The notes beneath the pieces were generated by a model, which saw only the letters and a program-made list of their open reading frames with translations, made no database searches and was not told where the DNA came from. A DNA stretch of 64,000 nt from Accumulibacter sp. (GTDB lineage Bacteria; Pseudomonadota; Gammaproteobacteria; Burkholderiales; Rhodocyclaceae): the NCBI GenBank assembly GCA_017302455.1, contig JAFLDO010000002.1, positions 1 to 64,000 on the forward strand, in the 5' to 3' direction. Positions 1 through 64,000 of the stretch are shown here, one piece after another. A program made the translations under genes and the position numbers. How positions within the stretch are numbered: the stretch's first letter is position 1; every line of letters begins with the position of its first letter.

Positions 1-111
1 ACCTGTCGCCGTCGCGGAGCATCCGCCTGGCAGTACCTCGGCACCGTCATCGCCGCCGCCCGCAAAGGCTTGCAGCTCCCCACGATCCCCGCCATCCCGG
101 CAACCGCGTAG
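1..111 (+). CDS. C-terminal fragment of a probable IS66-type transposase (partial)
   Basis: A frame open from base 1 to a TAG at 109-111 gives 36 residues: an Arg-rich start (CRRRGASAWQYL), a short helix (TVIAAARKG) and a proline-rich tail (LPTIPAIP). This layout resembles the C-terminus of IS66-family transposases. The GTGAATGATTAC immediately after the stop could be the end of an insertion sequence. The rest of the gene lies left of the window, so the family call is by resemblance only. It would explain why the leftmost gene cassette is truncated. Confidence 0.35.
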   Translation, partial: TCRRRGASAWQYLGTVIAAARKGLQLPTIPAIPATA

Positions 112-115
112 GGGA

Positions 116-298
116 GTGAATGATTACACGGAATCACTACTATCATCCTATGCGCTAAGCGGCGGTAAAACAACGCAGGACATTCCCTTCGCGATCTCTC
201 GCGGTAGCGTTCCCGTCAAATTCATTCATGGCGATGCGGCGATAGACGTATCCAAACACCGAGTTGCCGGCGCGCCGACAAGCGCGTCTGCCAAGTAG
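116..298 (+). CDS. Small unrecognised ORF in a truncated cassette
   Basis: A 60-codon frame beginning with GTG at 116 and ending before the first attC site. The protein matches no family I recognise, has no signal peptide or membrane segment, and has no separate ribosome site upstream (the only GGGGAG touches the start). Its position just before attC1 is that of a cassette gene whose 5' part has been replaced by the element to its left. It may equally be a remnant or chance frame. Confidence 0.15.
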   Translation: MNDYTESLLSSYALSGGKTTQDIPFAISRGSVPVKFIHGDAAIDVSKHRVAGAPTSASAK

Positions 299-314
299 GA
301 AAGCTTAGGGCCGT

Positions 315-352
315 ATCAAAGGGGCCAGGGTCGGATTAAATGCAAATCAATA
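315..352 (+). repeat. Upstream flank repeat, copy 1 (before attC1)
   Basis: The 38 bases before attC1 (containing GGGGCCAGGGTCGGATTAA) recur with a single mismatch (A/G) at 3855-3892, directly before attC4. Together with the attC sites this makes a direct repeat of about 108 bp. The flank lies outside the attC core, so two different cassettes end in the same non-coding tail. Confidence 0.85.
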
Positions 353-422
353 GCCCAACTCTGCCCTCCAAGCGACGCTGCGCGATAAAGCCGCGCAGCG
401 CGCCTGAGCTTTCACGTTGGGC
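353..422 (+). repeat. attC site 1
   Basis: R'' GCCCAAC at 353-359 and R' GTTGGGC at 416-422. The interior folds on the complementary arms CGCTGCGCG (376-384) and CGCGCAGCG (392-400) around ATAAAGC. This 70-bp site closes a cassette whose 5' part is missing. It is nearly identical to attC4 and similar to attC2 and attC3. Confidence 0.85.
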
Positions 423-613
423 ACCCGAGGGGGAGAGTCCTTTGCATTTCGCGTGTCGCACCCATCGGCTTTACGCTGCGGGCGGTTCGACGTCTCCCGT
501 GGCCCTTGCCGGTCGTGGCCGCGTCGCGGCTGCCGCGGCGGCGCGTACTGCAGTGCGCATCCTGAAACCGGCGTGATTGAGCAAGCGCCTGCGGATATTC
601 TGGAGATCTTTAC

Positions 614-1375
614 ATGAGCATGTCATCTTTTATCAGGTGCTTGATCTTTCGCCTCGGAGGTTCGTGGGAAGTCAGGCTCGACAAGGTCAAGAATCAAATT
701 GTCGATAAGGACTTACTAAGGGAAATTTCCCTCAGAGACTCAGATCCTCTAGTGCTACGCGCCGCACAGATGAAGCTCCGTAAGGTGAAGGCAGACGATG
801 CCTTCGCGCGCATTGAGAAATGTCAAACCGATACTGAACTCGCAAGATTCGCAAGAGGTGAAAGTGGCGAGGGCGAGCTTGTGCAGTGGCTGGCCCTAAG
901 AAAGCTAACAGACCAAGCTGAGTTAGGACAGATTGCTAGGTTGGATCCAAGCGCCGTCATGCGGTGGTGTGCTATCAAGAATTTAGACGACAAGGAAATC
1001 CTGTCCTTCCTCCTCGATACTGAGAAGACTGGAATTGTGCGTTTCTCACTTGCCGCAAAGCTGAAGGCACTGGGTGTCGTGAAGCCGATAAGCGGAGTTC
1101 CTCAAATATCTTGGCACCAAAACCGAAAAGGCGGGCTTTGTGACACCTGCTCTGTTGACATTAGCGCACCGGAGGGCTTTATTGGAATACCGGATGATGT
1201 CGAAGACACCTATCTCGCATGCGACTCGTGCTGGGACCAAAGCTGGACACGTTACGGGTACTCACCGACAGAGGGAAAGGAACGAGCATGGGTATGGTGG
1301 CAAGAGGGTGGCGATGCTAGGACACTGCAGAGTCTGAAAATTTTCGAGCGGCTTGCAGCATTGCATTGCAGGTAG
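614..1375 (+). CDS. Cassette 1 protein: helical (HEAT-like) repeats plus a Cys4 domain
   Basis: A 253-residue protein of unknown function. Residues about 30-150 form four irregular helical repeats of 27-30 residues with an 'x-E-L-x-x-I-A-x-x-D' beginning (DKDLLREISL, DTELARFARG, QAELGQIARL, KEILSFLLDT), like the HEAT/LRV-type repeats used for protein contacts. The C-terminus carries Cys176-x2-Cys179 and Cys203-x2-Cys206 with PEGFI between, a probable zinc site. The same Cys4 module with identical spacing ends the cassette 3 protein. GGAG at 602-605, eight bases before the ATG, supports the start. About 190 bp between the cassette start and the gene hold nothing I can recognise. No signal peptide; cytoplasmic by inference. 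Confidence 0.75.
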   Translation: MSMSSFIRCLIFRLGGSWEVRLDKVKNQIVDKDLLREISLRDSDPLVLRAAQMKLRKVKADDAFARIEKCQTDTELARFARGESGEGELVQWLALRKLTDQAELGQIARLDPSAVMRWCAIKNLDDKEILSFLLDTEKTGIVRFSLAAKLKALGVVKPISGVPQISWHQNRKGGLCDTCSVDISAPEGFIGIPDDVEDTYLACDSCWDQSWTRYGYSPTEGKERAWVWWQEGGDARTLQSLKIFERLAALHCR

Positions 1376-1427
1376 CCCCATACTCGAACACCGAGCTTGG
1401 GGTCACATCTAGCGAGCGCCTATTCAT

Positions 1428-1496
1428 GCCCAACTTTGCGCTCCAGGCGACCGGCCGCATAAACCCGCGGCCGTCGCCTGAGCTTTCACGTTGGGC
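1428..1496 (+). repeat. attC site 2
   Basis: R'' GCCCAAC at 1428-1434 and R' GTTGGGC at 1490-1496 enclose a GC-rich imperfect palindrome built on 'CGACCGGCCGC...CCGCGGCCGTCGCC'. At 69 bp it is almost the same as attC3. It ends cassette 1, whose first bases (TTGGGC at 417) complement its R''. Confidence 0.85.
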
Positions 1497-1551
1497 GTCA
1501 AAGCAGCGTTGTCATGGAAGTACTTCTTCACACCTGAGACAAGGGGGTCAT

Positions 1552-1671
1552 ATGAAATCACTCTGCAAAGCCGCTGTCGCTACATTTATCTTGCTATCGA
1601 GTGTTCAAGTTCTTTCGGCGGGCTTGGCGAAGAAAACGTCTCGGCGCGCCAGCCAAGGAGATCCAACATGA
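1552..1671 (+). CDS. Cassette 2 small secreted peptide (39 aa), coupled to the next gene
   Basis: A 39-residue frame with an AAGGGGG ribosome site just before the ATG. Its N-terminus is a classic signal peptide: MKSLCKAA, a hydrophobic core (VATFILLSSVQVL) and a small-residue cleavage site near SAG. Only about 16 basic and polar residues would remain after cleavage. The stop TGA (1669-1671) overlaps the ATG of the next gene (1668) as ATGA, so translation is probably coupled. It could be the truncated 5' end of a longer secreted protein, or a leader peptide whose main role is to feed ribosomes to the lipoprotein gene. Confidence 0.5.
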   Translation: MKSLCKAAVATFILLSSVQVLSAGLAKKTSRRASQGDPT

Positions 1672-2144
1672 AGCGCTCAGATCCAGCTTTAGGTGCATTT
1701 GCAACGTCAAGTGCTGCATCGGCAGCGTCGGTGATTTTATCTCACAATAGACGATTACCTAGTCTATTTGCTAGCGTAGTGGTTGTATTAATGCCAGCCG
1801 TTCTTGGGTGTGGCGTTCAGCAGAATATAGTTTCTATCCCAAAGACTGACTCCATCGCAATTGTTGATACTGAAGGCGCGTCGATCTATGGTTCTCAAAA
1901 AATCGATATGACAGCGTCTCCTCCTCGTATTATCCTACGTGAGAAGGGTAGGTACATGCTATTTCGTGTGGACCGTCAGGAAAAATTGGGGGATGTTCAA
2001 CCTCACGCAGGTGAGGTTTATGTCATCAATGACGCGCTTAACCTCGAGAAGGTAGGCACCTTTGATGCGACTAAGACCGACGATCAATTGCGATGCGAGT
2101 TTCTCAAACCAGATTCAAGAGGAGGTAAACTCTCTTGTCCATAA
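1668..2144 (+). CDS. Cassette 2 putative lipoprotein, unknown function
   Basis: A 158-residue protein starting at an ATG preceded by AAGGAG (1655-1660) and overlapping the small peptide gene by four bases. After about 28 polar residues comes RRLPSLFASVVVVLMPAVLGC, a basic and hydrophobic stretch ending in a lipobox-like VLGC, so the mature protein would be lipid-anchored in the envelope. The N-terminal extension before the hydrophobic segment is unusually long for a lipoprotein. The remaining about 110 residues look like a beta-rich globular domain and match no family I know. Confidence 0.6.
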   Translation: MKRSDPALGAFATSSAASAASVILSHNRRLPSLFASVVVVLMPAVLGCGVQQNIVSIPKTDSIAIVDTEGASIYGSQKIDMTASPPRIILREKGRYMLFRVDRQEKLGDVQPHAGEVYVINDALNLEKVGTFDATKTDDQLRCEFLKPDSRGGKLSCP

Positions 2145-2196
2145 CATATCGCAAAGCGTGGGGTAAAAGCGTGGGGTCTTGTAATCATGCATCCAT

Positions 2197-2265
2197 GCCC
2201 AACTCTGCGCTCCAGGCGACCGGCCGCATAAAGCCGCGTCCGCCGCCTGAGCTTCCACGTTGGGC
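2197..2265 (+). repeat. attC site 3
   Basis: R'' GCCCAAC at 2197-2203 and R' GTTGGGC at 2259-2265, 69 bp. The interior differs from attC2 at only a few positions. It ends cassette 2, whose own start is TTGGGC at 1491. Confidence 0.85.
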
Positions 2266-2334
2266 ACAGACATCTGTCGGTGCCCATAGGGGGTGCTTAC
2301 GAGCCAACGGCGTCAAGAGAAAGGAGAGTGCATC

Positions 2335-3546
2335 ATGAGTTGGTGGACCAAGTTGTTTGGTGGACCGGCTGGTCACGAGTCGTCCCCGGTCAAAAGATCA
2401 GCAGAATCTCGCATTTTTCCCCAAGGGCATCGCGAAGACACGACGGATAAAGAGATTGACGATCTGGTGAGTAGTTTCTGCCGGGGTCCGCGACTCTTAT
2501 ATTATGATGAGGAGCATGAAAAGCGCGTGAAGGAGCTGCGGCGGGAGCTAGTCTCAAAGGGCGATCGGGCCGTCCCTATACTTGCAAACGTCATCAGATT
2601 TGACTTTCAGGGCGAGCCTCGGAGCGCTATGTTAGCGGTTGTTGTTCTTGAAGATATTGGGACGAATCGTGCAGTCGAGGTCCTCAGTGAAGTACTCCAT
2701 TGGCCGGACAATAGAACCGCCGAGATGCTCCGACTGTACGAGCGCGCTGCTGAAGCGCTTGTTTCTATTGACAGCGAGGCTGCATGGGTAGCCATAAGGG
2801 CAGCTGCTTCTGGTCCCGCAAAGGATTATGCAAACGCTATTGCGCAACATCCCAGAGCGCGGCTTAAGCCTAACGCGGACGGCACTAGCAGCGACGAGCG
2901 GTCTAGCCGCATATGGCAAGAGGACGACGATGGCCGCATGCGGAGCCTAGACGAGGCTCGATCATTTTGTTCCTCGCTGGCGTTAGGTGGGAAGCACGAC
3001 TGGCGCTTACCCACCGCAAAAGAGCTGAAAACCTTAACGGGAACCCCTAATCTGCGGGAAGGTGCATATTGGGCCGAAGAATTGAGTGGCGATCCCTTCC
3101 ATCGGCATTCCTTCCGGGACTTTGCTGGCGAGTGCTCGGGAGGAAGGCCAGATGATGATATTGCTAGAGTTCGGGCCGTTCGGGAAGACAATCCGTCGTG
3201 TCAGCGGAATTTGCAGCATCCCATGACCAGTCCTCCTCGCGCCCCCTCGACTCGCCAACCCCCGCCCGCCACTGATCCTCTCTCGGGGGGAATTCCGGTG
3301 GGCAAGCGTCCTTTCGCTTTCTGCAACGGATGCGATTGTGTTCTCCAACCACCAGAGGGACTCATCGCGCTCGGCCACGACACGTCGACGTGTTTCTTAT
3401 TCTGTGAAACGTGCTTCGAAAACGCCAAACATGTTTTGGCAAGGGACGATAAGGTCTTTTTGCGCTCCCTAGCGAAGGAATGGTGGACTAATGGCTCTGT
3501 TCGATACGGTCGCTGGTCGTCAAGGGACAGACCACGGTATGGCTAG
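2335..3546 (+). CDS. Cassette 3 multidomain protein: helical repeats, DUF1566/Lcl-like domain, Cys4 domain
   Basis: A 403-residue protein; the ATG at 2335 follows AAAGGAG with good spacing. Residues about 35-170 are helical with HEAT-like character (RAVPILANVI, SAMLAVVVLEDIG, AVEVLSEVL). Residues about 192-285 match the DUF1566/Lcl C-terminal domain: 'RIWQEDDDG', then LDEARSFCSSL, the hallmark HDWRLPTAKEL (221-231), 'AYWAEEL' and 'RVRAVRED'. A proline-rich linker (about 295-325) leads to Cys330-x2-Cys333-x23-Cys357-x2-Cys360, the same probable zinc module that ends the cassette 1 protein, again with PEG between the pairs. Role unknown. DUF1566 domains are usually surface or binding modules, yet there is no signal peptide here. 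Confidence 0.75.
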   Translation: MSWWTKLFGGPAGHESSPVKRSAESRIFPQGHREDTTDKEIDDLVSSFCRGPRLLYYDEEHEKRVKELRRELVSKGDRAVPILANVIRFDFQGEPRSAMLAVVVLEDIGTNRAVEVLSEVLHWPDNRTAEMLRLYERAAEALVSIDSEAAWVAIRAAASGPAKDYANAIAQHPRARLKPNADGTSSDERSSRIWQEDDDGRMRSLDEARSFCSSLALGGKHDWRLPTAKELKTLTGTPNLREGAYWAEELSGDPFHRHSFRDFAGECSGGRPDDDIARVRAVREDNPSCQRNLQHPMTSPPRAPSTRQPPPATDPLSGGIPVGKRPFAFCNGCDCVLQPPEGLIALGHDTSTCFLFCETCFENAKHVLARDDKVFLRSLAKEWWTNGSVRYGRWSSRDRPRYG

Positions 3547-3892
3547 CTCAATGGCTCAAGGTGCCACTCCGGGGACAGGTCCGGTTCCGGTGGAACAGCA
3601 GTCGCCCAAACAATGGAATTTTCGATCACCTCACCGGCCGCTCCTGGCCGGTAGCCGACCGACGTCATGCTACACCCACTGACTGCTTCCCGACGCGTAG
3701 CGGTCGGCCAGGCGAGGAAATTGACATCCCCAGCGGCATGACTGCTTACGGTTGATCCGCCCGGTCGGCTTTGGAGAAGAATCTTCACCGTCTGGTTCTA
3801 TGGCCGACTGCCGACCGACGGCAGGTAAGCAACAAAACAAAACATGGGGTCAAGATCAAAGGGGCCAGGGTCGGATTAAGTGCAAATCAATA
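3547..3892. other. Non-coding tail of cassette 3
   Basis: These 346 bases lie between the cassette 3 gene and attC4. I see no convincing gene: the short frames lack ribosome sites and family features. A small perfect hairpin, CTGCCG-accga-CGGCAG, sits at 3808-3824, and 'GCCGACCGACG'-type words occur twice (near 3654 and 3810), which could be a decayed repetitive element. The last 38 bases are the flank repeat shared with attC1. Confidence 0.4.
3855..3892 (+). repeat. Upstream flank repeat, copy 2 (before attC4)
   Basis: Same 38 bases as 315-352 with one mismatch, running straight into attC4. It begins at ATCAAAGGGG; the sequence further left differs from the first copy, so the duplicated segment has a clear left edge. 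Confidence 0.85.
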
Positions 3893-3962
3893 GCCCAACT
3901 CTGCGCTCCAAGCGACGCTGCGCGATAAAGCCGCGTAGCGCGCCTGAGCTTTCACGTTAGAG
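3893..3962 (+). repeat. attC site 4
   Basis: R'' GCCCAAC at 3893-3899 and R' GTTAGAG at 3956-3962, 70 bp, nearly identical to attC1 inside. The right core differs (TTAGAG, not TTGGGC) because those bases belong to the next cassette. This is the expected signature of a junction between two unrelated cassettes. Confidence 0.87.
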
Positions 3963-3968
3963 GCTTCA

Positions 3969-4550
3969 ATGGAACTCTGGCAAGCAATCCTCTTGGCATT
4001 TGGCGGCAATGCGGCGCTAATAGCTATCTTGGCAGTGCTAGCGAAATCACTGCTCGACAAACTAATCGTCCGCGACACCAAAGTCTTTGAATCCGAGCTG
4101 AAGTCAAAGACTGACGCCGAGATCGAGCGTTTGAAGAACGAAATGGCTCGAAACGTGGAAAGTTACAAAGTTCAGTTGAAGAAGTCGGAAATATTTTTTC
4201 AGCGCGAGTTGGAAGCAGCCTCCGCGTTTTCCACACTCTTTCACTCCATCCTTCCGGGCTATAACAACCCGCTCATGGACTGGTATGAGGCGTGTGACGA
4301 AATTGCTCACGACTTTGGAAGAATCGAAACGCGACTTTCCGACTTTATGTCAAAACATGGTGCGGTTCTCACCGACGACGAGCGAGCACTGTTAGTCGAT
4401 GCAACCTCTGATGCTGGCTACGGAAAGTTCGATGTTATAGACGGAGATGTCGACTCCAATGCCAACCAAAAAGCTGACGAGCTTTACCAGAAGTTAAAGA
4501 ACCTCGAAGCAAAACTCATTGAGAGAGTCCGTGCGCAAGCCAGCCTCTAA
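3969..4550 (+). CDS. Cassette 4 membrane-anchored coiled-coil protein, unknown function
   Basis: A 193-residue protein. Residues about 5-30 form one transmembrane segment (ILLAFGGNAALIAILAVLAKSLL at the N-terminus). Residues about 38-80 are a charged heptad-rich helix (ESELKSKTDAEIERLKNEMA), followed by a mostly helical acidic domain ending in another helix. This single-TM plus coiled-coil layout is typical of hypothetical proteins found in integron cassettes, but I know no function. The stop TAA (4548-4550) lies inside the R'' core CTCTAAC of attC5, so the gene runs up to the recombination site. The ATG is 12 bases into the cassette and has no strong ribosome site. Confidence 0.7.
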   Translation: MELWQAILLAFGGNAALIAILAVLAKSLLDKLIVRDTKVFESELKSKTDAEIERLKNEMARNVESYKVQLKKSEIFFQRELEAASAFSTLFHSILPGYNNPLMDWYEACDEIAHDFGRIETRLSDFMSKHGAVLTDDERALLVDATSDAGYGKFDVIDGDVDSNANQKADELYQKLKNLEAKLIERVRAQASL

Positions 4551-4616
4551 CATGGCGGTCGAGAGGGGCGGCCTGCAAGCTGCGCTTGCAGGCCGTCCCT
4601 CTCCTCTACATTAGGC
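4545..4616 (+). repeat. attC site 5 (atypical, long perfect hairpin)
   Basis: R'' CTCTAAC at 4545-4551 complements the start of its cassette (TTAGAG at 3957). The interior is an almost perfect 20-bp stem, GAGAGGGGCGGCCTGCAAGC against the 20 bases ending 4603, with a TGC loop and a single G-U pair. The right core reads ATTAGGC (4610-4616), with A where the cleavage-site G is normally found. It is quite unlike the other sites in the array. Confidence 0.72.
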
Positions 4617-4639
4617 TGTTGTAGAAAGAAGCTTGCTGA

Positions 4640-5050
4640 ATGACTTTATTTCGTGGTGGCTGTCTATGTGGGGCCGTGCGGTACGAAACGATTTCTGATC
4701 CTTTGAACCAGAGGATATGCCACTGTAGGGCTTGTCAAAAAGTTATCGGCGCTGCCTTCAACGCTCGCGTGCTCATGCGCATCGAACATGTTGCTATCTC
4801 TGGCCCAATCAGCACATTTCACTCTTCAGAAACTCTTGAGCGCGGTTTTTGTTCGCATTGCGGTTCAAGCATTTTCTCGCGGCGTGTAGCTGCAGGAGTC
4901 ATCGGCTTAACAGCCGGTAGTCTCGACGAACCGTCACTATTCAAACCTGACATGCATTTTTGGATATCTTCAAAGCAACCGTGGCTAATAATTGCAGATA
5001 ACCTGCCTCAATACCCAGAAGGCCCGCCATCTTTGGGCTATAAGCCATGA
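4640..5050 (+). CDS. Cassette 5 GFA-family (glutathione-dependent formaldehyde-activating-like) protein
   Basis: A 136-residue protein with the zinc-binding pattern of the GFA/CENP-V domain: GGCLCGAVRYE at the start, CHCRACQK near residue 32, and FCSHCGSSIF near residue 75. These Cys residues bind two zinc ions in the family. Members are named after an enzyme that helps form S-hydroxymethylglutathione, but most, and probably this one, have no proven substrate. Length is normal for the family. It fills cassette 5, which is bounded by attC5 and attC6. GFA proteins are, as I know them, frequent cargo of integron cassettes. Confidence 0.85.
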   Translation: MTLFRGGCLCGAVRYETISDPLNQRICHCRACQKVIGAAFNARVLMRIEHVAISGPISTFHSSETLERGFCSHCGSSIFSRRVAAGVIGLTAGSLDEPSLFKPDMHFWISSKQPWLIIADNLPQYPEGPPSLGYKP

Positions 5051-5066
5051 GTATTTACTCTAGTTG

Positions 5067-5132
5067 GCCTAACATTGCATTCGAAGCGACCTACGCAAAA
5101 AGCCGCGCAGGCGCCTCAACTTTACGTTATGC
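5067..5132 (+). repeat. attC site 6
   Basis: R'' GCCTAAC at 5067-5073, complementing the cassette 5 start (TTAGGC at 4611), and R' GTTATGC at 5126-5132. The interior resembles attC1 and attC4 (AAGCGACCTACGC and GCCGCGCAGGCGCC arms). Size 66 bp. The start codon of the next gene lies inside the right core. Confidence 0.85.
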
Positions 5133-5488
5133 GTCTTAGTAACTCTCCTCGCGCATTAGCCGCGCTTTCGTTCCTCTGGCCTTCAATCATCTCGATAGGC
5201 GTGCTGGTTATACTCGGCAATCAGCTGGGGTCAGTTAGCGCGTTGTTTTCGCTCGAACCTCCAGCTGACACCATCGTGCGTTTTACATGCATTGCTCTGC
5301 TTATTGCTCTTGTGTGTGGAGGCCTGCTGCTTTCACCCGTGATGCTGCCCCGGTTCGCCCGTTGGTCCATGTTGTTTGTGTGTGTCGGGATCACACTTGG
5401 GTGCCTAGGCTTCGCACAACTTCTGTCACTCGGCTGGGTGTTTCCGTGTTGGTACTTGTTTAGGTTTGCTCATGAAACATACGCATAA
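5129..5488 (+). CDS. Cassette 6 small membrane protein spanning the whole cassette
   Basis: A 119-residue hydrophobic protein with three or four membrane segments (about residues 15-35, 50-70, 78-98 and a last one near 100), family unknown. The ATG at 5129 lies within the R' core GTTATGC of attC6, at the third base of the cassette. The TAA at 5486-5488 lies within the R'' core GCATAAC of attC7. The reading frame therefore occupies practically the entire 405-bp cassette. No ribosome site of its own is visible upstream, so translation would depend on what the preceding cassette supplies, or on a leaderless or re-initiation mode. A later non-ATG start cannot be excluded. Confidence 0.6.
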   Translation: MRLSNSPRALAALSFLWPSIISIGVLVILGNQLGSVSALFSLEPPADTIVRFTCIALLIALVCGGLLLSPVMLPRFARWSMLFVCVGITLGCLGFAQLLSLGWVFPCWYLFRFAHETYA

Positions 5489-5537
5489 CGAGTAAGGATA
5501 GATCGTGCGAAGCCACGATCTGATCCGTTTGTTGGAC
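5483..5537 (+). repeat. attC site 7 (short, last of the array)
   Basis: R'' GCATAAC at 5483-5489 complements the cassette 6 start (TTATGC at 5127); R' GTTGGAC is at 5531-5537. Between them a compact stem pairs GGATAGATCGTG with CACGATCTGATCC around CGAAGC. At 55 bp it is the shortest of the seven. No further attC is visible to its right, where a TTGGAC-started cassette is cut off by the IS91-type element. Confidence 0.82.
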
Positions 5538-5719
5538 GAGCCCGGGCCGGAGAGCGGGGCGCCCCCCCTGCAAACATCTTTTCTGGAATGACCCCATAGG
5601 CATGAACGCCGGTGGGGCGGGAGCGGGAAGTTTCGGCGCGCCGGCGCATGCGCGGCGCCGATCTCCCGAAAGCCGCCGTTTTCGCGTCCCGGCCACCGCT
5701 TTCCGGGCGGCCGCATCGC

Positions 5720-6711
5720 TCAGCTTGGGGAAACTGAAGTCCCGCGTGCGGCCGGGCAGCGCTGAGGGCTCGGCTTACATGATGAGAGGGCGACTCCAAT
5801 GACCGGCAAGACAGCGACCACTACGGACGACGTCGGTCGAATCCGCGTCCTGACGATCGCCATCACGGCGCCACAGCATGGGCAGAGCATCGCTGGCCGC
5901 ACCTTGCGCGGTAGCTTGAAGCGGTTCGGATCGAACTTCAGCAAGAGATGCAGCAAGCCGATCAGGCGCTTGCAATTGGCGTGCAGGAAGCCGAAGTTGC
6001 GTGCGCGGCGAAAGCCCTTGGGTAGCACGTGCTGGAGAATCAACCAGAGGAAATCGACTCCGGAAAGCGTGCGCCTTTCCGACCTGCCGGTTTGGGCGTT
6101 GCGATAGCGGAAGCTCACCTGGCCATCCTCGCAGGCGACGATATCCTGTTCCCGGATGACGCCGCGGTAGAGGTAACGACCGAGGGTGATCAAGGCCTTC
6201 TCACCGCTGCCAACCGATTGGCAATGCGCCACCCATTGCCGCGAATCCGACGCCGGGAGGCCGATCCCGGCCGCCTCGATCGCCGCCAGCATCTTCGCCC
6301 GAAAGACCTTGGCCATCGCCTTCTCGTTGAACAGGTAGGTGCCGTTCTTGCCGCGCCGCTTGCATCGCCAGCGCGGCGTCGCCGCATCGACCGCCGCCGC
6401 GGGGACGACGAGATGGACATGCGGGTGGAAGTCGAGCCGACGTGAGTGCGTGTGCAGGACAGCGATCGCCCCCGGCGTCCCCTGCAACTGCCGGTCGTTC
6501 TGGCTGAAGCGCAGCACCGTTTCCCAGGCGCAGCGCATCAGCGAATCGAAGACGACGTCGGCGTGCGCCGCGGCGAGTCCGCGCAATTCGGCCGGCAGCG
6601 TGAAGGTCAGCAAAAAGTAGTCGGCCGGAACCAGACGCTGCACCTGACGCTCCAGCCATGGCTGTCGTGGTGCTGGCAGTGCGGGCAAAGGCGATGGCCG
6701 CAGATTAGACG
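5720..6711 (-). pseudogene. IS91-family transposase, frameshifted and truncated
   Basis: The minus-strand frame carries the IS91/IS801 (Y2 relaxase-like) transposase signature: LVPADYFLLTFTLPAELR, HTHSRRLDFHPHVHLVVP with the HxH metal site, LGRYLYRGVI, and near the C-terminus CPCCGAVMAIVRTRI. The zinc-binding N-terminal motif (CGHRLCPHCQHHDS, about 6660-6700) is in a different frame from the body: the frame must shift at about 6655-6663 to read on into WLERQ. Just upstream of the zinc motif is an in-frame TGA (6712-6714), and the rest of the N-terminal region is not recognisable. The gene is therefore broken. It closes the cassette array on the right. Such elements move by rolling-circle replication and can carry neighbouring DNA. 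Confidence 0.8.
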
Positions 6712-6991
6712 TCACCATGGGCTCCGCATCTCTCGGCCAGGCGTTCCTCGACCGAGCGGAAATTCCAGGCGCCAGGTTCTGGCATAACGACGCCGTTCGA
6801 CTTGTCGCAGCTTCGCACGCTGGCGAAGGCGGCTGGCTCGTGACGTCGGCGGCGTCCTCGGGATGGCCGGCGCGGAGGTCGGCGAGCGCCATAATTATGA
6901 ATTTCGCACCGAGTGGCGAGGCGTTTTGGTGTAGAATTTCTTGCCAGCTGCGAAGCCGTGACAGGCCCCGCAAGTCCCCTCAGGATCCCCG

Positions 6992-7543
6992 ATGCCGCTG
7001 CCCCCTCCCACTGCCGAACGCACCCGCATGCACGTCCGCAGCGTGCATCTGCACGGTTACAAGCGTAGCGACGGCTGCTGGGACATCGAGGCTCGTTTGA
7101 CCGATGTTAAGGATCACGACTATCCGCTCTCCTCGGGTCTGCGGAGGCCGGGTGAGGCGGTTCACGACATGTGGATGCGGGTGACCATCGATCACGGGAT
7201 GACCATCCTCGACGCGGTGGCTTGCACCGATGCCATGCCCTACGTCGACTATTGCGATCGAATCACCCCGGATTACGCGCAACTGGTCGGTCTCAATCTC
7301 TTCCATGGCTTCCGGACGGCAGTCAAGACCCTGTTCCGCAGCACGCGCGGCTGCTCGCATCTCAGCGAACTGGCGATGTTCCTGCCGACCGCGGCACTGC
7401 AGACCTTCGCCAGTGAGGTGCTCGACAACGACGATAGCGGCCACAAGCCCTATCAGCTCGATCGTTGCCATGCGCTGGAATCGCATTCGGACGCAGTACG
7501 GCGCTATTACCCGCGCTGGTACCGTGGCCAGAAGCCCAGGTAG
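6992..7543 (+). CDS. DUF2889 domain protein
   Basis: A 183-residue cytoplasmic protein matching the DUF2889 family: R-S-V-H-L-H-G-Y-K-R-S-D-G near residue 17, WDIEARLTDVK, then DMWMRVTIDHGMTILDAVA and LNLFHGFRTAVKTLFRSTRGCSHLSEL. No biochemical role is established for the family, which is common in betaproteobacteria. The ATG follows AGGA with normal spacing. It is the first intact chromosomal gene right of the mobile region, with sucC 57 bp downstream on the same strand. Confidence 0.8.
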   Translation: MPLPPPTAERTRMHVRSVHLHGYKRSDGCWDIEARLTDVKDHDYPLSSGLRRPGEAVHDMWMRVTIDHGMTILDAVACTDAMPYVDYCDRITPDYAQLVGLNLFHGFRTAVKTLFRSTRGCSHLSELAMFLPTAALQTFASEVLDNDDSGHKPYQLDRCHALESHSDAVRRYYPRWYRGQKPR

Positions 7544-7600
7544 GACCTCCTGCCTGTGGTTCGTTACGTTTTGCAACCTTAACTCAAGCAAGGAAAGCGC

Positions 7601-8761
7601 ATGAAAATTCACGAATATCAGGGCAAGGAACTCCTGAAGAAATTCGGCGTCGTGGTTCCGCGCGGGGTGTTCTGTCCGTCCGTCGATGATGCGGTCAAGG
7701 CAGCCGAAACCCTGGGAGGCAAGGTCTGGGTGGTCAAGGCCCAGATTCACGCGGGTGGTCGCGGCAAGGGCGGTGGCGTCAAGGTGGCCAAGTCGTTGGA
7801 CGAAGTTCGCCAGTTTGCCGGGCAGATCCTGGGCATGCAACTCGTGACGCACCAGACCGGACCGGCAGGCCAGAAGGTGCGGCGGCTGCTCGTCGAAGAA
7901 GGGGCAGACATCCGCAAGGAGTATTACGTTGCCGCGCTGACCGATCGCACGACGCAGAAGGTGGTGATGATGGCGTCTTCCGAAGGTGGCATGGACATCG
8001 AGAAGGTTGCCCACGACACTCCGGAAAAGATCCTCAAGGTGTTCATCGATCCGGTCGACGGGATAAGCGACGCGCAGGCGGCCGAACTGGCCAACGGCAT
8101 TGGCGTGCCGGCGGAGTCCGTCGGCCAGGCGGTGGCAGCGCTCAAGGGGCTCTACCAGTGCTACATGGAAACCGACGCCTCCCTGGCCGAGATCAACCCG
8201 CTGATCCTCGAGGGTAACGGCAACATCAAGGCCATCGACGCCAAGTTCAACTTCGACTCCAACTCGCTTTATCGGCAGCCGGAGATCGTCGCTTACCGCG
8301 ATCTCGACGAGGAGGACCCCGACGAACTCGAAGCGTCCAAGTTCGACCTCTCGTACATTTCGCTCGACGGCAACATCGGCTGCCTGGTGAACGGCGCCGG
8401 TCTGGCGATGGCAACGATGGACACGATCAAGCTGTTCGGTGCCGAGCCGGCCAACTTCCTCGATGTCGGCGGTGGCGCGACCACCGAGAAGGTCACCGAA
8501 GCCTTCCAGATCATGCTCAGGAATCCCAAGGTCAAGGGCATTCTGGTGAACATCTTCGGCGGCATCATGCGCTGCGACACGATCGCCACCGGTGTCGTTG
8601 CCGCCGCTCGGGAAACGCACCTCTCCGTGCCGCTGGTGGTCCGCATGAAGGGGACCAACGAAGATATCGGCAAGAAGATCCTCAGCGATTCCGGCCTGCC
8701 GATCATCACTGCGGATTCAATGGCCGAAGCCGCCACCAAGATCGTTGCTGCGGTCAGTTAA
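7601..8761 (+). CDS. sucC: Succinyl-CoA synthetase (ADP-forming) beta subunit
   Basis: The 386-residue nucleotide- and CoA-handling subunit that, with SucD, converts succinyl-CoA to succinate while forming ATP in the TCA cycle. It begins [12 protein letters not shown], with an ATP-grasp fold showing [32 protein letters not shown] and LAEINPL, then the C-terminal CoA-ligase region [18 protein letters not shown] and [11 protein letters not shown]. Length is standard. GGAAAGCGC precedes the ATG. sucD starts 9 bp after the stop, so the two form an operon ending at the hairpin near 9701. Confidence 0.97.
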
Positions 8762-8770
8762 GGAGCCACC

Positions 8771-9664
8771 ATGTCGATTCTGATTAACAAAGACACCAAG
8801 ATCATCACCCAGGGGATCACCGGCAAGACCGGCCAGTTCCACACCGAGAAGTGCCAGGAGTACGCCAACGGCAAGAACTGCTTCGTCGCCGGGGTGAATC
8901 CCAAGAAAGCCGGCGAGAGTATTTTCGGCATTCCGATCTTTGGCTCGGTCAAGGACGCTGCTGCCCAGACCGGTGCCACGGTCTCGGTCATCTACGTGCC
9001 GCCGCCAGGCGCCGCTGCGGCGATCTGGGAAGCGGTCGAAGCCGACCTCGATCTGGTCGTCTGCATCACCGAAGGCATCCCCGTGCGCGACATGCTCGTC
9101 GTGCGCAACAAGATGCTGCGCAAGGAAGCGGCTGGCGGCAAGAAGACCCTGCTGCTCGGTCCGAACTGCCCCGGCCTGATCACGCCGGACGAAGTCAAGA
9201 TCGGTATCATGCCGGGTCACATTCACCGCAAGGGTCGCATCGGGGTGGTCTCGCGTTCCGGTACGCTGACCTACGAAGCGGTCGGTCAGTTGACCGAAAT
9301 CGGTCTCGGCCAGTCGTCGGCCGTGGGTACCGGTGGCGATCCGATCAACGGTCTCAAGCACATCGATATCATGCGTCTGTTCAACGACGACCCGGATACC
9401 GACGCGGTGATCATGATCGGTGAAATCGGTGGTCCGGATGAAGCGGATGCGGCCGTATGGTGCAAGGCCAACATGAAGAAGCCGATCGTCGGCTTCATTG
9501 CCGGCGTCACCGCTCCGGCTGGCAAGCGCATGGGCCACGCCGGTGCGCTGATCTCCGGTGGCGCGGACACCGCTGATGCCAAACTCGCGATCATGGAGGA
9601 GTGCGGCTTTACGGTGACGCGCGACCCGTCGGAAATGGGCAAGCTGATCAAGGCGCTGATCTAG
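8771..9664 (+). CDS. sucD: Succinyl-CoA synthetase alpha subunit
   Basis: The 297-residue catalytic subunit. The N-terminal CoA-binding Rossmann region has ITQGITGKTGQFHTEK and VIYVPPPGAAAAIWEA. The phosphohistidine loop GHAGALISGG carries the active-site His that is transiently phosphorylated. GPNCPGLI and VSRSGTLTYEA are family hallmarks. A GGAG ribosome site lies 5 bp before the ATG. Translationally close to sucC, and followed by a strong terminator-like hairpin. Confidence 0.97.
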   Translation: MSILINKDTKIITQGITGKTGQFHTEKCQEYANGKNCFVAGVNPKKAGESIFGIPIFGSVKDAAAQTGATVSVIYVPPPGAAAAIWEAVEADLDLVVCITEGIPVRDMLVVRNKMLRKEAAGGKKTLLLGPNCPGLITPDEVKIGIMPGHIHRKGRIGVVSRSGTLTYEAVGQLTEIGLGQSSAVGTGGDPINGLKHIDIMRLFNDDPDTDAVIMIGEIGGPDEADAAVWCKANMKKPIVGFIAGVTAPAGKRMGHAGALISGGADTADAKLAIMEECGFTVTRDPSEMGKLIKALI

Positions 9665-9700
9665 GTCCGGATTGAGCTGGCTTCTCGTCTCGGCAAGAAG

Positions 9701-9725
9701 GGCAGACCGCGGTCTGCCTTTTTTG
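9701..9725 (+). terminator. Rho-independent terminator after sucCD
   Basis: GGCAGACCGCGGTCTGCC (9701-9718) is a perfect 18-base inverted repeat, followed at once by a run of seven T (9719-9724 and flanking). It sits 36 bp after the sucD stop and before the next gene, a textbook intrinsic terminator. Confidence 0.9.
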
Positions 9726-9848
9726 TTTGCCCCCGGCGCGTGTCATTTCATTTGCCGGTAAAATCGTTGACCAGGCGTTGCGCGGCGTCGCTCACGGTTG
9801 GCCCCGAGCGGCCCGCGGCGCTTGTTCGATACCGCCGACGAGGAAGAA

Positions 9849-10808
9849 ATGGCCCTGTTCCTGAGTGAAAAAGACGTTGAAGAGCTGCTGACCATGCCGC
9901 TGGTTATCGAAGCGGTCGAGGCAGCACACCGCGAGCTTTCGTCGGGGCAGGCCTGCGACATACCCCGCCAACGCACGCGCTTGCCGCAGACGACGCTGCA
10001 TGTCCTGCAGGGGGCCTTGCCGGGTCTTGACGCCATCGGCTACAAGGCCTACACCAGTAACCGCTCGGGCGTACGTTTCCTCGTTTACCTCTATTCGGCG
10101 TCGACCGGCAGGCTGCGCGCCGTCGTCGAAGCCGATCGTCTCGGCATGATGCGCACAGGTGCGGCATCGGCCGTTGCGACGCGCTGGCTGGCCAGACCCG
10201 ACGCGCAAGTGGCGGGAGTCTTCGGTGCCGGCTGGCAGGCCGAAGGGCACATCGAAGCGATAGCAGCCGTGTGTCCACTACGGCGGGTGAAGGTGTATGC
10301 GCGGCGCAGCGAGCGGCTGCTCGCCTTCTGTGCGCGGCTGTCGGAGCGCCTTGGCATCGAGGTCGCCGCTGCCGCTTCACCCGAGGACGCCGTGCGCGGC
10401 AGCGACATCGTCAGCACCGTCACGACCTCGGCGACGCCGCTCTTCGACGCCGACTGGCTGTCTCCCGGCACACACATCAATGCCGCAGGTTCCAATTCAC
10501 TGATTCGCCGCGAACTGGGTGAAGACGTCCTCAAGCGCTGTTCGCCGATCGTCGTCGACAGCATCGAGACGGCACTGCGTGAGGCGGGTGACCTGCTGCC
10601 CTGGCTGGAGAAGGGACGCCTACAGGCACGGCAGTTGCTCGAACTGGGAGACGTGATCTGTGGTCGCCAGACCGGGCGGTCGGCGAGCGCCGAGATCACG
10701 CTGTTCGAGTCGCAGGGTATGGCCATACAGGATCTGGCGGTCGCGGTCCGCCTTGAAGCACTTGCGCGTGAGCGCGGAGTCGGCAGCGAATTGCCTTTCG
10801 GCGGCTAG
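9849..10808 (+). CDS. Ornithine cyclodeaminase/mu-crystallin family protein
   Basis: A 319-residue NAD(P)-dependent enzyme of the OCD/mu-crystallin family. Features include the N-terminal LSEKDVEELLTMPLVIEAVE, the substrate-pocket GYKAYTSN, LGMMRTGAASAVATRWLA, and a Rossmann motif seen as GVFGAGWQAEGHIEA, followed by VKVYARR. The family includes ornithine cyclodeaminase, alanine dehydrogenase and ketimine reductases, so the exact substrate is open. The ATG at 9849 is preceded by GAGGAAG; upstream in-frame codons lack a ribosome site. It stands alone between the sucCD terminator and the phosphatase cluster. Confidence 0.85.
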   Translation: MALFLSEKDVEELLTMPLVIEAVEAAHRELSSGQACDIPRQRTRLPQTTLHVLQGALPGLDAIGYKAYTSNRSGVRFLVYLYSASTGRLRAVVEADRLGMMRTGAASAVATRWLARPDAQVAGVFGAGWQAEGHIEAIAAVCPLRRVKVYARRSERLLAFCARLSERLGIEVAAAASPEDAVRGSDIVSTVTTSATPLFDADWLSPGTHINAAGSNSLIRRELGEDVLKRCSPIVVDSIETALREAGDLLPWLEKGRLQARQLLELGDVICGRQTGRSASAEITLFESQGMAIQDLAVAVRLEALARERGVGSELPFGG

Positions 10809-10908
10809 TGTGGGCACAATCCCGTTGGTCGGCCGTCGGTGACCGGCTGACCCGTACGCAATGCGACGGAAGCCGGCTCGGTCTGCTGATCAGTTATGTG
10901 GAGACGAC

Positions 10909-11739
10909 GTGGCAAACAGTCTTTTGGGCGCGCTCGATATCGTCGCCTGTTCTGACCCGGGGCTGGTGCGGAGTCAGAACGAGGATTCGGTCATGGCCGA
11001 CGCCGGTCAGGGACTGGTGATCCTCGCCGATGGCATGGGCGGCTACAACGCCGGTGAGGTGGCGAGCAAGATGGCGACGACGCTCCTGTCCGCGGGGCTG
11101 GTGGCGGCGTTGAAGACGACCTCGGCACACGAGGAGGACCAGCGGACCGGGCAGCCATTCGCTGTGCGTTGTTTGGTCGAGCAGATCGCGGTCGTCAACT
11201 CGGCGATCTACCAGGCGTCGGAGAGTCAGTCGCAACTCGGCGGCATGGGCACGACGCTCGTCGCAGCCATTTTCTGCGACAACCGGATGATCGTCGCCCA
11301 TGTTGGCGACTCTCGCCTCTATCGTCTGCGTGCCGGCGAGTTCGTGGCGTTGACGCGCGATCACTCGCTGCTGCAGGAGCAGATCGACAGCGGCTTGATC
11401 TCCGCTGAAGACGCGCGTTACGCGGCCAACCGCAACCTGGTGACGCGTGCCGTCGGCGTGGACCCCGAAGTCGAGGCGGAGATTCACGTCCATCCGGTGC
11501 AGCCTGGCGACGTCTATCTGCTCTGCTCCGACGGTCTCCATGACATGGTCGACGGGGCGGACATGCAGCGCGCCCTGGAGATGTTCGGCACCGACCTTGA
11601 GAGGGCGGCAAGGTATCTGATCCAGATGGCCAACGACCATGGTGGGGATGACAATATTTCGGTTATCGTGGTCAGAGTCGTGCGCAAATTCCCTGCGGCC
11701 AGCGGGAGTTGGGCGAAACTCTGGTCATGGCTCAGATAA
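10909..11739 (+). CDS. PP2C-type serine/threonine phosphatase
   Basis: A 276-residue metal-dependent protein phosphatase removing phosphate from Ser/Thr. All the PP2C metal motifs are visible: SDPGLVRSQNEDS, ADGMGGYNAGEVAS, VGDSRLYRL, CSDGLHDMV and GGDDNISVIVV. The GTG at 10909 (VANSLLG) after GGAG fits the usual family start better than the ATG at 10861. It opens a four-gene + strand cluster with a twin-FHA protein 13 bp downstream. FHA domains read phosphothreonine, so the pair looks like eraser and reader of the same mark. No Ser/Thr kinase is encoded in the window. Confidence 0.9.
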   Translation: MANSLLGALDIVACSDPGLVRSQNEDSVMADAGQGLVILADGMGGYNAGEVASKMATTLLSAGLVAALKTTSAHEEDQRTGQPFAVRCLVEQIAVVNSAIYQASESQSQLGGMGTTLVAAIFCDNRMIVAHVGDSRLYRLRAGEFVALTRDHSLLQEQIDSGLISAEDARYAANRNLVTRAVGVDPEVEAEIHVHPVQPGDVYLLCSDGLHDMVDGADMQRALEMFGTDLERAARYLIQMANDHGGDDNISVIVVRVVRKFPAASGSWAKLWSWLR

Positions 11740-11752
11740 GGACGGGAAGGCG

Positions 11753-12433
11753 ATGGCAAAGCTGATACTCAGCATGGATGGCCTGGTACTCAAGGAGATC
11801 CCGCTGCTCACGGATCGCATGAGCATCGGTCGCAAGGCGAACAACGACATCCAGATCGACAACATGGCGATCAGTGGCGAGCATGCGGCCGTGGTGACGA
11901 TTCTCAACGACTCCTTCCTCGAGGACCTGAACAGCACCAACGGCACGCTGGTCAACGGCCAGGCGGTCAAGAAGCATTTCCTGAAGGACGGCGACGTCAT
12001 CGAAATGGGCAAGTACAAGATGAAGTATCTTGCCGCTTCGGAAACACCGGGGGAAACGACGGAGTACGCCAAGAACATGCTCGTCGAGTCGATACCCGTT
12101 CCTGAGGTCGTCAAGGCCAGTGATCCGATCGGACCCAGCCTGGGTCACAGCGCCGCTTCGGCGGTACCATCCATCGCGGCCATCCAGCTGCTCAGCGGCT
12201 CCAACGCCGGTCGCGAGCTGCAACTGACCAAGACCTTGACGACACTGGGCAAGCCAGGCGTGCAGGTGGCGGTGATCGCGAGGCGACCACAGGGGTACTT
12301 TCTGACGCATGTCGAGGGAGCCAGCTTCCCGGTACTCAATGGCAAGGTTCTTGACGCCCAGGCACATCGCCTTGAGGACCATGACGTGATCGAGCTTGCG
12401 GGCGTGAAGATGGAATTTTTTCTGAAGACCTGA
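11753..12433 (+). CDS. FHA-domain protein with two FHA-like modules
   Basis: A 226-residue soluble protein. The first FHA domain (about residues 1-95) has the canonical motifs SIGRKANNDIQID, ISGEHA and LNSTNGTLVNG that bind phosphothreonine. A second, degenerate FHA-like fold spans about 140-225 (IQLLSGSNAGRELQL, TTLGKPG, VLNGKVLDA, LEDHDVIELAGVKMEF); its glycine-arginine and histidine ligands are weak, so it may not bind phosphate. The ATG follows GGGAAGG. It lies between the phosphatase and the MBL-fold gene, and probably acts as an adaptor reading Ser/Thr phosphorylation. Confidence 0.88.
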   Translation: MAKLILSMDGLVLKEIPLLTDRMSIGRKANNDIQIDNMAISGEHAAVVTILNDSFLEDLNSTNGTLVNGQAVKKHFLKDGDVIEMGKYKMKYLAASETPGETTEYAKNMLVESIPVPEVVKASDPIGPSLGHSAASAVPSIAAIQLLSGSNAGRELQLTKTLTTLGKPGVQVAVIARRPQGYFLTHVEGASFPVLNGKVLDAQAHRLEDHDVIELAGVKMEFFLKT

Positions 12434-12527
12434 TGATCCGTCACGTGGACCGGCGACCGCCTCGTCAGCAGGATCGTGTTTCGCGTATCACCGCGGAGCC
12501 GGCGGAGCGTCCGGTGGGGCGGGGATC

Positions 12528-13295
12528 ATGAAAGTCAGGGTTCTCGGCTGCAGCGGAGGAATCGGTGGGAGCCATCGGCGGACCACTTCGATGCTGGTCG
12601 ACGACGACCTGCTCATCGATGCCGGGACGGGTGTCGCCGATCTCTCGCTGGCCGAACTGGCGGTCATCGATCATGTCTTCCTGACCCACTCGCATCTCGA
12701 CCATATCGCTTCCTTGCCCTTGTTGGTCGATTCGGTCAGCGATTTGCGCGACAAGCCCCTGACGGTCTATGCGACGGCGGAGACGCTTGCGATCATCGGC
12801 AAGCACATCTTCAACTGGGTGATCTGGCCGGATTTCCGCGTCATCCCGAGTCCGGAGGAGGCGGTCATGCGCTACCGGTCGATTGCTCTCGGCCAGTCCG
12901 TTCGCCTGGGCGGACGAACGATCACGGCACTGCCCGCCGAACATACCGTTCCGGCGGTGGGTTATCAGCTCGACTCGGGGTCCGGTAGCCTCGTATTTAC
13001 GGGCGATACGACGATCAACGATGCTTTCTGGCCAGTGGTCAACAGCATTGCCAACCTTCGCTTCCTGCTGATCGAAACAGCATTCCCGAATCATGAACGG
13101 CGCCTGGCCGAAGTCTCCAAGCACCTGTGTCCGAGCATGCTGGCCACGGAGCTGACCAAGCTGACGATCGCCGCCGAGGTTTACGTCAGTCACCTGAAGC
13201 CGGGCCAGAGTGAGCTGACGATGGCGGAAATCGAGAGTTGTGCGGGTTCCTTCAAGCCACGCATGCTGCAGCACAATCAGGTCTTCGAGTTCTGA
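12528..13295 (+). CDS. Metallo-beta-lactamase-fold hydrolase, cyclic-nucleotide phosphodiesterase-like
   Basis: A 255-residue protein beginning MKVRVLGCSGGIGG and carrying the binuclear metal motif THSHLDHIASLP, with further ligands at AEHTVPAVGY, FTGDTTIND and SHLKPGQ. The arrangement fits the class II 3',5'-cyclic nucleotide phosphodiesterase branch (PDEase_II) of the MBL fold rather than beta-lactamases or glyoxalases. The substrate (cAMP, cGMP or another phosphodiester) is inferred. The ATPase gene with an N-terminal GAF domain begins 14 bp downstream; GAF domains can bind cyclic nucleotides. Confidence 0.8.
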   Translation: MKVRVLGCSGGIGGSHRRTTSMLVDDDLLIDAGTGVADLSLAELAVIDHVFLTHSHLDHIASLPLLVDSVSDLRDKPLTVYATAETLAIIGKHIFNWVIWPDFRVIPSPEEAVMRYRSIALGQSVRLGGRTITALPAEHTVPAVGYQLDSGSGSLVFTGDTTINDAFWPVVNSIANLRFLLIETAFPNHERRLAEVSKHLCPSMLATELTKLTIAAEVYVSHLKPGQSELTMAEIESCAGSFKPRMLQHNQVFEF

Positions 13296-13309
13296 GCGCC
13301 GACGAGCAA

Positions 13310-15679
13310 ATGGCAACCGATTGGCCGATCGACACCAACCTCGGCGACATGAGTCGACGCCTGGGGTTCTTCAAGAACCTGCAGCGCGTTACCAACAAGA
13401 TCCATGCCACCAGTGACGCCGACGAAATCATTCTCGAGATGTCGGAGGACATTTGCGAGTTGTTTCACTGTGATCGGCTGACCATCTATCTGGTCAGTGA
13501 CGACCGGCAGAGCATTGTCTCGAAGGTCAAGACCGGGCTCGCGTCGCGCCAGGACATCCGGCTGCCGATCAGCGAGCAGAGCATAGCCGGCTATGTCGCG
13601 GCGACAGGCAAGACCGTCAACATCCGCGACGTCTACGACCATCGCGAACTGGCGGGGCACAGTGCCAGTCTGCGTTTCCTGAAAGAGATCGATGAGCGGA
13701 CCGGCTATCGCTCGAAGCAGATGCTGGTTGCGCCGATCCTCAATGCTCAGAGCAACGAAATGCTGGGCGTCGTGCAACTCATCAACAACCGCTCGGATGC
13801 ACCGTTTCCGGCAGTAGCCGAGGAGGGCGTCCAGGCGCTGGCGCAGACGCTGGCGGTCGCGTTTGCGCAGCGCCAGAAGACGCCGGCGGCGGTGCGCAGG
13901 ACCCGCTACGATGCGCTGGTCGCCGAGGCGATCATTTCGGCAGCCGAGTTCGAACTCGCCCAGCGCTCGGCACGCCGCAAGAGCGCGGATATCGAAGACG
14001 TCCTGTGCACCGAGTTTCAGGTGCCGTTGCCGGCCATCGGTGCCGCGCTGTCGACCTTCTTTTCCGTGCCTTATGAGCCGTTCCTGCCGGATCGAATCAA
14101 GCCGCTCGATCTGCTGAAGAACCTGAAGCGTGATTACGTCGAAGCGAATCTGTGGCTACCGGTCGAGGAGACGCCCGATGGGGTGGTCGTGGTGGCGATC
14201 GACCCGGAACGGGTCAGGAGTTCGCGAACCGTCAACAACGTTTTTCCGAAGAGTCGAATCGCTTATCGCGTCACCACGCGCCGTGAATTCGCGCTCACGG
14301 TCGACAGGTTTTTCGGTGCCCTGTCGAACATGGATTCGGTCGGCGACCTGTTGTCTGGTCTTGACGACGACGAGTCGGGCGACGCCGCCGGCAGCCATGC
14401 CGAGGTGCTCAGTGCGGCAGCCGACAACGAACTCGTGCGGCTGGTCAACAAGATCATCGTCGACGCCTGCCAGCAAGGCGCCTCGGACATTCACATCGAG
14501 CCGCGGCCGGGTAAGGGCAAGACCCTGATTCGTTTCCGCCGCGATGGCTCCCTGTCTCCCTATGTCGAAGTACCTGCCTCCTACCGCAATGCCTTGATCG
14601 CCCGCCTCAAGATAATGTCCGATCTCGACATCTCGGAGAAGCGCCGGCCGCAGGACGGCAAGATGCAATTCAAGAAGTGGGGGCCGCTGGACGTCGAACT
14701 GCGCGTCGCGACGCTGCCGACGGCCGGGGGCATGGAGGACGTCGTCCTGCGCATTCTCGCCGCTGGCGAGCCGATCCCGCTCGATCGCCTCGGCGTTACG
14801 CCGCACAATCTCGAGCGACTGCAGGCCCTGATCGCGAAACCCTACGGGCTTTTCTTCGTCTGTGGTCCGACCGGCTCGGGCAAGACGACCACGCTGCACT
14901 CGATCCTGAGCTACATCAACCGGCCGGAAACGAAGATCTGGACCGCCGAGGATCCTGTCGAGATTACGCAGAAGGGCTTGCGACAGGTGCAGGTCAACAA
15001 GAAGGCCGGACTCGATTTCGCCACCGTGATGCGTGCTTTCCTGCGTGCGGATCCCGATGTGATCATGGTCGGCGAGATGCGTGACAAGGAAACCGTGTCG
15101 ATCGGCATCGAAGCCTCGCTGACCGGCCACCTGGTGTTCGCAACGCTGCACACGAACAGCGCACCCGAGTCGGTCAACCGCCTGCTCGACATGGGCATGG
15201 ACCCCTTCAACTTCGCCGACGCGCTGCTTGGCATTCTGGCCCAGCGTCTTGCCAAGCGCTTGTGCAGCGCGTGCAAGGAGGCGTACCAGCCGACACCGGA
15301 AGAGATCAGCCAACTGCTTTCCGAGTACTGCGCTGAATTTCGGGGCACGGCGCGATGGCAGCAGGACCCGCAGGCCGCTGCCGAGCGGGTGCGTCAGGAA
15401 TGGCTGGAGCGCCATGCAAGCGCAGGCCGGTTTACGCTCTACCGGGCCAGGGGATGTGCTGCCTGTGCTGGCAGCGGGTACAAGGGGCGCGTCGGCCTGC
15501 ACGAGCTATTGACCGGAACGGATCTTCTCAAGAAGCAAATCCAGGAGCACGCGCGTGTTGCCGAGTTGCTTGCCACCGCGCTGAACGAAGGTATGCACAC
15601 GCTCAAGATGGACGGCATCGAGAAGGTGCTCTCGGGGATCACCGACCTGAAGCAGGTGCGCATCGTCTGCATCAAGTAA
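13310..15679 (+). CDS. GAF domain fused to a GspE/PilB-type secretion ATPase
   Basis: A 789-residue protein. Residues about 25-190 form a GAF sensor (VTNKIHATSDADEI, PISEQSIAGYVAATG, APILNAQSNEMLGVVQLIN). Residues about 210-360 are a GspE N-terminal-like region. From about 395 the type II/IV secretion ATPase core follows: ASDIHIEP, Walker A GPTGSGKTTT near 519, FLRADPDVIMVGEMRD, and the His box TGHLVFATLHTN. A Cys4 zinc site is split as CSACKEAYQP and CAACAGSGYKGR, as in GspE/PilB. Such hexameric motors drive pilus or secretion machines. No pilus or secretion gene is nearby, so the partner is unknown. Start: ATG at 13310, 14 bp after the MBL gene. Confidence 0.88.
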   Translation: MATDWPIDTNLGDMSRRLGFFKNLQRVTNKIHATSDADEIILEMSEDICELFHCDRLTIYLVSDDRQSIVSKVKTGLASRQDIRLPISEQSIAGYVAATGKTVNIRDVYDHRELAGHSASLRFLKEIDERTGYRSKQMLVAPILNAQSNEMLGVVQLINNRSDAPFPAVAEEGVQALAQTLAVAFAQRQKTPAAVRRTRYDALVAEAIISAAEFELAQRSARRKSADIEDVLCTEFQVPLPAIGAALSTFFSVPYEPFLPDRIKPLDLLKNLKRDYVEANLWLPVEETPDGVVVVAIDPERVRSSRTVNNVFPKSRIAYRVTTRREFALTVDRFFGALSNMDSVGDLLSGLDDDESGDAAGSHAEVLSAAADNELVRLVNKIIVDACQQGASDIHIEPRPGKGKTLIRFRRDGSLSPYVEVPASYRNALIARLKIMSDLDISEKRRPQDGKMQFKKWGPLDVELRVATLPTAGGMEDVVLRILAAGEPIPLDRLGVTPHNLERLQALIAKPYGLFFVCGPTGSGKTTTLHSILSYINRPETKIWTAEDPVEITQKGLRQVQVNKKAGLDFATVMRAFLRADPDVIMVGEMRDKETVSIGIEASLTGHLVFATLHTNSAPESVNRLLDMGMDPFNFADALLGILAQRLAKRLCSACKEAYQPTPEEISQLLSEYCAEFRGTARWQQDPQAAAERVRQEWLERHASAGRFTLYRARGCAACAGSGYKGRVGLHELLTGTDLLKKQIQEHARVAELLATALNEGMHTLKMDGIEKVLSGITDLKQVRIVCIK

Positions 15680-15690
15680 GCGCAATGACA

Positions 15691-15711
15691 AAGCCCCCTT
15701 GCGGGGGCCTT
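15691..15711. terminator. Hairpin between the convergent ATPase gene and icd
   Basis: AAGCCCCC-TTGC-GGGGGCCTT forms a strong GC stem with A/T ends between two convergent genes. The T runs on either side are short (CCTTGT on +, CTTTGTCATT on -), so it is probably a bidirectional but imperfect terminator, better for icd on the minus strand. Confidence 0.65.
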
Positions 15712-15738
15712 GTCGGTCGGGCGGTGCAGGGCGATTGC

Positions 15739-16968
15739 CTACATCCGTTCGATCATCGCATCGCCAAACTCCGAGCACGATACCTCGCGGGCACCCTCCA
15801 TCAGGCGCGCGAAGTCGTAGGTCACGACCTTGTCGCCGATCGCCGCTTCCATCGCCTTGACGATCAGGTCGGCCGCTTCGATCCAGCCGAGATGCCGCAG
15901 CATCATTTCGGCCGAGAGGATCAGCGAACCCGGGTTGACCTTATCCAGGCCGGCGTACTTCGGTGCCGTGCCATGCGTCGCTTCGAAGCAGGCGTACTGA
16001 TCGGAGATGTTGGCACCCGGGGCGATGCCGATACCGCCGACCTGCGCGGCCAGTGCGTCGGAAATGTAATCGCCGTTCAGGTTGGTGGTACAGATCACGT
16101 CGTATTCCGCCGGGCGCAGCAGGATCTGCTGCAGGAAGGCGTCGGCGATCGAGTCCTTGATGACGATGCCGTTGGGCAGCTTGAGCCATGGCCCGCCGTC
16201 GATCTCGACGCCACCGAATTCGTTCTTGGCCAGCGCGTAGGACCAGTCACGGAAGGCGCCTTCGGTGAACTTCATGATGTTGCCCTTGTGCACGATCGTC
16301 ACCGAGCGGCGCTTGTTGGCGATGGCGTACTTGATGGCGGCGCGTACCAGGCGCTCGGTCCCCTCCTTGGAGATCGGCTTGATGCCGATACCGGAGCTTG
16401 CCGGGAAGCGGATCTTGGTGACGCCCATCTCTTCCTGCAGGAACTTGATGACCTTGTTGCAGCCATCGGAACCGGCCAGCCATTCGATGCCGGCGTAGAT
16501 GTCCTCGGTGTTCTCGCGGAAGATGACCATGTTCGTCTTCGACGGATCCTTGAGCGGCGACGGAACGCCACGGAAGTACTGGATCGGGCGAACGCACTGG
16601 TACAGATCGAGTTCCTGGCGCAGCGCCACGTTCAGGGAACGGATGCCGCCACCGACCGGTGTGGTCATCGGACCCTTGATCGACACCGAGTACTCCTTGA
16701 GCGTGTCGAGCGTCTCGGCCGACAGCCACACGTCGGAGCCATACATCTGCGTTGATTTCTCGCCGGCGTACACTTCCATCCAGTGAATCTTCTTGCTGCC
16801 GCCGTAGGCCTTGGCGACCGCGGCGTCAACGACCTTGATCATCACCGGCGTGATGTCGATGCCGATGCCGTCGCCTTCGATGTACGGGATGATGGGGTTG
16901 TCCGGGATTGCCTGCCCGGGGATGATTTTCTGCCCGCCTTGCGGGACCTTGATCAGACTTTCGCTCAT
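15739..16968 (-). CDS. icd: NADP-dependent isocitrate dehydrogenase
   Basis: A 409-residue TCA-cycle enzyme oxidising isocitrate to 2-oxoglutarate with NADP. Recognisable are [17 protein letters not shown], the regulatory serine loop [19 protein letters not shown] (this Ser is phosphorylated by AceK in enterobacteria), the Lys/Tyr catalytic region, and [21 protein letters not shown]. The ATG at 16968 follows GGAG on the minus strand; longer frames upstream lack a ribosome site. The kinase/phosphatase gene aceK is its divergent neighbour, so enzyme and regulator are encoded side by side. It is almost exactly the E. coli Icd length. Confidence 0.96.
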
Positions 16969-17326
16969 GCCAACTCCTAATTGTGTGGTTGTCGCCGATG
17001 CAGGGGCCAGCGCCGGTGCCTTGTAGCTCCATGCGCCGGCTCGGGATCCGTTGATCGGACGATGCTGCGTACCTGGGCACGAAGGATCCTCGTCTGAAGC
17101 CAAACTCTCCTGCGGCACCGCCCGCGATTATGTCGTAAATTCAGGCGATCTGCAGCAATTCTCGCGCTTGTGTCGGTGCATGCCGACTCGTCCGGCGCCG
17201 CGATGCTGTCGGCAATCGGCCGCTTGACGGACTCACCGGCAGGCTTCGCAGGCGGCGACGACGAGTGATGTGGCGCCGTTGTGCGGATGCTACAATCCTA
17301 TCAATCCGACCCCTCGACCGCATCCA
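16969..17326. promoter_or_regulatory. Shared divergent region between icd and aceK
   Basis: This 358-bp intergenic region must hold the start signals of both genes. For icd a -10-like CATAAT reads on the minus strand at 17132-17127; for aceK a -10-like TACAAT lies at 17289-17294, about 33 bp before the ATG. Convincing -35 boxes were not found for either. No open frame with a plausible start lies inside. Confidence 0.4.
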
Positions 17327-19099
17327 ATGGACATATCGACCACTCAGAACGTGCTCGCCCAACGCATTGTCGAGGCGATGATCGATGGCTTCAACCGGCA
17401 CTATCGCCTGATTCGCCGCTATGGACAGCAAGCCAAGGAGCTTTTCGAGGCTGGCGACTGGCGGGGCGTTCATGATGCCGTTCGCGAGCGCATCCGTTCC
17501 TATGACGACCGCGTGCGCGAGACGGCCGAGTTGCTGTCGGCAAATTTCGGTGCCGCTTCGATCGACGATGCGACCTGGCAGCAAGTCAAACTGTTCTACA
17601 TCGGCCAGTTGATCAACCACAAGCAGCCGGAACTCGCCGAGACCTTCTTCAACTCGGTCTGCTCCAAGATCCTGCACCGCACCTATTTTCACAACGACTA
17701 CATCTTTGCCCGTCCGGCGGTGTCCACCGAGTACATCCAGTCGTACCCGCCGACTTACCGGAGCTACTATCCGGCGCAGCACGGTCTGCGCCAGGCGATC
17801 CGGCAGGTCATCGTCGACTTCGACTGGCAGCGTCCTTTCGAAGACCTCGATCGCGATGTCGACTACATCATGCGCGCCGCACACCAGCGCCTCGGCGACT
17901 GGCCCGCGGCGGAAGCCAACGCCCAGATCCAGGTTCTGCACTCGGCCTTCTACCGCAACAAGGGTGCCTACCTTTTCGGTAAGGCGATCAACGGTCATCA
18001 GGAGTTTGCCTTCGCCATCCCGGTTCTGCACTCGCCGGAAGGCAAGCTGGTCGTCGACACGATCCTCCTCGACAACGGGCTGATCAGCGTTCTGTTCTCG
18101 CTGTCGCGCGCCTATTTCATGGTCGATATGGAGGTGCCGTCGGCTTACGTGCAGTTTCTGCGCAGCATCATGCCGAACAAGCCGACCTCCGAGCTGTACA
18201 CCATGTTGGGCCTTGGCAAGCAGGGCAAGACCATGTTCTTCCGTGACCTGAAACAGCACCTGCGTCATTCCGAGGATCAGTTCATCATTGCGCCAGGGAT
18301 AGCCGGCCTGGTCATGCTGGTGTTCACGCTGCCTTCCTATCCCTATGTCTTCAAACTGATCAAGGACGTTTTTGGCGCCTCGAAAGAGATGGATCGCGCC
18401 ACGGTCAAACGCAAGTACCTGCTCGTGAAACAGGTCGACCGGGTCGGCCGCATGGCTGATACGCTCGAGTTCTCACAGGTCGCACTGCCCAGGAAGCGCT
18501 TCTCGGGCGAACTGCTCGAGGCGCTGAACACGCTCGCGCCGTCGCTGATCGAGGAGGAGGGCGACGATCTAGTGATCAAGCACCTCTATATCGAACGCCG
18601 CCTGACGCCGCTCAACCTCTATCTCGACACGGCAACGCCGGCGGAGATCGACCACGCCGTCCTCGAGTACGGCAATGCCATCAAGGAACTGGCCTGTGCC
18701 AACATCTTCCCGGGCGACATGCTGTGGAAGAACTTCGGCGTCACACGCTACAACCGCGTCGTCTTCTACGACTACGACGAGATCGAGCTGATGACCGACA
18801 CCAACTTCCGCGTCATTCCGGAGCCGCCGTATCCGGAGATGGAGATGGCCAGCGAGCCCTGGTACTCGGTAGGCCGGCACGACGTCTTCCCGGAAGAGTT
18901 TGCCAGCTTCCTGCTCGGCTCGCCGAAAGTGCGCTCGGCCTTCCTCAAGTACCACCGGGCGCTGCTCAGCGTCAAGTTTTGGCAGGGCGCGCAGGAGAAG
19001 ATCCGTGCCGGCCACGTCGAGGATTTCTTTCCCTATCCTGAAGATCTCCGTTTCTGTAACACCTTTGCCGCGGCTTCCCTCGACGCTGCCCCCGGGTGA
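17327..19099 (+). CDS. aceK: Isocitrate dehydrogenase kinase/phosphatase
   Basis: A 590-residue bifunctional enzyme that phosphorylates Icd on the active-site Ser to divert carbon to the glyoxylate shunt, and removes the phosphate again. The family signatures are clear: KLFYIGQLINHKQPELAETF, RTYFHNDYIFARPA, the AMP/ATP region APGIAGLVMLVFTLPSYPYVFKLIKD (first part), LYIERRLTPLN and GDMLWKNFGVTRYNRVVFYDYDEI. The length is typical. The start at 17327 (MDISTTQN) is the first ATG. In enterobacteria aceK follows aceBA; here it sits opposite icd and no glyoxylate-shunt gene is in the window. Confidence 0.96.
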   Translation: MDISTTQNVLAQRIVEAMIDGFNRHYRLIRRYGQQAKELFEAGDWRGVHDAVRERIRSYDDRVRETAELLSANFGAASIDDATWQQVKLFYIGQLINHKQPELAETFFNSVCSKILHRTYFHNDYIFARPAVSTEYIQSYPPTYRSYYPAQHGLRQAIRQVIVDFDWQRPFEDLDRDVDYIMRAAHQRLGDWPAAEANAQIQVLHSAFYRNKGAYLFGKAINGHQEFAFAIPVLHSPEGKLVVDTILLDNGLISVLFSLSRAYFMVDMEVPSAYVQFLRSIMPNKPTSELYTMLGLGKQGKTMFFRDLKQHLRHSEDQFIIAPGIAGLVMLVFTLPSYPYVFKLIKDVFGASKEMDRATVKRKYLLVKQVDRVGRMADTLEFSQVALPRKRFSGELLEALNTLAPSLIEEEGDDLVIKHLYIERRLTPLNLYLDTATPAEIDHAVLEYGNAIKELACANIFPGDMLWKNFGVTRYNRVVFYDYDEIELMTDTNFRVIPEPPYPEMEMASEPWYSVGRHDVFPEEFASFLLGSPKVRSAFLKYHRALLSVKFWQGAQEKIRAGHVEDFFPYPEDLRFCNTFAAASLDAAPG

Positions 19100-20022
19100 G
19101 CGACCGTCGCTCCGTTCTGAGCCGGTTACGGAGGCCTCGCTTCTGGGGCTTGGCTGGCCTCGTCCTGCTGGGTCTTGCTGCTGGCGCCGTCCATTGGCTA
19201 CGTCTGGACGCGCGCGCGCTGCTCTGGCTGGAGGAGTCGCGCAGCCCGGCCGAAGAGCGCGCCGCCAGCCTGTGGTTGCCGGAACACAAGGCTGTGCTGC
19301 AGATCGCCGTGCCTGGCTTCGAGAATGAAGAGTTTTCCGATCTGGCTTACAGCCCGGCAACCGGCACCCTGTTTACGGTCAGCGGCAAGCAACCCCTGTT
19401 GATCGAGTTGTCGCTTGCGGGCAAGGTCTTGCGCAGCATTCCGGTGATCGGTGCGGCCGATCTAGAGGGTGTGGCGGTGCTGGAAGGGGGCTGCATGGCG
19501 ATCACCTCCGAACGCCAGCACAGGCTGTCGATCTTTCGCCTCGACGCGGCTACCCGGGAAATAGGTGCGGAGCAGGTGGTTCAACAGGTCGACCTCGGCC
19601 ACGCGGAGGATCCGAACAAGGGCTTCGAAGGATTGGCCTGGGACAAGCGCCACCAGCGGCTGCTCCTGGGCAAGGAAAAGTATCCGGTGATGCTCTATGG
19701 CCTGCCGGCCGATGGCTGTCGGGTGACCGGTGAGCTGCAGGAACTCGCTGGGCTGGGTGGCCACATGACCGATCTGGCCGCGCTCACCGTCGATCCGCAC
19801 AGCGGCCACATCCTGGCGTTGTCGCAGGAGTCGCATCTGTTGGTGGAACTCGACAAAGGCTATCGACCGCGCAATTTCATCGCCCTGTTGCGCGGCCTCC
19901 ACGGCCTTGAGCACACCATCCCGCAGGCCGAAGGGGTGGCTATCGACGACGCCGGCACGCTGTACATGGTCAGCGAGCACAACCTGTTCTACGTTTTCCG
20001 CAAGGACAGCGCGGGCCGCTGA
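19096..20022 (+). CDS. SdiA-regulated-type beta-propeller protein
   Basis: A 308-residue protein with one N-terminal membrane segment (about residues 17-37, GLAGLVLLGLAAGAVHWL). It is followed by a periplasmic domain with the repeats of the SdiA-regulated (esterase-like/NHL) family: EEFSDLAYSPATGTLFTVSGK, ADLEGVAVLEGGC, KGFEGLAWDKRHQRLLLGKE, MTDLAALTVDPHSGHILALSQ, AEGVAIDDAGTLYMVSE. Function unknown for the family. The GTG start overlaps the aceK stop as GTGA, so the two genes are translationally coupled even though their products share no obvious pathway. Confidence 0.8.
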   Translation: MSDRRSVLSRLRRPRFWGLAGLVLLGLAAGAVHWLRLDARALLWLEESRSPAEERAASLWLPEHKAVLQIAVPGFENEEFSDLAYSPATGTLFTVSGKQPLLIELSLAGKVLRSIPVIGAADLEGVAVLEGGCMAITSERQHRLSIFRLDAATREIGAEQVVQQVDLGHAEDPNKGFEGLAWDKRHQRLLLGKEKYPVMLYGLPADGCRVTGELQELAGLGGHMTDLAALTVDPHSGHILALSQESHLLVELDKGYRPRNFIALLRGLHGLEHTIPQAEGVAIDDAGTLYMVSEHNLFYVFRKDSAGR

Positions 20023-20067
20023 GCAGCCCCGGAATTCTGCGCGGTTTCCCGTGCGCGTCCCCCGCTT

Positions 20068-20874
20068 CTACCTGCCGAGCCACTCCTTCGCCCACGACAG
20101 GCCGCTCTCGGTCCCCGCTCCCGACAGCAGGGGCTGGTATTCACATCCGAGCCAGCCGTTGTAGCCCAGCCGCTCGAGCAGGGCGAAAAGAAACGGGTAG
20201 TTGATTTCACCGGTCCCCGGCTCGTGGCGTCCCGGATTGTCGGCAAGCTGGAAGTGGGCGATGCGGCCGATGTTGGCCTGTATCGTTCTCGCCAGGTCGC
20301 CTTGCATGATCTGTGCGTGGTAGATGTCGTATTGCAGCCAGAGGTTCGGTTCAGCCATCTCGGCCAGCAGCGCCAGCGCCTTCGCCGGCGTGTCCAGCCA
20401 GAATCCGGGGATGTCCACCCGGCTGTTGATCGGTTCGATCAACAGCCGGATGCCGTACGTTGCCAGGCGCTTGGCGGCGTGTTCGAGGTTGGCCTTGAAC
20501 GTCGCGCGGATCGCCGCTTCCGGTACGCCGGCGGGTGCCATGCCGGCCAGGCAGTTGAGCTGAGTGCAACCGAGGCGGCGGGCGTGCTCGATTCCGTGCT
20601 CTACACCGTCCCGGAACTCGGCCTCGCGTCCGGGCAGGCAGGCGATGCCGCGCTCGCCAGCGTCCCAGTCGCCTGCCGGCAGGTTGTGCAAGACCTGTAG
20701 CAGGCGGTGTTCGCGCAGCAGGCGGGCGAGTTCGTCGGCGTCGTAGCCATAGGGAAACATGTACTCGACGCCAGCGAATCCGGCGCGCGCAGCGCGGCCG
20801 AAGCGGTCGACGAACGGCACGTCGGTGAAGAGAAAGCTGAGGTTGGCGCAGAGCTTCATAGATCGGCCGGGCAT
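20068..20874 (-). CDS. Hydroxypyruvate isomerase-like TIM-barrel protein
   Basis: A 268-residue xylose-isomerase-like TIM barrel of the Hyi/OtnI family, expected to isomerise hydroxypyruvate and tartronate semialdehyde (glyoxylate assimilation), although relatives act on other sugar acids. Signatures: KLCANLSFLFTDVPFVDRF, GFAGVEYMFPY, LLIEPINSRVDIPGFWL, LWLQYDIYHAQIMQGDL, ADNPGRHEPGTGEINYPF. These include the metal-binding Glu, Asp, His and Glu. AAGGAGG lies four bases before the ATG at 20874, favouring that over the ATG at 20859. Divergent from the adenosyltransferase gene with only 49 bp between. Confidence 0.85.
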   Translation of the reverse strand: MPGRSMKLCANLSFLFTDVPFVDRFGRAARAGFAGVEYMFPYGYDADELARLLREHRLLQVLHNLPAGDWDAGERGIACLPGREAEFRDGVEHGIEHARRLGCTQLNCLAGMAPAGVPEAAIRATFKANLEHAAKRLATYGIRLLIEPINSRVDIPGFWLDTPAKALALLAEMAEPNLWLQYDIYHAQIMQGDLARTIQANIGRIAHFQLADNPGRHEPGTGEINYPFLFALLERLGYNGWLGCEYQPLLSGAGTESGLSWAKEWLGR

Positions 20875-20889
20875 GCATCCTCCTTCGGC

Positions 20890-20895
20890 TATAAT
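20890..20895 (+). promoter_or_regulatory. Candidate -10 box for the PduO-type gene
   Basis: A perfect TATAAT lies 28 bp before the ATG at 20924 in the 49-bp divergent gap. No matching -35 box is visible at the usual distance, so an activator or a weak basal promoter is likely if it is used. Confidence 0.4.
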
Positions 20896-20923
20896 TACCC
20901 TTATTGTGATCAGGAAGGCCGGC

Positions 20924-21484
20924 ATGGGCAATCGTCTCTCGAAAATCGTCACCCGCACCGGCGATGCCGGTACCACCGGCCTTGGTGACGGCACGCGGGT
21001 GGGCAAGGACAGCCTGCGCGTCGAAACCATGGGTCAGGTCGATGAACTCAACTCGACGCTTGGCCTCCTGTTGACCGAGGAGATCCCGGACGACATCCGA
21101 CAGGCACTGATCGGCATTCAGCATGACCTGTTCGATCTGGGGGGCGAGCTGTGCATTCCCGGAATGAACATGATCAGTGAAAAACAGGTCCTTCGGCTCG
21201 AGGATCTGGTTGAGGAATTCAACGCCGACCTGGCGCCGCTCAAGGATTTCATCCTGCCTGGCGGTACGCGCGCGGCGGCGCTGGCTCATCTGGCGCGCAC
21301 GGTCTGCCGTCGCGCCGAGCGCCAGATCGTACATCTGGCGAGCACGGAAGCGGTTTCCGAGTTTGCTCGCAAGTACCTGAATCGTCTCTCGGATCTGATG
21401 TTTGTTCTGGGCCGTGCGCTGAACCGCGCCGGTGGGCGCGGCGACGTACTGTGGGTGCAGGGGAAGAATCGCGGTCCCGAGTGA
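20924..21484 (+). CDS. PduO-type cob(I)yrinic acid a,c-diamide adenosyltransferase
   Basis: A 186-residue enzyme of the PduO/MMAB family that transfers the adenosyl group of ATP to cob(I)alamin, making coenzyme B12. Diagnostic motifs: TRTGDAGTTGLGDGTRVGKDS (start of the ATP site), VDELNSTLG, FDLGGELC, FILPGGTRAAALAHLARTV and RRAERQIVHL, LNRLSDLMFVLGR. Adenosyl-B12 would serve enzymes such as methylmalonyl-CoA mutase, consistent with the propionate genes at 58841-61471. An AGGAAGG ribosome site precedes the ATG. Confidence 0.92.
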   Translation: MGNRLSKIVTRTGDAGTTGLGDGTRVGKDSLRVETMGQVDELNSTLGLLLTEEIPDDIRQALIGIQHDLFDLGGELCIPGMNMISEKQVLRLEDLVEEFNADLAPLKDFILPGGTRAAALAHLARTVCRRAERQIVHLASTEAVSEFARKYLNRLSDLMFVLGRALNRAGGRGDVLWVQGKNRGPE

Positions 21485-21526
21485 CTGCGACCAGCGCCCA
21501 ATCACCGTTTTTGATGGAGTATCGCC

Positions 21527-22084
21527 ATGGCGATCAGCATTACGGTCATTACCACTGCCAGCCGCTCCCGGCGCTTTCTGCAAACCGATCCCGCCAATGT
21601 CGAGCAGATGCTCGAGAGTCTCAAGCGCAGCGGCCAGATCTTCTCGGGCAAACCCCTGATCATCGGTTCGGCGGGTCAGACCGAGATCTTCTCGCCGCAG
21701 GCGATCGCCTGTGTGGAAATCGAGGCCAGTCGTGACCTGAGCGTTCTCGTGCCGAGTTCCCTGAACCTGACGCTGACGGCACTGACGCCGGAGGAACTCG
21801 CGCAGCCGTTCGCCGGCGGCATCGAGGGCGAGCACGTGAAGGCGCGCATCGAGTTCTTCTTCAAGGGTGGTCATGTTCTGCGCACCAGCGCGGAAGGAAC
21901 CCGCAAGGCGGCTCTCGCCGAGCGGCTGATGAACCTGACAAGCCTCTTCGAACGTCCGGCGATCAGTTACCGCTTGCCGCAGGGCGGCATCGGGCTGATG
22001 AATCCGCATGCCATGACCCGCTTTGTGATCACTCCCGGCGTTGCGGACCTGCCGCGTGACGCCTGGCTGGCGGATCTGGTCTGA
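21527..22084 (+). CDS. Conserved-looking protein of unknown function (185 aa)
   Basis: A soluble protein that I cannot place in a family. The start MAISITVITTASRSRRFLQTD and the run VECIEASRDLSVLVPSSLNLTLTALT-like text suggest a beta-rich N-terminal half. There is a charged middle (FAGGIEGEHVKARIEFFFKGG) and a C-terminal stretch ending in PGVADLPRDAWLADLV. No signal peptide, membrane segment or metal motif is visible. It lies 42 bp after the adenosyltransferase gene on the same strand; GATGGAG precedes the ATG. Codon use is like the neighbouring chromosomal genes, arguing that it is a real gene. Confidence 0.65.
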   Translation: MAISITVITTASRSRRFLQTDPANVEQMLESLKRSGQIFSGKPLIIGSAGQTEIFSPQAIACVEIEASRDLSVLVPSSLNLTLTALTPEELAQPFAGGIEGEHVKARIEFFFKGGHVLRTSAEGTRKAALAERLMNLTSLFERPAISYRLPQGGIGLMNPHAMTRFVITPGVADLPRDAWLADLV

Positions 22085-22636
22085 AGAGAAGCACGTTGCC
22101 GGGGGTAGGACGATCACTGCACAGGTGACGAAAGCAATCGAGCCGCTTCCTGCACGAAACCTGGGCTGATTCTCCCGCCGTTGCTCTGATTGATTCTGGC
22201 TCGCCACCGGGGCGGGCTGCTCGACGTGGCTCGGCTCTCGCGCAAGCTGCGGAAGCCTGTTCCGGCGGAGAATCGGATCTGCTGGCGGCCGACGTGGAAG
22301 TCGTGAGCCTCGTCACCGCCGGCGCGCTGGTCGCCGGCGCCAATGGCGTTTCCGGTTTGCCTATCTCACAGCATCCGTGACACGGCGCCGCAGCTAGCGA
22401 TCGGCGCCAATCGGGCAGGGTTCGGTAGTAAACTCCGCACCTCGATGCATCCTTGGGCCCGCCTCTGCTCCGGCTCTCTGCGCGTTTGGGCGCGTCCAGG
22501 CACCGTGCCGGACCGATGGGCCAGACAGATACCGGGCACGGAGTCCGCCGTCCAGGAGTGTGGGGCGACCCTTAACCATCGTCGTTGACGGCCAGGGCCG
22601 ACGCGGCTCAGGCAGTCGGTTGGAGATATCAGTTCA
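22085..22636. other. 552-bp intergenic region before parE
   Basis: No frame here combines a plausible start, a ribosome site and a recognisable protein; the longest frames are Arg/Pro-rich readings typical of chance in GC-rich DNA. The parE promoter should lie in its right half. I found no clear -35/-10 pair, only the A/T-richer patch GGTAGTAAACTC near 22431. Confidence 0.4.
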
Positions 22637-24586
22637 ATGAGTTACACCGCAGAATCGATCGCTGTCCTCAAGGGACTGGAGCCCGTGCGCCATCGTCCCG
22701 GCATGTACACGCGTACCGATTGTCCCCTGCACATCATCCAGGAAGCGATCGACAACGCGGCCGATGAAGCACTCGGCGGCTACTGCAAGCGGATCAGCGT
22801 GACGCTGCATCGTGATCATTCGGTGACGGTTCAGGATGACGGCCGCGGCATTCCGGTGGAGATGCATCCACTCGAAAAAGTGCCGACGCTCGAAGTGGTG
22901 TTCACCCGCCTGCACGCCGGCGGCAAGTTCAACAAGGATGATGGCGCTTCGGCGTACCGCTTCTCGGGCGGTCTGCACGGCGTCGGCGTTTCGGTGACCA
23001 ACGCGCTGTCGACGCGCCTCGAGGTCGAGGTCGTTCGCGACGGCGCGCGCCATCGGATGGCTTTTGCCGGCGGCGAGGTCGTCGAGCCGCTGCAGCGGGT
23101 CGGCGATGCGCCCAAAAAAACGACCGGTACGCGGCTGCGCGCCTGGCCGGACCCGGCCTTCTTCGATACGCCGGCGATCCCGCTGGCGCAGCTCGAGCGC
23201 CTGTTGCGCAGCAAGGCGCTGTTGCTGCCAGGCCTGCACGTTTCGCTGAGTGTCGAGGATGGCGCGACGAGCGAATGGTGCTTTGCCAACGGCATGCTGC
23301 AGTATCTTGCCGAACAGATCGACGGCGAGGCGGTGGCACCGGTCTTCAGCAGCGAGAAGTACGCCGCGAAGGGCGACGAGAATTTTCCGGCCGGCTCCGG
23401 CGCCGCCTGGGCGATCTGCTGGACGGCCGAGGGCGGTCTGGCACGCGAATCCTACGTCAACCTGATCCCGACGACCGCCGGTGGCACGCACGAAGCCGGC
23501 CTGCGTCAGGCGGCTCTCGATGCCATCCGGAGCTTTGCCGAGCACCATGCGCTGCTGCCCAAGGGAGTCAAGCTGGCGGCCGAGGATGTCTTTTCGCGCG
23601 CCAGCTTCGTCCTCGCCGTGCGCATGCTCGATCCCTCGTTTCAGGGTCAGACCAAGGAGCGCCTGAATTCGCGTGACGCCGTGGCGCTCGTCGCGCGCAT
23701 GCTGCGCGATCCGCTGGAGTTGTGGCTCAACGAGCATCCGGAAGCGGCCAAGCGGATCACCGATCTGGCGATCCGTGCCGCGCAGGCGCGCACGCGTGCC
23801 GGTCAGAAGGTCGAGAAGCGCAAGCAGTCGGGCGTCGCCATCCTGCCAGGCAAGCTCTCGGATTGCCAGAGCGAGGACGTGAACCGCAACGAGATCTTTC
23901 TCGTCGAGGGCGATTCCGCCGGCGGTTCGGCAAAATCGGGGCGCGACAAGGAACTGCAGGCGATTCTGCCGCTGCGCGGCAAGGTCTTGAACACCTGGGA
24001 GGTCGAGGCCGGCAGCCTGTTCGCCAACCGCGAAGTGCACGATATCGCCGTGGCGCTCGGCATCGATCCGCACCCGCCGAGCGCGCCGGATGCGGTGCTG
24101 ACCAATCTGCGCTATGGCAAGGTGGTGATCATGACCGATGCCGACGTCGATGGCTCGCATATCCGCGTCCTGCTGTGCACGCTCTTCTACCGCCATTTTC
24201 CGAAGTTGATCGCGCGCGGCCATCTCTACTTCGCCCAGCCGCCGCTCTATCGTCTCGACGTGCCGGGCCAGGGCAAGAATCGTCCGCCACGCAAGATTTA
24301 TGCGCTCGACAGCGCCGAGCGCGACGCGTCGATCGATCGTCTGCGCCTCGAGGGCGTCAAGCCCGAAGCCATTTCGATCTCGCGCTTCAAGGGACTGGGT
24401 GAAATGAACCCCGAACAATTGTGGGAGACGACCATGTCGCCCGATACGCGCCGGCTGATGCGCATCCGCATGCCGGGTACCGAAGCGGCCAAGCCGGTGA
24501 TGAACATGTTGATGGCCAAGGGTGAATCTGCCGGCCGGCGGGCGTGGATGGAAGAAAATGGCGCCATGATCGGCGCGGAGGTCTGA
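22637..24586 (+). CDS. parE: DNA topoisomerase IV subunit B
   Basis: A 649-residue ATPase subunit of topoisomerase IV, which separates linked daughter chromosomes. GHKL ATPase motifs: [41 protein letters not shown], and the ATP-contacting QTKERL near residue 338. The TOPRIM region has [27 protein letters not shown] and [13 protein letters not shown], and the tail [18 protein letters not shown]. The length and absence of the large GyrB insertion favour ParE over GyrB, as does the partner gene immediately downstream. The ATG follows GGAGATATCAG. Confidence 0.95.
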
Positions 24587-24588
24587 CG

Positions 24589-26934
24589 ATGCAGAAAGAC
24601 TCGACGCCAGACCTGTTTGCCGACCTGCCGCCGCCGCCCGCGCCGCCAGTCGTCAGCGCACCGCCACCACCGCCTGGCGAAGACGACGACAGCGTCCTGC
24701 TGCACGACTCGGCGGCGCGCGACTATCTCGAGTACGCGATCGCCGTCGTCAAGGGGCGGGCGCTGCCGGATGTCAAGGACGGACTGAAGCCGGTACAGCG
24801 ACGCGTCCTGTTCGCGATGCGCGAACTGGGACTGTCGGCGACCGCCAAGCCGGTCAAGTCGGCGCGCGTCGTCGGCGACGTCATCGGCAAGTATCACCCG
24901 CACGGCGACACGTCGGCCTACGACGCGATGGTGCGCGTGGCGCAACCGTTCATGCTGCGCTACCCGCTGGTCGATGGCCAGGGCAATTTCGGCTCGCGTG
25001 ACGGCGACAACGCGGCGGCGATGCGCTACACCGAAGCGCGCCTGACGGCGATCGCCGAACTGCTGCTCGGCGAACTCGGTGAAGGCACCGTTGACTTCCA
25101 GCCGAACTACGACGGTTCCTTCGACGAGCCGGCTTTCCTGCCGGCGCGTCTGCCTTTCCTGCTCCTCAACGGCGCTTCCGGAATTGCCGTCGGCATGGCC
25201 ACCGAAATCCCCTCGCACAATCTGCGCGAGGTCGCGGCGGCGGCGATCCACAAGATCGAGCACCCGGCAGCCGGCCTCGACGAGTTGATGGAGCACATCC
25301 CGGGCCCCGACTATCCCGGAGGCGGCCAGATCATCTCGTCGGCGGCCGACATCGCCGCCGCCTACGCCAGCGGTCGTGGCAGCCTGCGCGTGCGGGCGCG
25401 CTACGAGTTCGAAGAGATGGCGCGCGGTGCCTGGCAACTGGTCTTCCGGGAATTGCCGCCCGGCGTGTCGTCGGCCAAGGTGCTTTCCGAGATCGGCGCG
25501 CTGCTCAACCCGCAACCCAGACCCGGGAAGAAAGCGATCGAGCAGTCGGCGGCGCAGCTCAAGACGCTGATGGCCTCGCAACTCGACCGGGCGCGCGACG
25601 AATCGGGCAAGGACGACGACGTTCGGCTGGTCTTCGAGCCGAGCAGTTCGCGCATCGACCGCAACGAGTTCGTCGCTCTCTTGCTCGCCCATACCAGCCT
25701 CGAAACCTCGGCGCCGATCAATCTGGTGGCGGTCGGCATCGACGGTCGGCCGTGCCAAAAGTCGCTGACCGACCTGATCGGCGAATGGTGTACCTTCCGT
25801 ATCCGCACCGTGCACCGGCGCACCGAGTTTCGCCTGCAGAAGGCCGACGACCGGATTCATATCCTGGAAGGCCGCCACATCGTCTTCCTCAACATCGACG
25901 AAGTGATCCGCATCATCCGCGAGTCCGACGACCCGAAAGCGGCGCTGATCGCCCGCTTCACACTGTCGGACCGGCAGGCCGAAGACATCCTCGAAATCCG
26001 CCTGCGCCAGTTGGCGCGCCTCGAAGGGATCCGCATCGAGCAGGAACTCGACAAGCTGCGCGGCGAGCGCGAGGGGCTGCTGAAGCTCCTTGGCAGCGAC
26101 GCGCTGCTGCGCCGGCAGGTCATCAGGGAGATCAAGGCCGACGCCGAGAAGCACGGCGACGCACGGCGCACCATCATCCTGGCGGCGACGACTGCTTCGC
26201 GCTCGGAAGTCGCCGCCGTCGCCGATGAGCCGGTGACCGTGATCATCTCCGAGAAGGGCTGGGCCAGAGTCCGCCAGGGGCACGGCCTCGATCTCTCGGG
26301 CGTCGTCTTCAAGGATGGCGACCGCGCCGGTTCGGCGCAGGAGTGCCGTTCGGTCGATTCACTGGTGATCATCTCGAGCGAGGGGCGCGCGTTCACCGTG
26401 GCCATCGCCAGTCTCCCGGACGGTCGCGGCATGGGCGCGCCGCTGTCGTCGTTCGTCGACCTGGGGGGCGGCAAGATTGCACACGTGCTTACCGGCCGCG
26501 CCGACGACGAACTGCTGTTCGCCAAGACCTCGGGCTATGGCTTCATCTGCACCTACGGCGATCTGCTGTCGCGGCAGAAGGCCGGCAAGGCCTTCCTGAG
26601 CGTCGAAGAAGGCGCTGGTATCCTGCCGCCGCTGCGCATCGCCGGCAAGGATCATCTCGCCGCGCTATCCGAAGACGGACGATTGCTTGTTTTTCCGCTC
26701 GCCCAGATGAAGCGCCTGGCCAGTGGCAAGGGCGTGCAGATCATCGGCCTGCGCGATGCGGAAACGCTGCGCGCGGTGCTCGCTGTGCAAGGTAGTCGAG
26801 TGACGATCAAGGGAACGGCCCGCAACCGGATCAAGACGCTGGTTTCGGAAGACCGCCATCTGGCCCAGCGGGCGCGCCGGGGTTCGCCGGTCGGGCAGAT
26901 CAGCAACGTGACGCTGGGAGCGTATCCGGAGTGA
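24589..26934 (+). CDS. parC: DNA topoisomerase IV subunit A
   Basis: A 781-residue DNA-cleaving subunit. After a short proline-rich N-terminus come [45 protein letters not shown] and [11 protein letters not shown], which contains the catalytic Tyr that attaches to DNA (described by pieces, not as one run). The C-terminal half has the beta-pinwheel repeats of ParC ([20 protein letters not shown]). It begins 2 bp after the parE stop, so the two are co-translated. The quinolone-resistance region (around [13 protein letters not shown]) shows the usual Ser in this position. Confidence 0.95.
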
Positions 26935-27018
26935 GCAGTGGCGACCGACGGCGCTGATCGACAGGGCCGTTCGCCGGGACGTAGCGCCGGCGTGCGCAAG
27001 ACCGAAGGGGGAAAATTG

Positions 27019-27501
27019 ATGGCCAAGAGGAAATGGAGCATGGGCAGCCGGGCGACCGTTTGTGGCGCGCTTGCCCTGTGGAGCACGCTGGCGCAGGCTG
27101 ATCAGGTGGGTTGCGTGACCACCGAATGGAAGCTGATCGGTGCCAATCACCGGATTTGCGTCGAGAGCTTTGCCGACCCGAAGGTGCCGGGAGTGACCTG
27201 CCACGTCAGTCAGGCGCGAACCGGCGGTGTCAGCGGTTCGTTTGGCCTGGCGCAGGATCCGTCGCAGTTCTCGCTGGCCTGTCGGCAGACGGGGCCGATC
27301 TCCTTGCCGGCGAAGCTGCCGAAAGAAGCCACGGTCTTCGCCGAAGACACCTCGATCCTGTTCAAGGAGACGCGTGTCGTCAGGATGTGGGACGAAGCGA
27401 ACAAGACGCTGGTCTACCTGGCGATCAGCCGCAAGCTGATCGATGGCGCGCCGGCGAACAGTATTTCGACGGTGCCGGTCATGCCCTGGGGAACTCGCTG
27501 A
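27019..27501 (+). CDS. creA: CreA family periplasmic protein
   Basis: A 160-residue protein with a signal peptide (MAKRKWSMGSRATVCGALALW, cleaved near AQA-DQ). The mature part matches the CreA family: VGCVTTEWKLIGANHRICVESFADP, VPGVTCHVSQARTGG, LAQDPSQFSLACRQTGPI and TRVVRMWDEANKTLVYLAIS. The function is unknown; in E. coli creA lies beside creBCD but is not part of the signalling itself. The ATG at 27019 follows GGGGGA. It is 84 bp after parC and 2 bp before the methyltransferase gene. Confidence 0.85.
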   Translation: MAKRKWSMGSRATVCGALALWSTLAQADQVGCVTTEWKLIGANHRICVESFADPKVPGVTCHVSQARTGGVSGSFGLAQDPSQFSLACRQTGPISLPAKLPKEATVFAEDTSILFKETRVVRMWDEANKTLVYLAISRKLIDGAPANSISTVPVMPWGTR

Positions 27502-27503
27502 CG

Positions 27504-28766
27504 GTGAGCCGTCCGCCGAAAACAGTCGAGTCTCCGCCGTCGACTCCACCCACGCACGACATCGGCCGCCTCGGACAGGTGTTCACGCCGACGTCGGTCG
27601 TCGACAGCATGCTTGCGCTGGTGCGCAACCGTGGCCGGGTGCTCGAGCCGGCTTGCGGCGACGGCGTTTTCCTGCAGCATTTTCCGTTTGCGGTCGGCAT
27701 CGAGATCGATCCACGGCATGCGCCGCCGGGGGCGCGCGTGATGGATTTCTTCGACCTGTCGGAGCGCGAGTCTTTCGCGACGATCATCGGCAATCCGCCG
27801 TACGTGCGCTACCAGGACATACCGGCCGCCTCGCGTGGCCGGGTCAGGCGCAGCGTTCTCGACGGGCGCGCCAACCTCTACCTGTTCTTCATCGAGAAGT
27901 GTCTCAGGCATCTGGCACCGGGCGGCGAACTCGTCTTCATCACGCCGCGCGATTTCGTCAAGGCGACCTCCGCCGTGCCGCTCAACCGCGTGCTGCATGC
28001 CGCGGGAACGATCACGGATTTCGTCGAGCTCGGCGATTCCAGGCTGTTTGACGGTGCCACGCCGAATTGCGCGATCTGGCGGTTCGAACTCGGCAACTTT
28101 TCGCGGTTGACGCACTATGCCGCCCAGGGCTTTGCCGACGGCATCGCCGGCCTGGGGCGATTGCAGTGGGAGGAGCGCCACTTCGTCGAGAGCGGTGGTC
28201 ACCTCTTGTTCACGCGCGGCGACTATGCGCTGCACCTGACGGACATCGCTTTCGTCAAGGTCGGCGCGGTGTCCGGCGCCGATGATCTTTACGCCAGCGA
28301 GGAGTACGGGAATCGCAGTTTCGTCTACTCGGGGACGCTCGCCAGCGGGAAGACGCGCCGGATGCTCTGGTGCGAGCCTGGCGAAGCGCCGCCGGCCGTC
28401 TTGCTGCCGCACAAGACTCGCCTGATCGCTCGCCGCATCCGGCCGTTTGACGAATCCAACTGGTGGCACTGGGGACGTGGCTACCATCAGTCGACGCAGC
28501 CACGGGTTTACGTCAACAACAAGACACGCCGCTCGCGGCCCTTCTTCGTGCATTGCTGCAATCACTATGACGGAGCGGTACTGGCGATTTTCCCGCGCGA
28601 CCCGGCCGTCGATGTGCGGGCACTGGCCGAGGCGCTGAATGTTGTCGACTGGGAGGACCTCGGTTTCGTCTGCGACGGCCGTTTTCTCTTCGCTCAGCGC
28701 AGTCTCGAGCAGACGCCGCTGCCCGAGTCGTTCCGTGCCTTCCTGCCGCAACGCGGTGTAAAATAG
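27504..28766 (+). CDS. Solitary N6-adenine DNA methyltransferase-like protein
   Basis: A 420-residue SAM-dependent methyltransferase. The SAM-binding motif is VLEPACGDGVFLQHF near residue 47, then GIEIDPR, and the catalytic motif IGNPPYVRYQ (NPPY, gamma-type amino-methyltransferases) near residue 94. It also shows LYLFFIEKCLRHLAPGGELVFITPRDFV. This is the layout of Eco57I/TaqI-like adenine methylases; the C-terminal half would be the target-recognition part. No restriction endonuclease or specificity subunit is nearby, so it is an orphan methylase, or an RNA/protein methylase of the same fold. Start GTG at 27504 (VSRPPKT), 2 bp after creA; no ATG is available in the N-terminal part. Confidence 0.75.
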   Translation: MSRPPKTVESPPSTPPTHDIGRLGQVFTPTSVVDSMLALVRNRGRVLEPACGDGVFLQHFPFAVGIEIDPRHAPPGARVMDFFDLSERESFATIIGNPPYVRYQDIPAASRGRVRRSVLDGRANLYLFFIEKCLRHLAPGGELVFITPRDFVKATSAVPLNRVLHAAGTITDFVELGDSRLFDGATPNCAIWRFELGNFSRLTHYAAQGFADGIAGLGRLQWEERHFVESGGHLLFTRGDYALHLTDIAFVKVGAVSGADDLYASEEYGNRSFVYSGTLASGKTRRMLWCEPGEAPPAVLLPHKTRLIARRIRPFDESNWWHWGRGYHQSTQPRVYVNNKTRRSRPFFVHCCNHYDGAVLAIFPRDPAVDVRALAEALNVVDWEDLGFVCDGRFLFAQRSLEQTPLPESFRAFLPQRGVK

Positions 28767-28864
28767 ACGATTTGCCTGACCAGCCACGTTTTTTGCCGTC
28801 CTGGCAGGCGTCAGTACCGCGCATTCACTGGCATGCCCTGTCGCCGGGGGGAGGAGACAAGCTC

Positions 28865-30175
28865 ATGGTTCCACGCCTTACCACAGCCTTCAGCGGTCCC
28901 CTGCTCGAGATCGAGCGCTGTTTCCTCGATGCCATGCCGGCGATCGAACGCTGGCTGCGTGGGCAGTGGCAGGAGCACACGGCGCCCTTCTATGGGTCGG
29001 TCGACCTGCGCAATTCGGGTTTCAAGCTGGCGCCGATCGACATGAACCTGTTCCCGGGCGGCTTCAACAACCTCGACGCGAGCTTCCTGCCGCTTTGCGT
29101 GCAGGCGGCGGTGACCCTGATCGACCGCATCTGCCCGGACGCCAAGCGGCTGCTTCTGATTCCCGAGAACCACACGCGCAACCTCTTCTACTTGCAGAAT
29201 GTGGCGCAGATTGCCGCCATCCTGCGCCTGACCGGGCTCGATGTACGCATCGGCTCGCTGTTGCCCGAGATCGTCAAGCCGACTCCCGTCGGGCTACCCG
29301 ACGGTACGACACTGCTCCTCGAGCCGCTGGTGCGCAGCCGCCACCGGCTCGGCCTCGCCGGGTTCGAACCCTGCGCAATCCTGCTGAACAACGATCTCTC
29401 GGCCGGCATCCCGGAAATCCTGAAAGATCTCGACGAGCAGGTGGTACTGCCGCCGCTGCATGCCGGCTGGGCCGTACGCCGCAAGTCGAACCACTTTGCT
29501 GCCTATGATCAGGTCGCGGGCGATTTCGCCAGGCTGGTCGGTATCGACCCGTGGCGGATCAACCCGTACTTTTCGGTGTGCGACAGCGTCAACTTTCACG
29601 AGCGCCAGGGTGAGGATTGCCTGGCCGCCAATGTCGATGCGGTGCTCGAATTGATCCGCGAGAAGTATCGGCAGTACGGCATCGACGAGACCCCGTACGT
29701 CGTCGTCAAGGCAGACGCCGGCACCTATGGCATGGGCGTGATGACGGTCAAGGACGCCTCGCAGGTGACCGGCCTCAATCGCCGGCAGCGCAACAAGATG
29801 TCGGTGATCAAGGAGGGTCTGGCGGTTTCGCAAGTGATCATCCAGGAGGGTGTGCACAGCTACGAGGTGGTCGGCAGCGGCAAGCAGGAAGGTGTCGCCG
29901 AGCCGGTCGTCTATATGATCGACCGCTTCGTCGTCGGCGGTTTCTACCGTGTGCATAGCGGCCGCGGCCGCGACGAAAACCTCAACGCGCCGGGTATGCA
30001 CTTCGAGCGACTGGCTTTTGAGACCAGTTGTTCGCTGCCCGACCAATGCCAGAATCCCGATGCGGCCCCGAACCGCTTCTATGCCTATGGTGTGGTTGCC
30101 CGTCTGGCGCAACTTGCCGCGTCGCTGGAGCTCGAACGGACGGCGCCGGTGGCGGAGGAATTGGCATGCGCATAG
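28865..30175 (+). CDS. gshA: Glutamate-cysteine ligase (proteobacterial GshA of the Acidithiobacillus type)
   Basis: A 436-residue enzyme joining glutamate and cysteine with ATP, the first step of glutathione synthesis. It belongs to the form common in beta- and acidithiobacilli, not the E. coli type. Landmarks: GSVDLRNSGFKLAPIDMNLFPGGFNN (in parts), IPENHTRNLFYL, LPPLHAGWAVRRKSNHF, VVVKADAGTYGMGVMTV and IIQEGVHSYEVVGSG. The ATG at 28865 has a strong GGAGGAG upstream. It overlaps gshB by 10 bp, so both steps of the pathway are produced together. Confidence 0.9.
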   Translation: MVPRLTTAFSGPLLEIERCFLDAMPAIERWLRGQWQEHTAPFYGSVDLRNSGFKLAPIDMNLFPGGFNNLDASFLPLCVQAAVTLIDRICPDAKRLLLIPENHTRNLFYLQNVAQIAAILRLTGLDVRIGSLLPEIVKPTPVGLPDGTTLLLEPLVRSRHRLGLAGFEPCAILLNNDLSAGIPEILKDLDEQVVLPPLHAGWAVRRKSNHFAAYDQVAGDFARLVGIDPWRINPYFSVCDSVNFHERQGEDCLAANVDAVLELIREKYRQYGIDETPYVVVKADAGTYGMGVMTVKDASQVTGLNRRQRNKMSVIKEGLAVSQVIIQEGVHSYEVVGSGKQEGVAEPVVYMIDRFVVGGFYRVHSGRGRDENLNAPGMHFERLAFETSCSLPDQCQNPDAAPNRFYAYGVVARLAQLAASLELERTAPVAEELACA

Positions 30176-31122
30176 CATTCGTCGTGGACCCGCTCGGGTC
30201 GCTCCGGGCCTACAAGGACAGCAGCGTTGCGATGATGCGTGCAGCGCAGGCGCGTGGGCATGCGGTCTGGGCGGTGCAGCAGGAGGCGATCCATCTCTCG
30301 CCTCTGCATGGCGTCTGCGCCGAAGCGGTGCACCTGGAAATGCTTGCCGACGACCACGACTGGTTCGTCGAAATCGATCGGCACGTCGTTGCGCTGCGCG
30401 ACTTCGGCGCCGTCGTGATGCGCAAGGATCCGCCTTTCGATATCGAGTACGTGACCACGACGTGGTTGCTCGAGCGTGCCGAAGGCGAAGGCGCACGCGT
30501 CTTCAATCGACCGCGGGCACTGCGCGATCATTCCGAGAAACTGTCGGTCGCCGAGTTCGCCCGCTTTGCGGTGCCGACGCTGGTGGCACGCGAGGCTGCC
30601 CTGATCCACGCGTTCATCGACCTCGAGCGCGACACGATCCTCAAGCCGCTCGACGGCATGGGCGGCAGCCAGATCTTCCGCGTGCGCGACGATGACGCGA
30701 ACCGCAACGTCATCGTCGAAACGCTGACCCGCGACGGCGCCCGCACGATCATGGCGCAGCGCTATATCCCCGAGATCGTCGATGGTGACAAGCGCATCCT
30801 GCTCGTCGGCGGCCAGGTCGTCCCGTGGTGTCTGGCGCGCATTCCGAAAGCCGGCGAGACGCGCGGCAACCTCGCTGCCGGTGGCACGGGCGTGGCTCGC
30901 GAACTGACCGCACGCGACCACGAGATTGCCAGCGCGCTGGCGCCGGTGCTGGCCGCACGCGGCTTGCTGCTGGTCGGTCTGGACGTGATCGGCGACTGGC
31001 TCACCGAGATCAACGTCACCAGCCCGACGTGTATGGTCGAGATTGCCGAACAGACCGGTTTCGATGCTGCCGAGATGTTCGTCGCGGCGCTGGAGCGTGC
31101 GTGCGCGGTAGCAGCCGTCTAG
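30166..31122 (+). CDS. gshB: Glutathione synthetase
   Basis: A 318-residue ATP-grasp enzyme adding glycine to gamma-glutamylcysteine. It starts MRIAFVVDPLGSLRAYKDSSVAMM, with VMRKDPPFDIEYVTTTWLLERA, TILKPLDGMGGSQIFRV (ATP-grasp loop), GDKRILLVGGQVVPWCLARIP, and the ending EINVTSPTCMVEI, all conserved. Start ATG at 30166 inside the end of gshA, with GGAGG before it. Length is typical. Confidence 0.95.
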   Translation: MRIAFVVDPLGSLRAYKDSSVAMMRAAQARGHAVWAVQQEAIHLSPLHGVCAEAVHLEMLADDHDWFVEIDRHVVALRDFGAVVMRKDPPFDIEYVTTTWLLERAEGEGARVFNRPRALRDHSEKLSVAEFARFAVPTLVAREAALIHAFIDLERDTILKPLDGMGGSQIFRVRDDDANRNVIVETLTRDGARTIMAQRYIPEIVDGDKRILLVGGQVVPWCLARIPKAGETRGNLAAGGTGVARELTARDHEIASALAPVLAARGLLLVGLDVIGDWLTEINVTSPTCMVEIAEQTGFDAAEMFVAALERACAVAAV

Positions 31123-32141
31123 GCCTGCTGCTCATTTTCCTCGGCGCCCTGGCCGCTTGCGGCCGGGCGCCGTTGCATCATCAGGAAGCCTTCGTTTTCG
31201 GTACGCGCGTCGAGGTACTGATTGCCGGCCTGCCCGAGGCGCAGGCACGGCCGGCCGCCGCCGCTGTGCTACGCGAGTTCGACCGCCTGCATCGTACGTA
31301 CCACGCCTGGAAACCCTCCGAACTGAGCGCGCTCAACGAAGCTCTGGCGGCTGGTCGGCGGCAGCCCGTGACGCCGGAAATGGCGACGCTGATCGCCGAC
31401 GCGCAGCGCCTGGCGCTGGCCAGCGAACAGCTCTTCGACCCGGGAATCGGTCGCCTGGTCAGCCTCTGGGGCTTTCAGTCCGACGATCTGCCGGCTGCGC
31501 TGCCCGACGCCGGGGCACTGGCTGCCTGGCGCGCAGCGCGCCCCGGCATCGCCGATGTGCAGCTTGACGATCAGGTTGCCGCCAGCCGCAAGCGTGAAGT
31601 GGCGCTCGATTTCGGCGGTTACCTCAAAGGGGTCGCACTCGATCGTGCGGCGGCCATCCTCGCAGCGCAAGGGGTGCACGACGCCTTGCTCAACATTGGC
31701 GGCAATGTCATGGCGCTTGGCAGCAAGAACGGCCAGCGCTGGCGGGTCGGCATCCAGCATCCACGCCAGCCGGGTCCGCTGGCGACGATCGAACTCGACG
31801 ACGGTGAGGCGATCGGCACGTCGGGGGACTACCAGCGTTATTTCGAGGTCGACGGGCGCCGCTACTGCCACCTGCTCGATCCTCGCAGCGGTCAGCCGGT
31901 GGAGCACACGCAGGCGCTCAGCGTCCTGATTTCGCCGCGCGCGGCGGCCGGGACGCTTTCCGACGTCGCCTCGAAACCCTTGTTCATCGCCGGTGTCGAC
32001 TGGCCGCGTCTGGCGCGCCGCCTGCAGGTCGAGCACGTTCTGAGGGTCGATGCCGAAGGCCACGTTCAGGTAAGCGCCGCCATGCACCACCGGCTGGTGT
32101 ATGTCGGCGGCCAGCCGCCGGCGCTCGAAATCGTTCCTTGA
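31101..32141 (+). CDS. apbE: FAD:protein FMN transferase, lipoprotein
   Basis: A 346-residue periplasmic enzyme that attaches FMN covalently to Thr of redox proteins such as RnfG/NqrC. The GTG start gives a lipoprotein signal (VRGSSRLGLLLIFLGALAAC, lipobox LAAC with Cys20). The ApbE core shows YHAWKPSELSALNEAL, LFDPGIGRLVSLWGF, LDFGGYLKGVALDRAA, LLNIGGNVMALG and GTSGDYQRYFEVDGRRYCHLLDP (in parts), with the metal Asp/Thr near SDVASKPLFI. It overlaps gshB by 22 bp; GGAG at 31091-31094 supports the GTG. No RNF or NQR gene is in the window. Confidence 0.9.
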   Translation: MRGSSRLGLLLIFLGALAACGRAPLHHQEAFVFGTRVEVLIAGLPEAQARPAAAAVLREFDRLHRTYHAWKPSELSALNEALAAGRRQPVTPEMATLIADAQRLALASEQLFDPGIGRLVSLWGFQSDDLPAALPDAGALAAWRAARPGIADVQLDDQVAASRKREVALDFGGYLKGVALDRAAAILAAQGVHDALLNIGGNVMALGSKNGQRWRVGIQHPRQPGPLATIELDDGEAIGTSGDYQRYFEVDGRRYCHLLDPRSGQPVEHTQALSVLISPRAAAGTLSDVASKPLFIAGVDWPRLARRLQVEHVLRVDAEGHVQVSAAMHHRLVYVGGQPPALEIVP

Positions 32142-32211
32142 AGCGTTTGCCGATGCTGCCGGCGGGCATGGAATCCCTTAGAATGGCGGGCTGTAATGAT
32201 GGGTGAAGGCA

Positions 32212-32604
32212 ATGATCGGTATTCTGCTGGTAACGCATGGTTCGTTTGGCGAAAGCCTGATCCAGAACGTCTGCCACGTGCTCAACAAGCGCCCGCCGCT
32301 GATCGCGCAACTCGGGGTGGCGGCACAGGATGATCCCCTCGATATCCTGCCGCTGGCGCGTCTGTTGCTGAGGGAAGTCGATGGTGGCGAGGGCGTTTTG
32401 GTGATGACCGACGTTTTTGGCGCGACGCCGGCCAATCTGGCGTTGAAGCTGCTGGAACCGGGGCGTTTCGAAGGCGTTTCCGGCCTCAGCCTGCCGATGT
32501 TGCTGCGTGCCTTGACCTATCGCGAAAAAGGGATGGAAACGATGTTGCAGAAGGCGATCAGCGGCGCCCATGATGGGGTGGTCAAGCTGCCGGCGCCAGT
32601 CTAG
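32212..32604 (+). CDS. PTS EIIA component of the mannose family (regulatory)
   Basis: A 130-residue phosphocarrier domain: MIGILLVTHGSFGESL with the phospho-acceptor His9, then GGEGVLVMTDVFGATPANLAL and GLSLPMLLRALTYR, as in mannose-type EIIA (ManX N-terminal half, PtsA). No EIIB, EIIC or EIID sugar permease is encoded here, so the phosphate from HPr probably serves regulation rather than sugar uptake. It is followed at 22 bp by ptsH and then ptsI. A GGGTGAAGG ribosome site precedes the ATG. Confidence 0.9.
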   Translation: MIGILLVTHGSFGESLIQNVCHVLNKRPPLIAQLGVAAQDDPLDILPLARLLLREVDGGEGVLVMTDVFGATPANLALKLLEPGRFEGVSGLSLPMLLRALTYREKGMETMLQKAISGAHDGVVKLPAPV

Positions 32605-32626
32605 ATGACGATGAACGGAGGTCGGC

Positions 32627-32896
32627 ATGGTACGCGCGGAAACACCAATCCTCAACAAACTGGGCCTGCACGCCCGTGCCTCGGCCAAGCTGACGCAGCT
32701 TGCCAGCCGCTTCGCCAGCGAGGTCTGGATGGAGAAGGGCGAGCGCCGCATCAACGCGAAGAGCATCATGGGAGTGATGATGCTGGCGGCAGGAAAAGGG
32801 TCGACGGTGGTTGTCGAAACCGCCGGGGAAGACGAGCAGGCAGCCAACGAGGCGATCCTCGAGCTGATCGCCGACAAGTTCGGCGAGGCGGAGTGA
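32627..32896 (+). CDS. ptsH: Phosphocarrier protein HPr
   Basis: An 89-residue HPr. His15 sits in KLGLHARASAKL and accepts phosphate from EI; Ser46 sits in INAKSIMGVMMLAAGKG, the position phosphorylated by HPr kinase where that enzyme is present. Length and motif spacing are canonical. GGAGG precedes the ATG. Second gene of the EIIA-HPr-EI set, with ptsI 10 bp downstream. Confidence 0.95.
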   Translation: MVRAETPILNKLGLHARASAKLTQLASRFASEVWMEKGERRINAKSIMGVMMLAAGKGSTVVVETAGEDEQAANEAILELIADKFGEAE

Positions 32897-32906
32897 GTAC
32901 AAGATC

Positions 32907-34649
32907 ATGAGCTTCACGCTGCACGGGCTACCGGTTTCCGGTGGTATCGCGATCGGTCAGGCACACCTCATGTCGCACGCGACCCTCGAGGTGTCGCATC
33001 TGGTCATCGCCCCACGTCTGGTGGACAAGGAGGTTGCCCGTTTCGAGGCGGCACTGGCGCGCGTGCGCGAGGAGTTCGCCAGCCTCAAGGAGCGCATGCA
33101 GCACGCGTCTACCGAGTTCGGAGCTTTCATCGATCTGCATACGATGATCCTGGCCGACCCGGAGCTGGCAGAGACGCCCAAGCAGCTGATCCGGGAGCGG
33201 CGCTGCAATGCCGAATGGGCCCTGGTCCAGCAGATGGAACTCCTCGTCGGGCAGTTCGAGCGCTTTGACGATCAGTACCTGCGCGAGCGCAGCTACGATG
33301 TGCGCCAGGTCGTCGAGCGGGTGATCAAGGAACTCGTCGGTCAGCCGGGCCGGATGTCGCTACGCACCGGCAAGGGCATCAAGGAAGAGAATCTGATCGT
33401 CGTCGCGCATGACCTTTCGCCGGCCGACGTCATTGCCTACAAGGAGCACCATTTCGCCGCCTTCGTCACCGATGTCGGCGGTTCGACGTCGCATACGGCC
33501 ATCCTGGCGCGCAGCCTGCGCATTCCGGCCGTGCTGGGTCTGCTCAACGCTCGGCAGTTGATTCGCGACAAGGAAGTGCTGATCGTCGACGGCACGCGCG
33601 GTGTGTTGATCGTCAACCCCGATGTGCGCGTGCTCGAGGAGTTTCGACTGCGCAAGAGCCAGATCGAACTCGAGCGCAGCAAGCTCAGGCGTCTCAAGTC
33701 CGGCAGGTCGGCAACGCTCGACGGCGTCGATATCGATCTGCACGCCAACATCGAGTTGCCCGGCGATGTGGCCAATGCGCTCGACGGCGGTGCCGAAGGC
33801 ATCGGCCTGTTCCGGACCGAGTTCCTTTTTCTCGATCGCGGTGACATGCCGACTGAGGACGAGCAGTTCGAGGCTTACCGGACCGTGGTCAAGGGGATGG
33901 CCGGCCGGCCGGTCACCATCCGCACCTTCGACCTCGGTTACGACAAGGATCTGCATCCGGAGAAGGTTCAGGGTGATCGCCTGCAGAGCAATCCGGCGCT
34001 CGGGCTGCGCGCCATCCGGCTGTCGCTGGCCGAGCCGAAGATGTTTCAGACGCAGTTGCGGGCGATCCTGCGCGCGTCGAAGTACGGCAAGATCAAGCTG
34101 TTGATTCCGATGCTCTCGCAGGCGCACGAGATCGACCAGACGCTGGCCGCGATCGAGCGCGCCAAGTCCAGCCTGCGCGGCGAGCGAGTTGTCTTCGACG
34201 AGGCGATTCCTGTCGGCGCGATGATCGAGATTCCGGCAGCGGCGCTGGCCATCGGGCTGTTCCTGCGCCGCGTCCATTTCCTGTCCATAGGGACCAACGA
34301 CCTGATTCAGTACACGCTGGCGATCGATCGCAGCGACGAGCAGGTGGCGCACCTCTACGACCCGCTGCACCCCGCGGTGCTGATGCTGCTGGCGCATACG
34401 ATCGCCAGTGCAGAAAAAGTCAACATCCCGGTGTCGATCTGTGGCGAACTGGCCGGCGACCCTTTGCTGACACGCCTGCTTTTGGGCATGGGGCTGCGCC
34501 AGTTCTCGATGCACCCGGCGCAAGTCCTGCTGGTCAAGCAGAAGATCATGCAAAGCAACTGCGCGGAACTGGCCCCCATCGTTCGCCGCCTGCTGCGTCA
34601 CGAAGAGCCGGCAAAGATCCGTGAACAGCTCGAGAAGCTGAACGCCTGA
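32907..34649 (+). CDS. ptsI: PTS enzyme I (phosphoenolpyruvate-protein phosphotransferase)
   Basis: A 580-residue enzyme that takes phosphate from PEP and passes it to HPr. The phosphohistidine loop is [19 protein letters not shown] with His near 196. The PEP-binding TIM barrel has [29 protein letters not shown] (in parts), [25 protein letters not shown], and [17 protein letters not shown] followed by the catalytic Cys in [12 protein letters not shown]. Its stop shares one base with the metX start. Confidence 0.96.
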
Positions 34650-35776
34650 TGTCGCAAGAGACTTCCATCGGCGTCGTTGCGCCATCCAGAGTTAACTTCG
34701 ACGAGTCGCTGACGCTCAAGAGCGGTGCCGTGTTGCCCGGCTTCGCCCTGACCTTCGAAACCTACGGCACGCTCAATGCCCAGCGCTCCAACGCGGTTCT
34801 CGTCTGTCACGCGCTCTCCGGCAGTCACCACGTGGCCGGCTCCTATGCGGACGATCCGGAGAACATCGGTTGGTGGGACAACCTCGTTGGTCCGGGCAAG
34901 CCACTCGATACCGGCAAGTTCTTCGTCGTCGGTGTCAACAACCTCGGCGGTTGCTACGGGTCGACCGGTCCGCTGTCGACCAACCCGGAAACCGGCAAGC
35001 GCTACGGTGCCGATTTTCCGCTGGTCACAGTCGAAGACTGGGTCGCGGCGCAGGCCAGGCTCGCCGACCATCTGGGGATCCAGACCTGGGCGGCGGTCAT
35101 CGGGGGCAGTCTCGGAGGCATGCAGGCGATCGAATGGTCGCTGCAGTTTCCTGATCGCATCCGGCACGCCATGGTGATTGCGTCGGCCCCCAAGCTGTCG
35201 GCTCAGAACATTGCCTTCAACGAGGTGGCACGCCAGGCGATTCTCTCCGATCCCGATTTTCACGGGGGCTACTACGCCGACCATGGCGTCGTTCCGACCA
35301 GGGGCCTTCGTCTCGCGCGTATGGTCGGCCACATCACCTATTTGTCCGACAGCCAGATGGCCGAGAAATTCGGTCGTCAGTTGCGCCATGGCGAGCACAA
35401 GTTCAGCTACGACGTCGATTTCGAAATCGAGTCCTACCTGCGCTACCAAGGCAAGAAGTTTGCCGGCTTCTTCGACGCCAATACTTATCTCATGATGACC
35501 AAGGCGCTCGACTACTTCGATCCCGCCTACGACTACGACGGCAATCTGGCGGCGGCGTTCGTGCGCGCCCGGGCCAGCTTCTTCGTCGCCAGCTTTTCGA
35601 CCGACTGGCGCTTCGCGCCGGCGCGCTCGCGGGAGATCGTCTTTGCGCTACTGCACAACCGGTTGCACGTTGTCTACGCGGAGATCGACTGCGGCGCCGG
35701 CCACGATTCCTTTCTGCTCGACGACCGGCACTACCATGCACTCCTGCGCGCCTACCTGGAGAACATTGCCGTATGA
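34649..35776 (+). CDS. metX: Homoserine O-acyltransferase
   Basis: A 375-residue alpha/beta hydrolase that acylates homoserine at the start of methionine synthesis. It shows [26 protein letters not shown] (in parts), the nucleophile elbow [27 protein letters not shown], and the charge-relay Asp and His near [13 protein letters not shown]. Whether it uses acetyl- or succinyl-CoA cannot be told reliably by eye; many proteobacterial MetX proteins use succinyl-CoA. Start ATG overlaps the ptsI stop; the stop overlaps metW (ATGA). Confidence 0.93.
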
Positions 35777-36393
35777 CCGAGCATGAAAGGCGAGCCAGGG
35801 CCGAGCAGCGAGAGCGTTTTGATTTCGCCGTGATCGCCGGCTGGATTCCACCCGGCGAGCGTGTTCTCGATCTTGGTTGCGGTGACGGTCGCCTCCTGCG
35901 CTACCTGAACGAGACGCGGGACGTCTCGGGCTACGGCGTCGAAATCGATCACGAAAGCATTCTCGGTTGTATCCGCAACGGTATCGACGTGATCCAGATG
36001 GACATCGAGTGTGGCCTTTCCGGGTTCGAGGATCAGTCGTTCAACCATGTGATCATCTCGCAGGCGCTGCAGACCATGCACGCCACGGAGCGCATCCTCA
36101 CCGAGATGCTGCGTGTTGCGGAAGAGGCCGTGGTCAGCTTCCCGAACTTCGCCTACCGTGCCAATCGCGCGGCGATTGCCAACGGGCACATGCCGGTCTC
36201 GGAGGATCTGCCTTACGACTGGTTCGATACGCCGAACGTACGCTTCTTCACGATCGTCGATTTCGAGAACCTGTGTGCCCGCCTCGCGATCGAGATCCGC
36301 GAGCGCCTGGCTTTCGACGAGGCCGGGCAGGAAGTGTCGGATGACCCCAATTTGAATGGCAGCTTGGCGTTTTACCGTCTGGGTCGGGGTTAA
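35773..36393 (+). CDS. metW: MetW, methionine-biosynthesis methyltransferase-like protein
   Basis: A 206-residue protein with a SAM-methyltransferase fold: [18 protein letters not shown] near residue 30, [31 protein letters not shown], and [38 protein letters not shown] (seen in parts). MetW is the constant partner of MetX in proteobacteria, and in several species supports homoserine acyltransferase activity. Coupled to metX by an ATGA overlap. Confidence 0.94.
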
Positions 36394-36397
36394 TTCG

Positions 36398-37915
36398 GTG
36401 TTATCGCTGGGTAGGGTGCACCGCCTCGCGGCGGTACTGCTCATGGGTTTTGCTTCCGGCTTGCCACTGGCGCTGACTGGACAGGCTCTTCAGGCTTGGC
36501 TGACGATAGACGGAGTTAACATTGCCACCATCGGGTTTTTCGGACTGGTAGGCATTCCGTACACCTTCAAGTTTCTTTGGGCGCCTCTGATGGATCGCTT
36601 CGAGCCGCCGTGGCTGGGACGCCGGCGCGGGTGGTTGGTGCTATCGCAGTTGTCGTTGGCAGCTACGCTGTGCTTTATGTCCACCTTGTCGCCGAGCGCA
36701 CAGCCTGTCCTTTTTGGCCAATGGGCTGTGCTACTGGCTTTCCTTTCCGCCTCGCAGGACGTCGTGGTCGATGCCTATCGGGCTGATCTTCTGCTCGACA
36801 AGGCCGAGCATGGGCCGGGTGCATCCATGCACGTGTTTGGTTATCGCCTGGCGATGATTCTTTCCGGCGGTATAGCGCTAATCTGGGCTGATCAGTGGCA
36901 ATCTTGGGCCCGGGTGTATGCCGTGATGGGCGGCGTCATGGTCGGCGCAGCTGCTGCTTCACTTGTCTTCTTGCCACGGGTCAGAGGCACATCAAAGGCA
37001 CTGACATCCAGCGGTTGGGCTGAAATCTCCGGCTTTCTTGCTATGCTGGCAGGCGCCTTTGCTGGCTACTATATGGCGCGCAACCTACTCATTGTCTTCG
37101 GTCTTGAACCGGATAGTGGCAACCACTGGGTTCAGCTATTCTTCGTTATGAGCGAGATCGCCGCGGCGCTGCCGCTCGCTTGGTGGTTTGCTCGGTTGGT
37201 TCGTTTTGAAACTCTCAATGCATCACTGGCGAGTTATTTTTCCCAGCCTGGTGCGACGCTTTTTCTCTTGCTCATCATTCTTTACAAGCTTGGCGATGCG
37301 TTTGCCGGCAGTCTAACCACGGCTTTTCTCATCAAGGGGTTAGCGTTTACGCAAGCTGAGGTGGGTATCGCCAACAAGATCATTGGGATCTGGCTGACGA
37401 TTTTTGGTGCACTCCTCGGCGGTGTGCTAATGATACGCCTCCGCCTGTATCGAGCCCTGCTCGTGTTCGGCGTTCTCCAGTTGTTGTCGAATTTTGGCTT
37501 CTATTTCATAGCCATACTCGGCAAAGGTGCTTGGGGGAGCGTTGAGACACCGCCATTCGACTGGGTTATCGTTTCTCTGGACCACGCCGCCTCGCTAGAC
37601 TTCCTGCTACTGGCGGTGGTGGCGGCGGAAAATATTAGCGGCGGCATGGGCACCGTGGCGTTCGTTGCTTTGCTAATGGCATTGTGCAATCATCGGTTTA
37701 CCGCGACGCACTACGCGCTCCTTTCGGCGTTGGCTGCTGTGGGGCGTATCTACGTCAGCCCGGTAGCTGGCGTGCTGACCGAAACAATTGGCTGGCAGGC
37801 CTTCTATTTGTTCTCGGTAGTGGTGGCCCTTCCCGGAGTTCTGATGGTCTGGTGGATGCGCAGGCATTTGCTTGCACTTGCTGAGGTTGGGCCGGCCAAT
37901 GCTGAAATTGACTGA
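36398..37915 (+). CDS. ampG: AmpG-type muropeptide permease (MFS)
   Basis: A 505-residue integral membrane protein with about 12-14 hydrophobic segments. AmpG signatures: LLMGFASGLPLALTGQALQAWLT, GIPYTFKFLWAPLMDRFEPPWLGRRRGWL (in parts), FLSASQDVVVDAYRADLL and LYKLGDAFAGSLTTAFLIKGLAFT. It imports GlcNAc-anhydromuramyl peptides for cell-wall recycling and for sensing beta-lactam damage. The first clean start is GTG at 36398, four bases past the metW stop. By eye the codons are richer in A/T than those of the flanking genes, a hint of separate ancestry. Its 3' end overlaps the glycosylase gene by 17 bp. Confidence 0.9.
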   Translation: MLSLGRVHRLAAVLLMGFASGLPLALTGQALQAWLTIDGVNIATIGFFGLVGIPYTFKFLWAPLMDRFEPPWLGRRRGWLVLSQLSLAATLCFMSTLSPSAQPVLFGQWAVLLAFLSASQDVVVDAYRADLLLDKAEHGPGASMHVFGYRLAMILSGGIALIWADQWQSWARVYAVMGGVMVGAAAASLVFLPRVRGTSKALTSSGWAEISGFLAMLAGAFAGYYMARNLLIVFGLEPDSGNHWVQLFFVMSEIAAALPLAWWFARLVRFETLNASLASYFSQPGATLFLLLIILYKLGDAFAGSLTTAFLIKGLAFTQAEVGIANKIIGIWLTIFGALLGGVLMIRLRLYRALLVFGVLQLLSNFGFYFIAILGKGAWGSVETPPFDWVIVSLDHAASLDFLLLAVVAAENISGGMGTVAFVALLMALCNHRFTATHYALLSALAAVGRIYVSPVAGVLTETIGWQAFYLFSVVVALPGVLMVWWMRRHLLALAEVGPANAEID

Positions 37916-38636
37916 CCCTCCGGTCGTTACGGAACTTATTGCCGCCGCGCGGTTGCTCTCGGGAAGACTCGCGACGCTGCGCTTCTCGCCGCCGGTGAGC
38001 CACGTGTACAACCCCCTGACCTACGCCTGGGCGGCGCATGAGGCCTACTTGCGCCGTTACGCGGCAAGCCGCAGGAGAGTGTTGTTTCTCGGTATGAATC
38101 CCGGCCCCTTCGGAATGGTTCAGTGCGGCGTGCCGTTCGGTGAGATCGCCGCGGTGCGTGACTGGCTGGGGATCGAGTGTGCGGTGCGGCAACCCGCAGT
38201 CGAGAATCCCGCGCGGCCGATCGAAGGCTTCGCCTGCTTGCGTTCGGAGGTCAGCGGGCGTCGCTTGTGGGGACTCTTTCAGGAGCGTTTCGGCAGCGCC
38301 GATGCCTTTTTTGTCGAGCATTTCGTTGCCAACTACTGCCCCCTGGCTTTTTTCAACCACGCCCGCAATGTGACCCCGGACAAGCTGCCGGCAGCCGAGG
38401 CGGCGCCGCTGCATGCGGCCTGCGACGCGCATCTGCGAGCCATCGTCGCCGCTTTGCAGCCGGAATGGGTGATTGGCGTGGGCAGCTTCGCCGAAGCGCG
38501 AGCGGTCGCTGCCCTGGCCGGAACAAGGGTCAGAACGGGGCGAGTGCTGCACCCTAGTCCGGCGAGTCCTATTGCCAACCGCGGCTGGGCCGAAGCCGCA
38601 ACCAGGCAACTTCGGGCGCTCGACGTTTGGGAGTGA
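37899..38636 (+). CDS. SMUG1-type uracil-DNA glycosylase
   Basis: A 245-residue base-excision enzyme. It has SHVYNPLTYAWAAHEAYLRRY, then the active-site loop LGMNPGPFGMVQCGVPFG (GMNPGP is the SMUG1 signature, MVQ typical of bacterial members), and the C-terminal HPSPASPIANRGW with the catalytic-pocket His. SMUG enzymes remove uracil and oxidised pyrimidines; the exact preference here is unknown. Start ATG at 37899 inside the end of ampG. Confidence 0.88.
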   Translation: MLKLTDPPVVTELIAAARLLSGRLATLRFSPPVSHVYNPLTYAWAAHEAYLRRYAASRRRVLFLGMNPGPFGMVQCGVPFGEIAAVRDWLGIECAVRQPAVENPARPIEGFACLRSEVSGRRLWGLFQERFGSADAFFVEHFVANYCPLAFFNHARNVTPDKLPAAEAAPLHAACDAHLRAIVAALQPEWVIGVGSFAEARAVAALAGTRVRTGRVLHPSPASPIANRGWAEAATRQLRALDVWE

Positions 38637-38690
38637 TGTCGCGGCAGTACGTCCTCGCCGCGGCTGTTCGCCAGACGGCCAGAGCGGCCG

Positions 38691-39011
38691 CTATGGGCGT
38701 GGCGACAGACCGAGGGCGAACAGTTCCCGGCGCAGCATGCGCCAAGTCCGCCAAGCCAGGAAACCACGTTTTGTCCATCGCCAGAGGCGGCTCGGCTTCA
38801 ACACGACCAGTATGGCCACCGCGGCGGTGACTACTTCCGGGTGCTGTCCGAGATAGTCGCGTCCCTTGCGCACGGCGGCGAGGGCGCGGTCGACGCTGTG
38901 CAGGGTGTCGCCTACCGGCTGCAGCTGCTGTTCGAGGAGTTGGCGTTGCATGCTGATGCGCTCGAGCAAGCGGCCGCGCTCGACGGCCAGATCAATCAGT
39001 TCTTGATTCAT
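38691..39011 (-). CDS. YqjK-like protein
   Basis: A 106-residue protein: MNQELIDLAVERGRLLERISMQR, a coiled region, then one hydrophobic helix (VVTAAVAILVVLK) and a basic tail RLWRWTKRGFLAWRTW. This is the YqjK pattern. It forms, with YqjE and YqjD just upstream on the same strand, the yqjDEK set of small membrane proteins linked to stress and ribosome or membrane association in E. coli; the actual role is uncertain. Its start overlaps the yqjE 3' end by 20 bp. Confidence 0.75.
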   Translation of the reverse strand: MNQELIDLAVERGRLLERISMQRQLLEQQLQPVGDTLHSVDRALAAVRKGRDYLGQHPEVVTAAVAILVVLKPSRLWRWTKRGFLAWRTWRMLRRELFALGLSPRP

Positions 39012-39399
39012 TGCGGGCAGCCGCTTTCAGCTGGCTCAGGTCGGCGCCGAACTCGGCCATGCTCGCCGAGAACATGCGGTCAGGGCGGCGTACGGCACGT
39101 TGGAGGCCGACGTAAGCGACGCCGGCAACGGCGAAGAAGAGCACGCAGAAACCGCCGAGGACGGCCGCCCGTTGCTCCCAGAACGAGACGACCAGCAAGG
39201 CGACGCCCAGGATCGTGCCGAGCGCCAGGCAGAACGCGAGGAGCTGCGAAACGAGCAGCAGGTGGACGGCCCGCAGCTTCTCCTCCTTGATTTCATTGCC
39301 GAGGAGTTCAAGCCGAGTCCGTCCGGCAGTCAGCAGCGTTGCCGCGCTGTTCCTGGCGGCGGCGAACAGGCCGCTGCTGCTGCCGGAAGCTGCGCTCAT
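38992..39399 (-). CDS. YqjE-like (phage-holin-3-6 family) membrane protein
   Basis: A 135-residue protein with a soluble helical N-terminus (LFAAARNSAATLLTAGRTRLELLGNEIKEEK) and two membrane helices (LLLVSQLLAFCLALGTILGVALLVV; AAVLGGFCVLFFAVAGVAYVGL), as in YqjE proteins. Middle gene of the yqjD-yqjE-yqjK set on the minus strand; the yqjD stop is 15 bp upstream. Confidence 0.8.
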   Translation of the reverse strand: MSAASGSSSGLFAAARNSAATLLTAGRTRLELLGNEIKEEKLRAVHLLLVSQLLAFCLALGTILGVALLVVSFWEQRAAVLGGFCVLFFAVAGVAYVGLQRAVRRPDRMFSASMAEFGADLSQLKAAARNESRTD

Positions 39400-39414
39400 C
39401 GAGTAGCGGGCAGC

Positions 39415-39735
39415 TTAGCGGCGACCGATGATGACGCCAAGCAGCAGACCGACGGCGGCGGCAACGCCGACCGCGCGCCACGGATTGTCGTGCACGAAAT
39501 CATCGGTGGCGCGCGCCGCGGCTTTGGTTCTATCGACCAGTGCGGCTTCGGCATCAGCCAGGCGGAGCTTGGCATCGCGCAAACGCTCGCCAATGCGTTC
39601 GCGCAGATCGCCCATTTTTTCGCCGGCAACACCGGCGGTCGCGCGCAGGATTTCCTCCGCGTCTGCGACGACGACCTTCATGTCGGAGACGAGTTTTTGC
39701 TTGTTCGCGTTGGAGAGTTCGGTAACTTCGGACAT
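39415..39735 (-). CDS. DUF883/YqjD-ElaB family membrane-anchored protein
   Basis: A 106-residue protein: a long amphipathic helix (KQKLVSDMKVVVADAEEILRATAG, then GERLRDAKLRLADAEAALVDRTKAAARATDDFVHDNPWRAVG), and a C-terminal membrane helix AVGLLLGVIIGRR. That architecture defines the YqjD/ElaB/YgaM family, which in E. coli binds ribosomes at the membrane in stationary phase. Start ATG at 39735 after GAGG. Promoter candidate at 39813-39839. Confidence 0.88.
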   Translation of the reverse strand: MSEVTELSNANKQKLVSDMKVVVADAEEILRATAGVAGEKMGDLRERIGERLRDAKLRLADAEAALVDRTKAAARATDDFVHDNPWRAVGVAAAVGLLLGVIIGRR

Positions 39736-39812
39736 GATGGACCTCACAGTGGAAGGTGATGACAAGAAGATCAATGGTGCAGCACCAGAGAAGCTTTCGA
39801 CGAGATGATCAG

Positions 39813-39839
39813 ATTATAGAAATCCCGAGCCAAGATCAA
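39813..39839 (-). promoter_or_regulatory. Candidate sigma70-like promoter for the yqjDEK set
   Basis: On the minus strand TTGATC (39839-39834) is followed after 15 bp by a perfect TATAAT (39818-39813), about 78 bp upstream of the yqjD start. The spacing is short, so the -10 box is the stronger part of the call. Confidence 0.5.
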
Positions 39840-39874
39840 TGCAAACAACGAGGGCCCCTGTCGCAAAGTGACGT

Positions 39875-40675
39875 TCACTCGCCGCGGTCGGTTTCCAGGT
39901 CGTACTCGTAGTCGATGGTCAGTGGTGCGTGGTCACTGAAGCGCTGTTCCTTGTAGACGGCTGCGTGTCTCGCCGTGGCGGCAATGGCTGGAGTCGCCAA
40001 CTGGTAGTCGAGCCGCCAGCCCACGTTCTTCGCCCAGGCCTGGCCTCGATTCGACCACCAGGTGTAGGATTCCTCGGTGCTTTCCGGATGCAGTCTGCGG
40101 TACACATCGCACCAGCCCCCTTCGTTGAGCAGGCGGCTGACCCAGGCGCGTTCTTCAGGCAGAAAACCCGAGTTCCGGCGATTGCTTCGCCAGTTTTTGA
40201 GGTCGATTTCCTGATGGGCGATGTTCCAGTCACCACAGACGACGACGTCGCGTCCGCTGGCCGCCAGCTCAAGCAGGTGCGGGTAGATGAGCGCCATGAA
40301 CCGGAACTTGGCCTCCTGTCGCTGCTCGGAACTTGAGCCCGACGGCTGGTAGAGGCAGACAACCGACAGGGCGCCGAAATCGGCGCGCAGGTAACGCCCT
40401 TCACGGTCGAACTCGGGGCTTCCCAGCACATCCACCACCCGGTCCGGTTTCTTCCGGCACCAGAGGCCGACGCCACTGTAGCCTTTGTTCTCGGCGTAGC
40501 GGTAGTAGGTGTGCAGGCCGTCAGGCTTGTGCATCTCATCGCCGAGATCGGCGTGCTGGGCCTTGAGTTCCTGCAAGCAGATGATGTGGGCATTCTGGGC
40601 GACCGACCACGAGTAAAGGCCCTTGCGCCATGCCGAACGAATACCATTGAGGTTGAGGGTGATGATGCGTAACAT
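39875..40675 (-). CDS. xthA: Exodeoxyribonuclease III / AP endonuclease
   Basis: A 266-residue metal-dependent nuclease of the exonuclease III family, which cuts at abasic sites in base-excision repair. Motifs: ITLNLNGIRSAWRKG, CLQELKAQ (metal Glu), VVCGDWNIAHQEIDL (Asp-Asn), WRLDYQLAT, and FSDHAPLTIDY with the catalytic Asp-His. Divergent from pyrE, 44 bp apart. Functionally akin to the glycosylase gene 1.2 kb away, though not in the same operon. Confidence 0.94.
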   Translation of the reverse strand: MLRIITLNLNGIRSAWRKGLYSWSVAQNAHIICLQELKAQHADLGDEMHKPDGLHTYYRYAENKGYSGVGLWCRKKPDRVVDVLGSPEFDREGRYLRADFGALSVVCLYQPSGSSSEQRQEAKFRFMALIYPHLLELAASGRDVVVCGDWNIAHQEIDLKNWRSNRRNSGFLPEERAWVSRLLNEGGWCDVYRRLHPESTEESYTWWSNRGQAWAKNVGWRLDYQLATPAIAATARHAAVYKEQRFSDHAPLTIDYEYDLETDRGE

Positions 40676-40719
40676 AGGGGATTGTCGTTGGGCGAGCCTG
40701 CGTCGGGAAGCGGATTTTT

Positions 40720-41370
40720 ATGGACTTTCGTCAGCAATTCATCGAGTTTGCGGTTGCGCAGGAGGTGCTTCGCTTTGGCGAGTTCAGGACCAAGGCCGGA
40801 CGCCTGTCGCCCTATTTCTTCAACGCCGGCCTGTTCAACAATGGTGCGGCGCTCGGGCGCTTGGCTGAATTCTACGCCAAGGCGATAGCCGGCAGCGGAA
40901 TCGCCATCGACGGCCTGTTCGGGCCCGCTTACAAGGGAATTCCGTTGGTTGCCGCGATCGCCGTTGCCCTGGCCAGGGCAGGCCGCAACTTTCCCTTCTC
41001 CTTCAATCGTAAAGAGGCGAAAGATCACGGCGAAGGGGGCAGCATGGTGGGGGCGCCGCTGGCCGGGCAGGTGCTGATCGTTGACGACGTGATCTCGGCC
41101 GGCACTTCGGTGCGTGAGTCGGTCGAGCTGATTCGCGCGGCTGGAGCGACGCCGTGCGGCGTAGTGATCGCTCTTGATCGCATGGAGCGGGGCCAGGGCG
41201 AGCTATCCGCGGTACAGGAGGTGGAGCAGAGTTTCGGCATTCCGGTGGTCGCGGTCGCCACACTCGACGACTTGCTGGCCTTTCTCCGGCAGAGCGTCGA
41301 TTTGCAAGAGAACGCGGCTGCTGTGGTCCGCTATCGCCAGGAATATGGTGTTGTTGCGCACGCTCGCTAG
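40720..41370 (+). CDS. pyrE: Orotate phosphoribosyltransferase
   Basis: A 216-residue enzyme making OMP from orotate and PRPP in pyrimidine synthesis. [19 protein letters not shown] is the conserved N-terminal part; [13 protein letters not shown] and [13 protein letters not shown] form the catalytic loop; [17 protein letters not shown] is the PRPP-binding motif. The length is normal. GGGAAGCG precedes the ATG. It overlaps the next gene by 26 bp. Confidence 0.96.
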
Positions 41371-41980
41371 CCTTGGCGGGCTGCTTGTGGCGTTGGTCGG
41401 CCCGGGTGCGAGCTTCGCTGGCCCGCGCATCTATTGTTGCCACGACGATTCCGGGAAACAGGTGTGCGGCGACATTTTGCCGTCCGTTTGTTACGGGCGT
41501 GCCTATCGCGAGCTCGGCGACTCCGGCCGCACCTCACGCCTGGTTGACGCCCCGCTCACCGTCGAGCAACGCGCCCAGCGCGCGGCTGAGGAGCAGCGGC
41601 GCAAGGAGCAGGAACGCGTGCTCAATGAGCAGAGGCGAATGGATCAGGCGCTGCTCAACACCTACGCCAGCGAGAAGGATATCGAGATCATGCGCAGCCG
41701 GGCCGAGCGCGATCTCACGATGGCGATCAAGGCAGCCGAAGAGCGGATCGCGGAGATACGCAAGCAGCGCAAGAAGTTCGAGGACGAGGCGGAGTTCTAT
41801 CGCAATCGCCAGTTGCCAGCCGAGGTGGCCAAGGGTCTGCGCGATGCGGACTACGAGATCGGTGCGCAGGAGTCGGTGATCGAGTCGAAAAAGCGTGACC
41901 AGGAGACGATGCGCGCGAAGTACGACGAGGATCTGCGCCGCTTTCGCGATCTGTCCAAGCGACCGTCGGCGCGGCCCTGA
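41345..41980 (+). CDS. Secreted DUF4124-like protein with long coiled coil
   Basis: A 211-residue protein with a signal peptide ([25 protein letters not shown]). A short DUF4124-like module follows ([28 protein letters not shown], four Cys). Residues about 80-205 form an uninterrupted charged coiled coil ([49 protein letters not shown] in parts). It is probably periplasmic and envelope-related; its partner is unknown. The start lies inside pyrE after AGGA, so it is co-transcribed. Convergent with gatB. Confidence 0.72.
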
Positions 41981-42052
41981 GGCCCTGGACGTCGGCAAAG
42001 CGCGGCGCGGGCTTGCCTCGTGCGCGGGCCTCGGCGCCCTGTCGGCGGGGAA

Positions 42053-43504
42053 TCAGCCGATCTTCCTGCGGAGAAGTTCGTTGATTCGCTGCGGGTTGGC
42101 CTTGCCCCGGGTCGCCTTCATGGCCTGACCGACCAGTGCGTTGAACGCCTTCTCCTTGCCTGCTCGGCATTCGGCGACCATGGTGGCGTTGGCCGTGATG
42201 ATCTCGTCGATCAGTCGTTCCAGGGCGCCGGTGTCGGTAATCTGCTGCAGTCCCTCTCTGGCAATGATTTCGTCAGCCGAATCGCCTTCGCCGTTCCAGA
42301 GGGCATCGAAAACCTTCTTGGCAAGATTGTTGGAGAGCGTGCCATCGCCAATACGGGCGATCAAGCCGCCGAGTTGTGCGGCCGAGACCGGCGACTTGCC
42401 GATCTCGCTATCGTCCCGGTGCAGGCGAGCAGCCAGGTCGACCATCACCCAGTTGGCGCAGATCTTGGCGTTCGCCTTGCCCGCCGCGGCAACGGTGGCT
42501 TCGTAGTAGTTGGCGAACTCGATCGATGTCGTCAGAACGCGGGCGTCATAAGGAGAGAGTCCGTATTCGGCGACCAGGTGGTCACGCTTGGCGGCCGGCA
42601 ACTCGGGCATTTGCGCACGGATCCGGTCGATCCACTCAGGTTCGATGACCAGCGGCAGCAGGTCGGGGTCGGGGAAGTAGCGGTAGTCGTGCGCGTCCTC
42701 CTTGGAGCGCATGCTGCGCGTCTCGCCCGTGCTCGGGTCGAACAGCACCGTCGCCTGCTCGATCGTGCCGCCATCTTCCAGTGTTGCGATCTGCCATTGC
42801 ACTTCGTAGTCGATCGCCTGTTGGAGAAAGCGGAACGAGTTGAGGTTCTTGATTTCGCGTCGAGTGCCATACGCCACCTGACCGACCGGCCGTACCGAAA
42901 CGTTGGCGTCGCAGCGGAACGAGCCCTCCTGCATGTTGCCGTCGCAGATGCCGATCCAGCGCACCAGAGCATGCAAGGCCCGCGCATAGGCGACGGCTTC
43001 CGCAGACGAGCGCATGTCGGGTTCGGTGACGATCTCCAGCAGGGGAGTCCCCGCGCGGTTGAGGTCGATTCCCGACCTGCCGGAAAACTGTGCGCCAAGT
43101 TCTTCGTGAAGCGATTTGCCGGCGTCTTCCTCGAGATGCGCGCGGGTCAGGTGGATGACCCTCTCGGCTTCTCCCACCTGAATCGTCAGCGCGCCGCCGA
43201 CAACCACCGGCAACTCATACTGGCTGATCTGGTAACCTTTTGGCAGATCCGGGTAGAAGTAGTTCTTGCGCGCAAATACCGATCGGGACGAAATCTCGGC
43301 AGCGACGGCGAGGCCGAAGCGGATCGCACATTCGACCGCCGCCTTGTTGAGTACCGGCAGGACTCCGGGCAGCGCAATGTCGACGGCGTTTGCCTGGACG
43401 TTGGGCGCGGCGCCGAAGGCGGTGGAACTGCCCGAGAAAATCTTCGATCGCGTCGCCAACTGCGCGTGCGTCTCGATGCCGATGACCACTTCCCATTGTT
43501 TCAT
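42053..43504 (-). CDS. gatB: Aspartyl/glutamyl-tRNA amidotransferase subunit B
   Basis: A 483-residue subunit that activates and transamidates Glu-tRNA(Gln) or Asp-tRNA(Asn). Landmarks: [75 protein letters not shown] and [16 protein letters not shown]; the C-terminal YqeY-like domain ends [20 protein letters not shown] at 43504 preferred over the GTG one codon upstream. Last gene of gatC-gatA-gatB, 107 bp from gatA. Implies the organism makes Gln-tRNA and/or Asn-tRNA by the indirect route. Confidence 0.95.
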
Positions 43505-43611
43505 CACTGCTTACTCACTCTTCAAGGACAGCGACCGCCGGCGCGGGGTGCCTGGGTCGCGCGGACGACCGGTCCGCAAGGCGGCGAGACGTCGTCTGGC
43601 GACACTCGAGA

Positions 43612-45084
43612 TCAGTCATCGAACTGGTCTGGGTGCTGCAGATGCCAGGTGGTCGCCTGCTGGTAACGGTGCGCGGTGCCAAGCAGCCTGGCTTCGTCGA
43701 AATAGTTGCCGATCAGTTGCAGGCCGACGGGGAGGCCGCCGGCAAAGCCGCAGGGGATCGAAATGCCGGGCAGCCCGGCGAGGTTGACGGCGATCGTGTA
43801 GATGTCCGAAAGGTACATCTGCACGGGATCGGCCGCCTTTTCCCCGAGCCTGAACGCGGTACTCGGACTGGTTGGCCCGATGATCACGTCGCATTGCCGG
43901 AAGGCTGCGGCGAAGTCGCTGGCAATCAAGCGGCGAATGCGTTGCGCCTGCAGATAATAGGCATCGTAGTAGCCGTGCGACAGCACATAGGTGCCGATCA
44001 GTAGGCGACGCTTGACCTCGGCACCGAAGCCCTGGGCACGGCTCTTGCTGTACATGTCATCGAGATCCCGGTACTGCGGCGCCCGGTGGCCGTAACGCAC
44101 GCCATCAAAGCGTGCCAGGTTCGAACTTGCTTCGGCCGGGGCGATGACATAGTAGGCGGCTACCGAAAGGCTCATGCTCGGCAGGCTGACAGCGACCGTT
44201 TCGGCGCCCAGCCTGCGGTAGTCGGCGATTGCCGCGTCAACCAGCTGCATGACCTCCGGGCTACCGCCATCACCAAAGAACTCCGCCGGCAGGCCGATCC
44301 TGAGTCCGGCCAGCGGCTTGTCCGCGGTGGCGGTGTTGATGTCGCGGCCGTAGTCTTCCGTCGGACGCTCGAGGCTCGTCGAATCGCGCTCGTCAAAGCC
44401 GGCCATGGCGTTGAGCAGAACAGCGCAGTCGGCGGCCGAACGAGCCAGCGGACCTGCCTGATCGAGCGAAGACGCGAAAGCGATCATGCCGTAGCGTGAA
44501 ACCACGCCATAGGTAGGTTTCATCCCGGTCAGGTTGCACAGCGCTGCCGGTTGGCGGATCGATCCGCCGGTATCGGTACCGGTGGCCGCCGGAGCCAGAC
44601 GCGCCGCGACCGCAGCCGCGGAGCCGCCGGAAGATCCGCCGGGAACGCAGTTCAGCTCCCACGGGTTCCTGACCGGTCCGTAGAAGGACGTTTCGTTCGA
44701 CGATCCCATGGCGAATTCGTCCATGTTCGTCTTGCCGAGGAGCACCGCGCCAGCTGCCTTGAAGCGAGCGATCACCGCCGCATCATAGGGGCTGACGAAG
44801 TTGCTCAGCATCCTTGATCCGCAGGTCGTGAGCCAGCCCTGGGCACAGAAGATGTCCTTGTGCGCGAGCGGGATTCCGGTCAGTGGACCGCCTTCGCCGC
44901 GTGCCAGTCGCTCGTCGGCAGCGCGTGCCTGTGCCAGGCTAATGGCCGGGTCGACGGTGATGAAGGCGTTGAGCTGCGGGTTGTGGCGGGAGATGCGGTC
45001 GAGATACAGCCGAGTCAATTCGACACTGGAGATTTCTTTCGTCGCCAGGGCGCGCGCGAGATCCGCGAGACTACGTTCAATCAT
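43612..45084 (-). CDS. gatA: Aspartyl/glutamyl-tRNA amidotransferase subunit A
   Basis: A 490-residue amidase-signature enzyme that releases ammonia from glutamine. The catalytic Lys is in PLAHKDIFC, and the Ser-cisSer pair lies in [17 protein letters not shown] and [11 protein letters not shown]. Also seen are [25 protein letters not shown] (in parts) and [12 protein letters not shown] near the C-terminus. The ATG overlaps the gatC stop (ATGA). Confidence 0.96.
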
Positions 45085-45377
45085 TCGATGACCTTCGGCA
45101 CGAGGTAGAGGCCCGCTTCGGTTTCCGGTGCGATGGCCTGGAAGGCGGTACGCTGGGCGACTTCGTCGCTTTCGGTGACGCGGTCCGCACGCAGGCGCTG
45201 CGCGACGTCCTGGGCATGTGCCATCGGTTCGACGCCGCTGGTATCGACCGCCTGCATCGTTTCGATCAGGGCAAAGATCTCGTTCAGGTGGCCGAGTGTG
45301 CTGTCTGCCTCGACTTCGCTGATTTCGATGCGGGCCAGATGGGCGACGCGCCGGACCTGTTCTAGGGTGAGTGACAT
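45081..45377 (-). CDS. gatC: Aspartyl/glutamyl-tRNA amidotransferase subunit C
   Basis: A 98-residue small subunit that holds GatA and GatB together: [43 protein letters not shown] and a C-terminal LYLVPKVIE, all characteristic. First gene of the minus-strand gatCAB operon, divergent from mreB with 103 bp between start codons. Confidence 0.95.
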
Positions 45378-45398
45378 GGTTACTGAATCACTAAGGTG

Positions 45399-45427
45399 TT
45401 AAACGAGGGAGCCATATAAGGTATCAT
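45399..45427 (+). promoter_or_regulatory. Candidate promoter of the mreB operon
   Basis: TTAAAC (45399-45404), 17 bp, then TATCAT (45422-45427), lies in an A/T-rich patch 54 bp before the mreB ATG. The -10 box matches 5 of 6 consensus bases and the spacing is ideal; the -35 box is weak. Confidence 0.5.
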
Positions 45428-45429
45428 AA

Positions 45430-46524
<1,095 letters not shown>

Positions 46525-46572
46525 CGACAAGCGGCGCAAACGCCGCGCGTCGCCCGTTTCGATGCCTGACTG

Positions 46573-47505
46573 ATGGATCACCAGCCGCCACCGTTCTTCA
46601 AGCGTGGGCCGGCACCCGTGGCGCTGCTGTCGTTCTACGTAGCGCTGTCGGCTGCTCTGCTTGTCGTCGATGTGCGCCTCCAGACTCTCGAGGTGCTGCG
46701 CCAGGCGTTATCGATGTTTACCCATCCGGTGCAGCAGTTTGCGCATCTGCCGGCGCAAGTACTTGACAACGCTGGCGGTTATTTCGCCAGTCTGACGCGC
46801 TTGCAGGACGAAAATGCGCAGTTGAAGAGGAGTCGTCTCGACAACGTCGCTATCCTGTTGCGGACTCAGCAACTCGAAGTCGAAAACGAGCGTCTACGCA
46901 AGTTGCTTGGCGTCAAGCAGCGCCAGCAGGCCAGCGGCCAGGTCGCACAGATTCTCTACGCGGCGCGCGATCCGTATTCGCGGCGCATTGTCGTCGACAA
47001 GGGGCAGCAGGACAAGGTGGTCGCGGGGCAGCCCGTCATTGATGATGCAGGCATCGTCGGTCAGGTCACCCGGGTATACCCTTTCGTCGCCGAAGTGACC
47101 CTGATCACCGACAAGGAACAGGCGGTTCCCGTGCAGATTGTGCGCACCGGGCTGCGCTCGGTCGTTTTCGGTCTTGGCAACGGCCAGCTCGAACTGCGCT
47201 TCCTGCCCGCCAACGCCGACGTCCAGAATGGTGACGTGCTGGTCACCTCGGGCCTGGACGGCGTCTTCCTGCCCGGGTTTCCGGTGGCCCGGGTGGTGCA
47301 CATCGAACGTGACACCTCATACTCCTTTGCCAGGATCTTCTGCATGCCGCTCGCCGGGGTCGAGAACTTCAGTGAAGTCATGGTCCTCGACCCGCGGCCG
47401 GCGATTTCCTTGCCCGAACAACTGGCGAGCGAGGCGGCGCGCCGCGAGGTCAAGCCGGGAGCAAAGGCCGGGCCGGGGAAGAAGAAGCGATTGAAAAAGG
47501 ACTAG
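46573..47505 (+). CDS. mreC: Rod-shape-determining protein MreC
   Basis: A 310-residue protein with an N-terminal membrane helix (LLSFYVALSAALLVVDV), a coiled coil (RLQDENAQLKRSRLDNVAIL, LEVENERLRKLLG), and the two beta-barrel MreC domain (DPYSRRIVVDKGQQDKVVAGQPVIDD, GIVGQVTRV, ITDKEQAVPVQIVRTGLRSV in parts). A lysine-rich tail KKKRLKKD ends it. It links MreB to the periplasmic PBP2/RodA complex. Confidence 0.94.
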   Translation: MDHQPPPFFKRGPAPVALLSFYVALSAALLVVDVRLQTLEVLRQALSMFTHPVQQFAHLPAQVLDNAGGYFASLTRLQDENAQLKRSRLDNVAILLRTQQLEVENERLRKLLGVKQRQQASGQVAQILYAARDPYSRRIVVDKGQQDKVVAGQPVIDDAGIVGQVTRVYPFVAEVTLITDKEQAVPVQIVRTGLRSVVFGLGNGQLELRFLPANADVQNGDVLVTSGLDGVFLPGFPVARVVHIERDTSYSFARIFCMPLAGVENFSEVMVLDPRPAISLPEQLASEAARREVKPGAKAGPGKKKRLKKD

Positions 47506-47510
47506 AGGCG

Positions 47511-48032
47511 ATGCAAACCAGTTACTCATCATCGCGCATCCTGCTGCCGGTCCGGCCGTGGTTCATCGCCAGCACATTGCTGATCGCCCTGCTGTTCAAT
47601 TTCCTGCCGACCGCCAACTGGCCCGGCGTACCCGACTGGGTGGCGCTGGCGCTGGTCTTCTGGTGCGTGCGGGAGCCGCGTCGGGTTGGCATGGGGCTGG
47701 CTTTCCTGTTCGGTCTGGCGATGGACGTTGCTGATGCCAGCCTGCTGGGCCAGCACGCGCTAGCCTACGTGCTGGTGGCTTACGGAGCATCGTCGCTGTC
47801 CCGACGCATCCTGTGGTTTCCCCTCGGGCAGCAGGCCCTGCAGGTGTTTCCGCTGCTGCTGTTGGTGCAACTGGTCCAGTTGGGTGTGCGCACCATCGTT
47901 GGTGCCGACTTTCCGGGACTTGCGTATTTCGTTGGGCCATGTCTGGCGGCGCTGCTCTGGCCATTGCTGACCTTCGTCCTGCTGCTGCCGCAGCACCAAC
48001 CCGTCGATCGCGATGCCAACCGGCCGCTCTGA
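47511..48032 (+). CDS. mreD: Rod-shape-determining protein MreD
   Basis: A 173-residue membrane protein with five or six hydrophobic helices (FIASTLLIALLFNFLP, VALALVFWCVREPRRVGMGLAFLFGLAMDVADASLLGQHAL in parts). The PxRVGxGxxFxxGLxxD-like run is typical of MreD. The ATG is 5 bp after the mreC stop. Confidence 0.9.
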   Translation: MQTSYSSSRILLPVRPWFIASTLLIALLFNFLPTANWPGVPDWVALALVFWCVREPRRVGMGLAFLFGLAMDVADASLLGQHALAYVLVAYGASSLSRRILWFPLGQQALQVFPLLLLVQLVQLGVRTIVGADFPGLAYFVGPCLAALLWPLLTFVLLLPQHQPVDRDANRPL

Positions 48033-48133
48033 ACCCGTGGTCGAGCCTTTGGCGGACGTCCGCGGGCGTCCGCACTGGACCGCGGCCACGAGGGGCTCGT
48101 CACCGACTCCGTGCCGTCGTTGAGGAGCCGGGG

Positions 48134-50029
48134 TTGCGTGCTCGTCAATCACCACTGACTGCCCCGGATCGCGAGCTTGATCGCTTCCGCTTTCGGGTGG
48201 CTTTCGCCGGTGTCGCCGTGCTCGTCGCCTTCGCCCTGCTGGTCGCCAGGTTCTTCCACCTGCAGATCGTTCAGCACGCCTACTACACGACGCGCGCCGA
48301 GGACAACCGGATCTCTCTGGTGCCGATCGTTCCCAATCGGGGTGTCATCGTCGATAGCAAGGGGGTGGTCCTGGCGCGCAATTATTCGGCTTTCACGCTC
48401 GAGATCACGCCATCGAAGGTCGACGACCTCGATGCCACGATCGACGGTCTGAGCCGGGTGATCGAGGTCCTGCCGAAAGACCGCAAGCGCTTCCGTCGAC
48501 TGCTCGAGGAAAGCAAGACCTTCGAAAGCCTGCCGATTCGTTCGCGCCTGACCGAAGAGGAGGTCGCACGCTTTGCTGCCAATCGCTATCTTTTCCCGGG
48601 TGTCGAGGTCAAGGCGCGCCTGTTCCGCCAGTATCCGCTCGGCCCGATCGCCTCGCACGCCATCGGCTACATCAGCCGCATCAACAAGCGCGACATGGAG
48701 ATAATCGAGGAGAGCGACCAGGCCGCCAACTACAAAGGCACCGACCATATCGGCAAGACCGGCATCGAGCAGAAGTACGAATTCCAGTTGCACGGTGAGA
48801 CGGGCTATGAGCAGGTCGAGATCGACGCCGGCGGTCGGGCGATTCGCAACCTGTCGCGGACGGCGCCCGTACAGGGCAACAACCTGACGCTGACGCTCGA
48901 TACCAAATTGCAGGAGATGGCCGAAAAGGCTTTCGGCGAGCGTCGCGGCGCCCTCGTGGCGATCGAGCCGTCGACCGGAGGCATCCTGGCGCTGGTGTCA
49001 ACCCCGACTTTCGATCCGAATCTCTTCATCGACGGCATTCGCACCGATGACTGGGACTTGCTCAACAATTCACCCGACAAGCCCTTGCTCAACCGGGCGC
49101 TCAACGGTGCTTATCCGCCGGGTTCGACGTTCAAGCCGTTCATGGCCCTGGCAGCGCTCGAAACCGGCAAGCGGACGCCCGGACAGGCCATCTCCGACCC
49201 TGGTTTCTTCAATTTCGGCGGGCACCAGTTCCGCGATGACAAGAAGGGCGGTCACGGTTCGGTGGACATGTACAAGTCGATCGTTCATTCCTGCGATACC
49301 TATTACTACATGCTTGCCAACGACATGGGCATCGACAGCATCGCGCGTTTCATGCGCCACTTGGGCTTCGGTCAACGGACGGGAGTGGACATCGAAGGGG
49401 AGTCGGAAGGGGTACTGCCTTCGCCGGAGTGGAAGAAACGTCGTTTCAAGCGGCCTGAGCAACAGAAGTGGTTTGCCGGCGAAACGATCTCGATCGGCAT
49501 CGGCCAGGGCTATAACGCCTACACGCCGATCCAGCTGGCGCAGGCGACCGCGGTCGTCGCCAATAACGGGATCATGTTCCGGCCGCACCTCGTGAAGTAC
49601 ATTACCGATAGTCGCACCGGCGAGAAAACGATGATCGAGCCGGAACCCCTGCGCATCCTGCCCTGGAAACGCCAGCATGTCGAAGTCATCAAGAAGGCGA
49701 TGATCGGAGTCAACACGCAGGGAACCGGCGCGCGTGCCTTCGCTGGCGCCGCTTATGTGTCGGCCGGCAAGACCGGTACGGCGCAGGTGTTCAGCCTGAA
49801 AGGGGCCGACTACAAGGCATCGCGGGTGAAGAAGGATCTGCGTGACCATGCCCTGTTCATCGCCTTCGCGCCGGCAGATCAACCGAAGATCGCCTTGGCC
49901 GTTCTGGTGGAGAACGGTGGTTTCGGTGCCCAGTCGGCGGCGCCGATCGCGCGCATGGTTTTCGACTACTATCTGCTCGGCAAACTCCCCAAGGGGGCAG
50001 CCGCCGAAGACGATGTGGAGGATGACTGA
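48134..50029 (+). CDS. mrdA: Penicillin-binding protein 2 (peptidoglycan transpeptidase)
   Basis: A 631-residue class B PBP of the elongasome. One N-terminal membrane helix (FAGVAVLVAFALLVARFFHLQ) precedes the dimerisation domain (RISLVPIVPNRGVIVDSKGVVLA). The transpeptidase domain has the catalytic PPGSTFKPFMAL (SxxK), SCDTYYYMLAND (SxN-equivalent), and SAGKTGTAQVF (KTG). The best start is TTG at 48134 after GAGGAG; no ATG lies at the right place. It acts with RodA, encoded next. Confidence 0.94.
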   Translation: MRARQSPLTAPDRELDRFRFRVAFAGVAVLVAFALLVARFFHLQIVQHAYYTTRAEDNRISLVPIVPNRGVIVDSKGVVLARNYSAFTLEITPSKVDDLDATIDGLSRVIEVLPKDRKRFRRLLEESKTFESLPIRSRLTEEEVARFAANRYLFPGVEVKARLFRQYPLGPIASHAIGYISRINKRDMEIIEESDQAANYKGTDHIGKTGIEQKYEFQLHGETGYEQVEIDAGGRAIRNLSRTAPVQGNNLTLTLDTKLQEMAEKAFGERRGALVAIEPSTGGILALVSTPTFDPNLFIDGIRTDDWDLLNNSPDKPLLNRALNGAYPPGSTFKPFMALAALETGKRTPGQAISDPGFFNFGGHQFRDDKKGGHGSVDMYKSIVHSCDTYYYMLANDMGIDSIARFMRHLGFGQRTGVDIEGESEGVLPSPEWKKRRFKRPEQQKWFAGETISIGIGQGYNAYTPIQLAQATAVVANNGIMFRPHLVKYITDSRTGEKTMIEPEPLRILPWKRQHVEVIKKAMIGVNTQGTGARAFAGAAYVSAGKTGTAQVFSLKGADYKASRVKKDLRDHALFIAFAPADQPKIALAVLVENGGFGAQSAAPIARMVFDYYLLGKLPKGAAAEDDVEDD

Positions 50030-50032
50030 CCG

Positions 50033-51139
50033 ATGTTCCAGCAGTTCTTGCAGCGGCTGCGGCTACGCCTCGTCGAGCACCTCGATGGGCCGCTATTGCT
50101 GATCATGCTCGCACTCATGACCGTCGGGTTATCGACCGTTTATAGCGCGACCTACGACGCCAACAACCGGGCGCTGGCGCAGGCGTTGAACATGGCGGTC
50201 GGGCTTTGCGCGATGTGGGCGGTGGCGCAGTTTCCGCCGCAGAAGCTGATGCGTTTCGCGGTGCCGCTCTATGTTGTTGGCGTGGTTCTGCTGGTTCTCG
50301 TTTTTCTTTTCGGCGTCAAGGTCAATGGTGCCAGGCGCTGGTTGTCGCTCGGTTTCATACGCATTCAGCCGTCCGAACTCCTGAAGCTAGGTGTGCCGTT
50401 GATGCTCGCCTGGTACTTCCACAAGCATGAGGCGGTGCTGAAACTCCGCCATTACCTCGTCGCCGGCCTGTTGCTGCTCGTGCCCTTTGCACTGATCGCC
50501 AAACAGCCTGACCTCGGTACCGCCATTCTCGTTGGTGCGGCGGGCTTTTACGTCCTCTTCTTTGCCGGTCTACCGTGGCAGGTGATCATCGGCCTTGCCG
50601 CTACCGGTGCCGGCGCAGCACCTTTCGTATGGACCATGCTGCATGACTACCAGCGCAAGCGAATCCTGACCCTGATCGACCCGACCAGCGATCCGCTGGG
50701 GTCCGGCTATCACATCATCCAGTCAACGATTGCCATCGGTTCGGGCGGCAGCTTCGGCAAAGGCTGGCTGGCTGGCACACAGACACACCTCGAGTTCATT
50801 CCGGAGCGCCACACGGATTTCATTTTCGCCGTTTTTTCCGAGGAGCGCGGTCTGCTCGGCAATTCCGTTCTCGTGCTGCTCTATCTGCTACTCATCGGTC
50901 GTGGGCTGATGATCACTGCCAATGCTTCGACGCTTTTCGCACGGGTGATGGCCGGATCGATCACGCTGAGCCTGTTTACCTATGCTTTCGTCAACATGGG
51001 CATGGTCAGCGGCATTCTGCCCGTGGTCGGCGTTCCCTTGCCGTTCATGAGCTACGGCGGCACAGCATTGGTGACCCTGTCGATCGGCATCGGAATTCTG
51101 ATGAGCATCCAGACGCATCGCATGCTGGTGAGGCAATGA
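50033..51139 (+). CDS. rodA: SEDS peptidoglycan glycosyltransferase RodA
   Basis: A 368-residue, ten-helix SEDS enzyme polymerising glycan strands during elongation. Signatures: GVKVNGARRWLSLGFIRIQPSELLKLGVPL (in parts), KQPDLGTAILVGAAG with the essential Asp, LGSGYHIIQSTIAIGSGG, THLEFIPERHTDFIFAVFSEE and GGTALVTLSIGIGILMS. It starts 3 bp after mrdA, and overlaps rlpA by four bases (ATGA). Confidence 0.96.
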   Translation: MFQQFLQRLRLRLVEHLDGPLLLIMLALMTVGLSTVYSATYDANNRALAQALNMAVGLCAMWAVAQFPPQKLMRFAVPLYVVGVVLLVLVFLFGVKVNGARRWLSLGFIRIQPSELLKLGVPLMLAWYFHKHEAVLKLRHYLVAGLLLLVPFALIAKQPDLGTAILVGAAGFYVLFFAGLPWQVIIGLAATGAGAAPFVWTMLHDYQRKRILTLIDPTSDPLGSGYHIIQSTIAIGSGGSFGKGWLAGTQTHLEFIPERHTDFIFAVFSEERGLLGNSVLVLLYLLLIGRGLMITANASTLFARVMAGSITLSLFTYAFVNMGMVSGILPVVGVPLPFMSYGGTALVTLSIGIGILMSIQTHRMLVRQ

Positions 51140-52209
51140 GGCAGCGGCAGACCGGTCTTGGGCGATGCGGGCCGCGCTGGACGGCATGGCTGTCGGCCCT
51201 CTTCCTGGTAGCCTGCGGAGGCCAGCCGGCGAAGTCGCCCGAACCAGCGGCACGGACGGCCGAGGCGCGGTCAGCGCCCGGCAAGGCGGTCAGGAAACCG
51301 GCGGTGACGCAGAGGCGCGGTGGTGCCTACTACAAGGACGACGGTCCGGGCGACGAGATTCCGGATAACCTTGACGACATTCCCGATGCACAGCCCCGAC
51401 TCGAACCGCTGCATCGCTTCGCCAACCGGCCGTACGTCGTCCTTGGCAAGGCCTATGAGCCCCAGACCAGCCTGAGACCGCATCAGGAGCGCGGTGTGGC
51501 GAGTTGGTACGGCAAGAAGTTCCATGGGCAGAAGACGTCGATCGGCGAGCCCTACGACATGTTCTCGATGACCGCTGCCCACCCGACGCTGGCGATTCCC
51601 TCCTATGCGCGGGTGACCAACGTCAGCAACGGCAGGTCGGTCGTCGTGCGCGTGACCGATCGCGGTCCCTTCCACGCCGATCGCGTCATCGATCTTTCTT
51701 ATGCAGCCGCTTATCGGCTGGGCTACGTGGACAACGGCAGCACGCTGGTGCAACTCGAATCGATCGTCCCGGACGGGGCGACGACGATGACCTATGCACA
51801 GGTGATGCCCGCTCCGCGGCCTGCGAGAGCGCCTGGCGCGGCTGCGGAGCGCGACGAGATCGGTCTGCTGGCGGCGCAGTTGGGGCTCGACAGGGGTGCT
51901 GCGCCATCATTGGCAAAGGACACGGTGCCACCGGCTGCCGCGGCAGCAGCACCGGCAACGTCGTCCGCGGCCAACCTGCGTGGCGTGTTTCTGCAACTGG
52001 GAGCTTTTGCCAGCGCCGAGAATGCAGAAAGCCTGCGTTCTCATTTGATGCGTGAGCTCGACTGGCTCAACGAGGGCGTGCAGATCAATGCCGGCGGCGG
52101 TATGCATCGCGTCCACCTGGGGCCCTACACGAGCCGCGTCGACGCCGAAAAGATTGCCGAGAGGATTCGCCTGGCGCTCGGTTACAAGCCCACCTTCGTG
52201 ACGCGCTGA
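51136..52209 (+). CDS. rlpA: RlpA septal-ring lipoprotein with SPOR domain
   Basis: A 357-residue outer-membrane lipoprotein (signal ending LFLVACGG). The double-psi beta-barrel lytic transglycosylase domain is intact: GVASWYGKKFHGQKTSIGEPYDMF (in parts) with Glu, SMTAAHPTLAIPS with His, and VVRVTDRGPFHADRVIDLS with Asp. A linker rich in Ala/Pro leads to a C-terminal SPOR domain (VFLQLGAFASAENAESLRSHL, VHLGPYTSRVDAEKIAERI), which binds denuded glycan. End of the mre operon; its stop touches that of the convergent gene. Confidence 0.93.
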   Translation: MRQRQTGLGRCGPRWTAWLSALFLVACGGQPAKSPEPAARTAEARSAPGKAVRKPAVTQRRGGAYYKDDGPGDEIPDNLDDIPDAQPRLEPLHRFANRPYVVLGKAYEPQTSLRPHQERGVASWYGKKFHGQKTSIGEPYDMFSMTAAHPTLAIPSYARVTNVSNGRSVVVRVTDRGPFHADRVIDLSYAAAYRLGYVDNGSTLVQLESIVPDGATTMTYAQVMPAPRPARAPGAAAERDEIGLLAAQLGLDRGAAPSLAKDTVPPAAAAAAPATSSAANLRGVFLQLGAFASAENAESLRSHLMRELDWLNEGVQINAGGGMHRVHLGPYTSRVDAEKIAERIRLALGYKPTFVTR

Positions 52210-53133
52210 TCACGCGTCGGCTGCAGCGGGGTCGAGCGGGCGAAAGATGCCCTGAACGATCCGCCGGCCTTGTGCCAGTTCGACGACCTGGCCGGTGACC
52301 TCGACCGGAATCAGCTTGCCGTCGCCATTGATGACCTCGCCGAGGAAGGCTTCGGTGCGCCCCGTGTTGACGAGCAGCTTGCACAGTTCGCGCACGTCGA
52401 GCGTGTCGCCGGTTGAATGGAGCTCGCTTTGCAGAACGCCGAGAAGCTGCTGAAGCTGGCGCCCGAACAACTTTTCCGCCTGCGGGTTGGCGTCGAGTAC
52501 ATGCCCAGTACTGGCGTCCGAGATCAGGATCGCATCACGCGCACCGGTGAACAAGGCCCGTCGCAGGTGATTGGCATCGCGCAATTCCTCTTCCATCAGC
52601 ACCAGCTGCGATTGCAGCAGCGCCAGGCTAACGAGGCTGGCGATTGCATGCGCGAACAGTCGCTGCACAGACGTCCAGGCCGAGTGCGGACCGACGCGCT
52701 CGATGCACAGCACGCCTTGGAGTTCGCCATTGACGTGGATTGGCGAGTTGATCACGGCGCTGATCCCGTTCATCAACAGGTAGTCGTCCGTGAACTCCTG
52801 CGTGGAGGGATGTTTCATCGCATCGTCAGCGACGATTGGCTCACCGCGCGTCAGTGCCCGGAAGTACTCAGGATAACGTGCCGCGCGCAGGGTCATGCCG
52901 CGGCTATGCCGGTCGCCGGAAAGCTCGTAGAGGTCGATGCATTCGAGCGTGGTGCGCCGGGCGCTCAGGCCCCACAGGCCGACACGTTCGATGTTGAGCA
53001 TCCGTGCCGTAGTCGCGGTGAGTTGGCGCAAGGTCTCGTCCAGGCTGCAACTGGCGAATCCTTCCCTCGACAACTGGGCAAACGCACCCTGGAGGTCAAG
53101 GCAACTGGAGAGGGGTCGAAACGGGGGCAACAT
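52210..53133 (-). CDS. GAF-PAS sensory protein without a recognised output domain
   Basis: A protein of about 307 residues from the first ATG (53133, AGGA upstream); a TTG at 53235 would add 34 residues. Residues about 20-175 form a GAF domain (LDETLRQLTATTARMLNIERVGLWGLS, GISAVINSPIHVNGELQGVLCIE in parts). A coiled linker (LVLMEEELRDANHLRRALF) leads to a PAS domain of about 100 residues (GARDAILISDASTGHVLDANPQAEKLFGR, EVINGDGKLIPVEVTGQVV in parts). There is no HATPase, GGDEF or EAL domain, so the output must be by protein contact. Convergent with rlpA, divergent from dacA. Confidence 0.75.
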   Translation of the reverse strand: MLPPFRPLSSCLDLQGAFAQLSREGFASCSLDETLRQLTATTARMLNIERVGLWGLSARRTTLECIDLYELSGDRHSRGMTLRAARYPEYFRALTRGEPIVADDAMKHPSTQEFTDDYLLMNGISAVINSPIHVNGELQGVLCIERVGPHSAWTSVQRLFAHAIASLVSLALLQSQLVLMEEELRDANHLRRALFTGARDAILISDASTGHVLDANPQAEKLFGRQLQQLLGVLQSELHSTGDTLDVRELCKLLVNTGRTEAFLGEVINGDGKLIPVEVTGQVVELAQGRRIVQGIFRPLDPAAADA

Positions 53134-53294
53134 CGGGAATCCTGCTGAGTCCAGCGCGAGGTGGGCGCGTAGGTCATAAACAGCGTTAATCGTAAGTGCT
53201 GGTGCGCCCGGCGGGGTATGCAGTAAGTCACGCAAGGGAGGAATCTCGTGATCGCCGTTGTCACAAAACGCGTACAGGCGCCGTGGACGGTGCT

Positions 53295-53303
53295 TGCTAT
53301 AAT
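53295..53303 (+). promoter_or_regulatory. Extended -10 promoter candidate for dacA
   Basis: TGCTATAAT combines a perfect -10 hexamer (53298-53303) with the TGn extension, 25 bp before the dacA ATG. No good -35 box is visible, consistent with extended -10 promoters. Confidence 0.6.
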
Positions 53304-53327
53304 CCGCCCTTTGTTCAGAATCCAGTC

Positions 53328-54464
53328 ATGCAAAAGTTTCGCTCCCTGCTTTTTCTCCTTCTCCTCAGCCTTTCCGTCGTCGCCTCTGCCCAACAGCTCC
53401 CGACGCCGCCAGCACTGGCCGCCAAGTCGTGGCTGCTGATCGAGGCCGCTTCCGGGCAGGAACTGGCTGCGCAGGCGCCCGACCAGCGCCTCGATCCGGC
53501 CTCCCTGACCAAGCTGATGACGGCCTATCTGAGTTTCGCCGCGCTCAAGCAGGGCACGCTCAAGCTCGAGCAGCCCGTGCCGGTGTCGCAGAAGGCCTGG
53601 AAGACGGGCGGTTCGCGTATGTTCATCCAGGTCGGCACGCAGGTGAAGGTCGAGGATCTCCTCAAGGGAATGATCGTCCAGTCGGGGAACGACGCGTGTG
53701 TCGCGCTGGCCGAAGCAATCGCCGGCGACGAGGAAAATTTCGCGCAGATGATGAATCGCGAGGCCCAGCGACTGGGCATGAAGGGGTCGAGTTTCCGAAA
53801 TTCGAGCGGTTTGCCCGACCCGCAGCACTACACCACGGCGCGCGACCTGGCGACCCTCGCCGGCGCGCTGATTCGCGACTTTCCGGACGAGTACGCCAAG
53901 TACTACTCGCTCAAGGAGTTTCGCTACAACAATATCACGCAGCCGAATCGTAACCGGCTCTTGTGGATAGACCCGACGGTCGATGGTCTGAAGACCGGGC
54001 ACACCGAGGCTGCCGGCTATTGCCTCGTGTCTTCGGCAAAACGAGGCCCGCGTCGCCTGTTGTCTGTGGTCCTCGGTGCGCCATCGGATAGTGTGCGTGC
54101 CCAGGAATCACTCAAGCTTCTCAACTACGGCTTCCAGTTCTACGACGCGGTGCAGGTCTATGCGAAGAACGAGGCGGTTTCCACCCTGAAGGTCTGGAAG
54201 GGAACCGCAAGCTCGGTCAAGCTCGGTTTCGTCAACGATCTGGTAATTGCCGTGCCCAAGGGCTTCGGACCGAAAATCAGAACTGAACTCGTCTCCCAGC
54301 AGCCGCTGATCGCGCCGGTGGCGCAGGGGCAGGTGCTCGGGACCTTGAAGGTCAGCCTCGACGGTAAGCCGTTCGCCGACTACCCGGTGCTGGCGCTCGA
54401 CGCTGTGCCGAGCGCGGGTATCATCGGCCGGATGGTCGATAGCGTTCGGCTGTGGTTCAACTGA
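53328..54464 (+). CDS. dacA: D-alanyl-D-alanine carboxypeptidase (PBP5/6 type)
   Basis: A 378-residue periplasmic enzyme trimming pentapeptides in peptidoglycan. Signal peptide MQKFRSLLFLLLLSLSVVASA; catalytic motifs DPASLTKLMTAYLSF (SxxK), VQSGNDACVALAE (SxN) and DGLKTGHTEAAGYC (KTG). The C-terminal PBP5_C beta domain ends in an amphipathic membrane anchor (GIIGRMVDSVRLWFN). Start ATG at 53328. It heads dacA-ybeD-lipB-lipA. Confidence 0.95.
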   Translation: MQKFRSLLFLLLLSLSVVASAQQLPTPPALAAKSWLLIEAASGQELAAQAPDQRLDPASLTKLMTAYLSFAALKQGTLKLEQPVPVSQKAWKTGGSRMFIQVGTQVKVEDLLKGMIVQSGNDACVALAEAIAGDEENFAQMMNREAQRLGMKGSSFRNSSGLPDPQHYTTARDLATLAGALIRDFPDEYAKYYSLKEFRYNNITQPNRNRLLWIDPTVDGLKTGHTEAAGYCLVSSAKRGPRRLLSVVLGAPSDSVRAQESLKLLNYGFQFYDAVQVYAKNEAVSTLKVWKGTASSVKLGFVNDLVIAVPKGFGPKIRTELVSQQPLIAPVAQGQVLGTLKVSLDGKPFADYPVLALDAVPSAGIIGRMVDSVRLWFN

Positions 54465-54474
54465 TCGGCGTCCG

Positions 54475-54744
54475 ATGGCTGAAGAGGGCGCAAGCCTGTT
54501 GGAGTTTCCCTGCACATTCCCGCTCAAGATCATGGGCCTGGCCGACGATCGGTTGGTGCAGGCGGTACTTGCCGTCGTCGTGCGACATGCGCCCGGTTTC
54601 GACGGGGCGACCATGGAAATGCGATCATCATCGGGAGGCAAGTACGTCAGCCTGACGTGCACCATCACCGCCACGAGCAGGGGACAACTCGACGCGCTCT
54701 ACCGGGAACTGACCAGCCATCCGCTAGTCAAGATAGTTCTGTGA
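54475..54744 (+). CDS. YbeD-like (DUF493) protein
   Basis: An 89-residue protein of the DUF493/YbeD family with an ACT-like fold: [57 protein letters not shown] (in parts). It lies in the conserved slot between dacA and lipB; its job is unknown and is often guessed to be regulatory. Start ATG 10 bp after dacA; its stop overlaps the lipB GTG. Confidence 0.88.
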
Positions 54745-55442
54745 GCGGTTTACCGCACGCCGGACAGTCTGGCCTGGCGGCTGGCGGGGAGAGTCCGTTT
54801 GGCGAGCAGTGGCTGCTCGGCCCTGGTCATGGCGCGCTGCGGGTTCGCCATCTCGGACGTACCGACTACCGGCAGACCTGGCAGGCCATGGTCGATTTCA
54901 CCGCCGCGCGAACGGGTGAGACCGCTGACGAACTGTGGTGCTGCGAGCATTTGCCGGTGTTTACCCTCGGCCAGGCCGGCAAGCCGGAGCACTTGCTGAC
55001 GGATCTCGGTATCCCGCTGGTGAACAGCGATCGCGGCGGTCAGATTACCTACCACGGTCCGGGTCAGGTGGTGATCTACCTCTTGCTGGATTTGGCGAGG
55101 AGAAGGCTGAAGGTGCGGGAACTCGTAGCGGCCATCGAGCAGGCGGTGATCGATCTGCTGGCGGAGCATGGTGTCGGCGCCGAGCGACATGGCGGCGCGC
55201 CGGGGGTCTATGTCGGCGCGGCCAAGGTTGCGGCACTTGGCTTGCGGGTGCGCAGGAACTGTTGTTATCACGGCGTCAGTCTCAACGTCGACATGGATCT
55301 GTCGCCGTTTGCGCTGATCAATCCGTGTGGCTATCCGGGCTTGCGCGTGACGCAGACCCGCGATCTCGCCATTCCGCTGACGGCATCGGCCGCCGCGACG
55401 GCGCTGGCCAGGCATCTCGCAGAACAATTGGAGCGCAAGTAA
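54741..55442 (+). CDS. lipB: Lipoyl(octanoyl) transferase
   Basis: A 233-residue enzyme moving octanoyl from acyl-carrier protein to lipoyl domains. It shows [68 protein letters not shown] (in parts; the catalytic Lys is in AAKVAALG), and the catalytic Cys in [16 protein letters not shown] start coupled to ybeD (GTGA). An N-terminal extension of about 25 residues is present. Confidence 0.95.
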
Positions 55443-56434
55443 TGGGCAGTCAGAGTGAAGAGCACTCGGGGAACTCAACCGCAAGGCCAGCACCTCGGGT
55501 CGCTGGCGTCAAGGAAAAGGGCGAGCTGAAAACGGCGCGGATTCCGATCAAGATCGTCCCACAGGCGGCACAGCGCAAGCCCGATTGGATTCGCGTCAAG
55601 GCCGGCAACGAGGCCGGTCGTTTCGGTGAAATCAGGAAGCTGCTGCGCGAGCAGAAGCTGCACACCGTGTGCGAGGAGGCCGCTTGCCCCAATATCGGTG
55701 AGTGTTTTGGCCGCGGCACCGCGACCTTCATGATCCTCGGCGACATCTGCACACGTCGCTGCCCGTTCTGCGACGTCGGCCATGGCAAGCCGCTACCGCC
55801 CGATGTCGACGAGCCTGTCCACCTTGCCGACAGCGTCGCCCGCCTCAAGCTGCGCTACGTGGTGATCACGAGCGTGGACCGCGACGACCTGCGCGACGGC
55901 GGTGCGCAGCACTTCGTCGACGTCATCAGGGCCGTACGTGCGAGATCGCCGGCGACGACAATCGAAACGCTGGTGCCCGATTTTCGGGGTCGCATGGATA
56001 TCGCGGTCGAGGTGCTGGGGCAGTCTCTGCCGGACATTCTCAACCACAATCTCGAGACGGTGCCGCGGCTCTACCGGCAGGCGCGTCCGGGCGCTGACTA
56101 CGCGCATTCACTGGCCTTCATGCAAGCGTTCAAGGCGCGCTATCCGCAGGTGCCGACGAAGTCGGGCCTGATGGTCGGACTCGGCGAAACCGACGATGAA
56201 ATCCTGGAGGTCTTGCGCGACCTGCGTGCCAACGGCGTTGAAATGCTGACCATTGGTCAATACCTTGCGCCTTCGCCCCACCACCTGCCGGTTGCCCGTT
56301 ACGTCCATCCCGACGTGTTCCGCAACTACGAGCAGCAGGCCATCGCGCTGGGGTTTACCGGTGCGGCGTGTGGGCCGATGGTGCGGTCAAGCTACTGGGC
56401 CGATGTGCAGGCGCATAGTGCGGGTGTTGCCTGA
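55442..56434 (+). CDS. lipA: Lipoyl synthase (radical SAM)
   Basis: A 330-residue radical-SAM enzyme inserting two sulfurs into octanoyl groups. The auxiliary cluster uses [12 protein letters not shown], and the SAM cluster [11 protein letters not shown]. Conserved [28 protein letters not shown] and GLGETDDEI follow, and the C-terminal serine ligand is in MVRSSYWAD. The ATG shares its A with the lipB TAA stop. With lipB it supplies lipoate to 2-oxoacid dehydrogenases. Confidence 0.97.
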
Positions 56435-56451
56435 AGGGTCGCAGCTGCGCG

Positions 56452-56970
56452 TCAGTTGTAGCGGATGAAGCGGGCCGGATAGCGGGCCGTGGCCCAGGCG
56501 AGAAACAGGTACTTGACCGTCTTGCCGATCCCCACGGCGACCAGGATCCCTAGCGTCGACACATTGGCCAGCGCGCAGACGAGCAATGCCGGTGTCTGCG
56601 GCATCGGCGATCCGGCGATGATCAGGATGGCGAGCAGGCCCCAGCGTTGCAGCCATTCGCTGGCCAACTGCCAAGCGTCGTTGTGGACCAGTTGTGGGTA
56701 GTGCGCAATGACGAAGGCCGAGCCCAGGTACTGGAAGATCTCGACCAGCACGGCGGCGCCGCAGCCACTGGCAACTCCACTGAGCAGGGCGAGTGTTCGC
56801 CAGCGCCGCGGAGAGAGCAGGACCGCGGGGATGAGCACGGCGACGAACGGGAAACTGAAGGTGATCGTTGCGGTAAACGCGATCGCCGTGACCACTAGCG
56901 AATAGTGGCGATGGGCGACGCTGCGCATCAGCAGTTCGCGTAACCAGCCGGGAAGAACGTGAGTTTTCAT
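56452..56970 (-). CDS. YqaA/VTT-type small membrane protein
   Basis: A 172-residue integral membrane protein with about four helices (SLVVTAIAFTATITFSFPFVAVLIPAVLL, LALLSGVASGCGAAVLVEIFQYLG, LLAILIIAGSPMPQTPALLVCALANVS in parts). The 'GxPMPQTPALLVCALA' loop resembles the YqaA/DedA (SNARE-associated, VTT) family, members of which affect lipid translocation. Convergent with lipA and divergent from the DUF4197 gene. Exact family is a moderate-confidence call. Confidence 0.65.
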   Translation of the reverse strand: MKTHVLPGWLRELLMRSVAHRHYSLVVTAIAFTATITFSFPFVAVLIPAVLLSPRRWRTLALLSGVASGCGAAVLVEIFQYLGSAFVIAHYPQLVHNDAWQLASEWLQRWGLLAILIIAGSPMPQTPALLVCALANVSTLGILVAVGIGKTVKYLFLAWATARYPARFIRYN

Positions 56971-57139
56971 GTCTGCGACAGCTCCGGGAAAGTCGGGCGG
57001 CAGGCCTCCGCGCGCTGCGTGCGAGGGCTCGGGCGAGCTGCATGACTCCTGGAAAGCTTGTCCGTGCGATAGTGGGCAGGATATGCTTATGCTGGGTCAA
57101 GTCATTGATCAATCTCAATCGCCGCGGAGTATCTTCAAC

Positions 57140-57832
57140 ATGCTGCATTTTGCACGAATCATCGGTCTGCTCGGCACCCTGCTGATCAGCGCGCAGGTGC
57201 TGGCGGTCGGTCTCGGCGACCTGTCGGGCAAAGAGGCCTCGGCCGGTCTCAAGGAGGCACTCTCGCGGGGAGCGGACATGGCCGTCAGCCAGCTCGGCAA
57301 GCCCAACGGTTTCATGGGCGACGCGCGCGTGCGCATCCCGCTGCCAAAATCCCTGCGCGCGGCCGAGAAGATGATGCGCACACTGGGAATGAAGAAGCAG
57401 GCCGAGGAGCTGATCGAGACGATGAACCGCGCCGCTGAACTGGCGGTGGTCGAGGCCAAGCCGATCCTCCTGGAATCGGTGCAGAAAATGACCATTGACG
57501 ATGCGCGAGGCATCCTGGCTGGTGGCGACGACGCGGCTACGCAGTACTTCCGACGAACCACCTCGACTGCTCTGGGCAAGAAGTTTCTGCCAATCGTCAA
57601 GCAGGCGACAGCCAAGGTGCAGCTTGCCGATCAATACAACGAATATGCCGGGCAGGCAGCCAAACTTGGCCTGCTCGAGGAGAAGGACGCCAATCTCGAC
57701 AGCTACGTGACGCAGAAGGCGCTCGACGGCCTGTTCGTGATGATTGCCGAGCAGGAAAAGTCGATCCGCCAGGATCCCGTCGGCACGGGCTCCAAGCTAC
57801 TGCAAACCGTATTTGGGGCCGTTGGCAAGTAG
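57140..57832 (+). CDS. DUF4197 periplasmic protein
   Basis: A 230-residue protein with a signal peptide (MLHFARIIGLLGTLLISAQVLA). The mature part shows the DUF4197 hallmarks GLKEALSRGADMAVSQLGKPNGFMGD (in parts), RIPLPKSLRAAEKMMRTLGM, MNRAAELAVVEAKPI, DARGILAGGDDAATQYFR and YVTQKALDGLFVMIAEQEKSIRQDP (in parts). No biochemical role is known for the family. ATG at 57140 is preceded by GGAG ten bases upstream; the longer frame back to 56969 lacks a good start. Confidence 0.85.
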   Translation: MLHFARIIGLLGTLLISAQVLAVGLGDLSGKEASAGLKEALSRGADMAVSQLGKPNGFMGDARVRIPLPKSLRAAEKMMRTLGMKKQAEELIETMNRAAELAVVEAKPILLESVQKMTIDDARGILAGGDDAATQYFRRTTSTALGKKFLPIVKQATAKVQLADQYNEYAGQAAKLGLLEEKDANLDSYVTQKALDGLFVMIAEQEKSIRQDPVGTGSKLLQTVFGAVGK

Positions 57833-58039
57833 CCGGCGAGGCAGCGCGTGTGCGCCGGTGCAATGCCGCCCATGGCTTCCTGCCGCGATGTGCCGGGAGG
57901 ACGACGCTGCGCCACTCCTCGACGACGGGTCGTGGCTTCGGATTCGCCCTCGGTGTAGAACGTAAGAGCTCCATGCTTGCCGAAGACGCCATGGCACCCT
58001 GCCTTTCGCCCCGGTGGCCGCCCTGAGGAGCCACCGCCT

Positions 58040-58501
58040 GTGAAGCTTGTGTTTGCGCTGCTGGCGTCGCTGCTGTGTTCACTCGCTGTCGGCGATCCTG
58101 CCCCCTTGCTTGGTATGTCGCGCGGCCAGTCGGCGCCGCCGCCGATCATCGCTGGCCGTGCCAGCTTCTACAGTTCGGCCTTTCACGGACGCAAGACGGC
58201 CTCGGGCGAGGTCTATCGGCATGACACGATCTCCGCGGCCAGCAGTCGCTTTCCCCTCGGTATGACCGTGGCTGTCCGCCGCGTGCTGTCGGCTCGCTGT
58301 GTCGTGGTCAAGATCAATGACCGCATGGGCCATCGGAGTCGGCTGATCGATCTGTCGCGCGAGGCAGCGGTCCGTCTCGGCATGATTGAGGCGGGCGTTA
58401 CCGATGTCGAAGTCGTACCCCTGCCGTCGTACCTCCTGGGCCATGAGCAAGCCTGCGCGCTTGCTTTTGCGCCGCCGGTCCACCTGCACGCCGACCCGTA
58501 G
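58040..58501 (+). CDS. Short RlpA-like double-psi beta-barrel protein without SPOR domain
   Basis: A 153-residue secreted protein: GTG start, hydrophobic signal (VKLVFALLASLLCSLAVG), and a single RlpA-like domain: GRASFYSSAFHGRKTASGEVYRHD, VVVKINDRMGHRSRLIDLS. The Glu (SGEVY) and Asp (INDR) positions of the lytic site are kept. Where RlpA has TAAH, this protein has SAASS, so the conserved His is missing. No SPOR domain follows. It may be a glycan-binding or inactive relative of the rlpA product at 51136. GAGGAG lies about nine bases before the GTG. Confidence 0.78.
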   Translation: MKLVFALLASLLCSLAVGDPAPLLGMSRGQSAPPPIIAGRASFYSSAFHGRKTASGEVYRHDTISAASSRFPLGMTVAVRRVLSARCVVVKINDRMGHRSRLIDLSREAAVRLGMIEAGVTDVEVVPLPSYLLGHEQACALAFAPPVHLHADP

Positions 58502-58840
58502 CCGGGTCACCGCGGCGGGTTCCGTGGTGACCAGAAGGGGGCCAACAACACGTTTCGGTGTGCCGACGCTCTTTGTCGATTCCTGGTCATTTCTGGTGGC
58601 GGGGGCAGGGCCATGACGGCTGGCACGTCTGCCAGGGTTGACCTCCTTTGCCGAACTCGGGAATACTCGTCACCTGCCTGTTCCTGGCTGCGGCTTGCGG
58701 GTTGCGGGAGCCGTCGTGAGTGAATGCCTCGCGGAGCATGGCGTACGGGTTTGTTCGATCCGTGGCTTGCACCGACCACGATCGGGGCGGTAGCGTGCGG
58801 CCGCCGCAAGGCGCGCCATAGTTCGTGACCAGGGGAGGAG
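58502..58840. other. 339-bp region with a stem-loop, upstream of prpC
   Basis: GGTCACCGCGG and CCGTGGTGACC (58505-58532) pair over 11 bp (one G-U) around a short loop just after the RlpA-like gene. It lacks a T run, so it would be a Rho-type or attenuator-like hairpin rather than a clear intrinsic terminator. No gene or convincing promoter was seen in the rest. Confidence 0.45.
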
Positions 58841-60001
58841 ATGATGGACGACAAGCTTGAGGTGGAAACGCCACGCAGCAAGAAGTCGGTCGCACTTTCC
58901 GGGGTGATGGCCGGCGACACGGCGATCTGTTCGGTGGGCCGTGCGGGCAACGATCTGCACTACCGCGGCTTCGATATCATTGCCCTGGCCGAGCATGCCA
59001 CATTCGAAGAAGTGGCCTACCTGCTGCTTTACGGACGACTGCCCACGTTCACGCAGCTCAAGCAGTACCGCAAGAAACTCAAGACGCTGCGTGGCTTGCC
59101 GGTGATGCTCCGGCCGATGCTGGAGAACCTGCCGGCCTCGGCACACCCGATGGACGTCTTGCGCAGCGGTTGCTCGGCGCTCGGAACGATCCTGCCGGAA
59201 GCGCAGGATCACAACCCCGGGGCCGCGCGCGAGATCGCCGACCGACTCATCGCCAGCTTTGCCTCGATGCTGCTCTATTGGTATCACTGGTCGCACAATG
59301 GCCGGCGCATCGAAACCGAGACCGATGACGATTCGATTGCCGCACATTTTCTGCACCTCCTGTGCGGCAAGGCACCGACGGCTCTGCAGGCGAGGAGCCT
59401 CGACAAGTCGCTGGTCCTTTACGCCGAGCACGAATTCAACGCCTCGACCTTTGCCGCGCGGACCATCACCGGTACCGGTGCCGACCTCTACGCGGCGATC
59501 AGCGGCGCCATTGGCGCGCTCAGTGGCCGCCGGCATGGTGGCGCCAACGAGGTCGCTTTCGAGATTCAGAGCCGCTACAACGATGGGGCGCACGCCGAGA
59601 ACGACATTCGCCGGCGGCTGGCGAACGGCGAGATCATCATCGGCTTCGGACATCCCCTTTACACCATCGCCGATCCGCGCAACAAGGTGATCCGCGCGGT
59701 TGCCGAACAACTGTGCACCGATGGCGACAACATGGTGCTGTTCGACATCGCCAGCCGTATCGAGTCGGTGATGTGGGAAGAAAAGCGCATCTTTCCCAAC
59801 GTCGACTGGTTCTCGGCGGTTGTCTACCACATGCTGGCCGTGCCGACGCCGATGTTCACGCCCCTGTTCGTCATCGCCCGGACCAGCGGCTGGGTGGCGC
59901 ATGTGATCGAGCAACGGATCGACGGAAAACTGATTCGCCCTTCGGCCAACTATGTCGGGCCCGAGGCGCAGGAGTTCGTCGCCATCGCGGAACGAAACTG
60001 A
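58841..60001 (+). CDS. prpC: 2-methylcitrate synthase
   Basis: A 386-residue citrate-synthase-family enzyme condensing propionyl-CoA with oxaloacetate. The N-terminus [27 protein letters not shown] (in parts) is the PrpC form; gltA-type synthases carry a different N-terminal domain and are longer. Catalytic residues lie in the [35 protein letters not shown] and [15 protein letters not shown] motifs. The GGGGAGGAG immediately before favours the ATG at 58841 or the next at 58844. prpD follows 6 bp after the stop. Confidence 0.92.
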
Positions 60002-60007
60002 AACCCC

Positions 60008-61471
60008 ATGACGACACGCATCCCAGCCACTCGCCCTGACCCGGACCGGATCCTGGTCGGCATTGCCGACTACGTCCTGGACTTCCGGATCCAGGCGCGA
60101 AGCTCCTTCGAGACCGCGCGTTACTGCCTGATCGATGCCCTCGGCTGCGGGCTGGAAGCGCTCAACTTTCCGGCGTGCACTCGGCTGATTGGACCGATCG
60201 TCGACGGAACGGTGGTGCCGCACGGTGCCCGAGTCCCGGGCACCGGCTTTCAACTCGACCCGGTTCAGGCGGCCTTCAACATTGGTACCCTGATTCGCTG
60301 GCTCGACTTCAACGACACCTGGCTGGCGGCCGAATGGGGTCATCCCTCGGACAATCTCGGCGGTATTCTCGCCACGGCCGACTGGCTGTCGCGGACCCGT
60401 GTGGCCAGCGGGCAAGTGCCGCTACAGATGCAGCAGGTGCTCGAAGCGATGATCAAGGCTTATGAGATTCAGGGCGTTCTGGCGCTCGAGAACAGCTTCA
60501 ATCGCGTCGGGCTCGATCATGTCGTGCTCGTCAAGGTGGCGACCGCTGCCGTGTGCACCTGGCTGATGGGCGGCGAGCGCCAGCAGATCATCAACGCCGT
60601 CTCGCAGGCCTTTGTCGATGGTCAGCCCCTGCGCACCTATCGGCACGCGCCGAACACCGGTTCGCGCAAGTCGTGGGCCGGCGGTGATGCCACCGCGCGT
60701 GGCGTGCTCCTGGCGCTCTTTTCGATGCGCGGCGAGATGGGCTATCCGTCGGTATTGACGACCAGGACCTGGGGTTTCTATGACGTGCTGTTCCGCGGGC
60801 AGGAGTTCCGCCTGTCGCGACCCTACAGCAACTACGTGATGGAAAACGTGTTGTTCAAGATCAGTTTTCCGGCCGAGTTTCATGCCCAGACGGCAGTCGA
60901 GTGTGCGGTCAGGCTGCATCCACAGGTCTGCATACGGCTCGATGCAATCGACAGAGTGATGATTCGCACACACGAATCGGCCCTGCGGATCATCGACAAG
61001 AAGGGGCCGCTGCACAATCCGGCCGATCGCGACCATTGCCTGCAGTACATGGTCGCCTTTGCCCTGATCCATGGCAGATTGACCGCCGAAGCCTACGAGG
61101 ACGACGCGGCGGCGGACCCGCGCCTGGACGCTCTGCGTGCCAAAATCGAGGTCGTCGAGGAAGCGCGCTTCTCGGTGGACTACCTGGATCCCGACAAGCG
61201 CTCGATCGCCAATGCGCTCCAGGTGTTCTTTGCCGACGGCAGCCGCACCGCGGAAGTGGTCGCCGAGTACCCGCTCGGGCACCGTCGCCGACGCCTGGAA
61301 GGCATTCCGGTGCTGGTCGAGAAGTTCAGGAGCCATCTGGCGCGCCGTTTCCCTCGCGAGCAGCAGGAGCGTATCGTCAAGGCGTCGCTCGACACGCAGG
61401 GCCTTGGAGCCCTGGCGGTGAATGACTATCTCGACCAGTACGTTCCGGGAGCTGCGGCAGTTCCGTCTTGA
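60008..61471 (+). CDS. prpD: 2-methylcitrate dehydratase
   Basis: A 487-residue MmgE/PrpD-family enzyme dehydrating 2-methylcitrate. Matches include [30 protein letters not shown] (in parts), [24 protein letters not shown] (in parts), [30 protein letters not shown] (in the form [15 protein letters not shown]) and [17 protein letters not shown]. Together with PrpC it converts propionyl-CoA to 2-methylaconitate and/or 2-methylisocitrate; the lyase prpB is not next to it. Confidence 0.94.
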
Positions 61472-61531
61472 CCCGCGGGCAGCCGGGCTCCGGCCTGCGC
61501 TGCCGCACATCCGAGCCTGGTAGGAGGGCAA

Positions 61532-61717
61532 ATGAGAGGCAATCTGGGCGCCATCGCGCTGATCCTGGTCGGTGTGCTGGCACTGGCCATCAATCTTGGG
61601 GCAATCGAAATCGATATCGCACGTTTGCTGCGTACCTGGTGGCCGGTGTTGCTGATCGTCCTCGGTGTCGGGATGTTTCTGGCGCCGGGGACCGACAACC
61701 GGCGCAAGCCTGACTGA
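61532..61717 (+). CDS. Small two-helix membrane protein (DUF5668/LiaF-like)
   Basis: A 61-residue protein with two hydrophobic helices, LGAIALILVGVLALAINLG and WWPVLLIVLGVGMFLA, separated by a short polar loop. This 'xxRTWWPxLLIxxGxxxL' pattern is that of the DUF5668 / LiaI-LiaF-like membrane region. A strong GGAGGG precedes the ATG. Function unknown. Confidence 0.72.
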   Translation: MRGNLGAIALILVGVLALAINLGAIEIDIARLLRTWWPVLLIVLGVGMFLAPGTDNRRKPD

Positions 61718-61789
61718 GGCGCTCTGTTCGCCGGCCGCGTCGCTTGACGTCTTGGGACGATTCCCGCTCAGGGCCGGCAGGCGTGTCGG

Positions 61790-61795
61790 TATAAT
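61790..61795 (+). promoter_or_regulatory. TATAAT box close to the pssA start
   Basis: A perfect -10 hexamer ends eight bases before the GTG at 61804. If used, transcription would begin at or within the first codon, giving a leaderless message or favouring a later start codon such as the GTG at 61855. No -35 box is evident. Confidence 0.4.
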
Positions 61796-61803
61796 CGCGA
61801 GTC

Positions 61804-63213
61804 GTGGAACATCCTGCTGCGCTACTACCCCGAGCCTCCGCCTTCGCCGCGGCGGTGTGGCGTCTGCGCGGCCGCAGCCGGCCACTGACGGGTCTCGAAA
61901 GTCTCGCCCGCTTTCCCGTCCAGGCCGAACTCGTCCGCACCTTGTCCGGCCCCGACGAGTTTCGCGAAACCCTGTTTGCGCGAATCGCCGGGGCCGCGAA
62001 GCGAGTCCTGATCGCGGCGCTCTACCTCCAGGACGACGATGCGGGCCGCGAAGTGCTGTCGGCCCTCTACGCCGCCAAGGCGGCGCGGCCCGGCCTGCAG
62101 ATCGCGGTCTTCGTCGATTGGCATCGCGCTCAGCGCGGGCTGATCGGCAAGGGTGCGAGTGCCGGCAATGCCGCCCTGTATGCGGACATGGCGCAGCGCT
62201 TCGGTCCCGGCGTGCCGATCTATGGCGTGCCGGTGCAGACTCGCGAGTTGATGGGTGTCATGCACCTGAAGGGCTTCGTCATCGACGACGCCGTTCTCTA
62301 CAGCGGCGCCAGCCTCAATGACGTCTACCTGCATCGCCACCAGCGCTATCGCCTGGATCGTTACCATCTTGTCGAGAATCGGCCGCTGGCCGACAGCCTG
62401 GCCGCGCTAATGAGTCAGGTTCTGCGGCCGAACCCGGCTGTCGGTTTCCTGGATTCGGCGGTGCGAGCCAAGACGGGCGCGCTGCGTGGTGCCATCGGCC
62501 GCTTGCGCCGAACGCTTGCCAGCAGCGCGTATGGCGTGACATCGGAGCCGATCGGCAACGGCGAGGTCGGGATCACCCCGCTACTCGGTTTCGGTGCCCG
62601 CAGGAATCAGCTCAACACGGTGATCCTGCAATTGATCCAGCGTGCCGAACGGCGACTGGTTCTCTACACGCCCTATTTCAACTTGCCGGGTCCGGTTCGC
62701 CTGGCGATCGAAGAGCGGCTCAAGCGACGATGCCACGTGACCATCGTGCTCGGCGACAAGACCGCCAACGACTTCTACATGCCTCCCGAGGAGCCGTTCA
62801 CGGCGATTTGCGCCCTGCCGTATCTGTACGAAAGCAACTTGCGGCGCTTCTGCAAGGCGCACCAGAAGGCTATTGACCAGGGACTGCTCGACCTGCACCT
62901 GTGGCGCCACGACAATCACAGTTTTCATCTGAAGGGTCTGCTGGTGGACGACGACTACGCGCTGATCACCGGCAGCAACATCAATCCGCGGGCCTGGCGG
63001 CTGGACCTCGAGAACGGCCTGCTGATCCACGATCCGCAGAGCCGCCTCATCGAGCAACACTGGGTCGAACTCGAGCGGATTCTGGCGCACACCCGGCGGC
63101 TGGAACATCACCAGGCGCTCGAGGCCGCCGACACCTACCCGTTGCCGGTGCAGCGCCTTCTCAAGCGCCTGGCCCGTACGCGTGCCGACCGTCTGGTGAA
63201 TCAGGTGCTCTGA
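61804..63213 (+). CDS. pssA: Phosphatidylserine synthase (PLD-type, E. coli PssA-like)
   Basis: A 469-residue enzyme making phosphatidylserine from CDP-diacylglycerol and serine, the route to phosphatidylethanolamine. It matches E. coli PssA, with two degenerate HKD motifs (MHLKGFVIDD near residue 154 and FHLKGLLVDDDYALITGSN near 375). Other matches are FVDWHRAQRGLIG, LYSGASLNDVYLH, GDKTANDFYMPPEEPF and LPYLYESNLRRF, then NPRAWRLDLENGLLIHDPQ. GTG at 61804 gives an N-terminus about 20 residues longer than E. coli; a GTG at 61855 is an alternative. The 3' end overlaps the convergent receiver gene by 53 bp. Confidence 0.93.
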   Translation: MEHPAALLPRASAFAAAVWRLRGRSRPLTGLESLARFPVQAELVRTLSGPDEFRETLFARIAGAAKRVLIAALYLQDDDAGREVLSALYAAKAARPGLQIAVFVDWHRAQRGLIGKGASAGNAALYADMAQRFGPGVPIYGVPVQTRELMGVMHLKGFVIDDAVLYSGASLNDVYLHRHQRYRLDRYHLVENRPLADSLAALMSQVLRPNPAVGFLDSAVRAKTGALRGAIGRLRRTLASSAYGVTSEPIGNGEVGITPLLGFGARRNQLNTVILQLIQRAERRLVLYTPYFNLPGPVRLAIEERLKRRCHVTIVLGDKTANDFYMPPEEPFTAICALPYLYESNLRRFCKAHQKAIDQGLLDLHLWRHDNHSFHLKGLLVDDDYALITGSNINPRAWRLDLENGLLIHDPQSRLIEQHWVELERILAHTRRLEHHQALEAADTYPLPVQRLLKRLARTRADRLVNQVL

Positions 63214-63568
63214 TGGCCAGGCCAGACAGCGTCTGCCGGAGAGCATGCAGGTCGCTCTTCTTGTCGTAGAAGGCATAAGCGCCGGCTTCCAGGCATCGCT
63301 TGCGGTAGACGTCCTCCGCGAAGTTCGTGAATACCAGCACCTTCACGCTCGGCTGCTCCGCGCTCACCGCGCGCAGAACCTCCAGCCCGCTGCCGTTCAC
63401 AAGCTGAATATCGAGCAGGACGATGTCGGGTGGGTTGCTGCGAATGCGTGCGATGGCCGCGGCGGGAGTTTCGAACTCGCCCACCACCTCCGCCCCTTCG
63501 ATCCGCGCGAGCATCTCGCGCAGCATCGCCCGGACAACGGCTGAATCATCGACGATCAGGATTGACAT
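63161..63568 (-). CDS. Stand-alone response-regulator receiver protein
   Basis: A 135-residue CheY-like receiver: ILIVDDSAVVRAMLREMLARI (acidic pocket Asp-Asp), the phospho-acceptor Asp in PDIVLLDIQLVNGSGLEVL, the Thr position in VKVLVFTNFAE, and Lys in AFYDKKSD. No DNA-binding or enzymatic domain follows, so it acts by protein contact or phosphotransfer. ATG at 63568. It overlaps pssA tail-to-tail and the next minus-strand gene by 23 bp; its histidine kinase is not in the window. Confidence 0.85.
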   Translation of the reverse strand: MSILIVDDSAVVRAMLREMLARIEGAEVVGEFETPAAAIARIRSNPPDIVLLDIQLVNGSGLEVLRAVSAEQPSVKVLVFTNFAEDVYRKRCLEAGAYAFYDKKSDLHALRQTLSGLAIRAPDSPDGRHAYGPGA

Positions 63569-63980
63569 CACGGCCCGTTCCAAGAAAAAGCGTATGCCGG
63601 AGCAGCAGTTTTTCGACCTGCTCATGCACCATCAGCGCAACGTTGGGCAGGAGGCTGAGTGAGGTCAGGCCCGGGACGCTGGTAACCCCCCGGCGCAGAA
63701 CAATCACGATCAGCGGACTGGTGCAGGTAGAGGATCGGCTGGCCAACAAGGCATGCACAAAAGCGCGAGATGCTGTTCCCCAACTGATGACTATCACATC
63801 CGGCGTGTGCCTCGCGGCACAGTCGTAGGCGTCTTCAATCGAACGGGCGGTTGCCACCAGATCAACTGCTTCGTTCGCCCGAAGCGCACCGCCAACATCG
63901 TCCAGGAACAGGTTGTCCGTGTCGACCAGGAGGAGACGCGTGCGGTCGTGGTGCAGGTGGGGCGATGCGCAGGGGGCCAT
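63546..63980 (-). CDS. Degenerate receiver-like protein
   Basis: A 144-residue protein with a receiver-like fold: RLLLVDTDNLFLDDVGGALRA, LVATARSIEDAYDCAARHTPDVIVISWGTA. At the position of the phospho-acceptor Asp (LLDI in the neighbour) stands ISWG, so it cannot be phosphorylated in the usual way. The C-terminus (MVHEQVEKLLLRHTLFLG) is helical. ATG at 63980 with GGAG upstream is preferred over the frame start at 63998. It overlaps the functional receiver gene by 23 bp, so the two are probably translated in sequence. A pseudo-receiver in a coupled pair may titrate or hold the partner. Confidence 0.65.
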   Translation of the reverse strand: MAPCASPHLHHDRTRLLLVDTDNLFLDDVGGALRANEAVDLVATARSIEDAYDCAARHTPDVIVISWGTASRAFVHALLASRSSTCTSPLIVIVLRRGVTSVPGLTSLSLLPNVALMVHEQVEKLLLRHTLFLGTGRDVNPDRR

Positions 63981-64000
63981 GGTTATCTCCGCTGCCACTG

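Follow-up and report, generated by a model that had tools for sequence, protein, structure and literature searches.

The window analysed here comprises the first 64,000 bases of a 161,748-base contig (C39) of an Accumulibacter genome, and this host, of the same genus as Candidatus Accumulibacter sp. ACC003, fits the Rhodocyclales origin proposed in a preliminary description of the locus. The contig opens, at window base 1, within a repeat common to other contig ends: bases 1-127 (+ strand) hold the 3' part of a gene for an IS66-family transposase, which contigs C65, C33 and C89 carry at their ends with full identity over 127-128 bases and C103 at 88%, there closing a 528-aa protein that has a DDE_Tnp_IS66 domain. 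The stretch 315-352 (+) is probably the tail of a lost upstream cassette, its motif also standing before attC 4 and before an attC on contig C57 (the direct repeat 315-418/3855-3958 covers 104 nt at 97% identity, and C57:1086-1185 matches at 92%). From 353 to 5489 runs a genuine integron cassette array with six attC sites in one orientation and six cassettes.

To locate attC sites, we used a profile of 68 positions derived from 22 attC sites, none of them from the window, which models sequence only, without base pairs, because RNAalifold gave no pairs on the attC alignment. Searching both strands of the 64-kb window at E≤1 returned exactly six matches, all on the + strand and with E values from 2e-11 to 2e-4: attC 1 at 353-422 (35.9 bits, E 2e-10), attC 2 at 1428-1496 (18.6 bits, E 6e-5), attC 3 at 2197-2265 (27.4 bits, E 1e-7), attC 4 at 3893-3960 (34.3 bits, E 7e-10), attC 5 at 4546-4614 (16.8 bits, E 2e-4) and attC 6 at 5067-5132 (39.1 bits, E 2e-11). 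Core boxes set slightly wider limits for attC 4 (3893-3962) and attC 5 (4545-4616). The latter contains an internal 20-nt inverted repeat, on which a permissive Rfam scan placed microRNA families; we took these and other matches below the cut-off as chance.

The cassettes, all on the + strand, are delimited by the core boxes. Cassette 1 (417-1490) carries an ORF of 253 aa (614-1375), cassette 2 (1491-2259) one of 158 aa (1668-2144) and cassette 3 (2260-3956) one of 403 aa (2335-3546) with an Lcl_C domain (PF07603, 37.4 bits, cut-off 34.9). In cassette 4 (3957-4610) the 193-aa ORF (3969-4550) has its stop codon within R'', as does the 119-aa ORF (5129-5488) of cassette 6 (5127-5489), for which 5129 is our chosen start in a reading frame that opens further upstream. 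Cassette 5 (4611-5126) encodes a glutathione-dependent formaldehyde-activating enzyme (GFA) domain (ORF 4640-5050; PF04828, 97.6 bits). The ORFs of cassettes 1, 2, 4 and 6 had no match in Pfam, NCBIfam or PADLOC; the array itself is ordinary.

As the preliminary description had noted, the start of each cassette complements the R'' of its own attC, and this was found in all six (TTGGGC/GCCCAAC three times, TTAGAG/CTCTAAC, TTAGGC/GCCTAAC and TTATGC/GCATAAC), the last three pairs alone being informative, with an estimated rather than computed chance of about 1/16 each given the consensus. Together with the profile matches, this supports the earlier identification as integron cassettes, and so does the recurrence of the first part of cassette 5, the one with the GFA gene, on contig C118 behind a different attC: homology begins at the crossover (207/213 identical), and only one G|TTRRRY border can be read because C118 ends. 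Other details required revision. Sites 1 to 4, described as near-identical, are rather two pairs, attC 1 with attC 4 (97% over 104 nt including upstream bases) and attC 2 with attC 3 (92% over 75 nt), and both attC 5 and attC 6 differ from the other sites. The core boxes include R'' GCCCAAC and R' GTTGGGC in attC 1, R' GTTAGAG in attC 4 and R'' GCCTAAC and R' GTTATGC in attC 6; attC 5 combines R'' CTCTAAC with an R' ATTAGGC (4610-4616) that has A instead of G at its first position, and the GCATAAC box at 5483-5489 departs from RYYYAAC at its third base.

An active or recently active integron had been suggested, which the contig does not bear out: no integron-integrase family match was obtained on C39 at E≤0.001, while elsewhere in the genome two matches exceed the cut-off (C3 and C86) and C42 has a short fragment. 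Since the left flank is unreadable at the contig edge, CALIN, the alternative offered at the time, is the safe label for the array as seen, which lacks a local integrase. Sites in the same orientation, core complementarity and mostly unknown genes are all typical of such arrays, whereas the last attC cut by an insertion sequence, the unreadable left end and the absence of an integrase match on the contig set this one apart.

The seventh of the seven attC sites originally counted is the terminus of a mobile element. The stretch 5483-5537 had no attC profile match in the 64-kb search, and we rejected it as an attC: its left half is a true R'', GCATAAC (5483-5489, +), which complements the TTATGC of cassette 6 and is all that remains of attC 7, and the terminus of an IS91-like element makes up its right half. 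This terminus (5490-5537, +), oriIS-like in appearance, consists of a hairpin and a guide-like heptamer GTTGGAC (5531-5537), is shared with other copies of the element and shows covariation. The truncated element occupies 5490-6703 on the - strand and holds a Y2 transposase remnant (ORF 5720-6973; Y2_Tnp 135 bits, zinc-binding domain not matched). Bases 5500-6703 are repeated on contig C18 (94.7% to C18:165-1372) and partly on C57, and homology to the C18 copy stops at 6703. The transposase of the window copy is not intact, and its Y2 motif reads TLGRYLY, with the first motif tyrosine replaced; YLGRYLY is present in 69 of 72 readable relatives. An IS91-family element, set right behind the R'' of the last attC, terminates the array, and the array stops because of this insertion. 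The element would have entered directly 3' of the R'' in the attC of the last cassette, and its far half would have been lost afterwards. We have hardly any doubt that the six-cassette array and the element end are correctly identified, and consider it very probable that a CALIN ended by an IS91 element with Y2 transposase and recombinase, later truncated, is the best overall explanation.

An assembly or binning artefact joining array and element end might be suspected in a genome of 126 contigs with 3.69% contamination, the more so as a scan of 12 relatives called no attC in the 1500 bp upstream of their DUF2889-sucC block. However, array, element remnant and the DUF2889-sucC-sucD block lie on one contig, the block has matches in 18/18 same-genus relatives searched, and attC matches occur on 9/9 other scanned contigs of the genome, one of them weak (E 0.056), which makes an artefact highly improbable.

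The full copy on C18 encodes a Y2 (HUH) transposase with zinc-binding domain (NF033538, 343 bits, cut-off 125) and an Xer/IntI-like tyrosine recombinase (TIGR02249, 155.8 bits, under the 265-bit cut-off, with profile positions 183-233 unmatched). Fourteen near-identical copies in ACC003, lying in different flanks, define the ends of the element as YAAC|G...GTCCAAC; the hairpin at the transposase 3' end abuts the short target YAAC and moves together with the element, and no target duplication was seen. Of 98 left ends collected, 3 were lost to hairpin length or a short target, and 89 of the remaining 95 junctions are YAAC, counts left uncorrected for at least two mis-anchored junctions (L020 and L079; mending L020 would add one GCCCAAC). 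In 24 hairpins chosen for variety out of 66, 7 of 15 pairs had two-sided changes, a number reached by 0/500 shuffles. In the copies compared, members of the group have inserted 3' of YAAC, always in the same orientation, and the hairpin end would be the oriIS.

The ends of the element could also be read as parts of an ordinary cassette moved by IntI, with site 7 as a true short attC and the stretch with Y2 transposase and recombinase bounded by a TTGGAC start and an attC with R'' GTCCAAC. These two sequences do satisfy the circularisation rule, and the hairpin with GTTGGAC resembles a short attC. Yet site 7 is invisible to the attC profile, the hairpin goes with the transposase in the 14 ACC003 copies, without an attC call at any of their right ends, and the sequence after GTCCAAC varies among the loci listed. 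By eye, no ordinary attC stands directly before GTTGGAC among the left ends listed, with the caveat that four of these have damaged hairpins (L111, L120 and L193 twice). Furthermore, 10 exact hairpins were found in 399 genomes, 2 of them without GGAY after GTT and neither with a clear R'. Neither the hairpin nor the right flank behaves like part of a cassette, so we rejected an ordinary cassette as very improbable in favour of an IS91-like element. Its hairpin is an attC look-alike, a warning for attC annotators, and insertion of such elements would account for arrays of cassettes terminated by 'odd' attC-like hairpins.

We then considered where the group inserts. Of 76 right ends, 3 were set aside for an insufficient flank; the rest comprise 58 from other genomes, 14 from ACC003 and that of C18. 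Among the 58, which were deduplicated by identical flanks only, ignore other kinship and include at least one false case (L160, on the wrong strand for its own transposase), 22 lead straight into the remainder of an attC, every time in + orientation and 0/58 in -, compared with 0/14 in ACC003 and 0/1215 control sites. At 8 bits, the independent profile gave no attC call for the other 36 or for the right end of C18 itself; some of these are attC-like by eye or by arm pairing (C18 and L164) and others are not. Two earlier classifiers, judged poor and superseded by the profile, had scored 16/73 right flanks against 166/4000 controls at the highest threshold (fold symmetry, with integron loci in the control pool) and 18/59 against 33/1215 at -18 kcal/mol or 23/59 against 61/1215 at -16 (arm pairing, with ACC003 at 0/14 at both thresholds). 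On the left side, GCCYAAC accounts for 31 of the 74 YAAC targets among 80 junctions outside ACC003 and for 2.5% of background YAAC sites, an enrichment of about 17x (p 3e-30). It could be argued that the element needs nothing beyond YAAC and strikes attC as a frequent sequence that contains it, as the predominance of YAAC at left junctions and the ACC003 right ends would suggest; the GCCYAAC excess outside ACC003 and the one-sidedness of the attC insertions (22 vs 0) speak against this, and we regard it as unlikely. The junctions instead argue strongly for a preference of the group for attC. Because none of the 14 ACC003 insertions lies in attC, such sites would be favoured, or hot spots, without being obligatory. 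Insertion would split an attC, leaving the upstream cassette with R'' only, and the downstream remainder would gain GTCCAAC as a new R''.

The called attC insertions come from Accumulibacter, Thiobacillus, Acidithiobacillus, Rhodoferax, Undibacterium and one E. coli plasmid integron, in which a 40%-identical relative sits behind aadA1 and GTCTAAC and its right flank is called attC by the profile (28.6 bits, E 8e-9). Relatives in a range of bacteria appear to do the same, and would thereby break up and reshape cassette arrays in a manner that has drawn little attention.

Among mobile elements associated with attC, the IS1111-attC enzyme is a DEDD transposase and that of group IIC-attC introns an intron reverse transcriptase, whereas the transposase here is Y2, and group II intron RNA was not found in the window at the Rfam gathering score; a group II intron at the array end was rejected on this ground. 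Both of these kinds insert into attC, as mentioned in PMC9229058, PMC12444791 and PMC7923331, and an IS91-like group that enters attC behind R'' and splits it would add a further enzyme class. With the IS91 family (IS91, IS801, ISCR) the group shares a Y2 transposase with zinc domain, a hairpin end, a short target and no duplication seen, but it carries an Xer/IntI-like recombinase, targets YAAC and is enriched in attC; the targets of IS801 are given as GAAC, GGAC, CAAG and CGAC in the part of PMC3189936 available to us. ISShvi3, an IS91-like element in a Shewanella integron that adjoins an attC and is said to give a new cassette structure, may by its description belong to the same group, but it is a single case, and the accessible text of PMC9229058 gives no target, orientation or end rule and no insertion sequence interrupting an attC. 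For the IS91-like ISCR28 of sul4 modules, with an attC at the element end or right after it, the authors weigh mobility of its own against passive cassette shuffling, and a split attC is not described in the portion of PMC12772301 consulted. The accessible parts of PMC12772301, PMC9229058, PMC7923331, PMC12444791, PMC5001619 and PMC3189936, a search that left subscription literature mostly outside, do not describe attC splitting by an IS91-like group; the group is new, of a known kind, with isolated sightings already in print.

The two ends of the element carry matching heptamers, which suggests a directly testable model for target choice by IS91-family transposases. Hairpin and far end read GTTGGAC/GTCCAAC in 44 of 52 pairs and GTTGAAC/GTTCAAC in 6, with the agreement broken in 2 (L105 and L207); 13 of the 52 come from ACC003, and because the search patterns fixed most letters of both heptamers, few positions, effectively a single one, put the agreement to the test. 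One Photobacterium copy, with a right flank not called attC, combines GTTGGAC with GTTCAAC. Across these copies, the heptamer on the hairpin side goes with that at the far end. The hairpin heptamer would serve as a guide, pairing with the cleavage site at the far end and less strictly with the target, so that GTTGGAC or GTTGAAC would read both the far end and the attC R'' in the manner of IS200/IS605 guide sequences. The R'' of an attC (RYYYAAC) would fit the guide as it fits its own R' (GTTRRRY), and arrays would therefore be natural targets.

If the guide copies the integron core, each insertion would rebuild a core site on both sides, and IntI could then shuffle the element. One may thus propose that Y2 moves the element while its ends mimic core sites, such that each entry into an attC would yield two usable sites and turn the element into a cassette mobilisable by IntI. 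GTTGGAC and GTCCAAC are correctly placed at the ends, ISShvi3 has been described as giving a new cassette structure, and the two hairpins with other sequence behind G|TT might be scars, though not clear ones. Against this, neither an excision scar nor a copy inserted by IntI was seen with confidence among the left ends or the exact hairpins in 399 genomes, and end complementarity, being kept also in ACC003 copies outside attC, is explained by transposase recognition. We consider such a cassette unlikely, and equally so the wider proposal that a widespread HUH group lands in arrays by guide pairing and is also shuffled as a cassette by IntI.

As for guide pairing itself, no insertion was called at the R' box, which has the same motif on the other strand (0/58), and because of this the heptamer guide alone would be insufficient for site choice. 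We hold the chances of guide pairing to be evenly balanced. At guide positions 1-3, the ACC003 targets agree with the guide in 1.67/3 positions, compared with 0.97/3 for local YAAC sites (p ~0.001).

The preliminary description had claimed seven attC sites in an array, and our reading of bases 1-8000 of the window shows these sites; window coordinates are those of bases 1-64,000 of contig C39 (161,748 bases; the genome comprises 126 contigs). We searched the 64 kb on both strands with a first attC profile made from 22 sites, all from other contigs and genomes, of which 16 border an IS91-like element at its right end; this profile scores sequence alone, and no common fold was found among its sites. 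Exactly six matches were returned at E≤1, all on the plus strand and coinciding with sites 1-6, while the seventh claimed site (5483-5537) had no match on either strand at this threshold and has to be given up, its hairpin being part of the IS91-like element. The proposed rule that the first six bases of a cassette complement the R'' core box of its own attC held in 6/6 cassettes, three variants being informative. The array is an ordinary representative of known integron cassette arrays. In attC 5 (4545-4616) the crossover base of R' is A rather than G, a change that may make the site weaker, and a 38-nt motif (GGGGCCAGGGTCGGATTAA...) lies immediately 5' of attC sites at window 315-352 and 3855-3892 and on another contig, C57 (L020 1086-1120), as if it travelled with attC.

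Pfam matches were obtained for cassette 3 (2260-3956; Lcl_C) and cassette 5 (4611-5126; GFA) and were absent for cassettes 1 (417-1490), 2 (1491-2259), 4 (3957-4610) and 6 (5127-5489). NCBIfam added only one match, weak and under the cut-off, in cassette 3, and PADLOC, to which five of the six cassette proteins were submitted, gave no match. The best proof of cassette mobility is cassette 5, the DNA of which recurs on contig C118 behind a different attC (207/213 identical, up to the end of C118), with homology beginning at the crossover AC[A/G]TTAGGC. Beyond this, a search of 61 genomes with window 360-5489 yielded attC-sized short matches and a repeat within about 3557-3823, and no further copy of the array or of any cassette body among the matches listed. 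The repeat, which lies in cassette 3, is matched at 73-88% in many Accumulibacter genomes among the 61.

For the intI gene that the preliminary description had suggested seeking beside the array, C39 gave no integron-integrase match at E≤0.001. Elsewhere in the genome, matches over the cut-off lie on C3 (1821-2768) and on C86 (2369-3312), where the gene is probably broken because the match falls in two stretches, and a cut-short fragment on C42 (7880-7987) covers the first 36 positions of the family model. Next to this fragment lies another copy of the repeat found at the window's left edge, which is the terminal 3' part of a transposase gene of the IS66 family. To the right of the array, DUF2889-sucC-sucD was matched in 18/18 same-genus relatives searched; 12 of them match from the start, with homology setting in near window 6874-6892, and no attC was called at these 12 loci, including 1500 bp beyond the homology start.

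The last cassette of the array retains only R'' of its attC, and a truncated copy of the IS91-like element abuts it. Window 5500-6703 is repeated on contig C18 at 94.7% and window 5500 to about 6582 on C57 at 88%, with more fragments on C84 and C58. Two proteins are encoded by the C18 unit: a zinc-domain Y2 transposase of the IS91 family (343 bits with NF033538), and a tyrosine recombinase that reaches 156 bits with the integron-integrase model against 265 required, and similar scores, likewise under cut-offs, with Xer models. The bases just before the unit are GCATAAC in the window, GCCTAAC on C18 and C58, GCCCAAC on C57 and GCCCAAG on C84; the far end on C18 is GTCCAAC, followed by sequence reading like the remainder of an attC. 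The window copy lacks both a zinc-domain match and the far half. The tyrosines of the Y2 motif have a catalytic role; one of them is replaced in the window copy (TLGRYLY) and one on C18 (YLGRCLY), and both copies are probably dead; among 80 loci collected from public genomes the motif was readable in 72 and is YLGRYLY in 69 of these. On C58 (about 41,600-41,700) a hairpin end (GTTGGATGAGCCC), probably a remnant, stands behind GCCTAAC, and element homology stops directly after the hairpin.

The 80 public-genome loci are the best of 127 relatives found in a Y2 protein scan, and 14 of them are near-identical copies in Candidatus Accumulibacter sp. ACC003. Their alignment gives a unit length of about 2,430 bp, from AACG... 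to ...GTCCAAC (end coordinates of L147 and L136 were set individually); the 14 copies sit in different flanks, show no target duplication and have YAAC targets in 14/14. Since the unit ends are fixed by alignment in different flanks, the hairpin belongs to the element. Two ACC003 loci, L132 and L144, hold one composite at two places, in which a whole copy is preceded by the initial 741 bases of a second one, as if both parts had moved as a single unit. In another genome, L083 (G026:C173) is a miniature non-autonomous form, a 405-bp copy with an internal deletion, both ends kept and target GCCTAAC; the sequence behind it resembles a short attC by eye, and the second attC profile, described below, makes no call. 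At L134, L201 and L090, additional partial hairpin tips stand in tandem ahead of the element, an arrangement that would arise if one copy had landed in the hairpin tip of another.

The collected loci provided 98 left ends (hairpin side) and 76 right ends, with 52 left-right pairs among them. Left junctions were YAAC in 89 of 95 usable cases. Outside ACC003 (80 junctions), 31 of 74 YAAC targets were GCCYAAC, against background values of 2.5% in presumed attC-free DNA of the window genome and 2.0% in sequence flanking other loci; among ACC003 targets the count was 1/15. A second attC profile, whose 22 sites all came from the window genome and included no right end of the element, matched right flanks in other genomes at a threshold of 8 bits in 22/58 cases in plus orientation and 0/58 in minus orientation, and 0/1215 control YAAC sites; it made no call at the right flanks of ACC003 (0/14) or of C18 itself (0/1). 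The 22 flanks come from organisms including Accumulibacter, other Rhodocyclaceae, Thiobacillus, Acidithiobacillus, Rhodoferax and Undibacterium. Several missed flanks are attC-like by eye or arm pairing; others, such as those of most cyanobacterial copies, have no attC look. The element might also behave as an integron cassette: its ends create suitably placed core sites. However, no copy was found behind an ordinary attC (left ends judged by eye), and two of the ten exact hairpins in 399 genomes lack GGAY, a clear R' being absent from both sequences.

Within the accessible parts of the literature searched, nothing was found that describes attC splitting as a rule across a group of IS91-like elements, and on this basis the attC-splitting group would be a new form within a known kind of element; this kind of array and isolated IS91-like/attC sightings are already known. 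A Shewanella study describes a single IS91-like element adjoining attC and giving a new cassette structure (PMC9229058), and a sul4 study an attC at the end of, or directly behind, ISCR28 (PMC12772301).

In the plasmid collection 3610 records matched, and the two copies examined among the 25 matches listed are more distant cases, both about 40% identical in Y2. E. coli plasmid RCS41_p carries the element flanked by aadA1 and qacEdelta1, with GTCTAAC preceding the hairpin end and the far end GTTCAAC followed by AATTCGTTCAAGCCGACG...GTTAGAT; the right side was called by an attC profile containing no E. coli site (28.6 bits, E 8e-9), and we take the two flanks to be parts of the aadA1 attC. This copy was found in 1 of 72,556 plasmid records. 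The copy on Photobacterium damselae pPHDD1 has the target GCATAAC, and its right flank was not called by the attC profile.

The hairpin is supported by covariation: among 24 sequences, hand-chosen for variety from 66 distinct ends, 7/15 pairs are changed on both sides, a level reached by 0/500 shuffles, and 98.9% of cells are paired, with slid controls dropping to at most 46%. The hairpin-side and far-end heptamers agree in 50/52 pairs (44 GTTGGAC/GTCCAAC, 6 GTTGAAC/GTTCAAC; 13 from ACC003), an agreement that in effect tests one variable position, the search patterns having fixed most other letters. ACC003 targets match the hairpin-side heptamer at 1.67 of positions 1-3 against 0.97 at local YAAC sites (p about 0.001), by a measure picked after data inspection and in copies whose right ends are not attC. 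IS200/IS605 elements have guide sequences, and by analogy the heptamer beside the hairpin may play a guide-like role. The heptamer alone does not account for the one-sided choice of R'', never R', to which attC asymmetry or replication strand may contribute. In L202-L204 (Synechococcus, Cyanobium) the guide GTTGAAC occurs with the far end GTTCAAC, and one L203 copy lies immediately behind the end of another, its target being GTTCAAC.
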